Source: Oscillospiraceae bacterium
Lineage (GTDB): Bacteria; Bacillota; Clostridia; Oscillospirales; Acutalibacteraceae
Length of the DNA stretch: 64,000 bases
Reading direction: 5' to 3'
NCBI GenBank assembly: GCA_015065935.1
Contig: SVPI01000004.1
Location: forward strand, 1-64,000
Positions 1 to 64,000 of this stretch are shown here, piece after piece. Position 1 is the stretch's first letter. Every line of letters starts with the position of its first letter. Position numbers and translations under genes: made by a program. The notes under the pieces are model-generated. The model was given only the letters and a program-made list of their open reading frames with translations, had not been told where the DNA came from and made no database searches.

Positions 1-51
1 ATCTATTTTTAGGGGATGGCATCTTTTAAATTCAAGTGGTGTTTTAGACAC

Positions 52-90
52 GAAAAAACCCAGAAACCGTGATGGTTACTGGGTTTTTCG
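52..90. terminator. Hairpin with A/T tracts on both sides, likely terminator of the tRNA gene (possibly bidirectional)
   Basis: aaaaaacccag...ctgggtttttcg inverted repeat just downstream of the minus-strand tRNA. Confidence 0.7.
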
Positions 91-118
91 GGCTGTCATC
101 TATTTTGGTAGCCAACCA

Positions 119-194
<76 letters not shown>

Positions 195-470
195 ATATTT
201 TGTTTTCTCTTTCGAGTGCTAGATTATTATACATTATATATAAGCATTTTGCAAGCCTTTTTTTGAAATTTTCCATAAATTTTTATCGACAATATTTTTA
301 TATGCAGGATTTTTGCATAAATATCCGTTAAAACCTCTAAAATATGCAACTAATTTCGGTTTTAACCAACAATTTGCACAAAGTTATAAATATTTATGCA
401 AAAGGTGTTGCATTTTAATTCACTATGTGGTAAAGTATAATCAACAAATTACTTTTTGGAGGAAAAGAAA

Positions 471-1316
471 ATGAAAAAGTTATTAGCACTTGCCCTTTCA
501 GTTTTAATGATTGTCGCAGTTTTTGCAGGCTGCGGCGGAAACACAGCAGCAACAAAGGTTATTGAAATCGGTCTTACCACCGAGGATTATGCTTTTGGTG
601 TTGACAAGGACCAGCCCGAGCTTCTCACCCAGGTTAACGCATTCATTAAGGAAATCAAAGACAACGGCAAATTTGAAGAAATCTGCAACAAGTATTTTGG
701 CGACGGCACACCCACCCCTGTTACCTCAATGCCTCTTGATGAGACAAAGGACCAGCTGGTTGTTGCAACCAACGCTGCATTTGAGCCCTTTGAGTACACC
801 GAAGGCGACAAATATTTAGGCGTTGATATGGAAATCGCTGCCCTGCTTGCTGAGAAGCTTGGCAAAGAGCTTGTTATCAGCAATATGGATTTTGATGCAG
901 TTTGCCTTTCCGTTGGTCAGCACAAATGCGACATCGCAATGGCAGGTCTTACCATTAAGGAAGACAGAAAAGAGCACGTTAATTTCTCTGACCCCTATTA
1001 TAACGCAGCTCAAATGCTTATCGTTGCAGGCGACAACACCGAATTTGATGCCTGCAAGACCGCTGATGATGTAACCAAAATTCTTAATGCAAAAACTAAG
1101 GATACCACAAAGGTTGGCTATCAGAACGGCACCACCGGTCAGTTCTACGTTTTAGGCGATGCTGATTGGGACTTCCCCGGTCTTCCCGTTAACGGCGTTG
1201 GCTACAAGAACGGCTCTATGGCAGTTCAGGACCTTATCAACGGCAACCTTGACTATGTTATCATTGACTCGGCACCTGCAAAATGCATTACCGAAAAAAT
1301 GAACGCATTACAGTAA
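471..1316 (+). CDS. Amino-acid ABC transporter substrate-binding lipoprotein (SBP_bac_3), apparently circularly permuted
   Basis: Lipobox VFAGCG; LVVATNAAFEPFEY, DIAMAGLTIKEDR, VNFSDPYY motifs; RBS ggagga before ATG 471; C-terminal-lobe motif sits at the N-terminus. Confidence 0.9.
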   Translation: MKKLLALALSVLMIVAVFAGCGGNTAATKVIEIGLTTEDYAFGVDKDQPELLTQVNAFIKEIKDNGKFEEICNKYFGDGTPTPVTSMPLDETKDQLVVATNAAFEPFEYTEGDKYLGVDMEIAALLAEKLGKELVISNMDFDAVCLSVGQHKCDIAMAGLTIKEDRKEHVNFSDPYYNAAQMLIVAGDNTEFDACKTADDVTKILNAKTKDTTKVGYQNGTTGQFYVLGDADWDFPGLPVNGVGYKNGSMAVQDLINGNLDYVIIDSAPAKCITEKMNALQ

Positions 1317-1379
1317 ATTTAATTAAAATAATGAATTTCGCAAACACCTCGCCCTAACGGGCGGGGCGTTTGTTCAGTC

Positions 1380-1656
1380 AGGGTAGAGCAAATAATCCGA
1401 ACCCGCCTGAAAGAGGCTTATTTCGGCGCTTTTTACCCATTTCATTCTTGTAAGGCGTCAGCCTTACTGCGCCTGTACTGAATAAAAATCACTCGAAATC
1501 TTCTCTCTTTGAGGTCAAAGATTTTTAAAAGAGCGAATTTTTGTTTAGCCCTGGCACAAAACGCAGTTAATCCTTGACGGATTAACGAGTATTTTAACAA
1601 AGTATGAGCGAAAATCCGCCTTTTAAAAACGGAGTTTGGATTATTCGCTCTACCCT
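1380..1656. repeat. MITE-like/structured element with 23-bp terminal inverted repeats
   Basis: AGGGTAGAGCAAATAATCCGAAC (1380-1402) versus reverse complement of GTTTGGATTATTCGCTCTACCCT (1634-1656), 21/23 match; internal hairpins gtaaggc-gtca-gccttac and gttaatcc-ttgac-ggattaac. Confidence 0.65.
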
Positions 1657-1670
1657 AGAGGAACTTTATA

Positions 1671-2381
1671 ATGGGAAATTTTGGAAGAAAAATTGAGGTT
1701 TTCATTGAACAGTTTATTGATAACAACGGTTATAAAACTGTTCTTGAGGGTCTGCAAAACACGCTGACAATCGCCATTTTAGGCCTGCTTATCGGCATTT
1801 TAATAGGTATTATTATTGCCGCAGTCAGAGTTATGCCGAAATATAAGACCCTGCCCCGCGTTTTAGATGGCATTTGCACCTTCTATGTGGGCTTTTTCAG
1901 AGGCACCCCTATTGTTGTGCAACTGCTTCTGTTTTATTATGTTCTTTTGCCCCTTATGGGGGTTAAAATGACCTCTGTGGCCGTTTCTATTGTGGTTTTC
2001 GGTCTAAATTCCGGCGCCTATATTTCGGAAATGATGCGCGCGGGCATTTTATCGGTTGACCCCGGTCAGATGGAAGGCGGCAGAGCTATGGGACTAAGCT
2101 TCCCCGCCACAATGATGAAAATCATTATCCCCCAGGCGATTAAGAACATTTTACCTACCCTTGGCAATGAATTCATAGCCCTGATTAAGGAGACCTCGGT
2201 TGTCAGCTTTGTAGGCGCCACCGACCTTTATGTTGCATTTAACTATATGGGCTCAAACAGCTATGAATTTATGGTGCCCTACCTTGCAATGGCTATTATT
2301 TACATTATTCTGGTTTATGGAATCAGCCTGCTTATTAAAATTATGGAAAGGAGTCTCCGCAAAGGTGATAAAAGTATGTAA
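1671..2381 (+). CDS. Amino-acid ABC transporter permease (HisM/GlnP family)
   Basis: [59 protein letters not shown] (EAA loop). Confidence 0.95.
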
Positions 2382-3162
2382 CCTACGCAAGGATTTTGGG
2401 GATGTACAGGTTCTCAAAAACATTGATTTGCACATTAAAAAAGGCGAAAAGGTTGTTATTTTAGGACCTTCGGGCTCCGGTAAAAGCACACTGCTTCGTT
2501 GCCTTAACTGTATGGAGGACCCAACCTCCGGCAGCATCTTTTTCCACGGCGTTGACATTGCCGATATGGCGGTTGACATTAACGTGCACCGCCAAAAAAT
2601 GGGAATGGTTTTCCAGCATTTTAACCTTTTTAACAATAAAACTGTACTTGAAAACATAACCCTTGCACCCATCTATGTGGCAAAGAAAAAGCTGAACAGG
2701 GCTAAAAGACTTAAGTTTTTCGGTAAACCCTATAACGCTGAGGATATAAAGCCTCTCTCCGAAATTAAAGCAGAGGCTAAAGAAAAGGCAATAGAGCTGC
2801 TTCAAACGGTTAATCTTACCGATAAGGCAGATGTCTACCCTGCTATGCTTTCAGGCGGACAAAAGCAGCGTGTGGCCATTGTAAGAGCTCTTGCAATGAA
2901 TCCCGATGTTATGCTTTTCGACGAGCCTACAAGCGCCCTTGACCCTGAAATGGTTGGCGAGGTTTTAGAGGTTATGAAGGACCTTGCAAAAAATGGAATG
3001 ACAATGGTTGTTGTAACCCACGAAATGGGCTTTGCCCGTGAGGTTGCCGACAGGGTTATCTTCATTGATGAGGGTGTTATTTTAGAGGAAGCGCCCCCTG
3101 CAGAATTTTTCACAAACCCCAAATGCGACCGACTTAAGGATTTCCTGGCAAAGGTATTGTAA
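2365..3162 (+). CDS. Amino-acid ABC transporter ATP-binding protein
   Basis: Walker [18 protein letters not shown], Walker [13 protein letters not shown]; start taken as GTG 2365 overlapping the permease stop. Confidence 0.9.
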
Positions 3163-3168
3163 AAGATT

Positions 3169-3200
3169 AAAAGCCGTGCTTTTGCACGGCTTTATTTTTA
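3169..3200 (+). terminator. Rho-independent terminator of ABC transporter operon
   Basis: aaaagccgtgc-ttt-gcacggcttt followed by attttta. Confidence 0.85.
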
Positions 3201-3276
3201 TACACCTTACCCAAGTTTTGCAGTGCAAAACCCACCTTCTCCTCAAGTGGAAGGCATATATGAAATTTTATAAAAA

Positions 3277-3307
3277 TAAAAAGCACAGTCATTTGACTGT
3301 GCTTTTG
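3277..3307 (-). terminator. Terminator of 5S rRNA gene
   Basis: aaagcacagtca-ttt-gactgtgcttt hairpin immediately 3' of 5S on minus strand. Confidence 0.8.
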
Positions 3308-3308
3308 T

Positions 3309-3424
<116 letters not shown>

Positions 3425-3453
3425 TTTTTATTGCCCTTTCGGACAACATTATT

Positions 3454-3482
3454 AGTTTACCACAAGTGTTTTGATTTGTCAA
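3454..3482 (-). promoter_or_regulatory. Sigma-A-type promoter of 5S rRNA
   Basis: TTGACA-17 nt-TAAACT on minus strand upstream of 5S. Confidence 0.75.
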
Positions 3483-3503
3483 CACTTTTTTGAAACTTTT
3501 TTA

Positions 3504-3540
3504 AAAAAATTTCGGGTCTGCTTTTTTGCAGACCCGAAAA
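3504..3540 (-). terminator. Terminator downstream of rpsB-tsf
   Basis: ttcgggtctgc...gcagacccgaa hairpin with U-tract on minus strand. Confidence 0.85.
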
Positions 3541-3555
3541 GCATTAAAGCATCAA

Positions 3556-4467
3556 TTATTTAATCATTTCAGCAATTTCTGCTGCAAAGTTATCCTCTTT
3601 CTTCTGGATACCTTCGCCCTTTTCAAAGCGAACGAAAGAGTTAATTTTAATTGAAGCGCCAAGCTGCTTTGCAACCTGCTCAACATATTTACCAACGGTT
3701 AAATCACCGTCGATAACATACTGCTGCTCAACAAGGCAGTTTTCCTTGTAGTATTTGCCGATTTTGCCCTCAACGATTTTTGCGAGAACTGCATCGGGCT
3801 TGCCTGCCATTTTGGGGTCTTCCTTCATCTGAGCGATAAGGATTTCCTTTTCTTTAGCCAGAACCTCTGCAGGAACAGAAGCGGGGTCAAGATAAAGGGG
3901 ATTCATTGCTGCGATTTGCATAGCAATGTTTTTGCCCATTGCAACGAACTCATCGTTTGTTGCATCGGCATCGGTATCAAACTTAACCATAACACCGATT
4001 TTGCCGCCTGCGTGAACATAGGAAACGAGGTTGCCCTCAAAACGAGCGAAACGGCGAACCTTGATGTTCTCACGAATGGCGAGGAAAAGCTCCTGAACCA
4101 TTTCAGCAACAGTCTGACCGTTTTCGGTGCAGTTAAGAAGAGCATCGAGGTCAGCGGGAGCCTGTTCAATAACAATGTTAGTAATGCGAGCAGCCAGTGC
4201 CTTGAAGGGTTCGCCGCCTGCAACGAAGTCGGTTTCAGCGTTCATTTCAAGAACTGCACCGCAGTTACCCTTAACAACAGCACAAACTGTGCCTTCGGCT
4301 GCAACACGGTCAGCTTTTTTAGCCTGGGAAGCAAGTCCCTTTTCTCTTAAAAAGTCAATAGCGGCATCCATATCACCGTTGGTTTCGGTAAGAGCCTTTT
4401 TGCAGTCCATCATACCGCAACCGGTTTTTTCACGGAGCGCCTGAACGTCTTTTGCTGTAAAAGCCAT
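3556..4467 (-). CDS. tsf: Elongation factor Ts
   Basis: VQALREKTGCGMMDCKKALTETNGDMDAAIDFLREKG; adjacent to rpsB. Confidence 0.98.
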   Translation of the reverse strand: MAFTAKDVQALREKTGCGMMDCKKALTETNGDMDAAIDFLREKGLASQAKKADRVAAEGTVCAVVKGNCGAVLEMNAETDFVAGGEPFKALAARITNIVIEQAPADLDALLNCTENGQTVAEMVQELFLAIRENIKVRRFARFEGNLVSYVHAGGKIGVMVKFDTDADATNDEFVAMGKNIAMQIAAMNPLYLDPASVPAEVLAKEKEILIAQMKEDPKMAGKPDAVLAKIVEGKIGKYYKENCLVEQQYVIDGDLTVGKYVEQVAKQLGASIKINSFVRFEKGEGIQKKEDNFAAEIAEMIK

Positions 4468-4485
4468 AAGTCTTTACCTCCTAAA

Positions 4486-5238
4486 TTATTCAGCGGTTTC
4501 TTCTGCTGCTACTTCTTCTGCTACCTCTTCGGTTTCAGCAGCGGGCTCGGTCTGCTCGCCCTGTCTGCCTTCGATAACAGCTGCTGCGATGGTTTCAGCA
4601 ATAAGCTTAACTGCGCGGATAGCGTCATCGTTACCGGGGATAACAGCGTCGATTTCATCGGGGTCACAGTTGGTGTCAACAATAGCAATAATCGGAATAC
4701 CGAGCTTCTTTGCTTCAGCAACTGCGATTCTTTCCTTGCGGGGGTCAACAATGAAGAGAGCACCGGGGATCTTCTTCATATCCTTAATACCGCCGAGGAA
4801 CTTTTCAAGCTTTTCAATTTCAAGACGAAGCTTAATAACTTCCTTCTTGGGGAGAAGGTCAAATGTGCCGTCCTCTTCCATAGCGCGAAGCTGCTCAAGA
4901 CGAGCAATTCTTCTTCTGATGGTTGTAAAGTTTGTGAGCATACCGCCAAGCCAACGAGCGTTTACGTAGGGCATTGAGCAGTGGATAGCCTCTTCCTTAA
5001 CGGAATCCTGGGCCTGCTTTTTGGTACCTACAAAAAGGATATCCTTGCCTTCTGCTGCGATGTCACGAGCGAAAAGATAAGCTTCGTTAAGCTTCTTAAC
5101 GGTCTTCTGAAGGTCGATAATGTAAATACCGTTACGCTCAGTGAAAATGTACTGAGCCATTTTGGGGTTCCAACGTCTTGTCTGGTGTCCGAAATGAACG
5201 CCGGCTTCAAGAAGCTGTTTCATTGATACTACTGCCAT
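4486..5238 (-). CDS. rpsB: 30S ribosomal protein S2
   Basis: [65 protein letters not shown]. Confidence 0.98.
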
Positions 5239-5372
5239 GTTTTTTCCTCCTAAGGTTTTTCCTCCATCTCGCCCTTGGCAGCCGGAAAACGCGCTGTGCG
5301 CACCTTAACCGTGTCGAGCGAAATGTGTGTAATATATTTGCTACTCGTTTTTTCGCATACGGTAGCCGATAA

Positions 5373-5401
5373 ATTATAACACAAGCCAAATTAAAAAGCA
5401 A
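5373..5401 (-). promoter_or_regulatory. Promoter upstream of rpsB leader
   Basis: TTGCTT-17 nt-TATAAT on minus strand; about 130 nt leader before rpsB ATG. Confidence 0.65.
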
Positions 5402-5419
5402 GTGTTTTTTTAATATTTT

Positions 5420-6085
5420 TTAAAGTGTTTTAAGGAAACCAATTACTTTTTCGCTAATAAGCTCATAGCCTGCATCGTTCGGGTGCACGCCGTCAGGCAT
5501 AAACAGCTCTTTTACCTTTTGAATGTTAGGCTGAATTCCGCTTACCTTGAACATATCAAGCACAGGATAAGAATAGTATTCCGCCACTTCCCTGATAATT
5601 TCAACGTATGTTTTAAGAGGCGCAATGGGAACAACCGAATTATGGTCGCACAAAAGGCTCTCCTCGTTAACGCGGTGAAGCGGTGTCATAATAACCTTTT
5701 GGGCTTTGGGATAGTTTTCGCACAAATATGTATAAAGGGTGTGCAGTGCACCATAGAAGGTGTCAGGAGTGCGGTCGGAAAATGTTCCAAGGTCGGCATC
5801 GCCGTGGCCATAGTCATTAGTGCCGCCGAAAACAACTATAATATCGGCATCCTTTTCAAAATCCTTTACGCGGGAGCAAAAATCCTTATCCCAACTAGGT
5901 TCATAGGAAGGCTTTTTCTGCTTTGCAATTCTGGTGCCGCTAATGCCGTGGTTATAAACGGTAGCCCCTGTTTTTTGGGCCACTAAATCGGTGTAGCGCT
6001 TGTCTGTTGCCGAGGCGCCAACGCCCTCGGTTATGCTATCTCCCAAAAATATGATTTTTTTGCCCTTTAATTCCATATTAAACAC
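5420..6085 (-). CDS. SGNH/GDSL hydrolase family protein
   Basis: IIFLGDSITEGVGA block I, GGTNDYG, DGVHPND catalytic block. Confidence 0.9.
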   Translation of the reverse strand: MFNMELKGKKIIFLGDSITEGVGASATDKRYTDLVAQKTGATVYNHGISGTRIAKQKKPSYEPSWDKDFCSRVKDFEKDADIIVVFGGTNDYGHGDADLGTFSDRTPDTFYGALHTLYTYLCENYPKAQKVIMTPLHRVNEESLLCDHNSVVPIAPLKTYVEIIREVAEYYSYPVLDMFKVSGIQPNIQKVKELFMPDGVHPNDAGYELISEKVIGFLKTL

Positions 6086-6214
6086 CTCTGGTATTTATTT
6101 ATACACATTATAAACCCGCAACTTTTCAATTTCAACTGTCATATTGCGTTTTTTGTTTTTCTGTGTTAAAATTATTTTAGCAAATCCTAAAAGAAATTTT
6201 AAGGAGAGATAAAA

Positions 6215-7141
6215 ATGAAAAAATTAGTAGCTTTATTTTTAGTCCTTGCACTCTGTCTTTCTCTTTGCGCCTGCGGCAAAGGCGGAAATGAAGGTGACAG
6301 CAGTCAGGCAGGTGGCAGCAATGCCTTTGTAAAGCCCGAAAATTATGTGTCAGTAGTACAGGTTGTCATCAATCCTACAGTTAATTTATATCTTGATGCC
6401 AACAAGGTAATCCTTGCCGTTGAGTACGTTAATGATGATGCAAAAACCTGCTACCAAAAGGTTGAACAAAATCTCGTTGGCAGCGAACTTGAAAACGGCA
6501 TAAATCTTGTTATAGAAACCGCCCAAACTGATGGATTTTTAAAGGAAAACAAAGCGGTTACCATCGATGTTGTTGAAACAAAACAAGCAGATAAAAAACT
6601 TGAACTTTTAACTTCAGCCACCAATTCTGCAAAAACCTTTATTTCCGAAAAGAAAATTGAGGCACAAGTTAAAGTAACCGAAGCTGCACAAAAGGAGCTT
6701 GATGATAAGGCCGCTGCAGACAAAGCTGCCGCAGATAAAGCCGAAGCTGACAGGTTAGCCGCTGAAAAGGAAAAGAAAAATCCCCTTAAAAACCTTAAAA
6801 AGGGCAAGGAATATTATATCTTTAAGCCCGATGAAGAAGAAATTATGCTTACAGCCATTATTATGACATTTAATGAAGACGGCAGTTATAAATATGGTCA
6901 GGCGCCTTATGGCCTTGATGATTACGGTGAAGGTGACACCATTGTTTATAAAGGTAAAACCTACTATGTATGCGGCGGTGGCGGCGGTGGCGGCACCTAT
7001 ACCCTCACCGAAGAAACCATCACTCTTGCAGGCTCCTATGATATGGTGCTTACAATGACAACCGATGGAAAGCTCGTTGTTCAAAAGGCTGATTCCACTT
7101 CCGATTTCTTTAAGGTTGGAGACACTCTTTCGTTAAAATAA
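6215..7141 (+). CDS. Lipoprotein with RsgI-middle-like domain, charged Ala/Lys/Asp coiled coil and Gly-rich loop
   Basis: Lipobox LSLCAC; VVINPTVNLYLDANKVILAVEYVNDDAKT resembles the anti-sigma RsgI middle domain; GGGGGGGG run. Confidence 0.7.
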   Translation: MKKLVALFLVLALCLSLCACGKGGNEGDSSQAGGSNAFVKPENYVSVVQVVINPTVNLYLDANKVILAVEYVNDDAKTCYQKVEQNLVGSELENGINLVIETAQTDGFLKENKAVTIDVVETKQADKKLELLTSATNSAKTFISEKKIEAQVKVTEAAQKELDDKAAADKAAADKAEADRLAAEKEKKNPLKNLKKGKEYYIFKPDEEEIMLTAIIMTFNEDGSYKYGQAPYGLDDYGEGDTIVYKGKTYYVCGGGGGGGTYTLTEETITLAGSYDMVLTMTTDGKLVVQKADSTSDFFKVGDTLSLK

Positions 7142-7156
7142 ATATCTGAAAGACAT

Positions 7157-7192
7157 AAACCCTCTGCTCAAACGAGCAGAGGGTTTTGTTTT
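7157..7192 (+). terminator. Rho-independent terminator
   Basis: aaaccctctgctc-aaac-gagcagagggttttgtttt. Confidence 0.85.
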
Positions 7193-7200
7193 GCTTTAAA

Positions 7201-9594
7201 TTAGAACTCAACAACGATATCGGTTTCCTTTGTAAGCATATTGCAGGGAATCTTGCAGCCGTCAATAGCCTTGCCGTTAACAATACATTTTGTGGGCTTG
7301 CCCTGTTTGCCGTTGGGGTTCTTTACAACAATGTTTAGATTGTTGCCGCGGAAGAATTTGCTAATCTTAATTTCTTTCCAGGCGCTGGGAATAGCGGGAG
7401 AAATTTCAATGTAATCAATTCCGGGGCGGATACCGCAGATACCCTCAACCGAGCCTACCATAACGGTAGAAGCGGTGCCTGTGAGCCAGTGAACGTGGCT
7501 TCTGCCTGCAAAGGGCGAGCCCTTGCTTTCGGTAAACTGACCGTGAACATAAGGCTCTAAAACGCGGATTTCGGCCTTATCGTTCATATAAGCGGGTGAG
7601 GATTCGCAGAAATACTCATAAGCTCTGTCACCGTTGCCCATAAGGGATTCGGCGAGAATTAGCCAACCCTGAGGCTGGGAGAAAATGCCGCCGTTTTCCT
7701 TTGTATAGGGGTTAAAGAGCAGCATTAAAGCGCCGTCGAAGGCGTGCTCCTTATAAGGAGGATAAAGAAGGGATACACCGTAAGGGGTGTTTAAAATTTC
7801 GTGAACATTATTTAAGGATTTTTCGGCCTGCTCCTTAGTTGCAACGCCAGAAATAACGCCCCAGGACTGGGGATTAAGCCACATACTGGCTTCCTTATCG
7901 GTTCTGGCTCCTACTGCAACGCCATCCTCGCGAATGCCGCGGATAAAGCGGTCCTCATTCCAGCAGTTTTTCTGAATAATATCATAAAGCTTCTGGGATT
8001 TATCCTTTAAGAATGCGGCATATTCGGCATCCTTCTTATATTCGGCAAAGGTTAAGAGAATGTTCATTGCCATATAAAGCTGCATTGCAACAAAGGTTGA
8101 TTCGCCCTTTTCGCCCATTCTGAGGCAGTCATTCCAGTCGGCATAAAGGCCTGCGGGCATATCGTGGGCTGCCAAATGATTAAGGCTAAAGTCAATAGCG
8201 CGCTTTAGGTGGTCATAAACGGTGCCTGTATCCTTATTTGCATAGGGAATTTCCTCATCAAGATATGCAAGGTTACCTGTTTCGGTAATATACTTATAAA
8301 CTGTGGGGAAAAGCCACATAGCATCGTCTGCGCGGTAGTGGGGGTGACCTGTTTCTCTTACATAGGATTCATCCTCAGGGGTGTCCTCGTGGCCTGCGTT
8401 ATGGGTGTATTTAACAAGGGGCAGACCTGCACCGTGATGAACCTGGGCAGAAAGCATAAAGGTTAAAAGGCCTCTTGCTCTTTCGGGGTCAAGGTGGATA
8501 ATACCCTGTATATCCTGAACGGTGTCACGGTATCCATAGCCGTTGCGCTGACCGCAGTAGATAAGGGAGGCGGCTCTTGACCAAACGAAGGTAATAAAGC
8601 ACTGGAATGCATTCCAGGTGTTAATCATTGCGTTAAAGTTTTCATCGGGTGTCTCAACGCGGAAATTATCAAGCTTTGCGTGCCAATACTTTTTAAGCTC
8701 GGCAAGCTCACTGTCAACAACCTTAACATCTTTATAAGATGCCATAACCTTGGCTGCCTCTTCCTCGTTTTTCTGACCGAGAATAAAAGCAAACTCGCGG
8801 GTCTCGCCTGCTTCTAAGGTAATTTTAGTGTGCAGAGCGCCGCAGGGGTTGGAGTTATAGTTCATTGTGCCGGAGCACTTGCCGTTTTGAACAGCGGTAG
8901 GTTTAGCATAGCCGTTGTAAAGGCCTAAGAATGTCTTTTTGTCACCATCACCACTTACAACAGGTGCGCCTGCAAGACCAAAGAAGCGGTAATTCGCAAT
9001 GCTGCCGTTGCAGGGGGTTTTGCAGTTTTCGTTGGAAACCATTGTAATGCGGTCTTCACGGAGGTAAGTTCTGGTGATAAACTGGGAATACTGCAGATTA
9101 ACCTGGTCGGTTTCATAATCACTTACGGTTGTAAACTCGCAGAAACCGAAAACGGAAAGCTCTCTTTTGGCCTTACCTGTGTTGGTAAGCTTAACCCTCC
9201 AAACCTCGTAGGTTTTGTCCAGGGGAACATAGTATAAAACCTGGGATTTTATATCGCGATAATCGGCGGTAATCTCGGTGTAAGCGGTACCGTGGCGGCA
9301 CTCGTTTTTATATGTATCAAGGTCCTTTGCCACAGGCAGCCAGGAGGCCGACCAAAAATCGCCATCGGCATCATCGCGAATGTAGACATATCTGCCCGGG
9401 TCATCAACATCATTGAAATGATAACGCAAAATTCTTCCCTTTGCGCCGCTCTTTTCAAAGCTGTAGCCACCGGCGTTGTTGGAAACAATTGCGCCGTAAT
9501 TCGGGTCGCCAAGATAGTTCACCCAGGGGCCGGGTGTGGCAGGATTTGTGATGACATATTCACGATTTTTCTCGTCAAAATAGCCGTAATTCAT
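7201..9594 (-). CDS. GH94-family glycoside phosphorylase (cellobiose/chitobiose phosphorylase-like)
   Basis: YFDEKNREYVITNPATPGPWVNYLG, NNAGGYSFEKS, GYRDTVQD, ADWNDCL, GGIFSQPQGW, HWLTGTASTV. Confidence 0.88.
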   Translation of the reverse strand: MNYGYFDEKNREYVITNPATPGPWVNYLGDPNYGAIVSNNAGGYSFEKSGAKGRILRYHFNDVDDPGRYVYIRDDADGDFWSASWLPVAKDLDTYKNECRHGTAYTEITADYRDIKSQVLYYVPLDKTYEVWRVKLTNTGKAKRELSVFGFCEFTTVSDYETDQVNLQYSQFITRTYLREDRITMVSNENCKTPCNGSIANYRFFGLAGAPVVSGDGDKKTFLGLYNGYAKPTAVQNGKCSGTMNYNSNPCGALHTKITLEAGETREFAFILGQKNEEEAAKVMASYKDVKVVDSELAELKKYWHAKLDNFRVETPDENFNAMINTWNAFQCFITFVWSRAASLIYCGQRNGYGYRDTVQDIQGIIHLDPERARGLLTFMLSAQVHHGAGLPLVKYTHNAGHEDTPEDESYVRETGHPHYRADDAMWLFPTVYKYITETGNLAYLDEEIPYANKDTGTVYDHLKRAIDFSLNHLAAHDMPAGLYADWNDCLRMGEKGESTFVAMQLYMAMNILLTFAEYKKDAEYAAFLKDKSQKLYDIIQKNCWNEDRFIRGIREDGVAVGARTDKEASMWLNPQSWGVISGVATKEQAEKSLNNVHEILNTPYGVSLLYPPYKEHAFDGALMLLFNPYTKENGGIFSQPQGWLILAESLMGNGDRAYEYFCESSPAYMNDKAEIRVLEPYVHGQFTESKGSPFAGRSHVHWLTGTASTVMVGSVEGICGIRPGIDYIEISPAIPSAWKEIKISKFFRGNNLNIVVKNPNGKQGKPTKCIVNGKAIDGCKIPCNMLTKETDIVVEF

Positions 9595-9755
9595 AATTCA
9601 CTTTCCTTTGCTCTTTTTTAAGGTGTAACCTTTGGTTAATTATACCACCCGATTACATAAAATGCAATGCTTTTAATGGTGGTTTTTTTTTATTGTGCAA
9701 TAAATATCATTGTGTTATAATTTATATATATCAGTTTTTCAAAGGGGATTTAACA

Positions 9756-11267
9756 GTGAAAAAATTTTTAGCCCTTATGCTATCACTTATTATGATAACT
9801 TCTTTTTGTGCTTGCGGCAAGGAGCAAAATGCAGAAAAATACTGTTTTAATTGTGGTAAAGCCATTACTGAAAATGCCTCTTTTTGCGAGCACTGCGGCG
9901 CAAATATAAAAGAGCACCTTGCTCAAACTTCAAGCGGTACATCTACAAATGCGACCTCCACAACCGCATCTGCCACGAGTAAAACCACCTCGACTGCTTC
10001 TACCACAAGTAAAACTACCGCTTCAAGCAAACCCACCATCAGCACAACTACTTCGGGTAAACCTACATCTTCACAGTTTGATATTCAACAAAAAATCAAA
10101 AATATGGGAGAAAACATTACAGTTCTCATTCCCGGTTCCTCCACCGATGTGAAATATCAGCTTTATGAACAACGCTATTCTCAGCTTTGCGGTGGTAAAA
10201 TTGACTGGGTTACCGGAAATGGTTATTCCGAATTACAGCAAAAGCTCGCTTCAATGCATATGAGCGATGAAGCACCTGATGTTTACTACTTTTCAAATCA
10301 GGATTATCCTTCTATTCTATATAAGGGTATTCTTGCTCCCCTTGATGGCCTAATTGATTTAAACCATAAAGTTTTTGATAATAATAAAGCATATATTAAC
10401 GGACTACGCTGGGAAGGAAAATGTTATTTAATTCCCGAAATCGGCACAACCCGAGACCTTTTAGTTAACAAAAAAATTCTAACCAATGCCGGGGTTCCAA
10501 AAAATCAGTGGCCTGATGCACAATACAAAGCAGGAACCTGGACCTGGGATAGCATGCTTTCTCTAATTAAAAAAGTTTCGAATGCAAATACCGGTATTTA
10601 CGGTTTTGCATCGGGTAATAATCTACTCTATGCTTTCGCAAGTTCGACAGGTACTGATTTTGTTAAGCGTTCAGGAACCAATTTTGTTTCAAATGTTAAA
10701 AGCAATGAAATTACACGAGCAATGAATATGATGAAAACGATTATAACAAATCCCAGCTATACACCAACAAACAGCGCATCAAATACCAATCTTTTTAAAG
10801 AAAACAAAATTTGCTTGTATTATGAAAGATTGGAACTGACATCTGACAGCAAGCTGGGAACAATGCTTAAAAACGGAGAAATTTTCTTTGCTCCATTCCC
10901 CCGTGACCCCAAGGTTAATAAAACTTATAAAACAGGTGATATTTGTGGACTTTCAATTCCTGCCAGTGCAAAGCACGTGAAAGGCGCCACCGCTTATATC
11001 CTTGCTCACTATGCCTCGGACGATTACACGAATGCAATAAACGACCTATACGGCTCCCACAACAACTGGAATGCAGATGCCCTTGATTATTACGAAAATC
11101 TTATGAAACGCGAAGCAGTGCTTTGCTTCTCACTTGGCATTAAGGAAATTCAAACAATGCTGTGGAGCGCCACCTCGACAAATAACCTGGCAAGTATTGC
11201 AAACTGGGAGGCCATATCTACCGAGCTTAACTCAAAAATGCAACAAGAACTTGATATGTTAGGTTAA
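9756..11267 (+). CDS. Lipoprotein: zinc ribbon, Ser/Thr-rich linker, extracellular solute-binding (family 1-like) domain
   Basis: GTG start 9756 with RBS aaagggga; lipobox TSFCAC; YCFNCGKAITENASFCEHCG zinc ribbon; C-terminal SBP-like region. Confidence 0.75.
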   Translation: MKKFLALMLSLIMITSFCACGKEQNAEKYCFNCGKAITENASFCEHCGANIKEHLAQTSSGTSTNATSTTASATSKTTSTASTTSKTTASSKPTISTTTSGKPTSSQFDIQQKIKNMGENITVLIPGSSTDVKYQLYEQRYSQLCGGKIDWVTGNGYSELQQKLASMHMSDEAPDVYYFSNQDYPSILYKGILAPLDGLIDLNHKVFDNNKAYINGLRWEGKCYLIPEIGTTRDLLVNKKILTNAGVPKNQWPDAQYKAGTWTWDSMLSLIKKVSNANTGIYGFASGNNLLYAFASSTGTDFVKRSGTNFVSNVKSNEITRAMNMMKTIITNPSYTPTNSASNTNLFKENKICLYYERLELTSDSKLGTMLKNGEIFFAPFPRDPKVNKTYKTGDICGLSIPASAKHVKGATAYILAHYASDDYTNAINDLYGSHNNWNADALDYYENLMKREAVLCFSLGIKEIQTMLWSATSTNNLASIANWEAISTELNSKMQQELDMLG

Positions 11268-11278
11268 TCAATAAACAA

Positions 11279-11305
11279 GGCGGCGAAATTTCGCCGTCTT
11301 TTTCT
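11279..11305 (+). terminator. Terminator
   Basis: ggcggcgaaatttcgccgtctttttc. Confidence 0.75.
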
Positions 11306-11308
11306 TTG

Positions 11309-11419
11309 CCTTCCTATGACGAGGAAGGGGGACCGCTTGCGGTGGAAGGAGAGAAATTTAAAATCTCTCCCTCAGTCTTTTTGCTAGGCAAAAATCCAGC
11401 TCCCTCATCAGAGGGAGCC
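11309..11419. repeat. MITE-like interspersed repeat, copy 1
   Basis: ccttcctatgacgaggaagg...gctccctcatcagagggagcc; near-identical to 12576-12687. Confidence 0.75.
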
Positions 11420-11424
11420 TTGGT

Positions 11425-11680
11425 TTAGTTGGTATTTCCAATTTTGCACTGTGTTCCGTCGTGCTTGATTTCATAATTATCCTTTAAAATTAAATCATCA
11501 ATGAAAACGAACTGATAGCCCTGCTCTTTAAGGGTTTTGAGAATTTGCGGCAGGGCTTCGGGGGTAAACTCGGCATCGTTATGGAAAAGAACGATAGAGC
11601 CGTTTTTAACCTTACTCGTTACCCGTTTGCAAATGCTCTCTGCTGTGGCATTATCCTTCCAGTCAAGGTAATCTACATCA
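11425..11680 (-). pseudogene. Truncated duplicate of the polysaccharide deacetylase C-terminus
   Basis: Translation WKDNATAESICKRVTSKVKNGSIVLFHNDAEFTPEALPQILKTLKEQGYQFVFIDDLILKDNYEIKHDGTQCKI is almost identical to the C-terminus of the 12694-13455 CDS; N-terminal catalytic part absent. Confidence 0.85.
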
Positions 11681-11755
11681 GATACAAAAGTAAAGATTGT
11701 AAAGATTGTAAACATCATAGAAATATGTTATTATAATAGTGCGAGGTGAAATTAA

Positions 11756-12544
11756 ATGATTAGTTATATTTTTAAAAGTAAAATAAAAAATATCTTAGTA
11801 TCAATTTTTTCAATAATCATTATATGCATAAAACTTGATGAATTACACAAATATATCTTGTTGCAAGCATGGGATTATATAATATTAAAATTTATTGGTT
11901 TAGTGCCATTCATACTAATTTTTTTGTATATGGTTACATTAAAAAGAGATTATAAAATTAAACAATTCCTTTTCCCGATATCATTTGCGATTTTTACATT
12001 GACCACTATTTTTTCAATAACAAATTGCTTTGATGAATATACATTTGCATCTATAAATGGACTAATTCGGCTTTTCATCAGTTTGATTATAAAAATTGTT
12101 CTGATTACAGGATACACTTTTTGCTTTGTAGGAACTTTATCAAACTTTAAACGGATAAATTTTTTGCGCTTAGGATTACCGATTTGTATTATAACAATTT
12201 TCATTCAGAGGGTATCTTATAATCATTTGGTTAATTGGATAGGAAATATGTTTTTTTCAACTCTTTACTATTTGAATGAAAGTTTTAGAGCAAGTATACT
12301 ATTATTATTTTACATAAGTATTTTTATTTTGACATTAACTAAAAAGAGTGAATATATTGATATAACACCCTTCGTTGAGGAGAGAAAAATAAAAAAGGCA
12401 ACCAAAAAAGCAAAAAGGCTTGCGAATGAAAATCCTGAAGAGTCTTCTCCACTATTGGTGCCAGAGGGTTCTTGGCGTTGTATGGGTTGCGGCGAAATAT
12501 TACCCGATGATAAAAATGAGTGCGAATGTGGATATAAAAGATAA
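11756..12544 (+). CDS. AT-rich multi-pass membrane protein with C-terminal zinc-ribbon tail
   Basis: Several hydrophobic segments, then WRCMGCGEILPDDKNECECGYKR. Confidence 0.7.
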   Translation: MISYIFKSKIKNILVSIFSIIIICIKLDELHKYILLQAWDYIILKFIGLVPFILIFLYMVTLKRDYKIKQFLFPISFAIFTLTTIFSITNCFDEYTFASINGLIRLFISLIIKIVLITGYTFCFVGTLSNFKRINFLRLGLPICIITIFIQRVSYNHLVNWIGNMFFSTLYYLNESFRASILLLFYISIFILTLTKKSEYIDITPFVEERKIKKATKKAKRLANENPEESSPLLVPEGSWRCMGCGEILPDDKNECECGYKR

Positions 12545-12548
12545 AAAA

Positions 12549-12570
12549 GACGGCTAAAAGCCGTTTTTTT
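12549..12570 (+). terminator. Terminator
   Basis: acggctaaaagccgttttttt. Confidence 0.75.
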
Positions 12571-12575
12571 CTTTG

Positions 12576-12687
12576 CCTTCCTCTGACGAGGAAGGGGGAC
12601 CGCTTGCGGTGGAAGGAGAGAAAATTCAAAATCTCTCCCTCAGTCTTTTTGCTACGCAAAAATCCAGCTCCCTCGTCAGAGGGAGCC
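12576..12687. repeat. MITE-like interspersed repeat, copy 2
   Basis: ccttcctctgacgaggaaggg...gctccctcgtcagagggagcc; terminal arms are inverted, related sequences. Confidence 0.75.
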
Positions 12688-12693
12688 GTTGTT

Positions 12694-13455
12694 CTAATTG
12701 TCATTTTCAATTTTACACTGCGTTCCGTCGTGCTTGATTTCGTAATTATCCTTTAAGATTAAATCATCAATGAAAACGAACTGATAGCCCTGCTCTTTGA
12801 GGGTTTTAAGGATTTGCGGCAGGGCTTCTGGGGTAAACTCGGCATCGTTATGGAAAAGAACGATACTGCCGTTTTTAACCTTGCTTGTCACACGCTTACA
12901 AATACTTTCGGGTGTGGCGGTATCTTTCCAGTCGAGGGAATCAACATCCCACTGCACTGTGTACATTTTTGCGTTTTCCACCGTTTCAATAACGGCGTTG
13001 TTATAATCCCCATAGGGCACGCGAATCAGGTTTGGAGTTTTGCCTGTTATTTTGGCAATTTTCTCGTTGCAGGCGGTGATTTCCGCCATCATTTGCTCTT
13101 TACTTAACTGCGGCATATGCGGGTGTGTGTTTGAATGGTTATGAATTTGGTGGCCTGCATCGCTTAGCTGTTTTACCGATTCGGGATATTTATCAACCCA
13201 GGCGCCCACCACAAAAAATGTGGCAACAGCATCATACTCGGCTAAAATTTTAATAAGCTCCTCGGTATCATCATTTCCCCAGGCGGCATCAAAGGAGAGC
13301 GCCACCTTTTTGTCAGTTGTTTCAACACAGTAAATAGGCAGTTTTTTATCACTTTTAGCAGATGCCCCGATACCGCCGAAAAGCACCACCGCTAACGCTA
13401 GCACCACACTGCAAAAAACGGTTAACTGCTTTTTGGTTATTACTAAACATTTCAT
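12694..13455 (-). CDS. Polysaccharide deacetylase (CE4, PdaB/sporulation-like)
   Basis: VALSFDAAWGNDDTEELIKIL, HNHSNTHPHMPQLS, IRVPYGDYNN, GSIVLFHND. Confidence 0.9.
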   Translation of the reverse strand: MKCLVITKKQLTVFCSVVLALAVVLFGGIGASAKSDKKLPIYCVETTDKKVALSFDAAWGNDDTEELIKILAEYDAVATFFVVGAWVDKYPESVKQLSDAGHQIHNHSNTHPHMPQLSKEQMMAEITACNEKIAKITGKTPNLIRVPYGDYNNAVIETVENAKMYTVQWDVDSLDWKDTATPESICKRVTSKVKNGSIVLFHNDAEFTPEALPQILKTLKEQGYQFVFIDDLILKDNYEIKHDGTQCKIENDN

Positions 13456-13510
13456 ACTTATTCCCCCTGTAAAACAAGTTTATGAGGGGGAGCCTGTCAG
13501 TTATGCAAAT

Positions 13511-13542
13511 AAAAAGCGTGGGTTAACGCCCACGCTTTTTTC
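13511..13542 (-). terminator. Terminator
   Basis: aaaaagcgtgggttaacgcccacgctttttt. Confidence 0.8.
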
Positions 13543-14971
13543 GCTTTATGAAAACAAAATAAATTAGCACCGCAACGGCATAAACCATAACGGTTATTGC
13601 CGACATTTTCTTGCCGTCAACCGTAAGACTTGAAAGTGGCAGGTTGGCGCAAAAATCAATAGTCCAAAGGCTGTAATTAGAAAGAACTCCCGAAATTAAA
13701 AACAGAGGCTTTGATAAAAACACAAAGGGTGAGACCACTGCGCAAAGAGCCAAAACAAGCACCGCCGACACCGAATAGTTAATAAGCAAATTGGCAAGGA
13801 GAGAAACAAGGCTTACCCTATTAAAGGTGTACATTAAAATGGGCAGGGTTGTTATGTTGGCACTAAGGGACACCACAATAACATTTATAACATCGTAAAG
13901 TATTTTACGGTGGCGCAGTCTATCTACCTTTATAAAGTCATTTATTATGGGCGTTAAAACCAAAATACCGAAGGTTGCCGCCAGAGTTAAAAGAAGTGAC
14001 ACGCTATATGCGCCATAGGGGCAAGCGAAAAGAATAACAATGGTTGTTGCGGCAAGGGCGCAGAGGGAGTCCCCTTCCCTATTAAGAAAAATTGCCATAG
14101 TCAAAATGAAATAGGCTATACCGGACCGAACCACCGGCATTGAAAAGCCGCAAAACAGCATTATAAAGAAAATCACTATGAGCGTTATAACGCCCTTAAC
14201 CTTACGCCGTGGGAAAAGTCTGCCTAAAACCACCATAACGGCGGCGCAAACGGTGGTAAAATGGGTGCCGGACACAACGACCATATGAAGAATGCCGCTT
14301 ATCTGCATATTGGCGTAGGTTATATCATCAATGCCCGAGCTATCCCCCACAATAACCGCCAAAACAAACTGCGCCGTTCTGCCTGAAAGGTTATTAGTAA
14401 CGGTTTTGCGCACTGTGTTTTGGAGCTTACCCATAGCAAATTCCAAAGGATTTGCACATTTTTTATGGTCGGTTATATTAACACTAAAACCCTGAAGGTA
14501 AATGTTCTGAGAAAAGCTGTGGTTGTTATTATCCGTCATAGATAAATCCGCAGTGGCAGTTATTTTATCGCCACGCTCAACGCCATTTGGATTTTCTCCA
14601 ACATAAAGACTGATTTTAACCCCTGCAAGACCTTTGCCGTTTAAGCTTTTAAGGTTACCCGTTGCCCAATAGCCGTGTTTGCTTTTATTTACCCCGGTTA
14701 CTGCCACAACTATTTTGCCGTTTTTATCCGCATTCTGCCTTGCAAAATTAACATTGCCGTTTGCAAAGCTGCCCGCAAAAATGAACACAAGAAAAACAAA
14801 GGCTACAAGAATTATTTGTAGCCTTTGTGCTTTAAAAATAAACGAAAGAGCAAGCGCTGAAAGGAAAAATGTAACTGCAATAGCTAAAAACAAACCAAGG
14901 TTTATTTTGAGTAAAAATGACAGCAGCAAAACAAGAGCGCCTGCAAATAAAACAGGCCTTTTAATGATCAT
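13523..14971 (-). CDS. ComEC/Rec2 family competence membrane protein lacking the metallo-beta-lactamase domain
   Basis: N-terminal TM plus OB-like DUF4131 region and competence core (LAVIVGDSSGIDDITYANMQISGILHMVVVSGTHFTTV); ends after the membrane domain. Confidence 0.85.
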   Translation of the reverse strand: MIIKRPVLFAGALVLLLSFLLKINLGLFLAIAVTFFLSALALSFIFKAQRLQIILVAFVFLVFIFAGSFANGNVNFARQNADKNGKIVVAVTGVNKSKHGYWATGNLKSLNGKGLAGVKISLYVGENPNGVERGDKITATADLSMTDNNNHSFSQNIYLQGFSVNITDHKKCANPLEFAMGKLQNTVRKTVTNNLSGRTAQFVLAVIVGDSSGIDDITYANMQISGILHMVVVSGTHFTTVCAAVMVVLGRLFPRRKVKGVITLIVIFFIMLFCGFSMPVVRSGIAYFILTMAIFLNREGDSLCALAATTIVILFACPYGAYSVSLLLTLAATFGILVLTPIINDFIKVDRLRHRKILYDVINVIVVSLSANITTLPILMYTFNRVSLVSLLANLLINYSVSAVLVLALCAVVSPFVFLSKPLFLISGVLSNYSLWTIDFCANLPLSSLTVDGKKMSAITVMVYAVAVLIYFVFIKRKKRGR

Positions 14972-15513
14972 TAGTCTTTAAAAAACAAGGGTAATTTATG
15001 GAGGAAGATAATGTCATCCCTATCGGCTGCATCGCCCTCTGCCAAAACTGCGCAAGCGGCAGCCTCGGTGGCACCTGTTTTGCTAACAAGCTCTCTGACA
15101 GCGTTTAAGGATTCGCCTGTGCTGATAACATCATCAACAATTAAAACCTTTTTACCGCTTATTTTTTCCACATCCTCCATACCAAGGAAAAGCTTTTGCT
15201 CCTTAGCGGTGGTAATAGAACGAACGGTAACACTAACGGGGTCACGCATATAAACCTTAACACCCTTACGGATAACTATGTAAGGCTTGCCCGACTGCCT
15301 TGCCATTTCATAGGCAAGGGGAATGCTTTTAGCCTCGGGAGTGATAATAAAATCAAATTCGGGCACTTTTTTTAAAAGCTCAGCAGCCGCCGCAACGGTT
15401 ACCTCAACGTCGCCAAAAAGGATAAATGCGGCAATATCAAGCTTATCGCTGACAGGGAATTTTTCAAGGCTTCGCTCCAGCCCTGCAATGTTCATTTTGT
15501 AAAATTCAGACAT
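14971..15513 (-). CDS. Phosphoribosyltransferase family protein (adenine PRT-like)
   Basis: KVLIVDDVISTGESLNAV PRPP motif. Confidence 0.85.
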   Translation of the reverse strand: MSEFYKMNIAGLERSLEKFPVSDKLDIAAFILFGDVEVTVAAAAELLKKVPEFDFIITPEAKSIPLAYEMARQSGKPYIVIRKGVKVYMRDPVSVTVRSITTAKEQKLFLGMEDVEKISGKKVLIVDDVISTGESLNAVRELVSKTGATEAAACAVLAEGDAADRDDIIFLHKLPLFFKD

Positions 15514-15533
15514 TTAAAACACCTCTTTAAAAA

Positions 15534-15875
15534 TCAGCCTGGTGGCCAGGATAAATTTCTGCGAGCCAGCAGATGAAAATGAATGTGGCCAACGGTCTGA
15601 CCGCCATCCTCACCGCAGTTATTAACCACCCTAAAGCCCTTTTGCAAATTTTCCTGCTTTGCTATTTCAGCAACAGCCTCAAAAACCTTTGCAACCAGGA
15701 AACTGTTTTCGCCGTTTATTTCGGCGGCGCTTTTAATATGCTCCTTGGGGATTACAATAGCGTGGAAGGGAGCCTGCGGGTCGATATCCAAAAAGGCATA
15801 GACCCACTCATTTTCATAAACCTTTGTAGAAGGGATTTCCCCTTTAACAATTTTGCAAAAAAGACAGTCGTTCAT
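15534..15875 (-). CDS. HIT family protein (HinT-like)
   Basis: CLFCKIVKGEIPSTKVYE, GQTVGHIHFHLLARRNLSWPPG. Confidence 0.95.
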   Translation of the reverse strand: MNDCLFCKIVKGEIPSTKVYENEWVYAFLDIDPQAPFHAIVIPKEHIKSAAEINGENSFLVAKVFEAVAEIAKQENLQKGFRVVNNCGEDGGQTVGHIHFHLLARRNLSWPPG

Positions 15876-15878
15876 TTT

Positions 15879-18506
15879 TTATGCTCCTAAAATTTTTGCT
15901 AAAATATCCTTTGCCGCGCTGATGGCAGCCTCGGCTTTAGCAATATTTTTGCCGCCTGCCATAGCGCAATCGGGCTTGCCGCCGCCGTTGCCATCAGCAA
16001 GCTTTGCAATTTCTCTTACAATGTCGCCCGCCTTTGCGCCTGCCTTTACAGCATCGGCACCGCAGGTAACGCAGAAGGTAAGCTTTTCGCCGTTAACGCC
16101 GCCAAGAGCGCAAACGAAATCGCTGTGGTCGCCCTTAACCTTTTCGGCCATATTGCGAAGCTCATCGGGAGTAATATCTTTAAAGAGGGCTGAAACAAGC
16201 TTTAAGCTGCCAACAGAAAGGGCATTTTTAACAATTTCCTCAACCTTGCCGCCTGCAAGCTTTGCTTCAAGCTTGGCAATTTCCTTGTTAGCATCCTTAA
16301 GTTCGGCGCCCAGCTGTCTTGCGCGGGCGGCAATATCAGCAACATTTGATGCCTTAAGGGCCGCTGCGGTATCAAGCATAAGAGCCTTATCCTTATTTAA
16401 AAGGTCAAGCACATTAAGGCCTGTAAGGCCTTCGATTCTTCTAACACCTGCCGCAACAGATGCCTCGGAAACAATGCGGAAAAGTCCTAATTTCGCGGTG
16501 TTATCAATGTGTGTACCGCCGCAGAACTCAACCGATTTATCTGAAATTTCAACAACCCTTACAAACTCGCCGTACTTTTCGCCAAAGAGTGCCATTGCAC
16601 CAAGCTTTTTAGCCTCGGCAATAGGCATTTCCTCGTTCACAACGGTAATGCCTGCAAGAATATTTTTATTAACCTCTGTTTCTACTGCACCAATTTCCTC
16701 AGCGGTTAAAGCGGAGAAATGAGTGAAGTCGAAACGGACAACGTTTTCGTTAACAAAGGAACCTGCCTGCTCAACGTGGGTTCCAAGCACCTTACGAAGG
16801 GCGGCCTGCAAAAGGTGGGCCGCGGTGTGGTTGCGGCGAATGGCAAGGCGGCGTTCATCATCAATTTTTACCGTAACGCTATCCCCTACCGAAACGGCAC
16901 CGTTTTTAACGGTTCCGAAATGGGTAAACACACCACCTGCTGTTTTCTTGGTATCGGTAACGCTGAAGGTAAAGCCATTGGCTGTGATTTCGCCTGTGTC
17001 ACCAACCTGACCGCCGCTTTCTCCATAGAAAACGGTTTTATCAAGAACTATAACGGCCTTGGTGTTTTCTCCTGCAAGGGTAACGTGCTCGTTATCACAA
17101 ACAATATCTAAAACCTTAGCGGAGCACTCTTTTTCGGTGTAACCCAAAAACTCGGTAGCAGGAACGGAATCAAAGCTAATGCCATCGCTTTTCCAGCTCT
17201 CGGCATCGGCAGATTTGCGGGCGTTTCTCGCCTTGTTTCTCTGCTCCTCCATAAGTTCCTTAAAGCGTGCCTCATCAACATCCATTCCCTTTTCGGCTAA
17301 GATATCCTTAGTTAAATCAAAGGGAAATCCATAGGTATCGTAAAGCTTAAAGGCATCATCCCCCGAAAGGGTTCCGCCCGCTTTAGTAAGGGAGCTTAAC
17401 ATATTAAGACCCTGGTCAACGGTTTTGTTAAAGTTTGCCTCTTCATTATTTATAACTCGGGCAATAAGCTCACGCTTTTCAAGAAGTTCAGGGTAGCCCG
17501 ATTTGTTCTCATTTATAACGGCATCACACAGCTCCATAAAGAAGGCGCCGCTAATACCAATTAGCTTTCCGTGGCGCACTGCGCGGCGGATAATACGGCG
17601 AAGCACATAGCCTCTGCCCTCGTTTGAGGGGATAATGCCATCGCTAATCATAAAGGTAGATGCCCTTGCGTGGTCGGTAATAGCGCGAATGGAAATATCA
17701 ACATCCTTATCCTTGCCATATTCCTTGCCCGAAATGGCGCAAACCTTGTTTAAAATATTACGGATGGTGTCAACCTCGAACATATTGTCAACATCCTGCA
17801 TAACGCAGGCAAGGCGCTCAAGGCCCATACCTGTGTCAATGTTTTTGTTTTCAAGCTCGGTATATGTACCGTCACCCATATTGTTAAACTGGGAGAAAAC
17901 ATTGTTCCAAATTTCCATATAGCGGTCGCAGTCACAGCCGGGCTTGCAGTTTTCACTGCCGCAGCCGTATTTTTCACCGCGGTCAAAATAAATTTCGGAA
18001 CAGGGGCCGCAGGGGCCTGTGCCGTGCTCCCAGAAGTTATCTGCCTTACCAAGGCGAACAATGTGCTCCTCGGGTACGCCGATAATATCCTTCCAAATGT
18101 CGTATGCCTCATCGTCCTCCTCATAAATTGAGGGCCAAAGCCTGTCAGAGGGAATTTCCAGAGTAACGGTTAAAAACTCCCAAGCCCATTTAATGGCTTC
18201 AACCTTGAAATAGTCACCAAAGGAGAAGTTGCCAAGCATCTCAAAATATGTGCCGTGGCGAGCAGTGTGACCAACGCGCTCAAGGTCGGGTGTTCTGATA
18301 CACTTTTGGCAGGTGGTAACCCTTTTTGAGGGAGGGGTAACCTCGCCTGTGAAATACTTTTTCATAGGCGCCATACCTGAGTTTATAAGCAAAAGAGAAT
18401 TATCGTTATTGGGAACAAGCGAAAAGCTTGAAAGGCGCAAATGGCCCTTGCTTTCAAAAAAGGCAAGATACTTTTCTCTTAATGTGTTAAGTGACATCCA
18501 TTCCAT
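15879..18506 (-). CDS. alaS: Alanyl-tRNA synthetase
   Basis: LREKYLAFFESKGH, NSGMAPMKKYF, GPCGPCSEIYFD, FCGGTHIDNTA. Confidence 0.98.
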   Translation of the reverse strand: MEWMSLNTLREKYLAFFESKGHLRLSSFSLVPNNDNSLLLINSGMAPMKKYFTGEVTPPSKRVTTCQKCIRTPDLERVGHTARHGTYFEMLGNFSFGDYFKVEAIKWAWEFLTVTLEIPSDRLWPSIYEEDDEAYDIWKDIIGVPEEHIVRLGKADNFWEHGTGPCGPCSEIYFDRGEKYGCGSENCKPGCDCDRYMEIWNNVFSQFNNMGDGTYTELENKNIDTGMGLERLACVMQDVDNMFEVDTIRNILNKVCAISGKEYGKDKDVDISIRAITDHARASTFMISDGIIPSNEGRGYVLRRIIRRAVRHGKLIGISGAFFMELCDAVINENKSGYPELLEKRELIARVINNEEANFNKTVDQGLNMLSSLTKAGGTLSGDDAFKLYDTYGFPFDLTKDILAEKGMDVDEARFKELMEEQRNKARNARKSADAESWKSDGISFDSVPATEFLGYTEKECSAKVLDIVCDNEHVTLAGENTKAVIVLDKTVFYGESGGQVGDTGEITANGFTFSVTDTKKTAGGVFTHFGTVKNGAVSVGDSVTVKIDDERRLAIRRNHTAAHLLQAALRKVLGTHVEQAGSFVNENVVRFDFTHFSALTAEEIGAVETEVNKNILAGITVVNEEMPIAEAKKLGAMALFGEKYGEFVRVVEISDKSVEFCGGTHIDNTAKLGLFRIVSEASVAAGVRRIEGLTGLNVLDLLNKDKALMLDTAAALKASNVADIAARARQLGAELKDANKEIAKLEAKLAGGKVEEIVKNALSVGSLKLVSALFKDITPDELRNMAEKVKGDHSDFVCALGGVNGEKLTFCVTCGADAVKAGAKAGDIVREIAKLADGNGGGKPDCAMAGGKNIAKAEAAISAAKDILAKILGA

Positions 18507-18533
18507 CGTTTATTACTTCCTAACTAAAATTTT

Positions 18534-19322
18534 CTAAAATCCGCGGGAGGAACCGCCGCCGCCGAAGCTGCCGCCGCCACCGGAAAATCCTCCTCCGCCC
18601 GAAAAGCCTCCACCCGAGCCGAAGCCACCACCGAAGCCGCCACCAGAATAGCGGGAGTGCCTGGAGGTAAGGGCAAAGAAATATAAAAGACCGGGATTTT
18701 TAATCAGCACAAAAATCACTACCGCCAAAACAGCGATAAAATAAACCAAATCCAAAAGGGTCATTTCCTCTTCCTCTTCATCGGACAAGAGATAATTATC
18801 ATCGACCTTTTCTTCTATTCCGAATTCGTTATATACCTCGCTGATAATAGCCTTGTGAACGCTTTTAAGTCCTGCGGAAAAGTCATTATTCTTAAGGTAC
18901 GGCACGGCATAGTTATCAAGCATTCTGCCTGCCTTGGCATCGTTAATGGCGCCCTCTAGGCCGTAGCCCACCTGAATAGTAACCTCACGGTCGGAAACCG
19001 AAAGCAGCAAAACAACGCCTGTGTCGGTTTCCTTTTCTCCAACGCCCCATTTTTCCCCAAGATTAAGGGCGTAGGAATTAACATCCTCACCCTCCAAGGA
19101 ATTTACCGTTACAACAACCACCTGTGCTTTGGTGGCCTTGTAAAGGGCAACTGCCGACTGCATAATTTCGGCTTCATCGGAAGCCGAAATAACATCGGCA
19201 AAGTCGTTAACGAAAAATTCGTTTGTGGGGTTTGGAATTTGCGCCGCGCCCGTTAAAATGCAAACAGACACTAAAACAGCGCAAATAAGCGCTAAAAGGC
19301 GAATGCCTTTGCTCTTAATCAA
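18534..19322 (-). CDS. TPM domain protein (YgcG-like) with Gly-rich tail
   Basis: FVNDFADVISASDEAEI, GEKWGVGEKETDTGVVLLLS, C-terminal GGGFGGGFGSGGGFSGGGG. Confidence 0.9.
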   Translation of the reverse strand: MIKSKGIRLLALICAVLVSVCILTGAAQIPNPTNEFFVNDFADVISASDEAEIMQSAVALYKATKAQVVVVTVNSLEGEDVNSYALNLGEKWGVGEKETDTGVVLLLSVSDREVTIQVGYGLEGAINDAKAGRMLDNYAVPYLKNNDFSAGLKSVHKAIISEVYNEFGIEEKVDDNYLLSDEEEEEMTLLDLVYFIAVLAVVIFVLIKNPGLLYFFALTSRHSRYSGGGFGGGFGSGGGFSGGGGFSGGGGSFGGGGSSRGF

Positions 19323-19887
19323 AACTTACCTCGGGCACCTTTTGGGCGCCCTCGTCAGCCTCAAAATAATCGGCGGCGGTGAAACCGAACATACCTGCAA
19401 AAATGTTGTTGGGGAACTTCCTTATTGCAGTGTTATATTCCTTTACTGCCTCATTGTATCTGCCGCGCTCAGTAGAGATGCGGTTTTCGGCACCTGCAAG
19501 CTCATCCTGCAGAGCTGTAAAGTTGGCACTTGCCTTTAAATCGGGATAGTTTTCAACCACAACAAGGAGCCTTGAAATTGCGCTGTCAAGTTCGCCGTTT
19601 GCCGCCTCGGCCTCCTCAGGGGTTTTAGCGCCCGAAAGGGCTGCTCTGGCATCGGCAATGGCGGTGTAAACGCTTTCCTCATGGGCCGCATAGCCCTTAA
19701 CGGTGGAAACAAGGTTGGGAATTAAATCGCTGCGGCGCTGTAAAACGGTTTGCACCTGAGCAAATTTCTGGTCAACCTCTGCCCTTTTCTCAACAAGACC
19801 GTTGTAGGTAGAAACGAGGGAAGCAATTATGGCAATAATTAAAACTGCAACAACTGCTAAAATTATCCATAACTTTTTGTTTTTCAT
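19315..19887 (-). CDS. LemA family protein
   Basis: STYNGLVEKRAEVDQKFAQVQTVLQRRSDLIPNLV, ENRISTERGRYNEAVKEYN. Confidence 0.95.
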   Translation of the reverse strand: MKNKKLWIILAVVAVLIIAIIASLVSTYNGLVEKRAEVDQKFAQVQTVLQRRSDLIPNLVSTVKGYAAHEESVYTAIADARAALSGAKTPEEAEAANGELDSAISRLLVVVENYPDLKASANFTALQDELAGAENRISTERGRYNEAVKEYNTAIRKFPNNIFAGMFGFTAADYFEADEGAQKVPEVSFD

Positions 19888-19901
19888 AATTTTTCTCCTT
19901 T

Positions 19902-21344
19902 TTAATATGCCTTACCCCAGTAAAGCATTTTATCTGCCTTTTTGCCACAGCAAACGCAGGTCTCGGAAATGGCTTCCTGCTCAAAGGGAATACAGCGGGA
20001 GGAAACGCCTGCTACCTCTTTAAGTTTTTCCTCACACTCTCTGTCGCCACACCACATAGCCCTTATAAAGCCGGGCTTGGTTTCGGCGATTTCGGTCATC
20101 TCTTCAAGATTTTTCGCATCATAAGTTGCGGTGTTTCTGTGCTCTAAGGCTTTACTGAACATTCCGTCACGAACGGCGTTTAAAAGCTTCGGAATTTCGG
20201 TTTCAAGGTCGCAGATTTTCACAACAACCTTTTCCCTGTTATCGCGGCGAACAACTACGCACTCGCCGTTTTCAATATCGCGGGGACCTATTTCAATTCT
20301 TAAAGGCACACCCTTCATTTCATATTCAGCAAACTTCCAGCCGGGTGACTGGTCAGAATTATCAATTTTAGCACGGCAAATCTTTTTAAGACCCTCGTAA
20401 ACCTCTGTTGCCTTTTCGGTAACGCCCGGTTTATGAGAGGCAATGGGAACAACAACAACCTGAATGGGGGCAACTGCAGGAGGCAGAACAAGGCCGTTAT
20501 CATCGCCGTGGGTCATAATAATGGCGCCAATTAAGCGTGTAGAAACGCCCCAAGAGGTTTGGAAGGGTGTGGAAAGCTTATTTTCCTTATCGGTATACTG
20601 AATACCGAATGCCTTTGCAAAACCATCGCCAAAGAAGTGGGAGGTACCGCTTTGAAGCGCCTTACCATCGTGCATAAGAGCCTCAATGGTGTAGGTTTCA
20701 ACTGCGCCTGCAAAACGCTCCTTCTCGGTTTTAATACCCTTGATTACAGGAATTGCAAGGAACTCCTCGGCAAATTTTGCATAAATATTAAGCATTTGTA
20801 CCGTTTCTGCCTGTGCCTCCTCAGCGGTAGCGTGAATGGTGTGACCCTCCTGCCAATGGAACTCGCGGGAGCGCAGGAAGGGGCGGGTGGTTTTTTCCCA
20901 GCGCACAACACTGCACCACTGGTTGTAAAGCTTTGGTAAATCACGATAGGAATGAATAATGTTCTTATAGTGGTCGCAGAAAAGGGTTTCAGAGGTGGGG
21001 CGCACACAAAGGCGCTCCTCTAAAAGGTCGTTACCGCCGTGGGTAATCCAAGCGGCCTCAGGGGCGAAGCCCTCAACATGGTCCTTTTCAATTTGGAGCA
21101 GGCTTTCAGGGATAAACATAGGCATTGAAACATTTTCGTGGCCTGTTTCCTTAAACATTCCATCCAAAATTTTCTGAATGTTCTCCCAAATTGCCCAGCC
21201 GTAGGGGCGAATAATCATACAGCCCTTAACCGATGAATAGTCCATAAGCTCAGCCTTAGACACAACATCGGTGTACCATTTTGCAAAATCCTCATCCATT
21301 GAGGTTATTGCCTTTACCATTTTATCGTTTTTTGCCATTTTCAA
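19902..21344 (-). CDS. proS: Prolyl-tRNA synthetase (archaeal/eukaryotic-type ProS)
   Basis: [55 protein letters not shown]. Confidence 0.95.
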
Positions 21345-21380
21345 TCACCAAATTTATTCTAAAATATTATGCTTTGCTTT

Positions 21381-22517
21381 TCAGCAATTATTTATATCAG
21401 TTTCGCTGTAGTTGCCAAGGAAGGTAAAATCGGGAAGCTCCTCAGCCAGTTCACACAGTAGCTTTACCGTTTCGTTTTCCTGAACCTTGCCGGAAAAGTC
21501 AAGGTAAAATTCGTATTCAAATTTTCCGTTTCTTGCCGCGTGGGACTCAATTTTCGTAAGGTTAAGCCCATGGGAAGCAAAGCGGCTTAAAATTTTGTAA
21601 AGTGAGCCTGTAACGTGGGGCAGCATAAACACAACACTTGCCCTGTTACTGTTTTCGGGAATTATAAGTCTTTTGGAAATTACCACAAATCTTGTGCAAT
21701 TAACCTTAACGGTTTGAATGCTCTTTGCAAGAACGGTAAGTCCATAGCTTTCTGCCGCCTGAAGCGAGCCAATGGCGGCGCAGGTTTTATCCCCTTTTTC
21801 GGCAACAAATTTTGCCGCAAGCGCCGTATTAGCGTACTGCACAGGGGTAAAGCCGTGTTCCTTAATAAAAGCCTCACTTTGGCTAAGTGCCTGGGAGTGG
21901 GAATAAACCGTTTTAATATCCTCAAGTTTACTGCCCCGAACGCCCAAAAGATTTTCGTTAACCTTAAGCACTGCGGCGCCAACAATAAAGTGGCGGTACT
22001 TAAGAATTAAATCGTAAACCTCGTGAACCGAGCCTGCATTTGAGTTTTCAACCGGCACAACACCGAAATCGGCCTCACCGCTTTCAACGGCATCAAAAAC
22101 ACTTTCAAAGCTTTCATAAAAACGAAGCTGTCCGTTTTCAAAAAGATTTTTGGCGGCAAGGTGGGAAAAGGCGCCCTCGGTGCCCTGGCAGGCAATAACG
22201 CCACCGCTAGAAATAGTGCTTGGGGCATTTAAAATTGCCTTACCCAAATCCGACTCTTTTTGCATCAGGTTGTGCTGGCGCTGGCGCGATACACTCATAA
22301 TCTCACGGTAAACATCGCCAATGCTGTTGCCGTGCTGACCGCCGAGCTCCACTACCTTTTCAATAATTTGCTGTTCACGCTGAGAATTTAAAACCGGCAA
22401 ATCATTTTTTATCTTATATTCTGCAACCTTAAGTGAGCAGTCAAAACGCTTTTTTAAAAGCTCAACAATGTTGTCATCTATTTTGTCAATTTCCTCTCGG
22501 ATTTCCTTTAAATCCAT
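21381..22517 (-). CDS. pheA: Bifunctional chorismate mutase/prephenate dehydratase
   Basis: LKEIREEIDKIDDNIVELLKKRFD; ACQGTEGAFSHLAA; ESHAARNGKFEYEFYLDFSG ACT region. Confidence 0.95.
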   Translation of the reverse strand: MDLKEIREEIDKIDDNIVELLKKRFDCSLKVAEYKIKNDLPVLNSQREQQIIEKVVELGGQHGNSIGDVYREIMSVSRQRQHNLMQKESDLGKAILNAPSTISSGGVIACQGTEGAFSHLAAKNLFENGQLRFYESFESVFDAVESGEADFGVVPVENSNAGSVHEVYDLILKYRHFIVGAAVLKVNENLLGVRGSKLEDIKTVYSHSQALSQSEAFIKEHGFTPVQYANTALAAKFVAEKGDKTCAAIGSLQAAESYGLTVLAKSIQTVKVNCTRFVVISKRLIIPENSNRASVVFMLPHVTGSLYKILSRFASHGLNLTKIESHAARNGKFEYEFYLDFSGKVQENETVKLLCELAEELPDFTFLGNYSETDINNC

Positions 22518-23608
22518 TAAAGCCGTCCCTCCCCTGCTAATATATCAGCAAGAGCAACACAAAGCATTGCTTCAAGTGCGGGTAAAGCCCTTGGGATAAT
22601 GCAGGGGTCGTGCCTTCCCTCAACCGTTAGAGTAACATTTTCTTTTGTCTTTAAATTAACGGTTTGCTGAGGCTTTGAAATTGATGGGGTGGGTTTTATT
22701 GCAACCCTTATAATAAGGGGCATTCCGTTTGTGATACCGCCGAAAATGCCGCCACAATTATTTGTTTTGGTTTTTATATTGCCGTTTTCATCGTAATAGA
22801 GTTCATCGTTTGCCCGGCTTCCAAGCATTTCGGAAAAAGCTTCGCCTGCGCCAAAGGAAACGGCTTTAACTGCGGGAATACCGTAAAGCGCCGAAGCTAT
22901 TACATTTTCAATTCCCTTAAACATTGGATTTCCAAGCCCTGCGGGAAGCCCTGTTACGGCAATTTCTACCATACCGCCAACGCTATCCCCATTTTGTCTT
23001 GCGTTTTCAATAATGTCGCGCATTTTTTCCTCTGCAGTGCTATCAATAACAGGGAATGCCGCTTTATTTAAAACCGAAAGCTGTTTAGCGCTAATATTCA
23101 CCTTGTCAAATTCGCTGTCATTGACTGCACCGATTTTAAGAATATGACCGCCCACCGTAATTCCCTTTTCTAAAAGTGCGATGCGGCAAATAGTGCCAAG
23201 AGCAGTAATGGGGGCTGTAAGGCGGCCCGAAAAATGGCCTCCGCCACGAACATCGTTCATTCCGCCGAATTTAACTGCGGCGGCATAGTCGCTGTGTGAT
23301 GGGCGAGGACAATCCCTTAAATTATCATAGTTTTTGGAAATTGTATCGCCGTTTCTTATAATAAGGGCAAGAGGGGCGCCTGTGGTTTTGCCATCAAGCA
23401 CGCCTGATAAAATTTCAAACTCATCCGTCTCTTTTCTGGGTGTGGCAGTTTTATCTCTGCCGGGGGCGCGACGAAGGCGCTGAATTTCCATTTCATCAAA
23501 ATCAATTTTAATGCCTTTTGGAAGCCCTGTGAGCACGCCGCCAATGGCTGCGCCGTGGCTTTCGCCGAAAATGCTTAAAACGATTTTCTCGCCGAAATTA
23601 GAATTCAT
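22517..23608 (-). CDS. aroC: Chorismate synthase
   Basis: FGESHGAAIGGVLTGLPKG, RPSHSDYAAAVKFGGMNDVRGGGHFSGRLTAP. Confidence 0.97.
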   Translation of the reverse strand: MNSNFGEKIVLSIFGESHGAAIGGVLTGLPKGIKIDFDEMEIQRLRRAPGRDKTATPRKETDEFEILSGVLDGKTTGAPLALIIRNGDTISKNYDNLRDCPRPSHSDYAAAVKFGGMNDVRGGGHFSGRLTAPITALGTICRIALLEKGITVGGHILKIGAVNDSEFDKVNISAKQLSVLNKAAFPVIDSTAEEKMRDIIENARQNGDSVGGMVEIAVTGLPAGLGNPMFKGIENVIASALYGIPAVKAVSFGAGEAFSEMLGSRANDELYYDENGNIKTKTNNCGGIFGGITNGMPLIIRVAIKPTPSISKPQQTVNLKTKENVTLTVEGRHDPCIIPRALPALEAMLCVALADILAGEGRL

Positions 23609-24851
23609 TTACCTTTCCTCCGATTTTTGAGAAATCCCTGAAAAAGTCAGGATAAGATTTTGTAACAGCCTCGCTGCAGGTGATTTCGGTTTCACCCTCA
23701 CAGTAGGCGGCGGCAATAGAAAATGCCATAACAATACGATGGTCATTTGCGCCATCAACCTTGCCGCCAAAAGCCTTGCCGCCAACAATGGTAATGCTAT
23801 CCTTGCCTTCGGTAACGCTAACACCCAATGCCTTAAGGGCGGCGCATACGGTGGCAATTCTGTCACTTTCTTTAAGGCGCAGTCTTGCGGCGCCTGTAAT
23901 TTTGGTTTCACCCTTTGCAAAGGCGGCAGTTGCCGCAATGGCGGGCACCATATCGGGAATTTGCTCAGCACAAACCGTAATTCCGCGAAGTTCTTTTCCC
24001 TTTTTAACAAAAAGTGTATCGCTTACAATAGAAATTTCCGCACCAAAAGCAGCAAAAACATCAAGGGCTGCCATATCGCCCTGGGTTGAGGCAAAGTTAA
24101 GACCGCTAAGAGCAACCTCGCCGCCAAGTGCCGCCGCCGACATAAAAAATGCCGCCGCCGACCAATCGGCCTCTATTTTAACGTTTTGAGGTATGTATTT
24201 TTGTCCGCCCTTTACAAAGTAACCGCTGCTCAGTCTTTCAACCTTAACGCCGAACTGACCCATAACAGCAACCGTCATTTGAACATAGGGCTCGGATTCA
24301 AGCTTACCCTTAATTTCAACCGTGACATCACAGTTCATTAAGGGTGCCGCCATTAAAATGCCGCTAACATACTGCGAGCTTACATTGCCGGGAAGGGTGA
24401 AATGCTCACCTTTAAAAGTGCCGCTTATATCAATTGGCAGTTTGTTGCTGCCGCAGGTAACACCGTTTTGCCTTAACACCTCACAAAGGTAGTCAAAGGG
24501 GCGCTGTGGGAGCCTGCCTTCGCCTATAAACTGGGCATCTACCCCCAGGGCCGCCGCAACAGGCAGTAAAAATCTTGCGGTTGAGCCCGATTCAAAGCAG
24601 TTTAGCTTTGCGCCGCTTTGGGGATTTATTCCCTGCACTGTGTAGCCTGATTTTCCCTCTTTAATTTGGGCGCCAAGTGCCTTTAAGGCACAAACGGTGG
24701 CGTAAATATCACGAGAGGTGCAAAAGGGCTTTATCTCACTCTTTCCCCCTGCCAGCGCCGCACAAATAAGAACGCGGTGGGCAACACTCTTTGAGGCAGG
24801 CAAATTTACCTTGCCGCAAAGGGCACTTGAGGAAATTCTAACATTACTCAT
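23598..24851 (-). CDS. aroA: 3-phosphoshikimate 1-carboxyvinyltransferase
   Basis: LPASKSVAHRVLICAAL, ESGSTARFLLPVAA, RLRLKESDRIATV, NDHRIVMAFSIA. Confidence 0.97.
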   Translation of the reverse strand: MSNVRISSSALCGKVNLPASKSVAHRVLICAALAGGKSEIKPFCTSRDIYATVCALKALGAQIKEGKSGYTVQGINPQSGAKLNCFESGSTARFLLPVAAALGVDAQFIGEGRLPQRPFDYLCEVLRQNGVTCGSNKLPIDISGTFKGEHFTLPGNVSSQYVSGILMAAPLMNCDVTVEIKGKLESEPYVQMTVAVMGQFGVKVERLSSGYFVKGGQKYIPQNVKIEADWSAAAFFMSAAALGGEVALSGLNFASTQGDMAALDVFAAFGAEISIVSDTLFVKKGKELRGITVCAEQIPDMVPAIAATAAFAKGETKITGAARLRLKESDRIATVCAALKALGVSVTEGKDSITIVGGKAFGGKVDGANDHRIVMAFSIAAAYCEGETEITCSEAVTKSYPDFFRDFSKIGGKVNEF

Positions 24852-24854
24852 TTT

Positions 24855-25904
24855 TTAAACTCCGAAAAAACTTTCTAATTTCTCAAGGGGAATTTTGTGA
24901 ACGTAGGCGTTGCCAATTTCATTAAGCAATACAAGATTTATAAACTCAGCCGTTGATTTTTTATCTCTACGGCAAAGAGTAAGCAGTTCCGTTAGAGGTG
25001 CATCAACCTGAGTTTTAAGGTTAAATTCCTTTAAAAGGCACCGGATTTTTTCCGCCGTTCCTGCTTTTGTAAGGCCGTTTTGTTCGGCCGCCTTAGTTAT
25101 CATAAGCATTCCAACGCCAACGGCCTCGCCGTGGGTTATGCCTTTAAAATCATAATAAAGCTCAATGGCGTGGCCCAAGGTGTGGCCGAAATTAAGAAGG
25201 CGCCTTTCGCCGCTCTCCTTAAAATCATTTTCAACAACCTGCCTTTTAATGTTAACGCAGGAATAAATGATTTTTTCAAGGCTTAAATCCGAACCCTCTG
25301 CCGAAAGGCAGTTAAAGAGTTTTTCATCCTTTATAGCGCCCGTTTTAATAACCTCGCCCATACCATCACAAAAAAATTCCGAAGGCAGGGTATCAAGGGT
25401 TGCGGTGTCAATTAAAACAAGGCGGGGGTTATGAAATGCACCTACAAGGTTTTTGCCAAAGGGCAGGTCACAACCTGTTTTTCCGCCAACGGAAGAATCA
25501 ACCTGGGAAAGAAGGGATGTAGGGATTTGGATAAAATCAATACCACGAAGATAAATTGAAGCGGCAAAGCCGACCATATCCCCTGTAACGCCGCCGCCAA
25601 CTGCAATAACCAAATCCTCTCTGGTCAGGCCAAATCGGCACATTGCATCAAGCATTGAATATACGGTTTGCAGCGTTTTATTTTCCTCCCCTGCAGGGAA
25701 GGTGAAAAGAGAGGCGTTAAAATTCTCTTTTTCCAGGGCAAAAACAATCTTTTTCGCATAAAGGGGGGCAACATTGCTGTCGGAAATAACAAGAATTTTT
25801 TTAGCCTTTGTAAGTGGTTTTATAAAATCACAGCACTGCCCCAAAATATCTCGGTCGATTAAAATGTCATAAGGGGTGGGTGCCGCAACCGTCATTTTAA
25901 GCAT
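24855..25904 (-). CDS. aroB: 3-dehydroquinate synthase
   Basis: VIAVGGGVTGDMVGFAASIYLRGIDFIQIPTSLLSQVDSSVGGKTG. Confidence 0.97.
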   Translation of the reverse strand: MLKMTVAAPTPYDILIDRDILGQCCDFIKPLTKAKKILVISDSNVAPLYAKKIVFALEKENFNASLFTFPAGEENKTLQTVYSMLDAMCRFGLTREDLVIAVGGGVTGDMVGFAASIYLRGIDFIQIPTSLLSQVDSSVGGKTGCDLPFGKNLVGAFHNPRLVLIDTATLDTLPSEFFCDGMGEVIKTGAIKDEKLFNCLSAEGSDLSLEKIIYSCVNIKRQVVENDFKESGERRLLNFGHTLGHAIELYYDFKGITHGEAVGVGMLMITKAAEQNGLTKAGTAEKIRCLLKEFNLKTQVDAPLTELLTLCRRDKKSTAEFINLVLLNEIGNAYVHKIPLEKLESFFGV

Positions 25905-25918
25905 AAAATCTATTGCTC

Positions 25919-26920
25919 CTAAATATTATTTTTAACAGCACTAAGTTTCTTTGAAAGGCAGTCGAACATTTTGGGTGTTATTGACTGTGCGCCATCGCAA
26001 AGGGCGTGGGCAGGGTCGTTATGCACCTCAATAATAAGTCCGTCAGCTCCTGCGGCAACGGCCGCAAGGCAAAGGGGCTCAACCAGCCAGGCAATACCGC
26101 CCGAATGACTGGGGTCAACCACAACGGGCAGGTGGGAAAGCTTTTTGAAAATCGGGATTGCCGAAATATCAAGGGTGTTTCTTGTGTAGGTTTCAAAGGT
26201 GCGAACGCCTCGCTCGCAAAGGATAACCTTTTCGTTACCCTGGCTCATAATATATTCGGCGCTCATAAGGGTTTCTTCAACCGTGTTTGCAAGGCCGCGC
26301 TTTAACAGAATGGGCTTATTGGTTTTACCAAGCTCCTTTAAAAGCTCAAAGTTTTGCATATTGCGGGCGCCAACCTGAATAACATCAACATCCTCAAAAA
26401 GGTCAAGGTGAGCAATGCTCATAATTTCGGTAACAATAGGAAGGCCTGTTTCCTTCTTGGCTTCAAGCAGCAGCTCAATGCCTTCGCCGCGAAGACCCTG
26501 GAAGGCATAAGGTGAGGTTCTGGGTTTAAATGCGCCGCCGCGTAAAAAGCCTGCACCGCTTTCCTTTACCGCCTTGGCAATGCCTGTTATCTGCTCCTTA
26601 CTTTCAACCGAGCAAGGGCCTGCAATAAGGCTTAATTTGCCATCACCAATTTTACTGTTTCCAACGGTTATAACCGTGTTTTGCGGGTGGAAGGCACGGT
26701 TGGCCTTTTTATAGGGCTCCTGAACGCGCTTAACGCTTTCAACAATTTCTTTAGCCTGCAATGCCTCGGCATCAATAAGATGTGTATCGCCAAGCAGACC
26801 GAGAACGGTGGAATGTGTGCCGCGCCAGGTGTTAACCTTAATGTCATATTTTTCGGTAAGCAGATTTGAAAAATTTAAAATCTGTTCATCTGAAACATTT
26901 GATTTTAAAACAATAATCAT
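25919..26920 (-). CDS. aroF: 3-deoxy-7-phosphoheptulonate synthase (DAHP synthase)
   Basis: LIAGPCSVESKEQI, GAFKPRTSPYAFQGL, LLKRGLANTVEE, VVDPSHSGG. Confidence 0.95.
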   Translation of the reverse strand: MIIVLKSNVSDEQILNFSNLLTEKYDIKVNTWRGTHSTVLGLLGDTHLIDAEALQAKEIVESVKRVQEPYKKANRAFHPQNTVITVGNSKIGDGKLSLIAGPCSVESKEQITGIAKAVKESGAGFLRGGAFKPRTSPYAFQGLRGEGIELLLEAKKETGLPIVTEIMSIAHLDLFEDVDVIQVGARNMQNFELLKELGKTNKPILLKRGLANTVEETLMSAEYIMSQGNEKVILCERGVRTFETYTRNTLDISAIPIFKKLSHLPVVVDPSHSGGIAWLVEPLCLAAVAAGADGLIIEVHNDPAHALCDGAQSITPKMFDCLSKKLSAVKNNI

Positions 26921-26977
26921 AAAAAACTCGCTCCTAGGGAAATAGCTAACTTATATATTATAATACTTAATAATAAA

Positions 26978-28315
26978 TTATTCAAGGTTGTTATAGGCAG
27001 AAATTATATTTTTTACAATATTTTCGGGGCAATCCTCGGCATTTACCCTGAATTTAGCCACCCTTTCGTAAATTCCCTGCCGCTCAACCATAAGCCTCGC
27101 AATTTTTTCCTCGGGGTTATCGCCATTAAGCAGCGGGCGGGTTGTGTCATTTTTCAGGCGCTCAAAAACGCATTTGGGGGTTATTTCAAGATAAACCGTT
27201 AAGGCGTTTTCAAAAAACTCCTCGCATTTGCAAAAAATCGGCAGACCGCCACCGCAGGAAATAACCCTGCCGCCGTCCCTTGAAAGCTCAAGGGCAAGCT
27301 CATTTTCAGCCTTTCTGAACTCCGCCTCGCCAAACTGCTTAAAAATTTCCGAAACAGACATATTGTACCTTTGCTCAATAAGGCTGTCGGTGTCTGCAAG
27401 CTCCATATTAAGTGTCTTTGCAAGAAGCGCCGAAACGGTGGTTTTGCCGCTTCCCATAAAGCCCACAAGAACAATATTTTTATCCCTTTTATTAAGCTTT
27501 TGCTCTGCCGCTTTTGTAACAGCCTTTATCTGCTCATCAGAAAAGGAAACATCACACCAAATGCTTTGTGCGCGGGCGGCCTGAGCTACCAGCATTGAAA
27601 GACCGTTTGAAAAGCGTTTTCCCTGCTCCTTTGCATATTTTAAAAGCAGGGTTTCGGTGGGGTTGTAAATGGTATCAAAAACCGCATCAAAGAAAGAGAT
27701 TTGCTCCCTTGTAAGCGGCGATTTATCACAGTTTGGGAACATTCCAACAGGGGTGGCGTTAACAAACAAATCATAATGCCCTGCTATCTCATTTTCCTCA
27801 ATAACCGAAATTTGAACGCCGAATTTTTTTTGGAGTTCTAAACACAGTCCGCTTGCTTTATTGCGGCTACCCTTTCTTGTGCAAAAGGTAATGGTACAGT
27901 TTTTCTCAAGGGCGCAGTAGGAAATGGTGCGGGCCACACCGCCGTAGCCATAAATTAAGACACTGCCGCAAAGGGGGATGCCCGCCATTTGGAGGCCCTT
28001 TAAAAAACCAAAGCCATCGGTATTAAAACCAACAAGGCGGCCGTTTTCATTTTTTACGGTGTTAACGGCACCGTAGGCCGCTGCAGTAGGGTCAAGAGTG
28101 TCAAGATATTTTATTATAGTTTGCTTGTGAGGAATTGTGATATTAAATCCGTTAAGTTCTTTTAAAAGAGCAATTTTTTCATCGAACTGCTCTGTGGGAA
28201 AAGAAAACATGGAATAATCGGCACAAATTTGGTTTATTTCAAAAAGCTTTCTCTGAATAAAGGGGGATAAGGAATGTGACAGCGGGAAGCCTATGAGACC
28301 CAGCGTTTTTTTCAC
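26978..28315 (-). CDS. Bifunctional shikimate dehydrogenase-shikimate kinase fusion (AroE-AroK)
   Basis: N-term GFPLSHSLSPFIQ, FNITIPHKQTI, GFNTDGFGFL; C-term LVGFMGSGKTTVSALLAKTLNMELADTDSLIE, ISCGGGLP. Confidence 0.95.
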   Translation of the reverse strand: MKKTLGLIGFPLSHSLSPFIQRKLFEINQICADYSMFSFPTEQFDEKIALLKELNGFNITIPHKQTIIKYLDTLDPTAAAYGAVNTVKNENGRLVGFNTDGFGFLKGLQMAGIPLCGSVLIYGYGGVARTISYCALEKNCTITFCTRKGSRNKASGLCLELQKKFGVQISVIEENEIAGHYDLFVNATPVGMFPNCDKSPLTREQISFFDAVFDTIYNPTETLLLKYAKEQGKRFSNGLSMLVAQAARAQSIWCDVSFSDEQIKAVTKAAEQKLNKRDKNIVLVGFMGSGKTTVSALLAKTLNMELADTDSLIEQRYNMSVSEIFKQFGEAEFRKAENELALELSRDGGRVISCGGGLPIFCKCEEFFENALTVYLEITPKCVFERLKNDTTRPLLNGDNPEEKIARLMVERQGIYERVAKFRVNAEDCPENIVKNIISAYNNLE

Positions 28316-28478
28316 TTACAATCACCTTTCCTCTCTTTTTAAATAATTCGATTTTTATCGACAAAAAAATTCTTTACTTGACTTATTGGCGAAATTATTG
28401 TATCTTAATAATTACAAATATAACATATTTGTTTTTTTATGTCTACTTTTAATGCTAATTTTTTTTGGAGGTTTTTTT

Positions 28479-28706
28479 ATGGTATTTGATAAAATCAGGG
28501 AGATTTTAGCTGACCAACTTGATGCAAATGTTGACGAGATGACAATGGACACCCGCATCGCCGAGGACCTTGGCGCTGACAGTCTTGATGTTGTTGAAAT
28601 GCTTATGAGTGTTGAAGATGAATTTGGCATTGAAATTCCCGATGATGCCATTGAAGATTTAAAGACTATCGGCAATGTTGTTGAGTACATTGAGAAAAAC
28701 AAATAA
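28479..28706 (+). CDS. acpP: Acyl carrier protein
   Basis: IAEDLGADSLDVVEMLMSVEDEFGIEIPDDA; RBS ggagg before ATG 28479. Confidence 0.97.
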   Translation: MVFDKIREILADQLDANVDEMTMDTRIAEDLGADSLDVVEMLMSVEDEFGIEIPDDAIEDLKTIGNVVEYIEKNK

Positions 28707-28720
28707 GTTTTAAATTTTTA

Positions 28721-28755
28721 AGACCCCGCTTCAAATTGAAGCGGGGTCTTTTTTT
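28721..28755. terminator. Bidirectional terminator
   Basis: agaccccgcttcaaattgaagcggggtctttttttc. Confidence 0.85.
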
Positions 28756-29525
28756 CTTATAAAAAATGACATAATCAGTATAAAAACTGCGGCAAAAATT
28801 AAGCAGCTTAAAAGGCAAAAAACAAAAAGAGTTATGAAATCCCTAAGGGATGCAAAATCGATGCCAAGGTTTCTGAATTTTAAAAAAATAAGGGCTGCGC
28901 CGGGCGCTGTACCAAGCATTAAAAAAGCCGAAATTAAAGCGGTTTTAAGGTACCTTTTGCTCTGCTTTTTTAAAATAAAAAACGAACTTATAAACAGCAA
29001 AGAAAATACTGTTGCCGAGGCTAAAAAAAGCCCTTTAAACCTGCCGTAAAAACGGCAGAAATAGCCTATGATTTCCGGTGTTGAGTGACCTAGCACTTCC
29101 CTTGTACAAAGGGAAACTGTTTGCTCTAAAATTTGCCTTGTTTCCTCGGAATAGCCCGATATTTTTTCCTCTGCTGCAAGGAAAATTTTGTGGCTTATTT
29201 TCTCCTTTATTTTAGTATCATCCGGGGTGAAATTCTCACCTTTAAGAGAAGAATTTATAAACGGAATAAGGTTATTTTCAATATCCCTTTCGGTAACAAT
29301 ACCACTGAAAAAGTCCTGCTCAAAGCCACCCGCCTGACCAATAAAATTTAGGCTGCCAGAGGCTTCAAGCGCGGCTTTTTTTGCATAGTCACTTTTTTCT
29401 AAAAGTGCAAAAATAACCGAGGGTGTGCCCATTGCAAAGAGCCCCCAGGAAGCAACTGCGGTAAAAAGAAAAAATGCAGTTAAAAAGGCGAAAATCGCCC
29501 TCAAAAAAGTGTTTTTTATTCTCAC
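28731..29525 (-). CDS. Uncharacterised membrane protein
   Basis: N-terminal TM and C-terminal hydrophobic segments; continuous ORF following the sortase. Confidence 0.75.
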   Translation of the reverse strand: MRIKNTFLRAIFAFLTAFFLFTAVASWGLFAMGTPSVIFALLEKSDYAKKAALEASGSLNFIGQAGGFEQDFFSGIVTERDIENNLIPFINSSLKGENFTPDDTKIKEKISHKIFLAAEEKISGYSEETRQILEQTVSLCTREVLGHSTPEIIGYFCRFYGRFKGLFLASATVFSLLFISSFFILKKQSKRYLKTALISAFLMLGTAPGAALIFLKFRNLGIDFASLRDFITLFVFCLLSCLIFAAVFILIMSFFIRKKDPASI

Positions 29526-29526
29526 C

Positions 29527-30174
29527 CTACTTCACCACCGGTCCTGATAAAAAATCGGCATAAACAAAAAATCGCTTTGCGGAAACACCAAGGCTACCCC
29601 CACCGTAATAGCAGGTGTAAAGCACCAAATTTTCCCTTTTTTCGCCTAAATCATAGGCCGTTTTATCGTTATTATTTTTAACGGCTGTACCACTTACCTT
29701 ATAAACAAAAACACCGTAATTTGTGGTAATTTTCACGATGTCCCCAACCTTTATGTTCTTAAGATTATAAAGAAACGAACTGTTGTGCCCGCCAATAAGC
29801 ACCGTAGAGCCTGTGCCGGGGAAACTGCTTCCCATATACTGGCAAAGGCCACGGGAAAGCTGATAATTTGAGTCGCCGAAAATAAGCGGAAGGCTGATAC
29901 CAAGCGTTTCGATTTCTACCCTGCCAAAGCTTTCGGAATATTTTGGGAATGTAATATCTTTTGCATTTACCACGCCCGAAAAAACGCTGCTGCCCTTAAA
30001 GGTATCGCGAATTTCGTTTGTGCCTGCCTCGGCACTTAGGGTTGCCATATTAAAAACCGAAATGCCAATATCTATTATAGGGGAAAATAAAAGATAAATA
30101 AGCAGGTAAGCTAAAATCAAAAAGACTAACGGCAATAATAAATATGCCGTTAGCCCCTGAAGTTTTTTATTCAT
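29527..30174 (-). CDS. Sortase family transpeptidase
   Basis: GGHNSSFLYNL (His), VLYTCYYGG (Cys), SAKRFFVYA (Arg) catalytic triad; ATG 30174 overlaps upstream stop. Confidence 0.88.
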   Translation of the reverse strand: MNKKLQGLTAYLLLPLVFLILAYLLIYLLFSPIIDIGISVFNMATLSAEAGTNEIRDTFKGSSVFSGVVNAKDITFPKYSESFGRVEIETLGISLPLIFGDSNYQLSRGLCQYMGSSFPGTGSTVLIGGHNSSFLYNLKNIKVGDIVKITTNYGVFVYKVSGTAVKNNNDKTAYDLGEKRENLVLYTCYYGGGSLGVSAKRFFVYADFLSGPVVK

Positions 30175-30742
30175 TATTTTCTTTTTTCTTTCTGAATGAG
30201 AAAAGGCAGGTAACATAGGTTGCCGCAATGAGGGTAAACGAAACCGCGCCGAAAACAAGGTGCCTTTCGTTTACACCTGTAACCTTAATAACCGCGGCGC
30301 CGCTGAAAACCGTTTTTCCTGCATTATCGGTTATAGTCACATTACCGCCGGAATAAACAAGTTTTAAATTCAAAACTGCGGTTGCCTTTTGAGCAAGCTC
30401 AAAAATTTCCGATTTTGCCGATGAATCAAACCTTTCAAAGTTAACATCGCCTGCACCGAATTTTTGCACCTGACCGTCTAAAACTTTAAGACCGTTTTCA
30501 ATATAGCCTAAAATTTCATTCGACTGTGCCTCGGTAACACTTACGGTTAAAAAGAAGTTTCTGGCTTGATTTACATATTCGGCAGGCAGGGTATATTCCC
30601 TATCCCCCACCGTGTAAACCATTTGAATTTTTTCAAGAATTACCTGCTCCGATGCATTTATAGTTCCCTCGGCACTAACCGAAAAGGCGCAAAGCATAAA
30701 CAGGCTTAAAAATACGCAAACAAACTTTAAAAAATTTTTCAC
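30167..30742 (-). CDS. Exported protein with C-terminal TM and basic tail, putative sortase partner
   Basis: Signal peptide MKNFLKFVCVFLSLFMLCAFSVSA; C-terminal ERHLVFGAVSFTLIAATYVTCLFSFRKKK. Confidence 0.8.
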   Translation of the reverse strand: MKNFLKFVCVFLSLFMLCAFSVSAEGTINASEQVILEKIQMVYTVGDREYTLPAEYVNQARNFFLTVSVTEAQSNEILGYIENGLKVLDGQVQKFGAGDVNFERFDSSAKSEIFELAQKATAVLNLKLVYSGGNVTITDNAGKTVFSGAAVIKVTGVNERHLVFGAVSFTLIAATYVTCLFSFRKKKENNE

Positions 30743-30810
30743 TTTTCTTCCTCCTTAGAATTATACTCATAACAAGTATATCCAAGCAAGAAGATTTTTA
30801 TTCCGAAAAA

Positions 30811-30957
30811 TTATTTTTTAATAAGCTTTGCGCGGCGGAAAATTAGGCGTGCAAGGCGCTTTTCAAGAACGGCCAGCTTTCTCTCGTTAAAAAAGCCCCA
30901 AACCACAATTCCTATTAAAATGGCCTCTATAACTGTGCTGAATACTGATAAAAACAT
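30811..30957 (-). CDS. Small (48 aa) single-TM protein, not in supplied ORF track
   Basis: ATG 30957 with RBS AGGAGGT: MFLSVFSTVIEAILIGIVVWGFFNERKLAVLEKRLARLIFRRAKLIKK*; good promoter upstream. Confidence 0.7.
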   Translation of the reverse strand: MFLSVFSTVIEAILIGIVVWGFFNERKLAVLEKRLARLIFRRAKLIKK

Positions 30958-30968
30958 AGTTACCTCCT

Positions 30969-31022
30969 AAAAAGAACATTTGTTCTTTTTCTTTATTATA
31001 CACTTTTTTGCGGCTTTGTCAA
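30969..31022 (-). promoter_or_regulatory. Sigma-A-like promoter with downstream LexA/SOS-box-like palindrome
   Basis: TTGACA-16 nt-TATAAT then AAAAAGAACA-AA-TGTTCTTTTT (core GAAC-N4-GTTC at 30974-30985). Confidence 0.7.
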
Positions 31023-31063
31023 CACTTTTTTTAAAAGTTTTTACAATTAAATTATAAAAAAAA

Positions 31064-31091
31064 GAAAGTCCCTTAAAGGGGACTTTCAGTG
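31064..31091 (-). terminator. Terminator of SLOG-family gene
   Basis: gaaagtcccttaaaggggactttc with A-tract on the left (U-tract in minus transcript). Confidence 0.75.
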
Positions 31092-31094
31092 CTT

Positions 31095-31664
31095 TTATTC
31101 ATCTTCCTCTGCTGCATCGGCAAGGGATATATAATCGCGATAGGTAAGCAGGCTTTCCTCACTGTCAGCAAGGTTTATAATTTTCTTGTTTTTCTTTGCG
31201 GCATATTTAAGGGTTGCGGCGGTGCCTCCCGGTGCTCCGTCAAAATAGGTCAGCACCAAATCGCTGTTATCAACCATAAAATCATTACGCTTAAAATAAC
31301 ACCCCTTATAATATTCCTCAGAAAGTAAGATAACCTCATCGGCATTTGTAAGCACATTATCATACCGCTTTTTCCAGCCCTCATCCCAGCCTGCTGTTTG
31401 ATTTCTAAAGGGCAATACGCAAATTAAATTAACCACGCAGTCCCCTTTTTCTTTAAGCAGTAAAACCATTTCAGCGGCTAAAATATCAAAGCCCATTGCC
31501 ATACCTGTGTAAAAGGTGAAGCAGTTTTCTTTAGGCAGAGAAAAAATCGCCTCTAAAAGGGATGCCTCAAAGGCGGCATACTTTGGGTCAGAGTCACTAA
31601 ATTCAAAGGGAAATTTAGCAGGTCTGTAGCCTGTAAAGCAACAACTAAAAGTTTTATCAGTCAT
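31095..31664 (-). CDS. SLOG family protein (YpsA/DUF1273-like)
   Basis: CCFTGYRPAKFPF, FYTGMAMGFDILAAE, APGGTAATLKYA. Confidence 0.85.
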   Translation of the reverse strand: MTDKTFSCCFTGYRPAKFPFEFSDSDPKYAAFEASLLEAIFSLPKENCFTFYTGMAMGFDILAAEMVLLLKEKGDCVVNLICVLPFRNQTAGWDEGWKKRYDNVLTNADEVILLSEEYYKGCYFKRNDFMVDNSDLVLTYFDGAPGGTAATLKYAAKKNKKIINLADSEESLLTYRDYISLADAAEEDE

Positions 31665-31713
31665 AATATTTCCTTTTTAGAAAACGCCAAGGTTTCCCTC
31701 GGCGTTTTTCTTT

Positions 31714-33348
<1,635 letters not shown>

Positions 33349-33365
33349 TTAAAATTACCTCCAAA

Positions 33366-33650
33366 TTACTCAACAATAGCCAAAATATCGCTTTGGCGGA
33401 GAATGCTGTACTCAGTTCCATCAATCTTAACCTCGTTGCCTGCATATTTTGCGGCAATAACGCGGTCACCAACCTTAACATACATTTTAACGTCGGCGCC
33501 ATCTACCATACCGCCGGGGCCAACGGCCACAACCTCAAAAATTTCGGGTTTTTCCTTGGCGGTAGAGGTAAGGATAATGCCGCTTTTAGTTGTTTCCTCA
33601 ACTTCTACAGCCTTGGTTACAACGCGGTCGGCTAAAGGTTTAATAGTCAT
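33366..33650 (-). CDS. groS: Co-chaperonin GroES
   Basis: IKPLADRVVTKAVEVEETTKSGIILTSTAKEKP. Confidence 0.99.
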   Translation of the reverse strand: MTIKPLADRVVTKAVEVEETTKSGIILTSTAKEKPEIFEVVAVGPGGMVDGADVKMYVKVGDRVIAAKYAGNEVKIDGTEYSILRQSDILAIVE

Positions 33651-33685
33651 TGTTATATTCCTCCTAATGAATAATCACAGAAAAG

Positions 33686-33712
33686 TTAGCACTCTAACTT
33701 TAAGAGTGCTAA
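33686..33712. promoter_or_regulatory. CIRCE element (HrcA operator)
   Basis: TTAGCACTC-N9-GAGTGCTAA perfect match upstream of groES. Confidence 0.98.
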
Positions 33713-33790
33713 TTATTATTGTAATCCTTTTATTTCCAAAATCAAGTGTTTTTTAGAAATTTAAAAAATTATTAACAAAATTTATGAAAA

Positions 33791-34726
33791 TTATTTATTT
33801 TTAGCGCCGATAAATTCAGGCTCCCGCTGAGCAAGGGTGCAGGGCAGGCGGAATTTTATCGCTTTTTTCACAATTTCAAACCTAACGGTTTTACTGTGGA
33901 AAATTTCGCCATCTAAATTTACCGAAATGGGCTTATCGGCCTCAATTTCCATTGTTTCGCACTTGCCCATTGTTACATATTTTTTCTTATGCTGCATTCC
34001 CGAAGAATAAACCTTTAAAAACGAGGGTACACGGAAGCGGGAAATTCTATCCACCAGCAAAAATTCAAGCTTTCCATCCCTTGGGTCGGCTTCAGGGGCG
34101 CTTATGTAACCGCCGCCATAAACAGGGCCGTTGGCGCAAACGGCAAAAAGGCACCTTTTAAGACCTAAATATTTATCATCAATTTTAATTCTTATACTAA
34201 TGCCCAGTTTTCTTAAAAAGGTTTTAACAACAGCCATATTATAAGCCATCGGACCCGAAACTAAGGGTAGTTTTTTAAACAGCTTCATATCATCGGCAAC
34301 CATTGCATCCATTCCAACCGAGCACTGGTTTATGGAATAAAAATCGTTGGCCTTTATTAAATCAAGGTAAATATCACTACCTTCAAGCTGGTTATCAAGA
34401 TTTAAAAATTCATCCTTACCGCCGAAAAACTTTAAAAAGTCGTTAGCAGAGCCGCAGGGCAAAACGCCAAGGGTTACATTATCCAAGCCTACAATGCCGT
34501 TAACCGCTTCAAAGCAGGTTCCCTCTCCGCCGCAGGCAAAAATGCAAACCTCATCGCCTAACATTGCCTCATTCTTTGCGGCAACCTCGGCATCTCCCGC
34601 ATTTTCGGTGATAATGATTTTATAATCCTCTTCCCTTTTTTCAAAGGCTTTTTTTATCATAGGAGGCAGGCTTTCGGGGCCCTTGCCCTTGCCTGCTGTG
34701 GGGTTAATTATAAAAACATACCTCAT
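33791..34726 (-). CDS. Diacylglycerol/lipid kinase family protein
   Basis: FIINPTAGKGKG, GGEGTCFEAVNG, GVLPCGSANDF. Confidence 0.92.
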   Translation of the reverse strand: MRYVFIINPTAGKGKGPESLPPMIKKAFEKREEDYKIIITENAGDAEVAAKNEAMLGDEVCIFACGGEGTCFEAVNGIVGLDNVTLGVLPCGSANDFLKFFGGKDEFLNLDNQLEGSDIYLDLIKANDFYSINQCSVGMDAMVADDMKLFKKLPLVSGPMAYNMAVVKTFLRKLGISIRIKIDDKYLGLKRCLFAVCANGPVYGGGYISAPEADPRDGKLEFLLVDRISRFRVPSFLKVYSSGMQHKKKYVTMGKCETMEIEADKPISVNLDGEIFHSKTVRFEIVKKAIKFRLPCTLAQREPEFIGAKNK

Positions 34727-34728
34727 TT

Positions 34729-35862
34729 TTAAAATTTCTCCTTATTTTTAAAATACAAAAACGCCTGACATTTTATCATTCCGTTATAAAGCTTGCGCCG
34801 CTTATCGGCTGTGTCGCCAAAGAATTTTTCAAATTCATCGTGGGGGCTTATAATGCAGTATTTTTGACCACTACCCCTCGTAAAGCGCTGCCCCATTGTT
34901 TTATAAAGCGCCTCAGCTGCCTGAACATCTAAAAGGCGTTCGCCATAAGGCGGGTTGGTTATAATTTGGCACCTTTCATCCGGTGCAACAAAATCCTTAA
35001 CATCGCGAACAACGGCTTTAATATAATTTTTAACCCCTGCCTTTGCGGCATTGGCTAGGGTGAGTTCCACACAGTTTTTATCAATATCAAAGCCTGTGGC
35101 GGTGAAATCAATGTTATGCAAAATGTTATCCTGCGCCCGCATTCGCTCCTGCTGCCAAGCAGTTTGAGGAATGCAGTTAAAGCGCTCTGCCGCAAAAAAT
35201 CTCCTAAGTCCCGGGGCAATTTTTGCCGCCATCATAGCGCCCTCTATAAGAATAGTACCCGAGCCGCAAAAGGGGTCAATAAGTGTTGTATCGGGGAAAA
35301 TTCTCGCAGTGTCGCAAAGGGCGGCGGCAAGTGTTTCCTTTAAGGGGGCATCGTTAGAACTGCGCCTATAGCCCCTTTTGTGAAGCCCCTCGCCCGATGT
35401 ATCAATCATCAAGGTTACCTTATCTTTTAGAATGGAAAACTTAATTTTATATTCGGGGCCTGTTTCGTTAAACCAGGAAATGTTATATTTCGATTTAAGC
35501 CTTTCAACAACCGCCTTTTTAATAATAGACTGGCAGTCGGGAATGCTGTGAAGGGCAGAATTTATACTATAGCCTGTAACAGGAAAAGCATCATCCTTAC
35601 CGATATAATTTTCCCACTGCAGCGCTTTAACGCCATCGAAAAGTGTGGTAAAATCTGTGGCGGTAAATTCGCCCATATTTATTAAAATTCGCTCTGAAAA
35701 GCGGGAATTTATGTTTGCACGGGCAAGAATGTTTGCATCGCCCTCAAAAAGCACCCTGCCGTTTTCTGCGGCAACATTTTCGCAGCCCATTCTTCTTAGT
35801 TCATCAGCCGCAATACCCTCAATACCGAAAATGCAGGGGGCAACCATTTTAATTTTTTCCAT
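34729..35862 (-). CDS. THUMP-domain class I SAM-dependent RNA methyltransferase (RlmL/YpsC-like)
   Basis: DTSGEGLHKRGYR, LIDPFCGSGTILIEGAM, ITNPPYGERL. Confidence 0.93.
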   Translation of the reverse strand: MEKIKMVAPCIFGIEGIAADELRRMGCENVAAENGRVLFEGDANILARANINSRFSERILINMGEFTATDFTTLFDGVKALQWENYIGKDDAFPVTGYSINSALHSIPDCQSIIKKAVVERLKSKYNISWFNETGPEYKIKFSILKDKVTLMIDTSGEGLHKRGYRRSSNDAPLKETLAAALCDTARIFPDTTLIDPFCGSGTILIEGAMMAAKIAPGLRRFFAAERFNCIPQTAWQQERMRAQDNILHNIDFTATGFDIDKNCVELTLANAAKAGVKNYIKAVVRDVKDFVAPDERCQIITNPPYGERLLDVQAAEALYKTMGQRFTRGSGQKYCIISPHDEFEKFFGDTADKRRKLYNGMIKCQAFLYFKNKEKF

Positions 35863-35867
35863 TTATT

Positions 35868-36710
35868 TTAAATCCTTTTTGTTTTGTGTCGGGTTACATG
35901 GCAACCAATGTTAACAGCCACAGGAAGCCCTGCAATGTGGGTGGATGCCGTTTCAATATTAACGGCAAGGGCGGTGGTGCTTCCACCAAAGCCCTGGGGG
36001 CCAATGCCAAGTTGGTTTATTTTTTCTAAAAGCTCGGTTTCAAGCGTTCCATAATAAGGGTCGGCATTGCGCTTATCTATATCCCTTAAAAGCGCCTTTT
36101 TGGAAAGAAGTGCACACTGCTCAAAATCCCCACCAATGCCAACACCCACAACAATTGGTGGGCAGGGGTTACCCGATGCTTTTTTAACACAGTCAAGAAC
36201 GCTGTCTATAACACCTTGCCTACCATCAAAGGGGGTGAGCATATAAATTCTGCTCATATTCTCACTGCCAAAGCCCTTTGGCGCAACGGTTATTTCAACC
36301 TCATCACCATCAACAATCTCCAAGTGGATAACTGCAGGGGTGTTATCGTTTGTGTTCACACGGTTAAGCGGGTCTAAAACCACCGATTTTCGAAGGAGAC
36401 CCTTTTCATAGCCGATGCTGACGCCCTCGTTCACGGCATCGTTTAAATTGCCGCCTACAAAATGCACATCCTGACCGACTTTAAGAAAAACCACAGCCAT
36501 ACCTGTGTCCTGACAAACAGGAATATCATACTCCTTGGCAAGGGCGCAATTTTTGCAAATATCCTTTAAAATTTCTTTGGCCAAAGGATTTTTCTCACTG
36601 CCCTGCGCTTTTTCTATGGTATTTACAATATCACCGGGTAGGCATTTATTTGCCTTAATGCAAAGCTCTGCCACGGTATCACGCACAAGGCTCACATTTA
36701 TCTCCTTCAT
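35868..36710 (-). CDS. Class I fumarate hydratase alpha subunit-like protein
   Basis: CQDTGMAVVFLKVGQDVHF, APKGFGSENMSRIYMLTP, GVGIGGDFEQCALLSKKALLR, GIGPQGFGGSTTALAVNIE; start taken at MKEINVSL. Confidence 0.9.
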   Translation of the reverse strand: MKEINVSLVRDTVAELCIKANKCLPGDIVNTIEKAQGSEKNPLAKEILKDICKNCALAKEYDIPVCQDTGMAVVFLKVGQDVHFVGGNLNDAVNEGVSIGYEKGLLRKSVVLDPLNRVNTNDNTPAVIHLEIVDGDEVEITVAPKGFGSENMSRIYMLTPFDGRQGVIDSVLDCVKKASGNPCPPIVVGVGIGGDFEQCALLSKKALLRDIDKRNADPYYGTLETELLEKINQLGIGPQGFGGSTTALAVNIETASTHIAGLPVAVNIGCHVTRHKTKRI

Positions 36711-36790
36711 TTTTCCCATCCTTTTTAAAAAAAACACCGCTTCATAAACTGCGATTTATGACGCGGCGCCGCTAATATCAGTTTTAAAAT

Positions 36791-37246
36791 TTATCTTACA
36801 CCCGCACCGCGCTTTGTGCGCTTAACCTCGGGGTTCTTGCGTTTTAAATCGGAAAACTTTTCATCGCTTGTCTGCTTGAATTTGTTCATCATATCTTCAA
36901 AGGAGGCAGGCTCGCTTTTTTTAGGTGTCCATGTATAAGAAGGGTCAATGGTGTTTTTTGCCTCAGAACGGTTATCCCTACGGAATTCTCCCCTGCCCTG
37001 TCGCTTTTCAGGCTCCATAGCCTTCTTTATGCTAAGGCTGATTTTACCATTATCGGCAATGGTGAGAATTTTCATTTTAACGGTGTCGCCCTCTTTAACG
37101 TGCTGGCGAATGTCACTGACATAGGTTTGTGCAACCTCAGAAATATGTACCATTCCTGTTTTACCTTCTAAAAACTCAACAAAAACGCCGAAATTGGTGA
37201 TACCTGTGATTTTGCCTTCGACTAACTGTCCTACCTCAAGTTGCAT
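36791..37246 (-). CDS. S1 RNA-binding domain protein (YabR-like)
   Basis: QLVEGKITGITNFGVFVEFLEGKTGMVHISEVA. Confidence 0.92.
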   Translation of the reverse strand: MQLEVGQLVEGKITGITNFGVFVEFLEGKTGMVHISEVAQTYVSDIRQHVKEGDTVKMKILTIADNGKISLSIKKAMEPEKRQGRGEFRRDNRSEAKNTIDPSYTWTPKKSEPASFEDMMNKFKQTSDEKFSDLKRKNPEVKRTKRGAGVR

Positions 37247-37285
37247 AAAGTGAATACTTCCTCCTCAAATGTCTAATACACCCGT

Positions 37286-37573
37286 TCAGTTTCCGGATAT
37301 ATCAATGAAAACCTGCTCGTTAGCATAGACATAACCAAGGCGCTCTCTTGCGGCTTTTTCCACAATTCGCTCTTCATCGCCGGCTTCAAGCAGGGTTTTA
37401 AGTTCGCTTATTTGCGCCTGCTTTTCATCCCTTTGTTCGCTAAGCATTTGTGATGTTGCCAAGCTGTTAACAAGTTCTCCCCATAAAGTGCAAAGAGAAA
37501 AAATCATATATCCGCAAACAGCAAGCACAACAAAGCGAAGCACTAAACTTTTATTTTTTTGTTTGCCTGCCAT
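37286..37573 (-). CDS. Septum formation initiator family protein (DivIC/FtsL-like)
   Basis: TM plus coiled coil; EKAARERLGYVYANEQVFIDI; syntenic position. Confidence 0.88.
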   Translation of the reverse strand: MAGKQKNKSLVLRFVVLAVCGYMIFSLCTLWGELVNSLATSQMLSEQRDEKQAQISELKTLLEAGDEERIVEKAARERLGYVYANEQVFIDISGN

Positions 37574-37633
37574 TTAAACTTCTTCCCTTCACATTTTACT
37601 ATTAGTAAGTATACAACACTTTTGTCCCTTGTT

Positions 37634-38050
37634 TCAAGCCTTTTTTAATCTTTTTTCCCTTTTATTTTTAAAAATTTTTCTTATTTTGGCTTTTTTGCGC
37701 CCACAAAAATTTTTTATTCTTCTTTTAAGGGTTATAATTGCCCTAAAAACAGCCGTTACGCCCTTTAGGAAAAAACGAGAAATACTGAAAAATACCGCCG
37801 AAAAGCCCAACAAAATTCCAAAAATAAAATATCCCCTAATAAACCCCTCGGTAAGGCTTAAAAGGAAGCAAAAGGTAATAACAGCGCAAACGGTAAAAAA
37901 TAAAATATCCGAAACAAAGACTAAAAACGGCTTAAAGGAGTGCACCTTCCTTGCCGCCCTAAAAAGGTCATAAAAAAGGCAAAAGAAGCCGCCCAAGGCA
38001 AGGCTTATGAAAAAGCTTACGGTTTGCTCGGCAATGTTAATTCCCCACAT
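37634..38050 (-). CDS. yabQ: Spore cortex biosynthesis protein YabQ
   Basis: Membrane protein LALGGFFCLFYDLFRAARK, adjacent to yabP. Confidence 0.85.
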   Translation of the reverse strand: MWGINIAEQTVSFFISLALGGFFCLFYDLFRAARKVHSFKPFLVFVSDILFFTVCAVITFCFLLSLTEGFIRGYFIFGILLGFSAVFFSISRFFLKGVTAVFRAIITLKRRIKNFCGRKKAKIRKIFKNKREKRLKKA

Positions 38051-38328
38051 TATTTAAAAAGCCTCGAAAAAAATCCGCCGCCGGCACTGTCGTTTGTGTA
38101 AACCAGAGCAAAAACGTTGCCCAGCACCGTGGCCTGACCGCTTTGAACGCTGAATTCGGAAATGTTCAGTCCCTCACCTCTAATACTTAGTGTTCCTAGG
38201 TTGGTTTTTAAAATTACGGAATTATCATCAAAATTATCAACACTTATAACACCTGTAAGCGTTAGTTTCTTTCGGTCCTCTAAAATCAGGTTGTGAGCCT
38301 TATCGTAATTTTCAGACAAAAAAATCAC
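38050..38328 (-). CDS. yabP: Sporulation protein YabP
   Basis: NLILEDRKKLTLTGVISVDNFDDNSVILKTNLGTLSIRGEGLNI; ORF start is GTG, true start may be slightly downstream. Confidence 0.92.
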   Translation of the reverse strand: MIFLSENYDKAHNLILEDRKKLTLTGVISVDNFDDNSVILKTNLGTLSIRGEGLNISEFSVQSGQATVLGNVFALVYTNDSAGGGFFSRLFK

Positions 38329-38357
38329 CCCATACCAAATATATTGGCTTGGGGTGA
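38325..38357 (-). terminator. Terminator-like hairpin at the yabO/yabP junction
   Basis: TCACCCCA-AGCCAATATATTTGGTA-TGGGGTGA followed by TTTTTTT in minus transcript. Confidence 0.7.
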
Positions 38358-38360
38358 CAA

Positions 38361-38603
38361 TTATTCAATTATTCTGCAAAGGTCGGCAGCTTCTTCCTTT
38401 TTAACCACATCGCAAACCTGCAAAATTTCAAACTTAACCGTTCGTGTGCCAAAGACTATCTCTACCACATCGCCAACCTTAACATCATAGGAAGCGCGGG
38501 CAACTTTGCCATTAACCGTAACACGCCCTGCATCGCAGGCCTCGTTGGCAACCGTTCTGCGCTTTATAACTCTTGATACCTTTAAAAACTTATCTAATCT
38601 CAT
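38361..38603 (-). CDS. S4 domain RNA-binding protein (YabO/RqcP-like)
   Basis: MRLDKFLKVSRVIKRRTVANEACDAGRVTVNGK. Confidence 0.95.
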   Translation of the reverse strand: MRLDKFLKVSRVIKRRTVANEACDAGRVTVNGKVARASYDVKVGDVVEIVFGTRTVKFEILQVCDVVKKEEAADLCRIIE

Positions 38604-38662
38604 AAAAGCCTCATAAAAAACTCAAAGCCGCCCGAAAGGACGGCCTTAAATTCTTTGGTTTC

Positions 38663-38938
38663 TTATTTTGCAACCTTATCTTTAAGAGCTGCGCCTGCTT
38701 TGAAAGCGGGGATTTTGGTAGCTGCAATTTTGATGGTCTCTTTGGTTCTGGGGTTGATACCGGTTCTTGCTTCACGAGCGCGAACTTCGAAAGTACCAAA
38801 GCCGATAAGCTGAACCTTTTCGCCCTTAACAAGAGCTTCTTCAACGGATGCTAAAACTGCTGCGAGAGCCTTGTCAGCGTCCTTCTTAGAAAGACCGGAT
38901 TTTTCTGCAATTGCTGCAACTAATTCTGTTTTGTTCAT
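38663..38938 (-). CDS. hup: HU family DNA-binding protein
   Basis: MNKTELVAAIAEKSGLSKKDADKAL, GFGTFEVRAREARTGINPRT. Confidence 0.98.
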   Translation of the reverse strand: MNKTELVAAIAEKSGLSKKDADKALAAVLASVEEALVKGEKVQLIGFGTFEVRAREARTGINPRTKETIKIAATKIPAFKAGAALKDKVAK

Positions 38939-39110
38939 TTTCGAGTTACCTCCGTTTATTTTGTTGACGACAACCTGTCATCAGTCCATGCGATTAAATA
39001 AATCGTACATAATATATTTACCATATTTTATCACAAAAATCAATATCTTTTTGTTAATTTTTACAAAAAGGCGAAATTTTGAGCAAATTTTAATGAATTT
39101 TTTACAAATA

Positions 39111-40781
39111 TCAGCGAATTATATGAAGCTTTTCAAGAATTTTGCTTATTTTTTCACCCTTTGGGAAAGCAAGAACATCCTGCTTTTCGATACCGCGAAG
39201 GATAACGATAACAACAAAGTAAACCAAAACAGCCGCTAAAACAGCCAAAATTGTGGCTAGCTTTGAGCCATTTAAAAGGGTGCTAACCCCCATTGCCGCT
39301 ACACCGCAGCAAAGGGCAGAAACCAGGGGTTTTACAAAACTTTGCACCATGCGAGGCATAATTTTCGTAAACCTGACAAGGCAAACAAAGTTAGCAAGGG
39401 CGATATATAAATAGCAACAAAGTGTGCCCAGCGCCGAGCCTAAAATGTTTATTTCGGGATTTCCCACAAGGAGGAAATTAACCACAATTTTAATAACAGC
39501 ACCAATGGCAATGTTAATAACCGGCACAGCCTGTTTTCCTATTGCCTGAAGCATATTTGTAAGGGGCATTGCAAGACCTGAAAAAACAGCCGCAAGGCCA
39601 AACACGGTAAGCATAGGCCCACCAATTAAAACCGCTTCCTCACTGCCGTAAATAAGGTTCATTACAGGGCCGCCCAAAAATGCAAGACCAATGCCTGCAG
39701 GCAGGGCTATAAGGCTTGTTAGCTTTATAATGCTGCTCATGTTCTTTTTAACTTCGGGCATATCACCATTTGTCCAGGAGGTTGCCAGCACAGGCAGTGC
39801 GCTAACGCCCATAACCGAGGTAATTGTCGGTACAAGGTTAAAAAGGGTGAATGCCTGGCCGCGAACGCCATAAAGGAAATTGGCAACATCGGCATCGGTT
39901 ACAATGTCCTCACCAATTAAAGAGGAATAGAGCGCTCTCACCGTTTGGGCATCCTCAGCGATAAGGCCCTTAACCATTGTTACATCAATAAGGGAGGCAA
40001 TATTTTGTGCCAAAGAGCCTAAAGCAATGGGAATGGCAATGGTTACAAGAAGCTTAAGGGTTGCCTTGCCCGAAATAGCCTCGGGGGATGCAGTATACTC
40101 CTCCTCTAAAATAAGGCCGTTATCCCTTTTAAACTTAATTACAAGGTAAAGTGCGCCAAGGGCGGTGCCAACGGTTATGCCCAGCATTGCGCCTGCGGCG
40201 GCAAGAGATGCCGTTTCGGGGGATAAATCACCGCGAATTGCTATAACAATCCAGGCAAAGCCGAGACCTAAAATCAGCTTACCAAGTGCCTCAATAACAT
40301 TAGAGATAGCGGTGGGGGTCATATTTCGCATACCCTCATAATAACCGCGGTAAACCGACATTACACAGCAAAAAAGAATTGATGGCGCAATAACGAGAAT
40401 TGAGGGCAGTGTTCGGCCATCCCCGGTAATCTTAAAGAAAACAAAGGTGGCAACAGCCATAATAACAAAGCCCACAGCACCTGTTACAAGAAATGCAATT
40501 CGGGAAATGCGCAGGGTTTGCCTTACATCGTTAAACTTTTTTTGTGCAACATTTTCCGCCACCATTCTTGAAATTGCAATGGGAAGACCTGCCATTGCAA
40601 GGGAATAAATTGGCAAAAAAAGGTCATAAGCAGAGGAAAAATAACCAAAGCCCAGGGTTCCTATAAGGGAGCTTAGGGGAATTTTAAATACCGCGCCAAT
40701 AACCTTAACCAGCATTGTAGCAACCACTAAAATTGCGGCGCCGTATTCAAAGCTTTGGTGCTTTCTTTTCTTTTGTTCCAT
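39111..40781 (-). CDS. spoVB: Stage V sporulation protein B-like polysaccharide flippase (MVF/MATE)
   Basis: KVIGAVFKIPLSSLIGTLGFGYFSSAYDLFLPIYSLAMAGLPIAISRMVAE; multi-TM, syntenic. Confidence 0.92.
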   Translation of the reverse strand: MEQKKRKHQSFEYGAAILVVATMLVKVIGAVFKIPLSSLIGTLGFGYFSSAYDLFLPIYSLAMAGLPIAISRMVAENVAQKKFNDVRQTLRISRIAFLVTGAVGFVIMAVATFVFFKITGDGRTLPSILVIAPSILFCCVMSVYRGYYEGMRNMTPTAISNVIEALGKLILGLGFAWIVIAIRGDLSPETASLAAAGAMLGITVGTALGALYLVIKFKRDNGLILEEEYTASPEAISGKATLKLLVTIAIPIALGSLAQNIASLIDVTMVKGLIAEDAQTVRALYSSLIGEDIVTDADVANFLYGVRGQAFTLFNLVPTITSVMGVSALPVLATSWTNGDMPEVKKNMSSIIKLTSLIALPAGIGLAFLGGPVMNLIYGSEEAVLIGGPMLTVFGLAAVFSGLAMPLTNMLQAIGKQAVPVINIAIGAVIKIVVNFLLVGNPEINILGSALGTLCCYLYIALANFVCLVRFTKIMPRMVQSFVKPLVSALCCGVAAMGVSTLLNGSKLATILAVLAAVLVYFVVIVILRGIEKQDVLAFPKGEKISKILEKLHIIR

Positions 40782-40787
40782 AAAAAT

Positions 40788-41504
40788 TTACAGTCCTTTT
40801 AAAACTTTAAGGGTGGCAAGTGACATCGACACATCACTTACCGAAACGGTTTCACGATAAATGTCTGCGGCACTGTCCCCTGCATCATCGGAAATTTGGC
40901 GAAGGGAAACAAAGGGAATTCCTGCCATTTTGCAGACATCACATACGGCGGCAGTTTCCATATCACAGGCAATGGCGCCGTAATCATCACGGAGTTTATC
41001 ACGAAGGGCCGAATTGCTTACAAAGCAGTCACCTGTAGCGAAAACACCCTCAAAAATTCCTGCAAAATGCTTTTTAAATTCGCCGAGCAAAAATTCATCT
41101 GCCTTTAAAACAGGGTCGCAGTTTCTTCTTTTTTGGCAGGGCTCATAACCAATAGGGGTTAAATCAAAATCGTGCTCGAAAAAGCCTGTGCCAAGCACAA
41201 GCTCACCCTTTTTAACCCTTGAAATAGCGCCCGAAAAGCCAAAGTTAAAAACTGCCTCGCAGTTGTTTTGAGCAAGCATTGCGGCACCTGCCGCCGCCGC
41301 AACCTTGCCAATTCCTGTGTAAACCGACAGCACCTGAATGCCATTTTCAAGGGTAAAGCTGTGGCAAAGCATATTAAGTTTTCGCTCTTCTTTAGGATTA
41401 TACTGGGCTGCCGCTTCAATAAGGGGGAAATACTCCACATCATCGGCAACCAGAATTCCTATTTTTTTATAAGCACTCATATTATTCCCCTTGGGTTTCC
41501 TCAT
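40788..41504 (-). CDS. 5'-methylthioadenosine/S-adenosylhomocysteine nucleosidase family protein
   Basis: FNFGFSGAISRVKKGELVLG, CDMETAAVCDVC, SLRQISDDAGD. Confidence 0.88.
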   Translation of the reverse strand: MRKPKGNNMSAYKKIGILVADDVEYFPLIEAAAQYNPKEERKLNMLCHSFTLENGIQVLSVYTGIGKVAAAAGAAMLAQNNCEAVFNFGFSGAISRVKKGELVLGTGFFEHDFDLTPIGYEPCQKRRNCDPVLKADEFLLGEFKKHFAGIFEGVFATGDCFVSNSALRDKLRDDYGAIACDMETAAVCDVCKMAGIPFVSLRQISDDAGDSAADIYRETVSVSDVSMSLATLKVLKGL

Positions 41505-41868
41505 AAATCAGTTTTTCACCGCAATAGTTACAGAAAACCGAGGTTTTTTCAATTGCTGCTGAGCATTTGGGGCAAATGCGCTTGTTTTTAAGCTGAGCAA
41601 GCTCCTTTTTTGCCTCCTCAATCTCTGCGATTTTTGTGGTGATATCGGCAGCAGCAGCCTTTAACTCCTCGTTTTCGGTGCCATTTACCTCAATTGCCTT
41701 ATAGGCTGCCTTACCAAGGGCGTTATAGGCCTTTTCAAGGCGGCTTTCCATTGTGGCAATGTCAAAGCGCTGTTTACCGGCACTTACTACCTCACCTGTT
41801 TTTTTACAGGCTACATCAAAAACCTCTTTTGCCTTGTCAAAAATTTCGTTGTCAAAAATATTATCCAT
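41482..41868 (-). CDS. Zinc-ribbon protein with coiled-coil N-terminus
   Basis: KRICPKCSAAIEKTSVFCNYCGEKL. Confidence 0.85.
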   Translation of the reverse strand: MDNIFDNEIFDKAKEVFDVACKKTGEVVSAGKQRFDIATMESRLEKAYNALGKAAYKAIEVNGTENEELKAAAADITTKIAEIEEAKKELAQLKNKRICPKCSAAIEKTSVFCNYCGEKLIYEETQGE

Positions 41869-41922
41869 TAAAAACACTCCTTCTTGTGTTTAATTTTATC
41901 ATAATAATTGGTTTCTTTCAAG

Positions 41923-43389
41923 TCACCCGCCGTATTGCTCATAAAACTCGGTTATTCCGCTTTTTCGCTTGGCCAGCTCATCATAACGAGAAATATATTC
42001 ATAGGGGTACTTGAAATTAAAAATTCGTGAAATTTCGGGGCCGTTTGGACTTTTAAGCTTGGTTACAGCCGAAGCGCCAACGCCTAAAATTGTGTGGGTT
42101 TCATCCATAATATAAACATTATAAAGGCTTTCATAGCCCTTTTTGGCATAGCCCACATTTTCAAGATTTCCAACAGTTTTACTCTGCCGATACATATAAT
42201 ATGGCAAAATCCCCTTTTCGGTTAAGGCTTTCCTTGCGTATTCCACCATAGTTTCGGCAGTTTTACCGCTCTTAACTGTATGTAAAACGCCCTGCGCAGT
42301 TAAATCAGATGCTCTTTTCATTGCAAGGGAATGCACAGTTATGCTCTCGGGGGAAAGGGCAAGCAGTTTATCTACCGTTTCCTTAAAGCTTTCTGCAGTG
42401 TCGCCGGGTAGCCCTGCAATAAGGTCCATATTTATATTATTAAAGCCCATTTGCCTTGCAAGATTAAAGGCATCCACCACCATTTTAGCCGTGTGATTTC
42501 GGCCAATGGTTTTAAGCACCTCATCGTTCATTGTTTGAGGATTTATGCTAATTCTCGAAATGTTATGCTTTTTAAGAACTCCCAGCATCTCATCATTTAC
42601 CGTGTCGGGGCGGCCTGCCTCAACAGTGAATTCGAGAACCTCTGATAAATCAAAATTCTCCTCCACTGCCGAGAGAATTTCATCCATTTGGGCGGGCTCA
42701 ATGCTTGTGGGGGTGCCACCGCCCATATAAACGGTTTTAAGCTTTAAATTACATTCCTTTGCGATTTTAGCCGTTTGCTCAATTTCTTTACACAAAAGCT
42801 TAACATAATCGGGCACTAGCTTTTTAGCCTGTGCAATAGAGTGGGAAACAAAGGAGCAATAGGCGCACCTTGTGGGACAAAAGGGAATGGAAATGTAAAG
42901 ACTAAACCAGTCTTTTTCCGATTTGTTTATAATTTCCTCTTCGGTGCCAAAGGTTTCCTCACAAAGGGAAATTTTATTTTGTGACACTGCCAGTTCGTTG
43001 CTGAAATATTTTATTGTTTCCGCCTTGCCTTGCTTTCGGCAAAGGTTTGCAAAAAGCTTGGCCGGGCGAACGCCTGTTAAAATACCCCAGCTTGATTTAT
43101 AGCCTGTAAGGCGGCAAAAGCATTTGAAAAGGCACTGAGCAAGTTTTAATTCCTTTGTTTTTTCATCGCTTTCAAAGGGAATTTCCTCGCTAAATGCGGC
43201 AGTTTCCCCCGAAAGGCAAAGCTCGGCACTGCAAACAAGGCTCTGCCCTGCTTCTTTAATTTCGGCAAGGGCATAGTTTTTGCCGGTAACCTTTTCGCTT
43301 ACAATATTTATTTTTTCAAAGGGCAGAAAAATTCTGCACAGCTTTTCAAGCTCATACTTAAAATCATTGCCTAAAAGAATAAGTTCCAT
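41923..43389 (-). CDS. hemZ: Coproporphyrinogen dehydrogenase HemZ-like radical SAM protein
   Basis: YISIPFCPTRCAYCSF, YMGGGTPTSIEPAQM, GLPGDTAESFKETV. Confidence 0.93.
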   Translation of the reverse strand: MELILLGNDFKYELEKLCRIFLPFEKINIVSEKVTGKNYALAEIKEAGQSLVCSAELCLSGETAAFSEEIPFESDEKTKELKLAQCLFKCFCRLTGYKSSWGILTGVRPAKLFANLCRKQGKAETIKYFSNELAVSQNKISLCEETFGTEEEIINKSEKDWFSLYISIPFCPTRCAYCSFVSHSIAQAKKLVPDYVKLLCKEIEQTAKIAKECNLKLKTVYMGGGTPTSIEPAQMDEILSAVEENFDLSEVLEFTVEAGRPDTVNDEMLGVLKKHNISRISINPQTMNDEVLKTIGRNHTAKMVVDAFNLARQMGFNNINMDLIAGLPGDTAESFKETVDKLLALSPESITVHSLAMKRASDLTAQGVLHTVKSGKTAETMVEYARKALTEKGILPYYMYRQSKTVGNLENVGYAKKGYESLYNVYIMDETHTILGVGASAVTKLKSPNGPEISRIFNFKYPYEYISRYDELAKRKSGITEFYEQYGG

Positions 43390-43391
43390 TT

Positions 43392-44000
43392 TTAAACCCT
43401 AGATAAATACATATTTTGTCTTTTTTCAGCCGAAAGGGTGGTTTCCTCGCCGTGACCTGCGAAAATTTTGTAATCACCCGAAAGGTTTTTAAGCCTTTTA
43501 AGGGAGGTAATCATTTTCTTTGCATCACTGCGGGGAAAATCGGTACGACCAATAGAGCCCTCAAAAAGGGTGTCCCCTGTTAATAAAATATTGCCTGTTT
43601 CAAAACAGCAAGAGCCTTTTGTGTGACCCGGGGTGTGAATAACCTTAAGTGTTATATCCCCCACACTAATTTCATCCCCATCCTCGAAGGTTTTATCGGG
43701 CGAAAATGGCGTGAGTGTTTGCCCAAAAAGGGCGCAAAGGGTGAAATGAGGGTACAAAAGGCACTCCTCATCACACTTATGAATAAGGATTTTAGCCCCT
43801 GTTTTCTCCCTTACAAGGGCGGCATCTTTTATGTGGTCAAAATGACCGTGGGTTAAAACTACAGCCCTATGCTCTATTCCCGAACGGTTTAAAAGCGCCG
43901 CTATTTCAGGGGTAAACTCATAAGGGTCAATAACCACAGCGGAGGACTCGGTTAAAAGAACATAGGTGTTACAGTATGTGGTAAATTTCCTAATTTCCAT
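43392..44000 (-). CDS. MBL-fold metallohydrolase (glyoxalase II-like)
   Basis: [41 protein letters not shown]. Confidence 0.95.
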
Positions 44001-44456
44001 TTTTCTTTACCCAAATGTCGGTGTCGAGAATAATGGTGACAGGGCCATCGCCCTCCATTGACACCTTCATATCGGCGCCAAACTCCCCTGTTTGCACCTT
44101 TTTAACGCCGTTTTTAACTAGTTCTCGGCAGAAAAACTCATAAGCCTGTTGGCTTCATTCGGCTCCATTGCGTGGGCAAAGGAGGGGCGGTTGCCCTTTT
44201 TGGTATCGGCACAAAGGGTGAAATTGGAAACCACCAGGGTCTGCCCGCCAATATCAAGAAGGGATAGGTTCATTTTATCGTTTTCATCGGTAAAAACCCT
44301 AAGGTCGCTCACCTTTCTTGCCAAAAGGGTTGCCTCAGCCTCACTGTCGGCCTCGCCGACACCAAGAAGCACCAAAAAACCTTTTTCAATTTTTCCTACG
44401 GTTTTATTTTCCACCGTAACGGCAGAAAAGTTAACCCGCTGAATTATTGCTTTCAT
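43990..44456 (-). pseudogene. dtd: D-aminoacyl-tRNA deacylase split by a frameshift
   Basis: Frame 1 ends ...[16 protein letters not shown]; the shifted frame resumes [43 protein letters not shown]. Confidence 0.85.
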
Positions 44457-44472
44457 ATTTTAAAACACCAAC

Positions 44473-46686
44473 TTACTGTGTCATTCGGTCAACACTAAAC
44501 ACGCCGTGAATTTTCTCAAGGCGGGAAATAATGTTTTTAAGGTGCTCAACGCTTTCGGCACTAACCGTTATATTAACAACGCAGTTGCCGTTTTTAACCT
44601 GTCGGGCATTAATAGCGTGAAGCGGCACCCTTAAATTGTAAATAACGGTTGTAACATCAAGAAGCATTCCCTCGCGGTCAACTCCCATAATTTGGAGTGA
44701 GGAGGTAAAGTTATCCCTTTGACCCCCTGCCCAGTGGGCATTGAGCCAGCGGTCGGGCTCGGTAGCTAAAGATAAATCCCTTGGTACATTGTTACAATCT
44801 CTTTTATGAATTGAAACGCCGTGACCGCGGGTGATAAAGCCAACAATTTCATCGCCCGGCAGCGGTGTACAGCATTTTGAAAATTTAATAAGGCAATTGT
44901 CAATGCCCTCAACAATAACACCATCGGAAGATTTTGCAGTTTTAGGCTTAATAACGGCGGAAGCCGCAATGGGAGCCTTGGCCTTTGACTGCTTATTAAA
45001 TTCATCCTTAAGGCGGGGCATAATTTTAGATAAAGTTATACCGCCGTAGCCGATAGCGGCATAAAAATCCTCAATGTTATCGAGCTTTTGCTTTTTAAAG
45101 GCACTCTCTAACAGTTCCAGCACCAAATCATCGGAAATATTAAGACCCCACTGTTTAAGCTCACGCTCAAACTCAGCCTTTCCGGTCACAATGTTTTCGG
45201 GTCTCTTTTCCTTTTTAAACCAGCTTCTTATTTTGGATTTTGCCTGACCTGTAACGGCAATTTTAAGCCAATCACGGCTGGGGCCGCGGCCTGCCTGATT
45301 AGAGGTTAATATTTCAATAATTTCGCCTGTTTCAATAACATGGTTAATGGGAACAATTTTTCCGTCAACCTTAGCGCCCACCATTTTAATACCAACGGCA
45401 GAGTGAATAGCAAAGGCAAAGTCAACAATAGTAGCGCCAACAGGCAGGTTAATAACATCGCCCTTGGGGGTAACTGCGAAAACATCCTCAGGGGCTAAAT
45501 CCACCTTAATGGTGCTTATAATATCGGTAGCATCCTCAGATTCCTGCTGTGAATCAATAAGCTGGCGAATCCAGGCGAGGCGCTCCTCCATTTTTGTGTT
45601 ATTTTCGGTTATGCCCTCTTTATATTTCCAGTGGGCCGCAATTCCGAATTCTGCGGTGTGGTGCATATCCCAGGTGCGAATTTGAATTTCAAAGGGAACA
45701 CCCTCGCGGGAAATAACCGTTGTATGAAGGGACTGATACATATTGGGCTTAGGGGTTGAAATATAGTCCTTAAAACGGTTAGGTATAGGCCTAAACATAT
45801 CGTGCATAATGCCGAGAATGTTATAGCAGTCGGTTACTGTATTTGTGATAATTCGAATGGCGTAAATATCATAAATTTCATCAAAATCCTTGCCCTGAAC
45901 ATACATTTTACGGTAAATTCCATTAATGGATTTTACCCTGCCCTGAAAGGTAACGCTGGCGCCCGAAAGGTTCTCCCCCAGGCGCTCCTCAACGCGGGCG
46001 CGAATTTCCTTTATAATTTCTTCTCTTTCGTGCTTTTTAATTTTTAATAGGTTTTCAATTTCGCCGTAAGCCACAGGGTCAAGGTAGAAAAGGGCTCTGT
46101 CCTCAAGCTCCTCTTTAACAGCACGGATACCGAGCCTGTGTGCAATAGGGGCGTAAACCTCCATTGTTTCAAGGGCAACATCTCTGCGCTTTTGCTCAGG
46201 CATTGCATCAAGGGTGCGCATATTGTGAAGGCGGTCGGCAAGTTTAATAACAATAACGCGAATGTCCTTAGCCATTGCAACAAGCATTTTTCTAAGGCTT
46301 TCGGCCTGCTGCTGTTCCTTAGTGGAAAAGAAAATTCGACCGATTTTGGTTACACCATCAACAATTAGGGCAACCTCCTCGCCAAAGCTTTCCTCAATTT
46401 CCTCAAGAGCTATGGGGGTGTCCTCAACAACATCGTGCAAAAGGGCAGCGGCAATAGACTGGCTGTCCATTCCAAGGGAAATAATTATTTCGCAAACGTG
46501 GAAGGGGTGAAAATAATATGCTTCACCTGAAGAGCGCAACTGGCCCTCATGGGCGTTAACACACCATTCAAAGGCGCGGCGAATAAGGGCATAATCATAG
46601 GTCCTGCCCTCTTTTTCGGCTGTTTTCATTTGATTTTCAAGGAGTTGATAGTTTTTCTCATAATCCTCTTTAAGCATTATTTTCAC
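44473..46686 (-). CDS. relA: RelA/SpoT bifunctional (p)ppGpp synthetase/hydrolase
   Basis: HPFHVCEIIISLGMDSQSIAAALLHDVVEDT, YQSLHTTV, TGS and ACT domains. Confidence 0.97.
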   Translation of the reverse strand: MKIMLKEDYEKNYQLLENQMKTAEKEGRTYDYALIRRAFEWCVNAHEGQLRSSGEAYYFHPFHVCEIIISLGMDSQSIAAALLHDVVEDTPIALEEIEESFGEEVALIVDGVTKIGRIFFSTKEQQQAESLRKMLVAMAKDIRVIVIKLADRLHNMRTLDAMPEQKRRDVALETMEVYAPIAHRLGIRAVKEELEDRALFYLDPVAYGEIENLLKIKKHEREEIIKEIRARVEERLGENLSGASVTFQGRVKSINGIYRKMYVQGKDFDEIYDIYAIRIITNTVTDCYNILGIMHDMFRPIPNRFKDYISTPKPNMYQSLHTTVISREGVPFEIQIRTWDMHHTAEFGIAAHWKYKEGITENNTKMEERLAWIRQLIDSQQESEDATDIISTIKVDLAPEDVFAVTPKGDVINLPVGATIVDFAFAIHSAVGIKMVGAKVDGKIVPINHVIETGEIIEILTSNQAGRGPSRDWLKIAVTGQAKSKIRSWFKKEKRPENIVTGKAEFERELKQWGLNISDDLVLELLESAFKKQKLDNIEDFYAAIGYGGITLSKIMPRLKDEFNKQSKAKAPIAASAVIKPKTAKSSDGVIVEGIDNCLIKFSKCCTPLPGDEIVGFITRGHGVSIHKRDCNNVPRDLSLATEPDRWLNAHWAGGQRDNFTSSLQIMGVDREGMLLDVTTVIYNLRVPLHAINARQVKNGNCVVNITVSAESVEHLKNIISRLEKIHGVFSVDRMTQ

Positions 46687-48709
46687 CTGCCTTTCTTAAA
46701 ATTTGTGCATTCATTAAATCGGTTTTAGGGGCGTTTTTTACGGTGCTCAACCTTAAAACACCATCGGTTTCACTACCGCTTAAAAGGGATAACTCCAGAA
46801 GGGCATCAATAGCCACCTGAGTTTTAAAGTGGGATAGTGCCGGGTAAAGCTTTTGTTTAAGCTTTTCGGCTGAAATTGTGCCCTGCATAACGGTTTTATA
46901 AACAATACCAACCTCATCACGGGTGGGATTTATAGGTGAAAAATCCGCATTTTTTCCGGCTTTCAGTTCATCATAAAGCGCCTGGCACCTAAAATATTCC
47001 TCTTCCTTTAGGTCACTTAAGCGAATGCCCTTAACGAACACTGAAAGATTTTCTTCACCACCGAAAACATTTATATCGAGGGTTACGGCAAGGTCTAGTG
47101 TATCGCCCTCGGAAAAGGGGAATTTATCCTGTGTAACACCAAAAAGCAAGCACTGGAATGAAGAGGCCTCCTTCGAAAATAAAAGGCGTAAATGCTTGCC
47201 GTTTGCAATTGGTGTTATGCGGTTTAAAACTACGTTGCAAAGGGCAAAAACAGGCTGCGGATTTCCCATTCCAAAGGGTTCCAGCGCCTTTATGTTTTCA
47301 GCAAGGGAAATACTAAGTGCCGCAGGATTTAAGCGGCAGTCAAGCTCAAGTGTTGGCACTGCCTGCTGCTGCAAAGTTTCGGCAAAGTCGTTAATCCTTT
47401 GTCTGAAAACATCAATATTTTCGGTTTTAAGGGTAACACCGCAGGCCAGGGCGTGACCGCCAAACTGCACCGTTAAATGGGATGCAAAATTAACGGCATC
47501 AAAAAGCTGGAAGCCGTTAAAACTCCTGCCGGAGCCAAAGGCAAGGTCATTTTCAACCGTTAAAACAATGGCAGGCTTGCCATAAAATTCGCACAGCTTT
47601 CCTGCAACAATGCCAACAACACCACTGTGCCAGTTTTCACCCTGCACAACAATTATCCTTTGGTGATTATACCCATTATTCTCAATTATTTTTACCGCTT
47701 CGGCAAAAATTTTTCTTTCTTTTTCCTGCCTTGCACCGTTCTCCCTATCAAGGGTGTCGGATACGGTGAGGGCATCCTTAATATCCTGTGAAAGCAACAG
47801 TTCAACCGCACGCTTTGCGTCGCCCATTCTGCCGGCCGCGTTAATTCTGGGCACCACGGAAAAGGCAATCTTTTCACTTGTTACGGCATCGCGGCCGACC
47901 CCTGAAATTTGGAGCAGTGCCGAAATGCCCTTGCGAAGCTTTTTAGAATATTTCAAAACCCTTAGGCACATTTTAACAATGCTTCGGTTATCCCCTGTGA
48001 GGGGCATAACATCGCCAACGGTGCCAATGCCCACAAGGTCGGCATAGCGTGGCAACAGCTGTTCGGCAGGCTTTTCCTCCATTGCGCAAACCAACTTAAA
48101 TGCAACGGTAACACCGCAAATGCTTTTAAAGGTTGAGGGGCAATCTTCTCGGTGGGGGTCAACAACGGCTGCGGCGGCAGGCAAAACCTCCTGTGGCAAA
48201 TGGTGGTCGGTAACCACAACGGTCATACCAAGGGAATTTGCAAGCTCTATTTCTTTAACGGCGGCAATGCCGTTATCAACGGTAATAATGGTGCCAACGC
48301 CCTTATCATAAAGCGCCTTAACCGATTCCTCGTGCATTCCGTAGCCCTCGGTAATACGGTCGGGAATATAATAAATAACCCTGGCTCCCCTGCTACTTAA
48401 ATAGTCAACAAGAAGCGCTGTGGCGGTAACACCATCACAGTCATAATCGCCGTAAACCGCAATTAAATCATCATTTTCAATAGACTGATTTACAATTTGT
48501 GCCGCTTTTTCTATATCGGCAAGCTCTCTATAATCGGAAATGTTGGGCTCATCGGATAGAAATTCCTCTAAGGCGGCGGCATCGGTATAGCCACGTGAGG
48601 CGGCAATGAGGGCGGTAAAAGCATCAATATCGCACTCCTCAGCAAGGCTTTTTGCAAGCTCCTTATTGGTCTTTGCCAAAAGCCATCTTTTCATCGCCAT
48701 TTTCCTCAC
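46670..48709 (-). CDS. recJ: Single-stranded-DNA-specific exonuclease RecJ
   Basis: IAVYGDYDCDGVTATALL, VVTDHHLPQEVLPAAAAVVDPHR, GRSFNGFQLFDAVN. Confidence 0.96.
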   Translation of the reverse strand: MRKMAMKRWLLAKTNKELAKSLAEECDIDAFTALIAASRGYTDAAALEEFLSDEPNISDYRELADIEKAAQIVNQSIENDDLIAVYGDYDCDGVTATALLVDYLSSRGARVIYYIPDRITEGYGMHEESVKALYDKGVGTIITVDNGIAAVKEIELANSLGMTVVVTDHHLPQEVLPAAAAVVDPHREDCPSTFKSICGVTVAFKLVCAMEEKPAEQLLPRYADLVGIGTVGDVMPLTGDNRSIVKMCLRVLKYSKKLRKGISALLQISGVGRDAVTSEKIAFSVVPRINAAGRMGDAKRAVELLLSQDIKDALTVSDTLDRENGARQEKERKIFAEAVKIIENNGYNHQRIIVVQGENWHSGVVGIVAGKLCEFYGKPAIVLTVENDLAFGSGRSFNGFQLFDAVNFASHLTVQFGGHALACGVTLKTENIDVFRQRINDFAETLQQQAVPTLELDCRLNPAALSISLAENIKALEPFGMGNPQPVFALCNVVLNRITPIANGKHLRLLFSKEASSFQCLLFGVTQDKFPFSEGDTLDLAVTLDINVFGGEENLSVFVKGIRLSDLKEEEYFRCQALYDELKAGKNADFSPINPTRDEVGIVYKTVMQGTISAEKLKQKLYPALSHFKTQVAIDALLELSLLSGSETDGVLRLSTVKNAPKTDLMNAQILRKAGENNA

Positions 48710-48768
48710 CGCCTTTTAAATATATTATATCATTATAATATTACCACCAAACTAATATATTTGCAAGA

Positions 48769-48798
48769 AAAAAAGCCGCAACAAGTTGCGGCTTTTTA
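48769..48798 (-). terminator. Terminator of serA
   Basis: aaaaaagccgcaacaagttgcggctttttt-like hairpin with flanking A/T tracts. Confidence 0.8.
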
Positions 48799-48812
48799 AA
48801 ATATTATTCAGC

Positions 48813-49976
48813 TTAAATAACGCGAACTCTGATAACGCCCTCAAGGTTTTCAATAACCTTTGCAATGGCATCAAAATCGGCTTCGCCGATATCAAGCATT
48901 GTGTAGGCATTATCACCCTTGGATTTGTTAAGCAGGTTTTCAATGTTAATGTTGTATTTACCGATTTCACTTGTAATAGCGCTCAAAATGTTAGGAATAT
49001 TTTTGTGCATTACACAAATGCGCTTAATGCCGCTTCTGGGCATTGTGATTTCAGGCATATTAACGCTGTTAACAATGTTGCCGTTTTCAATGTAATCAAT
49101 AAGCTGGTCGGCTGCCATTTTTGCACAGTTATCCTCAGATTCGGGGGTTGATGCACCAAGGTGAGGAATTGCAATAACACCATCTACGCCAATCATCTCA
49201 TCGGTGGGGAAATCGGTAACATAGGCGGCTACCTTGCCCTCCTCAAGGGCGGCAATCATATCATCAGATTTAACTAAATCTGCGCGGGCAAAGTTAAGAA
49301 CTCTAACACCGTTTTTCATTGCGGCAATGGCATTTTTATCAATAAATCCCTTTGTATCGGGAGTTAAAGGAACGTGAATTGTAATATAATCGCAGTTCTC
49401 ATAAATTTCCTGTAGGCTGTCAACGTGAATAGCGTTGTGGGTAATGCTCCAAGCGGCTTTTACCGAAAGATAGGGGTCATAGCCGTAAACCTTCATACCA
49501 AGGGCATTGGCGGCATTTGCAACAAGTGCGCCGATAGCGCCAAGACCGATAACACCAAGCTTTTTACCACGGATTTCGGGACCGACAAAGGCGCCCTTAC
49601 CCTTTTCAACCATTTTGCCAACCTCAGCGCCGTTGCCCTTTAAGGTTTTTGCCCATTCAATAGCGGGAATAACGCGGCGCGAGCAGATAAGAAGACCGCC
49701 GATAACAAGCTCCTTAACAGCGTTAGCGTTAGCACCGGGGGTGTTGAAAACAACAATACCCTCGGCAGAGCAGCGCTCAATAGGAATATTGTTTGTGCCG
49801 GCACCTGCGCGAGCTATTGCCTTTAAGGTTTCGGGGAACTCGGTGTCGTGGAGGGCAGCCGAACGAACGATAGCGCCATCAGGGTTAGCAATGTTATCAC
49901 CGATAGCATATTGCTCCTTATCAAAAACATCTAGACCTGCGGCAGAAATTTTATTGTAAGTTAAAATATTATACAT
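48813..49976 (-). CDS. serA: D-3-phosphoglycerate dehydrogenase
   Basis: RAGAGTNNIPIERC, GVIGLGAIGALVANAANALGM, C-terminal ACT domain; next to serC. Confidence 0.95.
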   Translation of the reverse strand: MYNILTYNKISAAGLDVFDKEQYAIGDNIANPDGAIVRSAALHDTEFPETLKAIARAGAGTNNIPIERCSAEGIVVFNTPGANANAVKELVIGGLLICSRRVIPAIEWAKTLKGNGAEVGKMVEKGKGAFVGPEIRGKKLGVIGLGAIGALVANAANALGMKVYGYDPYLSVKAAWSITHNAIHVDSLQEIYENCDYITIHVPLTPDTKGFIDKNAIAAMKNGVRVLNFARADLVKSDDMIAALEEGKVAAYVTDFPTDEMIGVDGVIAIPHLGASTPESEDNCAKMAADQLIDYIENGNIVNSVNMPEITMPRSGIKRICVMHKNIPNILSAITSEIGKYNINIENLLNKSKGDNAYTMLDIGEADFDAIAKVIENLEGVIRVRVI

Positions 49977-49981
49977 AAGCG

Positions 49982-51064
49982 TTAACCATTTTCCTTTTCA
50001 AAATTTGCCATAAACTCTACGAGCTTTTCTACGCCCTCAACCGGCATTGCATTATAAATTGAAGCGCGCATTCCACCAACCGAGCGGTGACCCTTAAGGT
50101 TAACAAAGCCTGCTTTTTTGGCTTCAGCTACAAACTTGGCATCAAGCTCTTCGTTACCTGTTACAAAGGGAACGTTCATAAGTGAACGGTCGGCCTTTTC
50201 TACAGTGCCCTTGAACATTTTGCTGTTATCAAGGAAATCATAAAGAATTTTAGCCTTTTTCTCATTAATTTCCTTAATTTTTGGGAGTCCGCCAAGCTTC
50301 TTAATCCACTTAAGCACCAAGCCTGCAACATAAATGGTGTAGCAAGGGGGTGTGTTAAACATTGAGCCGTTATCGGCATGGGTTGCATAGTTAAACATTG
50401 TGGGGGTAATATCTTTGGCATTGCCGATTAAATCCTTACGGATAATGACAATGGTAAGACCTGCAGGAGCAAGGTTTTTCTGAGCGCCTGCATAAAGAAC
50501 GCCGAACTTCGAAACATCAATAGGCTCGGATAAAATGCAGCTGGAAATATCGGCAACAAGAGGAACATTGCCTGTATCGGGAAGCTCGGTAAAGCGGGTG
50601 CCGTAAATTGTGTTATTCATACAAATGTGAAAATAGTCGGCATCGGGAGTGAAGGTAGCCTTATCAAGCTTAGGTATGTAGGAATAGGTTTTATCAGCAG
50701 AAGATGCAACAACCTTTGCTTCACCGTAGCGAGCGGCCTCCTTATAAGCCTTGTTAGCCCACTGACCTGTTACAACAAAATCGGCCTTACCGCTTTTGTT
50801 CATAAGGTTTAAGGGCACCATAGCAAACTGTGAGGAAGCACCGCCCTGTAAAAAGAGCACCTCGTAGTTTTCGGGAATATTCATAATTTCGCGAAGATTT
50901 GCCTCGGTTTCCTTAATTATGGCATCATATTCCTTTGAACGGTGGGACATTTCCATAACCGACTGACCTGTTGCGCCAAATTCGCACATTTCTTTTGCGG
51001 CGGTCTCCAAAACCTCTAAGGGCAGCATGGAGGGACCTGCACTAAAATTATAAACTCTTGACAT
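49982..51064 (-). CDS. serC: Phosphoserine aminotransferase
   Basis: VYNFSAGPSMLPLEVLE, LFLQGGASSQFAMVPLNL, GAQKNLAPAGLTIVIIRKDL. Confidence 0.97.
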   Translation of the reverse strand: MSRVYNFSAGPSMLPLEVLETAAKEMCEFGATGQSVMEMSHRSKEYDAIIKETEANLREIMNIPENYEVLFLQGGASSQFAMVPLNLMNKSGKADFVVTGQWANKAYKEAARYGEAKVVASSADKTYSYIPKLDKATFTPDADYFHICMNNTIYGTRFTELPDTGNVPLVADISSCILSEPIDVSKFGVLYAGAQKNLAPAGLTIVIIRKDLIGNAKDITPTMFNYATHADNGSMFNTPPCYTIYVAGLVLKWIKKLGGLPKIKEINEKKAKILYDFLDNSKMFKGTVEKADRSLMNVPFVTGNEELDAKFVAEAKKAGFVNLKGHRSVGGMRASIYNAMPVEGVEKLVEFMANFEKENG

Positions 51065-51213
51065 AATTTATTTCCCCTATCGTGAAAAAATTTTATTCCA
51101 TTATATGCCCCTGTTTTTCTAATGTCAACACATTTGTTAAAATATTATCAATGTTTTTTCAAAATTTTTTGGTTTTTCTTAAAAGTTTGTTATTTTTTTG
51201 TCAATGTGTCTTA

Positions 51214-51246
51214 TAAAAACACCCGCCATGTTTTGACGGGTGCCTT
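51214..51246 (-). terminator. Terminator
   Basis: CACCCGTCAAAACATGGCGGGTGTTTTTA on minus strand. Confidence 0.75.
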
Positions 51247-51251
51247 TATCA

Positions 51252-51935
51252 TTATGAATTTTCAAGAATTTCTATAAGCTCGGCAAAGTTTTTTGCCGTA
51301 TATGTAGGCTCATATATTGCCCTTTCTCCCATCGGATTAAACCAAAGGGTATCAATACCGCTGTTAATGCCACCTAAAATATCAGAGCTCATTGAATCGC
51401 CAATAACAATAATTTTAGATTTATCCTTTTCGGGAATATTTTTTAGAACATAATCAAAATATTCCTTTTCGGGCTTTTGGTGGCCGATAGCCTCCGAAAC
51501 AAAAACGCCCTTGGCAAAATTTAAAATTCCCGAATTTTTAATTCGCTTTTCCTGGGTTACGGCGTTGCCGTTGGTGGTGTAATAAATCTCAAATTTTTTT
51601 GATAAACGCTCTATCATATTGAGAGCGCCATCAAGGGGAAAATGAAAGGTTTTTAAAGCCTCAATATATTCATCGGAAATCTTTTTGCTATTTCCTTCAA
51701 AGCCCTTTTCCTTTAAAAAAGCCTTAAAACGACCCTCGTAAATTTCACTTTTCTTAATTTCTCCACGCTCAAACATTTTCCAAAAGCGGTCGTTAACACC
51801 GCTATAGTAAACAATGTTTTCATCACTTGCCTCAATGCCGTTATTTTTCATAACAAGGCCTACGGCCTCCCGCTCACAGCGGGTGAAATCAAGAATTGTG
51901 TTATCAACATCAAAAAGTAAGGTAGTATAGCTCAT
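51252..51935 (-). CDS. HAD-superfamily hydrolase (YjjG-like nucleotidase)
   Basis: LLFDVDNTILDFTRCE, VIGDSMSSDILGGINSGIDTLWFN. Confidence 0.92.
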   Translation of the reverse strand: MSYTTLLFDVDNTILDFTRCEREAVGLVMKNNGIEASDENIVYYSGVNDRFWKMFERGEIKKSEIYEGRFKAFLKEKGFEGNSKKISDEYIEALKTFHFPLDGALNMIERLSKKFEIYYTTNGNAVTQEKRIKNSGILNFAKGVFVSEAIGHQKPEKEYFDYVLKNIPEKDKSKIIVIGDSMSSDILGGINSGIDTLWFNPMGERAIYEPTYTAKNFAELIEILENS

Positions 51936-51956
51936 TAAAATATCCTTTATGTATTT

Positions 51957-52799
51957 TTAAATTCCGCTAATCGCAAAGAATGTGGGAATTGCCGAAGCAA
52001 GGTTAGATAAGACGACAAAAATTATAATACCAAGAGCCAGCATTCCACCCGAAGTGCCGCCGCTAAGACTTAAGGTGTAAAGGTAATACGGTGTTTCACC
52101 GTGTTTTTCCCGTTGCTCCTTAATTTTTTCTACGGCGTGTTTTTTATAGATATGTAATGCAAACATTGCAATAACCGCGCCGCCAACAAGTGTTTCGGCG
52201 GTATCTAAAATATCGCTGATTAGAGCAAGAACACCTGTGGGCTCACCAATAGCAGGCTCCCCCTCCTCATCAAAAAACAGTTCGGGGTTTGCAACAGAAT
52301 CCATATTGCCGCCGAAAATCGATTCTATTGATGAAACAATATCCTTTGCAACCTCTATATTATTATCAAAATTAAGCGCAGTTTGCACACCTAAAACCAA
52401 TGTGCCTGCAATAATAAAGGCAATGGCGGGCTTAAACATTTTTCTATAGAAAAACCAAATGGCGGAGCCGAAAAAGCCGAGGAATGCCGTTAAAAGGAAC
52501 GCAGGCCAGCACCAGGAAACCTTTGAGCCTGAATATTCCATTTTTAAAAACTTATCATAAATTTTATCAGCATCCTTGCCAAGAAAGGCCAGCATTTCCC
52601 TTTTCTGGACACCCTCAATTTCCTCGGGCATTCCATTACCCATAGGACTACCCTTTTGGGCGGTAGGGTCAAATTGCTCAGGTGTTTTAAAATCACCGCT
52701 TAATTTTTCTTTTTTAAAATCAAGGGCTGTTCCGCAATTTTTGCAAAAATTAAATTGTTCTTCATTTTCGGTTTTGCATTCGGGACAAAACTTTTTCAT
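51957..52799 (-). CDS. Zinc-ribbon plus DUF2628-like membrane protein
   Basis: KFCPECKTENEEQFNFCKNCGTAL; SWCWPAFLLTAFLGFFGSAIWFFYRKMFKPAI. Confidence 0.85.
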   Translation of the reverse strand: MKKFCPECKTENEEQFNFCKNCGTALDFKKEKLSGDFKTPEQFDPTAQKGSPMGNGMPEEIEGVQKREMLAFLGKDADKIYDKFLKMEYSGSKVSWCWPAFLLTAFLGFFGSAIWFFYRKMFKPAIAFIIAGTLVLGVQTALNFDNNIEVAKDIVSSIESIFGGNMDSVANPELFFDEEGEPAIGEPTGVLALISDILDTAETLVGGAVIAMFALHIYKKHAVEKIKEQREKHGETPYYLYTLSLSGGTSGGMLALGIIIFVVLSNLASAIPTFFAISGI

Positions 52800-52813
52800 T
52801 TTAAAACCACCCT

Positions 52814-53755
52814 TTAAAAAATTTGTGCAATAAACATTATAAGGGAGGGCAAATAGCTTGTGGCTAAAATGCCCACAATAAGTAAAAGCAGGTTACTGCC
52901 GCCACGCTTCATTATTTGCTCATTTTTATCCTCAGCCTCGTTTTCTTTAATTTCACGAAGCGTTGATATTGTGTGTTTATAATAAAGATAATCACCAAAA
53001 AGAGCAAAGAAAAACCTTGTGGCAAGCTCCACAAAAACGGCAACAAAGGAGAGAATTTTTGCGCCCAGCGAAATGGTTGCCAGCTGATTTGCTATTTGAA
53101 CATAGGTTTCCATTGTAACCTGTCCCTGACCTGCAAAGGCAGAAAGAATGGTGTTATATTCTTCGGCAAAAGGCATCATTAAAATTCCTGCAACCACCAT
53201 TAGCAAAATCGCCAAAATGCCGCTTTTATACATTTTTCTATGCAGCGCCCAGCCCTCGGGGAGTAAAAATGCCGCCCAGTTCCAAGAAATTTTGCCGCCC
53301 GCCTTAAATTTTGCGAATTTAGGCATATAACGGTTGGAGGAAGACATAACAAACTTAGCGGCTTCCTTTGCGGTAACACCGCCGGAAAGCTCAAAATCGG
53401 CAGGAACTCCGCCTAGGGGGTCAAAGCCTGCGCCGCCCATTCCTGCGGCGTTTAAATGACCGCAATGGGGGCAGTTTTTATAACCGACCGGGTACTCCTC
53501 ATAGCAAAAATAGCAGGTAACCAGCTGTTCGGGCTGCTTATTTTCCTCCTGCTCAGGTTGCCCTATTTCCTCTTTTTTTGTTCTGCTGTATTCCTGCTCG
53601 GTACCGTGAAGTTCACTAAGCGCACAGTGACCGATTTTTTGATAGCATTCTCTGTGATGGGGTGCGCCGCACTCAGGGCAAAACACCACATCGTCATCTT
53701 CAAAAAGATATGCCTTACAAACGGGACACTGCTGTCCCTTTAAATCAATGCTCAT
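52814..53755 (-). CDS. Prok-RING-like finger plus second zinc ribbon plus DUF2628-like membrane protein
   Basis: CPVCKAYLFEDDDVVFCPECGAPHHRECYQKIGHCAL; CYFCYEEYPVGYKNCPHCG; SWNWAAFLLPEGWALHRKMYKSGI. Confidence 0.85.
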   Translation of the reverse strand: MSIDLKGQQCPVCKAYLFEDDDVVFCPECGAPHHRECYQKIGHCALSELHGTEQEYSRTKKEEIGQPEQEENKQPEQLVTCYFCYEEYPVGYKNCPHCGHLNAAGMGGAGFDPLGGVPADFELSGGVTAKEAAKFVMSSSNRYMPKFAKFKAGGKISWNWAAFLLPEGWALHRKMYKSGILAILLMVVAGILMMPFAEEYNTILSAFAGQGQVTMETYVQIANQLATISLGAKILSFVAVFVELATRFFFALFGDYLYYKHTISTLREIKENEAEDKNEQIMKRGGSNLLLLIVGILATSYLPSLIMFIAQIF

Positions 53756-54273
53756 TTTGTCATTTCCCTTGCTGTATCCAAAATCAAAGTGAAATAATCC
53801 TTGCCATAGTTGTGGAATTTACCCTTTTCAACCATTTCGGAAAAGGTTTTTGTATCAACCCAACGAGCCAGCGCAACCTCACCCTTTTGGAGTGTTAGAT
53901 TTTCTGCAGGGATATCACACACGGTAAACCACACATCAACAAGCGAATTGCGGCGCTTAATGCGCTTTATAAAGCGAAGCTCGTTTTCTTCTGCCTTAAT
54001 TCCAAGCTCCTCGGCAAGCTCCCTTTTAGCGGCACTTAGTGAGCTTTCGCCCGAAAATGCCGAGCCGCCTGTTGCCGCCCATTCACCCGGCATAAGCTTT
54101 TTTTCCTTGCTGCGCTTTTGAATGAGCAGTTCGCCCTTTGAAGACACAATCCAGATATGAACAACCAGGTGATATTCACCGGGTCGCAAAAAGGTGCGTC
54201 CCCTTACAACGGTTTTACCTGTGGGTGTGCCCTGTGCATTTAATATGTCCCATTTTTCCATATATTCACCCAA
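53752..54273 (-). CDS. Nudix hydrolase
   Basis: GEWAATGGSAFSGESSLSAAKRELAEELGI Nudix box. Confidence 0.93.
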   Translation of the reverse strand: MGEYMEKWDILNAQGTPTGKTVVRGRTFLRPGEYHLVVHIWIVSSKGELLIQKRSKEKKLMPGEWAATGGSAFSGESSLSAAKRELAEELGIKAEENELRFIKRIKRRNSLVDVWFTVCDIPAENLTLQKGEVALARWVDTKTFSEMVEKGKFHNYGKDYFTLILDTAREMTK

Positions 54274-54390
54274 TTTAAACTTTTCTTAAAACTAATTATA
54301 CCAAAGCCGCCGCCCTTTTACAACATTTTTTGAAAAATATTAGGAAAATAGTATTGTAAATAATTCAGTATTATTGTATAATATATTAAA

Positions 54391-54534
54391 ACTCGCGTGA
54401 TAAGGCGTGCGAATGGGCGGGTCCTGTGCGACGGGAGGCTATGAACCATGTCAGGCGGGGAACCGAGCAGCATTAAGTAGTTTTTCTCGTGCGCCGCAGT
54501 AAATCGGTCCATTCGTACACCTTACTACGTGAGT
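54391..54534 (+). ncRNA. ffs: Signal recognition particle RNA
   Basis: Conserved tatgaaccatgtcaggcggggaaccgagcagcattaagtag; outer helix ctcgcgtgataaggcgtgcgaatggg/tccattcgtacaccttactacgtgag; TATAAT just upstream; located before dnaX. Confidence 0.92.
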
Positions 54535-54557
54535 TTCTTAATTTAAGGGAGATTATT

Positions 54558-56147
54558 ATGGGTTATCAGGCTTTTTATCGCAAATACAGGCCAAGCTCCT
54601 TTGCCGATGTTTTAGGTCAGGAGCATATTACCGATGTTTTGTGCCGCCAGCTTGCAGGCGGTAATGTTTTCCATGCCTATCTTTTTACAGGTACAAGAGG
54701 AACCGGTAAAACCACCTGTGCAAAAATTCTTGCAAAGGCAGTAAACTGCCTAAATGCAAAGGATGGCAATCCCTGCGGTGAATGCGAGGCCTGCCTTAAT
54801 ATTGCGGCAGGTGAAGTTACCGACATTGTGGAAATTGATGCCGCTTCAAACAACTCGGTTGATAACATAAGAGATTTACGTGATAAGGTTAACTTTGCCC
54901 CATCCTCAGTTAAATACCGTGTGTTTATTATTGATGAGGTGCATATGCTTAGCATCAGTGCATTTAATGCACTGCTTAAAACCCTTGAGGAGCCCCCTGC
55001 ACACGTTATTTTCATTCTTGCAACAACCGAGGTGCACAAGCTTCCCGCAACCATTCTTTCGCGCTGTCAGCGATTTGATTTTAAAAGAATTGAAAACGAT
55101 AAGCTCATTGCCCGCATAAATTTTGTCTGCCGTGAGGAAGGTCTTAAAATCAGCGAAACTGCGGCGGCACTTATTGCCTCTGCGGCTGATGGCGGTATGC
55201 GTGATGCACTTTCTCTTTTAGACCTTTGCGCATCAAAGAGCAATGACATAACCGAAGAAATTGTTATGGCGGTCTGCGGTCTTACAGGAAATGAATATTT
55301 AAACGACCTTGCCTGCCTTTTCAAAAATAGAGATACAAGCGCCGCTTTAGCACTTGTAGACAAGTTATATTTAAACGGTATTGATATGCTTCGCCTTTGC
55401 AGTGAGCTAACCACATTTTACCGCAATTTAATGATTATTAAAACGGTTAAAACCGGAGAGTTACCCATTGTTTGTTCGGCGGCACAGCTTGAGCGCTTTA
55501 AAGAAATTTCCGAGGGCTATGAGCTAAAGGAAATTTTAAGAACCCTTTCCCTGCTTCAGGAAGCCACCGTTAATATGCAAAATTCTGACCGCCGTTGCGA
55601 GTTTGAAATGTTTGCAGTTAAGGTTTGTACCCCTGCCCTCTCGGCAGATTTTGCCTCCCTTGAGCAAAGAATAAGTGACCTTGAAAAAATGCTTCAAGGC
55701 GGCGTTAAACCTTTGGCCGCTCCTGCACCCAAAACCGAAACAAAAGTAAAGGAAACAAAGAAAGAAAGTTTGGCTGAGGCGCCTGCTGTTACCGCAGATG
55801 AAGCAGTAGCAGAACAGCCCGAGGTAAAACCTACAGTAAACGGTGAGCTTAAACAGTGGGGAGAAATTGTTGAGGTGCTTAAAACCACCTGCCCGCTTAT
55901 GGCAGGGGCACTTAGCTCCGGCTCAAGAGCCTTTGTAAAGGATAAATTTCTTCTTATTGACTGCAAAAGTCAACAGTTTTTAAACCTTATGCGTACCAAC
56001 GCAACCTATAAAAACCACATTAAAAATGCAATATTTAAGGTGCTTGGCGAAAACTACAGCATAGGTCCTTATAAAGAGGAAAGCGAGGGCGAGGAGACCG
56101 ACCCACTGTCAATCCTTGCTGACAAGCTTAAGCAATTAGAGATTTAA
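54558..56147 (+). CDS. dnaX: DNA polymerase III subunit gamma/tau
   Basis: YQAFYRKYRPSSFADVLGQEHI, LFTGTRGTGKTTCAKILAKAVNC; start set to ATG 54558 (ORF-track start lies inside the SRP RNA). Confidence 0.97.
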   Translation: MGYQAFYRKYRPSSFADVLGQEHITDVLCRQLAGGNVFHAYLFTGTRGTGKTTCAKILAKAVNCLNAKDGNPCGECEACLNIAAGEVTDIVEIDAASNNSVDNIRDLRDKVNFAPSSVKYRVFIIDEVHMLSISAFNALLKTLEEPPAHVIFILATTEVHKLPATILSRCQRFDFKRIENDKLIARINFVCREEGLKISETAAALIASAADGGMRDALSLLDLCASKSNDITEEIVMAVCGLTGNEYLNDLACLFKNRDTSAALALVDKLYLNGIDMLRLCSELTTFYRNLMIIKTVKTGELPIVCSAAQLERFKEISEGYELKEILRTLSLLQEATVNMQNSDRRCEFEMFAVKVCTPALSADFASLEQRISDLEKMLQGGVKPLAAPAPKTETKVKETKKESLAEAPAVTADEAVAEQPEVKPTVNGELKQWGEIVEVLKTTCPLMAGALSSGSRAFVKDKFLLIDCKSQQFLNLMRTNATYKNHIKNAIFKVLGENYSIGPYKEESEGEETDPLSILADKLKQLEI

Positions 56148-56163
56148 AGGAGATTTAAAGAAT

Positions 56164-56505
56164 ATGAAGGTAAGAATTCCCAACCAAGGCGGCGGACAAA
56201 ATATGAACGCCATGCTTAAACAGGCGCAAAAAATGCAGGAGGATATGGCCAACCTGCAGGCCGACCTTGAGCAAAGAGAATTTAAAGGTTCTGCCGGCGG
56301 CGGAATGGTTGAAGCCACCGTTACAGGCAAGCACGAGCTTGTTTCACTTAAAATTAATCCCGAGGTTATTGAACCCGAGGATGCCGAAATGCTTGAGGAT
56401 TTCGTTATGCTCGCCGTTAATGAAGCTATCGGTAAAGCCACAAAAACTCAGGAAGAGGAAATGGGCGCCATTACAAGTGGTCTTAATATGCCCGGCTTAT
56501 TTTAA
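56164..56505 (+). CDS. YbaB/EbfC family nucleoid-associated protein
   Basis: [43 protein letters not shown]. Confidence 0.97.
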
Positions 56506-56507
56506 TT

Positions 56508-57107
56508 ATGGCTTACAACATTGTTCCGTTAAATGAACTTATAAACCAATTTGAAAGGTTGCCGGGAATTGGCAAGAAAACCGCCACCCGCCTTGCTTTT
56601 TCGGTGCTTGCCGCCCCTAAAGAGCAGGCACAGCGTTTTGCCGATGCCCTTGTTAATGCTAGGGAGAAAATTCATTTTTGCGCCTGCTGTCAGTCCTTTA
56701 CCGACCTTGAAATATGCCCTATTTGTGCAGATGAAACAAGGGATAAAAGCGTTATCTGCGTTGTAAGCGAGGCAAAGGATGTTTTGGCATTTGAGAGGAC
56801 CAGGGAATATAACGGTTTATACCACGTACTCCACGGAGTTTTATCTCCACTTGACGGCATTACGGCCGAGCAGCTTAAAATTAAAGAACTAATGGCACGC
56901 CTTGCCGATGGCACCGTAAAGGAAGTTATTATGGCAACAAACCCCACCGTTGAGGGTGAGGCAACCTCCAGCTACCTTTCCCGCCTTATAAAGCCAATGG
57001 GCATTAAAATCACCCGCCTGGCTTACGGAATTCCGGTTGGCGGTGACCTTGAATATGCTGATGAGGTTACACTTTCAAAGGCCCTTGAGGGCAGAAATGA
57101 GATTTAA
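56508..57107 (+). CDS. recR: Recombination protein RecR
   Basis: [44 protein letters not shown]. Confidence 0.98.
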
Positions 57108-57110
57108 ACT

Positions 57111-57320
57111 ATGACAAAAGAAAAAATTGACAGAATTAACGCCCTTGCCCGAAAGCAAAAGGCCGAAGGGCTAACCGAGGAGGAAAAGGCAGAGCAGGCC
57201 GCCCTTCGCAGGGAATATATTGACTCTTTTAAGCGTGACCTTGAAAGTCAGCTTAATAATATGTCTATTGTTGAGCCCGACGGAACTGTTAAAAAGGTGG
57301 AGAAAAAATGGAAATCGTAA
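57111..57320 (+). CDS. DUF896 domain protein (YnzC-like)
   Basis: KIDRINALARKQKAEGLTEEEKAEQAALRREYIDSFKRDLESQL. Confidence 0.93.
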   Translation: MTKEKIDRINALARKQKAEGLTEEEKAEQAALRREYIDSFKRDLESQLNNMSIVEPDGTVKKVEKKWKS

Positions 57321-58258
57321 TTCTTGACGGCGCCACCGTTGCCGCAAACGACCTTAATTTCAGTGTTCTTGAAAAGTTTGGAAATTTAACCGTTTATGAT
57401 TTCACAGCCCCTGAGGAAATTATTAAGCACTGTGAAAACGCCGATGCGGTTTTTTGTAACAAGATTGTTTTTACCCGCGAAATTTTTGAGAAACTGCCAA
57501 AGCTTAAATATGTTGGTCTTTTTGCCACGGGCTTTAACAATATTGATGTTAAGGCCGCAAAGGAGCTGGGCATAACCGTTTGCAATGCAGGCTCCTATTC
57601 TACCGATGCCGTGGCACAGCACACCTTTGGCTTTATTCTCAATAACTACACCCGCATTGCCGATTACAGTCGCTTTGTTTTGTCGGGTGGCTGGACGGTG
57701 AGCAAGGTTTTCTCCCCTGTTGTTTTCCCCACCGATGAAATAAAGGGCAAAACCCTTGGTATCATCGGCTACGGCAGCATTGGTAAAAAGGTTGCCGAAA
57801 TTGCCCGTGTTTTCGGAATGAGGGTTATTGTTCACACAAGAACGGTGCGTGAGGATGGCATTACAGAGTTTGTAAGCCTTGATGAGCTTTTAAACTCCAG
57901 CGATATTATTTCCCTCCATTGCCCATTAACGGCCGAAAACACAGAAATGTTTAATTCCGAAGCCTTTGCCAAATGTAAAAACGGCGCATATTTTATAAAC
58001 ACCGCCCGCGGCGGCCTTGTTAATGAGCAGGCCCTTTTTGATGCACTTGAAAGCGGAAAACTTTCGGGCGCCGCAGTTGATGTTATATGCACCGAGCCTA
58101 TGCCCAAGGACTGCGTTTTGCTAAAGGCTAAAAACATAACCATAACCCCGCACTCCGCCTGGACCCCCTTCGCAACCCGAAACAGGGTGCTGGAAATTGC
58201 CCGCCAAAACTACGAGGCATTTTTAAAGGGCACACCACAAAATGTGGTATCGAAATAA
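57308..58258 (+). CDS. D-2-hydroxyacid dehydrogenase (glycerate dehydrogenase-like)
   Basis: GLFATGFNNIDVKAAKELGI, GIIGYGSIGKKVAEIARVFGM, NTARGGLVNEQALFDAL. Confidence 0.93.
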   Translation: MEIVILDGATVAANDLNFSVLEKFGNLTVYDFTAPEEIIKHCENADAVFCNKIVFTREIFEKLPKLKYVGLFATGFNNIDVKAAKELGITVCNAGSYSTDAVAQHTFGFILNNYTRIADYSRFVLSGGWTVSKVFSPVVFPTDEIKGKTLGIIGYGSIGKKVAEIARVFGMRVIVHTRTVREDGITEFVSLDELLNSSDIISLHCPLTAENTEMFNSEAFAKCKNGAYFINTARGGLVNEQALFDALESGKLSGAAVDVICTEPMPKDCVLLKAKNITITPHSAWTPFATRNRVLEIARQNYEAFLKGTPQNVVSK

Positions 58259-58267
58259 AAACAATTT

Positions 58268-58302
58268 AAAAAGCCACGGAAATTCCGTGGCTTTTTCTTT
58301 TT
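58268..58302. terminator. Bidirectional terminator
   Basis: aaaaagccacggaaattccgtggctttttc. Confidence 0.8.
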
Positions 58303-59246
58303 TAAAGGGAATTAACCAGCGCCCCAAAGGTGGCAAAGTCCTCTTCCCTTACTATTTTAATGTTATTTATACTGCTTTCAATAAAGTTTATTTCGTATCC
58401 TAAATTATGCATAAGCATTGTGCAGCAGGATTCACTTAAAGGGTGCCCTTCCCTTTTCGCCTTGGCAAACACGCCGCTTATAACCGACAGGCGGTGGGCT
58501 TCGGGAGACTGCATTGCCACAACCGAATCGCGGTTAATATATTTCGCACCATTTTCTGATATTTGAAACTGCACATAATCATCCATTAAATGCCCAATGG
58601 TGGCACTACCCTTTTCGTTGCACTCCTTTAACAGCCGTGAAATCATTTCCCCTGTAACCATTGGTCTTGTGGCTTCTTGTACCACAACAATATCATTTAA
58701 TGAATAGGCATTCTTTATATTTTCTAAGGCATTTTGCAGTGACTGAATACCGCTAATACCATTTGGAACAAGGGCTTTAAGTTTGGTAATTTCGTACTGT
58801 TCGGCATAGGCGGTTACAATGTTTTCCCAGCCCTTAAGGCACACAATATAAATATCATCAATAAGTGGATGATTTTGATATGCCTCCATACAATAAACAA
58901 TTATAGGCTTACCGTTAACGTTGACAAATTGGCTCGGTATGTTTTGTTTGTTTCTGCCCGATTTTCCGCCTGCTAAAATAATTACAATGTTTTTGTTTCG
59001 TTTTTGGGAGATAGCAGCACTCTCAAAAGTAATTGATTTTGGAGAGGTGTATCCCATTATCAGCTCCTCAACGGTGGTATCCAGCACTGTTGCAAATTTT
59101 TGTAGTTTCTTATGGGAAACATCATTTTCCCCCGATTCAATTTTTGCAATGGTGGAACGGGTTTTGTATCCGAGCGCATCAGCCAGCTCCTGCTGGGACA
59201 TTCTCATTTCATATCTACGCTTTTTAATGTTTGCACCAACCGACAT
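58302..59246 (-). CDS. XRE-family HTH domain fused to IspD/TarI-like cytidylyltransferase domain
   Basis: IKKRRYEMRMSQQELADALGYKTRSTIAKIESGENDVS HTH; IVIILAGGKSGRNKQNIPSQFVNVNGKPIIVYCMEAY, VVVQEATRPMVT. Confidence 0.88.
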   Translation of the reverse strand: MSVGANIKKRRYEMRMSQQELADALGYKTRSTIAKIESGENDVSHKKLQKFATVLDTTVEELIMGYTSPKSITFESAAISQKRNKNIVIILAGGKSGRNKQNIPSQFVNVNGKPIIVYCMEAYQNHPLIDDIYIVCLKGWENIVTAYAEQYEITKLKALVPNGISGIQSLQNALENIKNAYSLNDIVVVQEATRPMVTGEMISRLLKECNEKGSATIGHLMDDYVQFQISENGAKYINRDSVVAMQSPEAHRLSVISGVFAKAKREGHPLSESCCTMLMHNLGYEINFIESSINNIKIVREEDFATFGALVNSL

Positions 59247-59274
59247 AAAATACCTCCAAAAATACGTTATGTAT

Positions 59275-59361
59275 ATTATAAATCAACAACAAGTGATTTT
59301 CAAGGGCTAAAAATCACTTTACTTCTCATTTTGTTGACTTTTTGGTGATTTTATGTATAAT
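59275..59361. promoter_or_regulatory. Divergent promoters with GTGATTTT inverted/direct repeats (candidate XRE operators)
   Basis: Plus: TTGACT-16-TATAAT (59334-59361). Minus: TTGAAA-17-TATAAT (59275-59303). AAGTGATTTT / AAAAATCACTT inverted repeat 59291-59319 and GTGATTTT 59345-59352. Confidence 0.6.
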
Positions 59362-59415
59362 GATTAAGGCAATAAATGTATTCTATATATTATATTAATT
59401 AAAGGAGTTCTAATT

Positions 59416-60153
59416 ATGAAAGCAGTTATTTTTAACTCTGGCCTTGGAAATCGTATGGGTGATTTCACAAAAAACAATCACAAATCAATGGCAAAGCTTA
59501 AAAATGGCGAGACCATTTTTCACCGCCAAATCCGTCTTTTAAGCCTGGAAGGAATTAAGGACTTTTTGGTTACCACCGGTCCTTTTGAGGAGCAGCTTAA
59601 AGGCGAAGCCGCCGATTTCCCCGAGCTTAACTTTACCTTTGTTCGCAACGATATTTATGATAAAACAAACTACATTTATTCAATGTATCTTGCACGCGAG
59701 CATATGAATGATGACCTTATTTTTCTCCATGGTGACCTTGTTTTCAACCGCAAGCTTGTTCGCGATGTTTTAAACTGTGAGGATAAAAACACCGCCACCG
59801 TTAACTTTAAAAAGGCTCTTCCCGAAAAGGATTTCAAGGGCAGAGTTAAGGATGGCAAGGTAATAGAAGTTTCAATTAAGATTTTCGATGAGGACTGCTT
59901 TGCATTCCAGCCCTTCTACAAAATGGAAAAGGCAACCGCCTCTGCCTGGATTGGCAAGGTTGTTGAATTTATCCACAAGGGCGAGGATAAATGCTATGCC
60001 GAAAATGCTCTTAATGAAATCTTCCCTGCCCTTAATGTTCGCGCATTTTCTTATGAGAACTACTACATCGATGAAATCGACAATCTTGATGACTATAACC
60101 GCGTAACCGCAGAAATTCTGCCCTTTGATGAAGCAGATGCTAAAATATTTTAA
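59416..60153 (+). CDS. LicC-like nucleotidyltransferase (phosphocholine cytidylyltransferase-like)
   Basis: AVIFNSGLGNRMGDFTKNNHKSMAKLKNGETIFHRQIRLL, NDIYDKTNYIYSMYLAREHM. Confidence 0.85.
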   Translation: MKAVIFNSGLGNRMGDFTKNNHKSMAKLKNGETIFHRQIRLLSLEGIKDFLVTTGPFEEQLKGEAADFPELNFTFVRNDIYDKTNYIYSMYLAREHMNDDLIFLHGDLVFNRKLVRDVLNCEDKNTATVNFKKALPEKDFKGRVKDGKVIEVSIKIFDEDCFAFQPFYKMEKATASAWIGKVVEFIHKGEDKCYAENALNEIFPALNVRAFSYENYYIDEIDNLDDYNRVTAEILPFDEADAKIF

Positions 60154-60169
60154 TTAAGGTGGAGCGATA

Positions 60170-61468
60170 ATGGAAACCAAAAAAACTTACGGTTACAACA
60201 GCGCCGATTTTAAGAAGTTCTTAAAATATGCTTGGCTTATGCTGCTGAGCTTCGGCTTTACCTATCTTTTCTTTTATAACGGTAGACAAAACATTAACCT
60301 TGTTTTGCCCCTTATGAAACAGGAATTCCAGTCTGATTTAGGCACCCTTGGCGTTGTTTCTTCGGCACTTTTCTGGAGCTATGCATTCGGTCAGCTTGTT
60401 AGTGGCAGGCTCGGTTCCTTCTTCGGCTATAAAAAGCTGATGATTTTCGGTGTTGCCGCCTCTGCCGTGCTTAATGTTCTTATTTCCTTCCAGCAAAGTC
60501 TTGTAGTAATTGCCATTCTTTGGGGACTTAACGGCTTTTTCCAGGCAATGGTTTGGTCCAACGGCGTTGGCGTTATAAACAAGTGGTGGCCAAAGGAAAA
60601 GCGCGGCTTTGCCTCGGGTCTTGCTACTGCTTTTTCGGGTGTTGCACAGGCTGTTACCTATTTAACGGTTAACTGGTGCCTTATTCTAAACCCCGAATGG
60701 AGCTGGCGTGCAGGCTTCCGCTTCCCCATTATTCCAATGGTTCTTATTCTCATTGTTTTCATTCTTTTCTTTAAAGAAAAGCCTGAGGATGTTGGTCTTA
60801 AACCCTTTGAGGAGCCCGATAAGGAGCTTGCCTCAAACGATGCCGCTTTAGAAGCAGAAATTGCCAAGAAGGGCTTCCTTTATCCCTATAAGCTTTTATT
60901 CAGCGAGCCTAAGGTTATTCTTTTCTGCCTTATTTCAGCCATTGCAGGCATTGGCAGATACGGCCTTCTCACCTGGATACCCACCTATTTCACCGAGGAA
61001 CTGGGGCTTACCCTTAAGGATGATATGTTCACATATATCGTGCTACCCTTAGGTCAGGCCTGTGCAATGTTTGTTTTTCCCTTTATCACCGATAAAATTT
61101 TCAAGGGGAAACGCGAGCCTATGCTTATTCTAGCCTCCATCGTTGCATTTTTGGGTATGATTTGCTTCCCCTTCTTTAAAACACAAATTCCCGCAACAAT
61201 TATGCTTTTTGTTGTAGGCGTGTTCAGTATGGTAACAGGTGTTATTTGGGCAATTGCCGGCGATATGGGTGGCAAGGCACTCTCCTCTACAGTTGTTGGT
61301 GTGCTGGACTGGGCAGTTTATATGGGCGCCGCCATTCAGGCATCTGTGTTTGGATTTGTTAAGGATAGCTTTGGCTGGCCCGCCATATTTATCACCATCG
61401 GCTGTCTTTACATCATTTTGCTGGTACTCACCCTTTTCGCAAGAAAAATGAAAATGAAAAAGCTTTAA
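60170..61468 (+). CDS. MFS transporter, organophosphate:phosphate antiporter (GlpT/UhpC)-like
   Basis: YLFFYNGRQNINLVLPLMKQEFQ, WGLNGFFQAMVWSNGVGVINKWWPKEKRGFASGLATAFSG. Confidence 0.88.
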   Translation: METKKTYGYNSADFKKFLKYAWLMLLSFGFTYLFFYNGRQNINLVLPLMKQEFQSDLGTLGVVSSALFWSYAFGQLVSGRLGSFFGYKKLMIFGVAASAVLNVLISFQQSLVVIAILWGLNGFFQAMVWSNGVGVINKWWPKEKRGFASGLATAFSGVAQAVTYLTVNWCLILNPEWSWRAGFRFPIIPMVLILIVFILFFKEKPEDVGLKPFEEPDKELASNDAALEAEIAKKGFLYPYKLLFSEPKVILFCLISAIAGIGRYGLLTWIPTYFTEELGLTLKDDMFTYIVLPLGQACAMFVFPFITDKIFKGKREPMLILASIVAFLGMICFPFFKTQIPATIMLFVVGVFSMVTGVIWAIAGDMGGKALSSTVVGVLDWAVYMGAAIQASVFGFVKDSFGWPAIFITIGCLYIILLVLTLFARKMKMKKL

Positions 61469-61482
61469 TAATTAGACAACAT

Positions 61483-61517
61483 AAAAACACGAGAGATTAA
61501 ATCTCTCGTGTTTTTTT
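61483..61517. terminator. Bidirectional terminator between convergent genes
   Basis: aaaaacacgagagattaaatctctcgtgttttttt. Confidence 0.88.
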
Positions 61518-62862
61518 ATTTTATCATTATTGTATCTTTACCTGAGTAGTAATCCTCAATAACCGTTGTAATTGCTTCGGAAACCTTTTCGCCTATGTAA
61601 TTATCGGTATTGCCTGTTTGAATTGCCTTGCAGAAATTAACCAGCTCATACCTTATGCCTTCGCCATCAAGCTGATAGAAATAACGCCTATTATCGGCAG
61701 GGTTTTCATAGCGTATTTCAAAATAGTCGGTTTTCCACCAAGGGGCCGGAACATAAACATAACCCTTTGTGCCCGAAATTACAAGACTGCCTTCCGATTT
61801 AACACCCTTGCCCACCTTAACCGAGGCTACGGCACCATCATAAATGAAATCAATTTTTGTAAAGGCATCAAAGCGATACTTTTCATCAATAACACGGGTA
61901 ACAGTTTTCTTATCACAATATTCCGTGCCGAGAATTTGGAAAACAGGCAGAAGGGCGGTAGGTCCCCAAGCACAAATACTGTTCCAGATTTTGGAATAAT
62001 CAGGATTGCTTGCCTCGTTTAAATCGCGCATACTTGTACAGGTTGCATCAATAGAGGTTACCTCACCGATTTTTCCGCTTTTCACAAGCAGCATTAAACG
62101 GTTATATGCCGTTGAAAACGCCGTTTTAACGGTTTCCATAAGAACAAGGCCCTTTTCCCTTGCCAACGCAAAAAGCTCGGTGCACTGCGTTTTTTCAAGG
62201 GCTATTGGTGACTCGCACAAAACATGCTTACCATTTTCCAGTGCCTTTTTAATATGTTCGTAATGCTTTTCCGGGTGCGAAAAAACATAAACCGCATCAC
62301 ACGCATTTAGCAGTTCATCATAGTCTTTCGTGGTGGCAATACCCTGATTTTTTGTGGCGGCGCCGATTTCATCATCAAGGGTGCAAACAGTAGCAACCTC
62401 AAGACCGTTAACAAAGCTGCTTTCATTAATGTGCTTTAAAACAAGCAGACCCTCGCCCACAATTCCAAGCTTTATGCTTCGCTTTTCGCTTCTAAGCTCT
62501 GAGCTGGAAACACCCTGGGTTCGGTCAAGATAAACTACCTTGCAGTACTCATTAAGATAATCGAAGGTGCCGACCCAATCAGAGCCAACGGTGAAAATAT
62601 CAATGCCGTATCGCTTGATATCATCAATTTTTTGACCTTCGTATTCCTCTATAATAATCTCATCGGCAATTCCTGTTGCCTTAATGGCCTCAACCCTTTC
62701 CATAAGGGTCTGCTGAACATTTATTTTGCCGCGGGTTTTATCAAAATCATCGGCAGTTACACCAACAATAAGATAATCACCCAAAGCCTTTGCGCGTTCA
62801 AGCAGTCTGATATGGCCATAGTGAAGCAGGTCATAGGTGCCGTATGTTATAACCTTTACCAT
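61516..62862 (-). CDS. TagD-like cytidylyltransferase fused to Gfo/Idh/MocA-family oxidoreductase
   Basis: VITYGTYDLLHYGHIRLLERAKALGDYLIVGVTAD, RTQGVSSSELR; then IKLGIVGEGLLVLKHI...ENGKHVLCESPIAL. Confidence 0.9.
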   Translation of the reverse strand: MVKVITYGTYDLLHYGHIRLLERAKALGDYLIVGVTADDFDKTRGKINVQQTLMERVEAIKATGIADEIIIEEYEGQKIDDIKRYGIDIFTVGSDWVGTFDYLNEYCKVVYLDRTQGVSSSELRSEKRSIKLGIVGEGLLVLKHINESSFVNGLEVATVCTLDDEIGAATKNQGIATTKDYDELLNACDAVYVFSHPEKHYEHIKKALENGKHVLCESPIALEKTQCTELFALAREKGLVLMETVKTAFSTAYNRLMLLVKSGKIGEVTSIDATCTSMRDLNEASNPDYSKIWNSICAWGPTALLPVFQILGTEYCDKKTVTRVIDEKYRFDAFTKIDFIYDGAVASVKVGKGVKSEGSLVISGTKGYVYVPAPWWKTDYFEIRYENPADNRRYFYQLDGEGIRYELVNFCKAIQTGNTDNYIGEKVSEAITTVIEDYYSGKDTIMIK

Positions 62863-63935
62863 TATAAAAGTCCTCTTTTTTGCATATCTTTAAGGGCTGA
62901 AATCAGTGTGTCGTTATCCTCAAAGGTGAGGGCACCAATGTGTCCCACGCGGAAAATCTCATCCACAAGGGCGCCGCCGTTGGGGCACACCCAAATTCCG
63001 TATTCATCCTTTAAAACTGTAAAAATGCTGTAAGCGCCCACATTTTTGGGATGCAGGGGGGTTACTGCATTTGAAAGCGATTCCGAAACAATTTCAAAGG
63101 GCAAATCCTTAATTTTTTCTCTGAAATCCTGTGCTAAAGCCGCAATTTTTGCAGTTTCGGCTTTGGCGCCGCCCGCCTTTTCAATGGCTTTAAGCCTTGC
63201 ATTGATTTGAAGCAGGGTCCCTACGGCAGGTGTAAACGGAGTTTGACCGCGCTCGCCGTTTTTAAGTGCCGATTTTAAATCAAGATACAAACAGCCGCTG
63301 TTATAAGAGCTAAGTCTGCTTACAGCCTTGCCCGATAAAACAATAACCGAAACACCGGGAGGGCAAGCAAGGGCTTTTTGGGAGCCTGTAATCATAACAT
63401 CAACGCCCCACTCGGCCATTTTAAATTCATCTGCCAAAAAGGAGCTTATGGCATCAACTATGAGGAAAATGCCGTTACGATGGCAAAAATCGCTAATAAG
63501 GTCCATATCATAGTGAACACCTGTGGAGGTTTCGTGAACATTCACAATAAATGCAGTGTAGCCCTTGTTTTCAAAGGGAGCCAGCATTTCCTTTGTAAGC
63601 TTTTTGCCCGCTTCAAGTTTAATTTGTGTGTTGTTAATTTTATGAATATCACAAATTTCCACAAATCGCTGACCGAAGCTGCCGCCGTTCACAATAATGG
63701 CTTTGTCGCGCTCATCTAAAAGATTTATAACAGCCGCCTCCATTGAAGCGGTTCCTGAGCCTGTCATAAAAGCAACGCGGGCATCCTCCCCTGCCTTTGC
63801 AAATTGAAGCATAAGGCGCTCATTTTCCAGCATTACGGCAGAAAACTCGGGGGTTCTGAAATAGGGCACCTGCTGTGCACCAATTTCTCTAACAACCTCG
63901 TCAGCCTGTACAGGACCCACAGTAAAATTTAACAT
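62862..63935 (-). CDS. Class V aminotransferase, 2-aminoethylphosphonate-pyruvate transaminase (PhnW)-like
   Basis: [75 protein letters not shown]. Confidence 0.85.
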
Positions 63936-64000
63936 AATTCATTCCTCTTTTGTTAGGGCTGTTTGTTTGAATGAGCCCTTGAGTTGTTTTTTAAAAGCTG

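Follow-up and report, generated by a model that had tools for sequence, protein, structure and literature searches.

An unnamed small membrane protein of gut Clostridia appears, from the sequence around its gene, to be switched by LexA, the repressor of the SOS response to DNA damage, and it is conserved together with this switch across a bacterial family. By analogy with known systems, we consider it somewhat probable that the protein is an SOS membrane checkpoint effector acting on division or growth, most likely as a division inhibitor. SOS checkpoints are known from a few model bacteria. Since the SOS membrane checkpoint proteins are mutually unrelated in sequence and have only small size and one TM helix in common (PMC6051672), each such inhibitor must be found separately. 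The protein described herein provides such a concrete candidate in one large gut-Clostridia family: its operator and its conserved residues can be named, and a degron is probable.

Gene, promoter and putative operator

The gene lies on the minus strand of the window, the 64-kb stretch of DNA that was analyzed; the sequence-only reading had left the strand unstated. The promoter consists of a TTGACA −35 hexamer (31017–31022, minus strand) and a TATAAT −10 hexamer (30995–31000, minus strand) separated by a 16-nt spacer, and this is the sole 12/12 promoter match in the 4 kb scanned. The putative LexA operator AAAAAGAACAAATGTTCTTTTT follows at 30969–30990 as a perfect 22-bp palindrome with perfect 10-bp arms, and its core GAACAAATGTTC (GAAC-N4-GTTC, 30974–30985) begins 9 nt past the −10 hexamer. 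A Shine-Dalgarno sequence, AGGAGGT (30962–30968, minus strand), precedes the 48-aa ORF (30811–30957, minus strand), which encodes a predicted single-helix membrane protein, a tail-less variant of its family. The promoter, the palindrome with GAAC-N4-GTTC, AGGAGGT and the 48-codon ORF had all been picked out from the bare letters, and all of them are present as read.

On the upstream side, a bidirectional terminator-like hairpin (31064–31087) is located between the small gene and a gene for a YpsA-like SLOG-family protein (31095–31664, minus strand). The second genome of the genus, a MAG of Clostridia obtained from roe deer cecum, has these two genes in the identical order, and its small protein is 94% identical to the window copy. 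The ORF differs by 12 nt between the two genomes, with nine synonymous and three conservative non-synonymous codon changes, and the probability of so few replacements was 0.002 in a neutral simulation of this within-genus pair. The codon changes within the genus support coding of the 48-aa ORF.

The palindrome as a probable LexA box

GAAC-N4-GTTC is the LexA operator of B. subtilis and has been applied to clostridia (PMC4234289), in agreement with the earlier description of this motif as the core of Firmicutes LexA boxes. It occurs once in the 64-kb window, versus 0.44 occurrences expected by chance. The core alone therefore proves nothing and was rejected as evidence by itself, and the case for an operator rests on position and conservation.

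The genome that contains the window encodes both recA and lexA. Its LexA carries a VTAG (Ala-Gly) cleavage site and the SGLSM and TVKRL (Ser/Lys) motifs, which we take to mark the self-cleaving type. The lexA gene is located on a different contig, flanked by a TauE/SafE-like and an RNase H-like gene (named by inspection), and its promoter reads TATAGT-TAAAAAA-GAATAAATGTTC. This box is one base apart from the GAACAAATGTTC of the window and lies at nearly the same distance past the −10 hexamer. The sequence-only reading had pointed to recA and lexA as places for the same box; the lexA promoter has it with one base different, and the recA promoter has none, so recA was dropped as a regulon marker in this genome. 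The dinB gene (Y-family polymerase, locus L118) has no box either, and with both genes lacking one, the SOS regulon of this genome may be small. A relaxed scan of the genome revealed intergenic boxes at lexA and the small gene only; because the genome is 87.5% complete and the scan covered boxes up to its mismatch limit, with more degenerate ones outside it, a two-gene LexA regulon is not proven. The 1.48-Mb genome contains the palindrome AGAAC-N4-GTTCT just twice, and the second copy (locus L001) has no recognizable SOS gene downstream. Two more near-boxes (loci L179 and L182) lie inside long ORFs.

In the relatives, the 200 nt upstream of the 90 homologues with upstream DNA were scanned, and the expectation was derived from shuffles. 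An exact GAAC-N4-GTTC was present upstream of 52 of the 90 homologues (0.14 expected), and a box allowing a single mismatch (7 or more of the 8 bases) was present upstream of 75 (4.1 expected). In 72 of these 75 box-bearing homologues, the box lies 6–17 nt past the −10 hexamer of a TTGAC-type promoter. Boxes matching 7 or more of the 8 half-site bases were also found in the lexA promoters of 18 of 25 relatives, where ~1–2 would be expected from the shuffle rate, and most of them are GAATAAATGTTC or close to it. The LexA box of the lineage is GAAYAAATGTTC, which occurs in the organism's own lexA promoter, in those of most relatives and, in relatives, ahead of a Y-family polymerase; a deviating consensus, which the sequence-only reading had named as a refutation, was not found. 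Four relatives were scanned completely. All of them have one of the rare palindromic boxes ahead of the small gene, and three have one ahead of a Y-family (DinB/UmuC-like) polymerase; one-mismatch boxes preceded lexA, and the remaining matches were mostly inside genes. The neighbors of the small gene are unrelated from genus to genus, so the gene has kept its box but not its surroundings.

Because boxes are conserved at the homologues, at lexA and at the Y-family polymerase, LexA control of the small gene is as well supported as sequence allows, and it is very likely that LexA would bind this site and that DNA damage would induce the gene. A repressor other than LexA might bind the palindrome, in line with the lack of boxes at recA and dinB of this genome. 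However, lexA and the Y-family polymerase carry the box at the same promoter position, and its sequence matches the LexA operator known from B. subtilis and clostridia, GAAC-N4-GTTC (PMC4234289), which makes another repressor highly improbable.

In this lineage, as noted at 12 loci, the lexA box mostly has one imperfect half-site (GAAT), whereas the box of the small gene is a perfect palindrome. This difference in the boxes suggests that the small gene may be repressed more tightly than lexA. A perfect box also precedes a DinB/UmuC-like polymerase at three loci of relatives (L071, L072 and L084), and the polymerase at L118 stands without one. Another site, GAACATGTGTTC, was observed between an XRE-type regulator and a 146-aa ORF (genome G094, locus L086, ~1500), where it is possibly a mobile-element switch.

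A lineage-specific single-helix protein family

Among 300 genomes of the same taxonomic family, single-sequence tblastn detected homologues in 45, and a 43-position profile detected them in 109, covering 50 of 135 genera; about two thirds of the family genomes were without a detected homologue in the profile search. A class-wide profile search matched 3 of 388 genomes, namely the genome of the window, one family member and one weak match, which sits inside a 332-aa frame and was taken as chance. As the matches are essentially confined to one taxonomic family, the small protein represents a lineage-specific family, and the conservation in relatives that the sequence-only reading had proposed as a check holds for the ORF together with its box.

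Searches of Pfam, NCBIfam, PHROGs, PADLOC and PDB gave chance-level matches only for this family. With one relative (59 aa) as the query, tblastn produced no match at E up to 1 in phage and plasmid collections, and a phage or plasmid origin was rejected for lack of a homologue in these records. No description of the family was found in the literature searched, and small-protein catalogues may contain members without function. Most likely, the sequence family is new while its functional class is known; the family is set apart from SosA and SidA by the descriptions of those proteins.

Family members are 48–137 aa long with a median of ~80 aa (the longest depend on start-codon choice), the window copy having 48 aa, and at such sizes they are easily overlooked by annotation. 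The N-terminal TM helix is uncharged at its start and bears a near-invariant Glu, which corresponds to position 11 of the window protein. The shared motif is TIxE...WGxFNExKLIxFE; the part after the Glu reads WG-x-F-[NH]-E-x-K-L-I-x-F-E, and the basic tail that follows has a net charge of +8 on average. The window copy had been described as a single-helix protein, which is borne out by the AlphaFold2 model from the single sequence, a continuous helix from 2 to 47 with a mean pLDDT of 89. According to the positive-inside rule, the C-terminus is likely to be cytoplasmic, with the uncharged N-terminus predicted outside.

Of 90 members, 69 end in Ala, compared with ~10 expected (nominal P ~3e-47, with relatedness ignored), and the endings are mostly -VA, -CA, and -AA. 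ClpXP recognizes the E. coli ssrA tag mainly by its terminal Ala-Ala, and similar endings occur on other substrates of this protease (PMC7652416). The tmRNA tags encoded in the family genomes likewise have a terminal Ala, which nearly always belongs to an -AA; their endings are mainly -LAA, -FAA, and -KAA, against -VA, -CA, and -AA in the family, and an exact copy of the tmRNA tag was rejected as the explanation of the C-terminal motif. The terminal Ala is a putative cytoplasmic protease degron that would limit the lifetime of the protein, a proposal that we regard as evenly balanced. In the genus of the window, the small protein is without the Ala-ended tail, and the degron proposal therefore leaves out the window copy. 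A CtpA-type protease clears YneA and SosA (PMC6051672, PMC6851548) and, were the topology reversed, would by analogy be an alternative for clearance.

A proposed membrane checkpoint effector and the genes downstream

Small size, a single TM helix and SOS control, the last judged by box conservation, characterize the SOS membrane division inhibitors as a functional class, and all three were found here. The parallel with YneA drawn in the sequence-only reading stands for this class of function; it fails for the LysM domain, for adjacency to lexA and for topology, the C-terminus being predicted inside. Like YneA of Bacillus and Listeria, the protein has small size, one N-terminal TM helix, LexA control and a probably short life. 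However, YneA possesses an extracellular LysM domain that is needed for activity (PMC13396833), whereas no Pfam match to LysM was found in 29 family members. The YneA class adjoins lexA (PMC6851548), and with lexA on another contig, the YneA/SosA type of locus, adjacent to and divergent from lexA, does not occur here. SosA of Staphylococcus resembles the small protein in size, single TM helix, LexA control and lack of LysM. Its gene is divergent from lexA and its active extracellular C-terminus is cut by CtpA (PMC6851548), whereas the tail of the small protein is basic and probably cytoplasmic, and its loci are scattered. SidA of Caulobacter, likened here by description and belonging to a different phylum, is also a small SOS-controlled membrane protein, and it acts on the divisome (PMC6051672).

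TisB-type SOS peptides share with the small protein a short basic membrane helix and SOS induction, which for the small protein is predicted. A TisB-like growth-arrest peptide would depolarize the membrane, lowering its potential and slowing metabolism with no targeting of the divisome, and it would suit a small, basic, single-helix protein under a LexA-controlled strong promoter as well as the one continuous helix of the window copy. But the homologues are longer (median ~80 aa) and have an ordered conserved motif and an Ala terminus. A generic pore former would not be expected to have near-invariant residues within the TM helix and directly behind it, nor long basic tails that vary but keep a terminal Ala. 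A consensus scan of 4 kb, which could miss such a site, detected no promoter-like site for an antisense RNA facing the ORF. We consider a TisB-like peptide unlikely.

Many small single-TM proteins regulate other membrane proteins. An SOS-induced regulator of a protease, transporter or sensor kinase, serving a protective envelope response while division continues, would agree with the conserved interaction-like motif and the lack of a catalytic domain. Nothing specific speaks against it, and conserved neighbors that would name a partner are absent; we judge this role improbable.

An SOS membrane checkpoint effector is the reading we prefer because of the strong LexA-box promoter, the one TM helix, the lack of an enzyme domain, the conserved interaction-like residues and the probable instability. 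The protein, whose gene is conserved with its box across the family, probably pauses growth or division during DNA repair. In the mechanism that we propose, LexA dimers on GAACAAATGTTC just past the −10 hexamer would block the consensus promoter, and RecA filaments would cause LexA self-cleavage and strong firing of the promoter. In the membrane, the uncharged N-terminus of the protein would face outward and its basic helix inward, and the protein would contact a partner through Glu11, Trp20-Gly21, Asn/His24-Glu25, Lys27-Leu28, and Phe/Leu31-Glu32 or their immediate neighbors. This membrane partner would most likely be the septal cell-wall machinery (FtsW/PBP2b/FtsL), so that division would be delayed. 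Once LexA is restored, a ClpXP-type cytoplasmic protease would clear the members ending in -VA, -CA or -AA; the genus of the window is without such a tail.

No small LysM (YneA-type) protein was found in ten family genomes, in which all LysM open frames are at least 222 aa, so the YneA niche may be open in this bacterial family. More tentatively, the small protein could be the main LexA-controlled cell-cycle checkpoint of one large gut-Clostridia family, with an inside-facing basic tail and a cytoplasmic degron, and the visible LexA regulon in the genus of the window could have shrunk to lexA and a degron-less small gene. If true, a single type of protease would remove both the LexA fragment and the effector.

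In the genus of the window, the small gene is followed by three genes (28731–30742, minus strand), which encode a secreted/TM protein of 191 aa, a sortase resembling class D (Pfam Sortase, 1e-16) and a membrane protein of 264 aa. The small ORF might be a leader that places this operon under control, as the shared strand, the 68-nt gap without a terminator and a gene order common to both genomes of the genus would allow. However, in other genera the protein and the box persist next to unrelated downstream genes. A promoter-like TTGCTT-18-TATAAT lies ahead of the 191-aa gene, and the codon changes favor the encoded protein; we consider a leader ORF very unlikely. The sortase operon was rejected as the regulated unit because it is not conserved. 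As no terminator lies between the small gene and the sortase genes, SOS read-through into the latter is possible.
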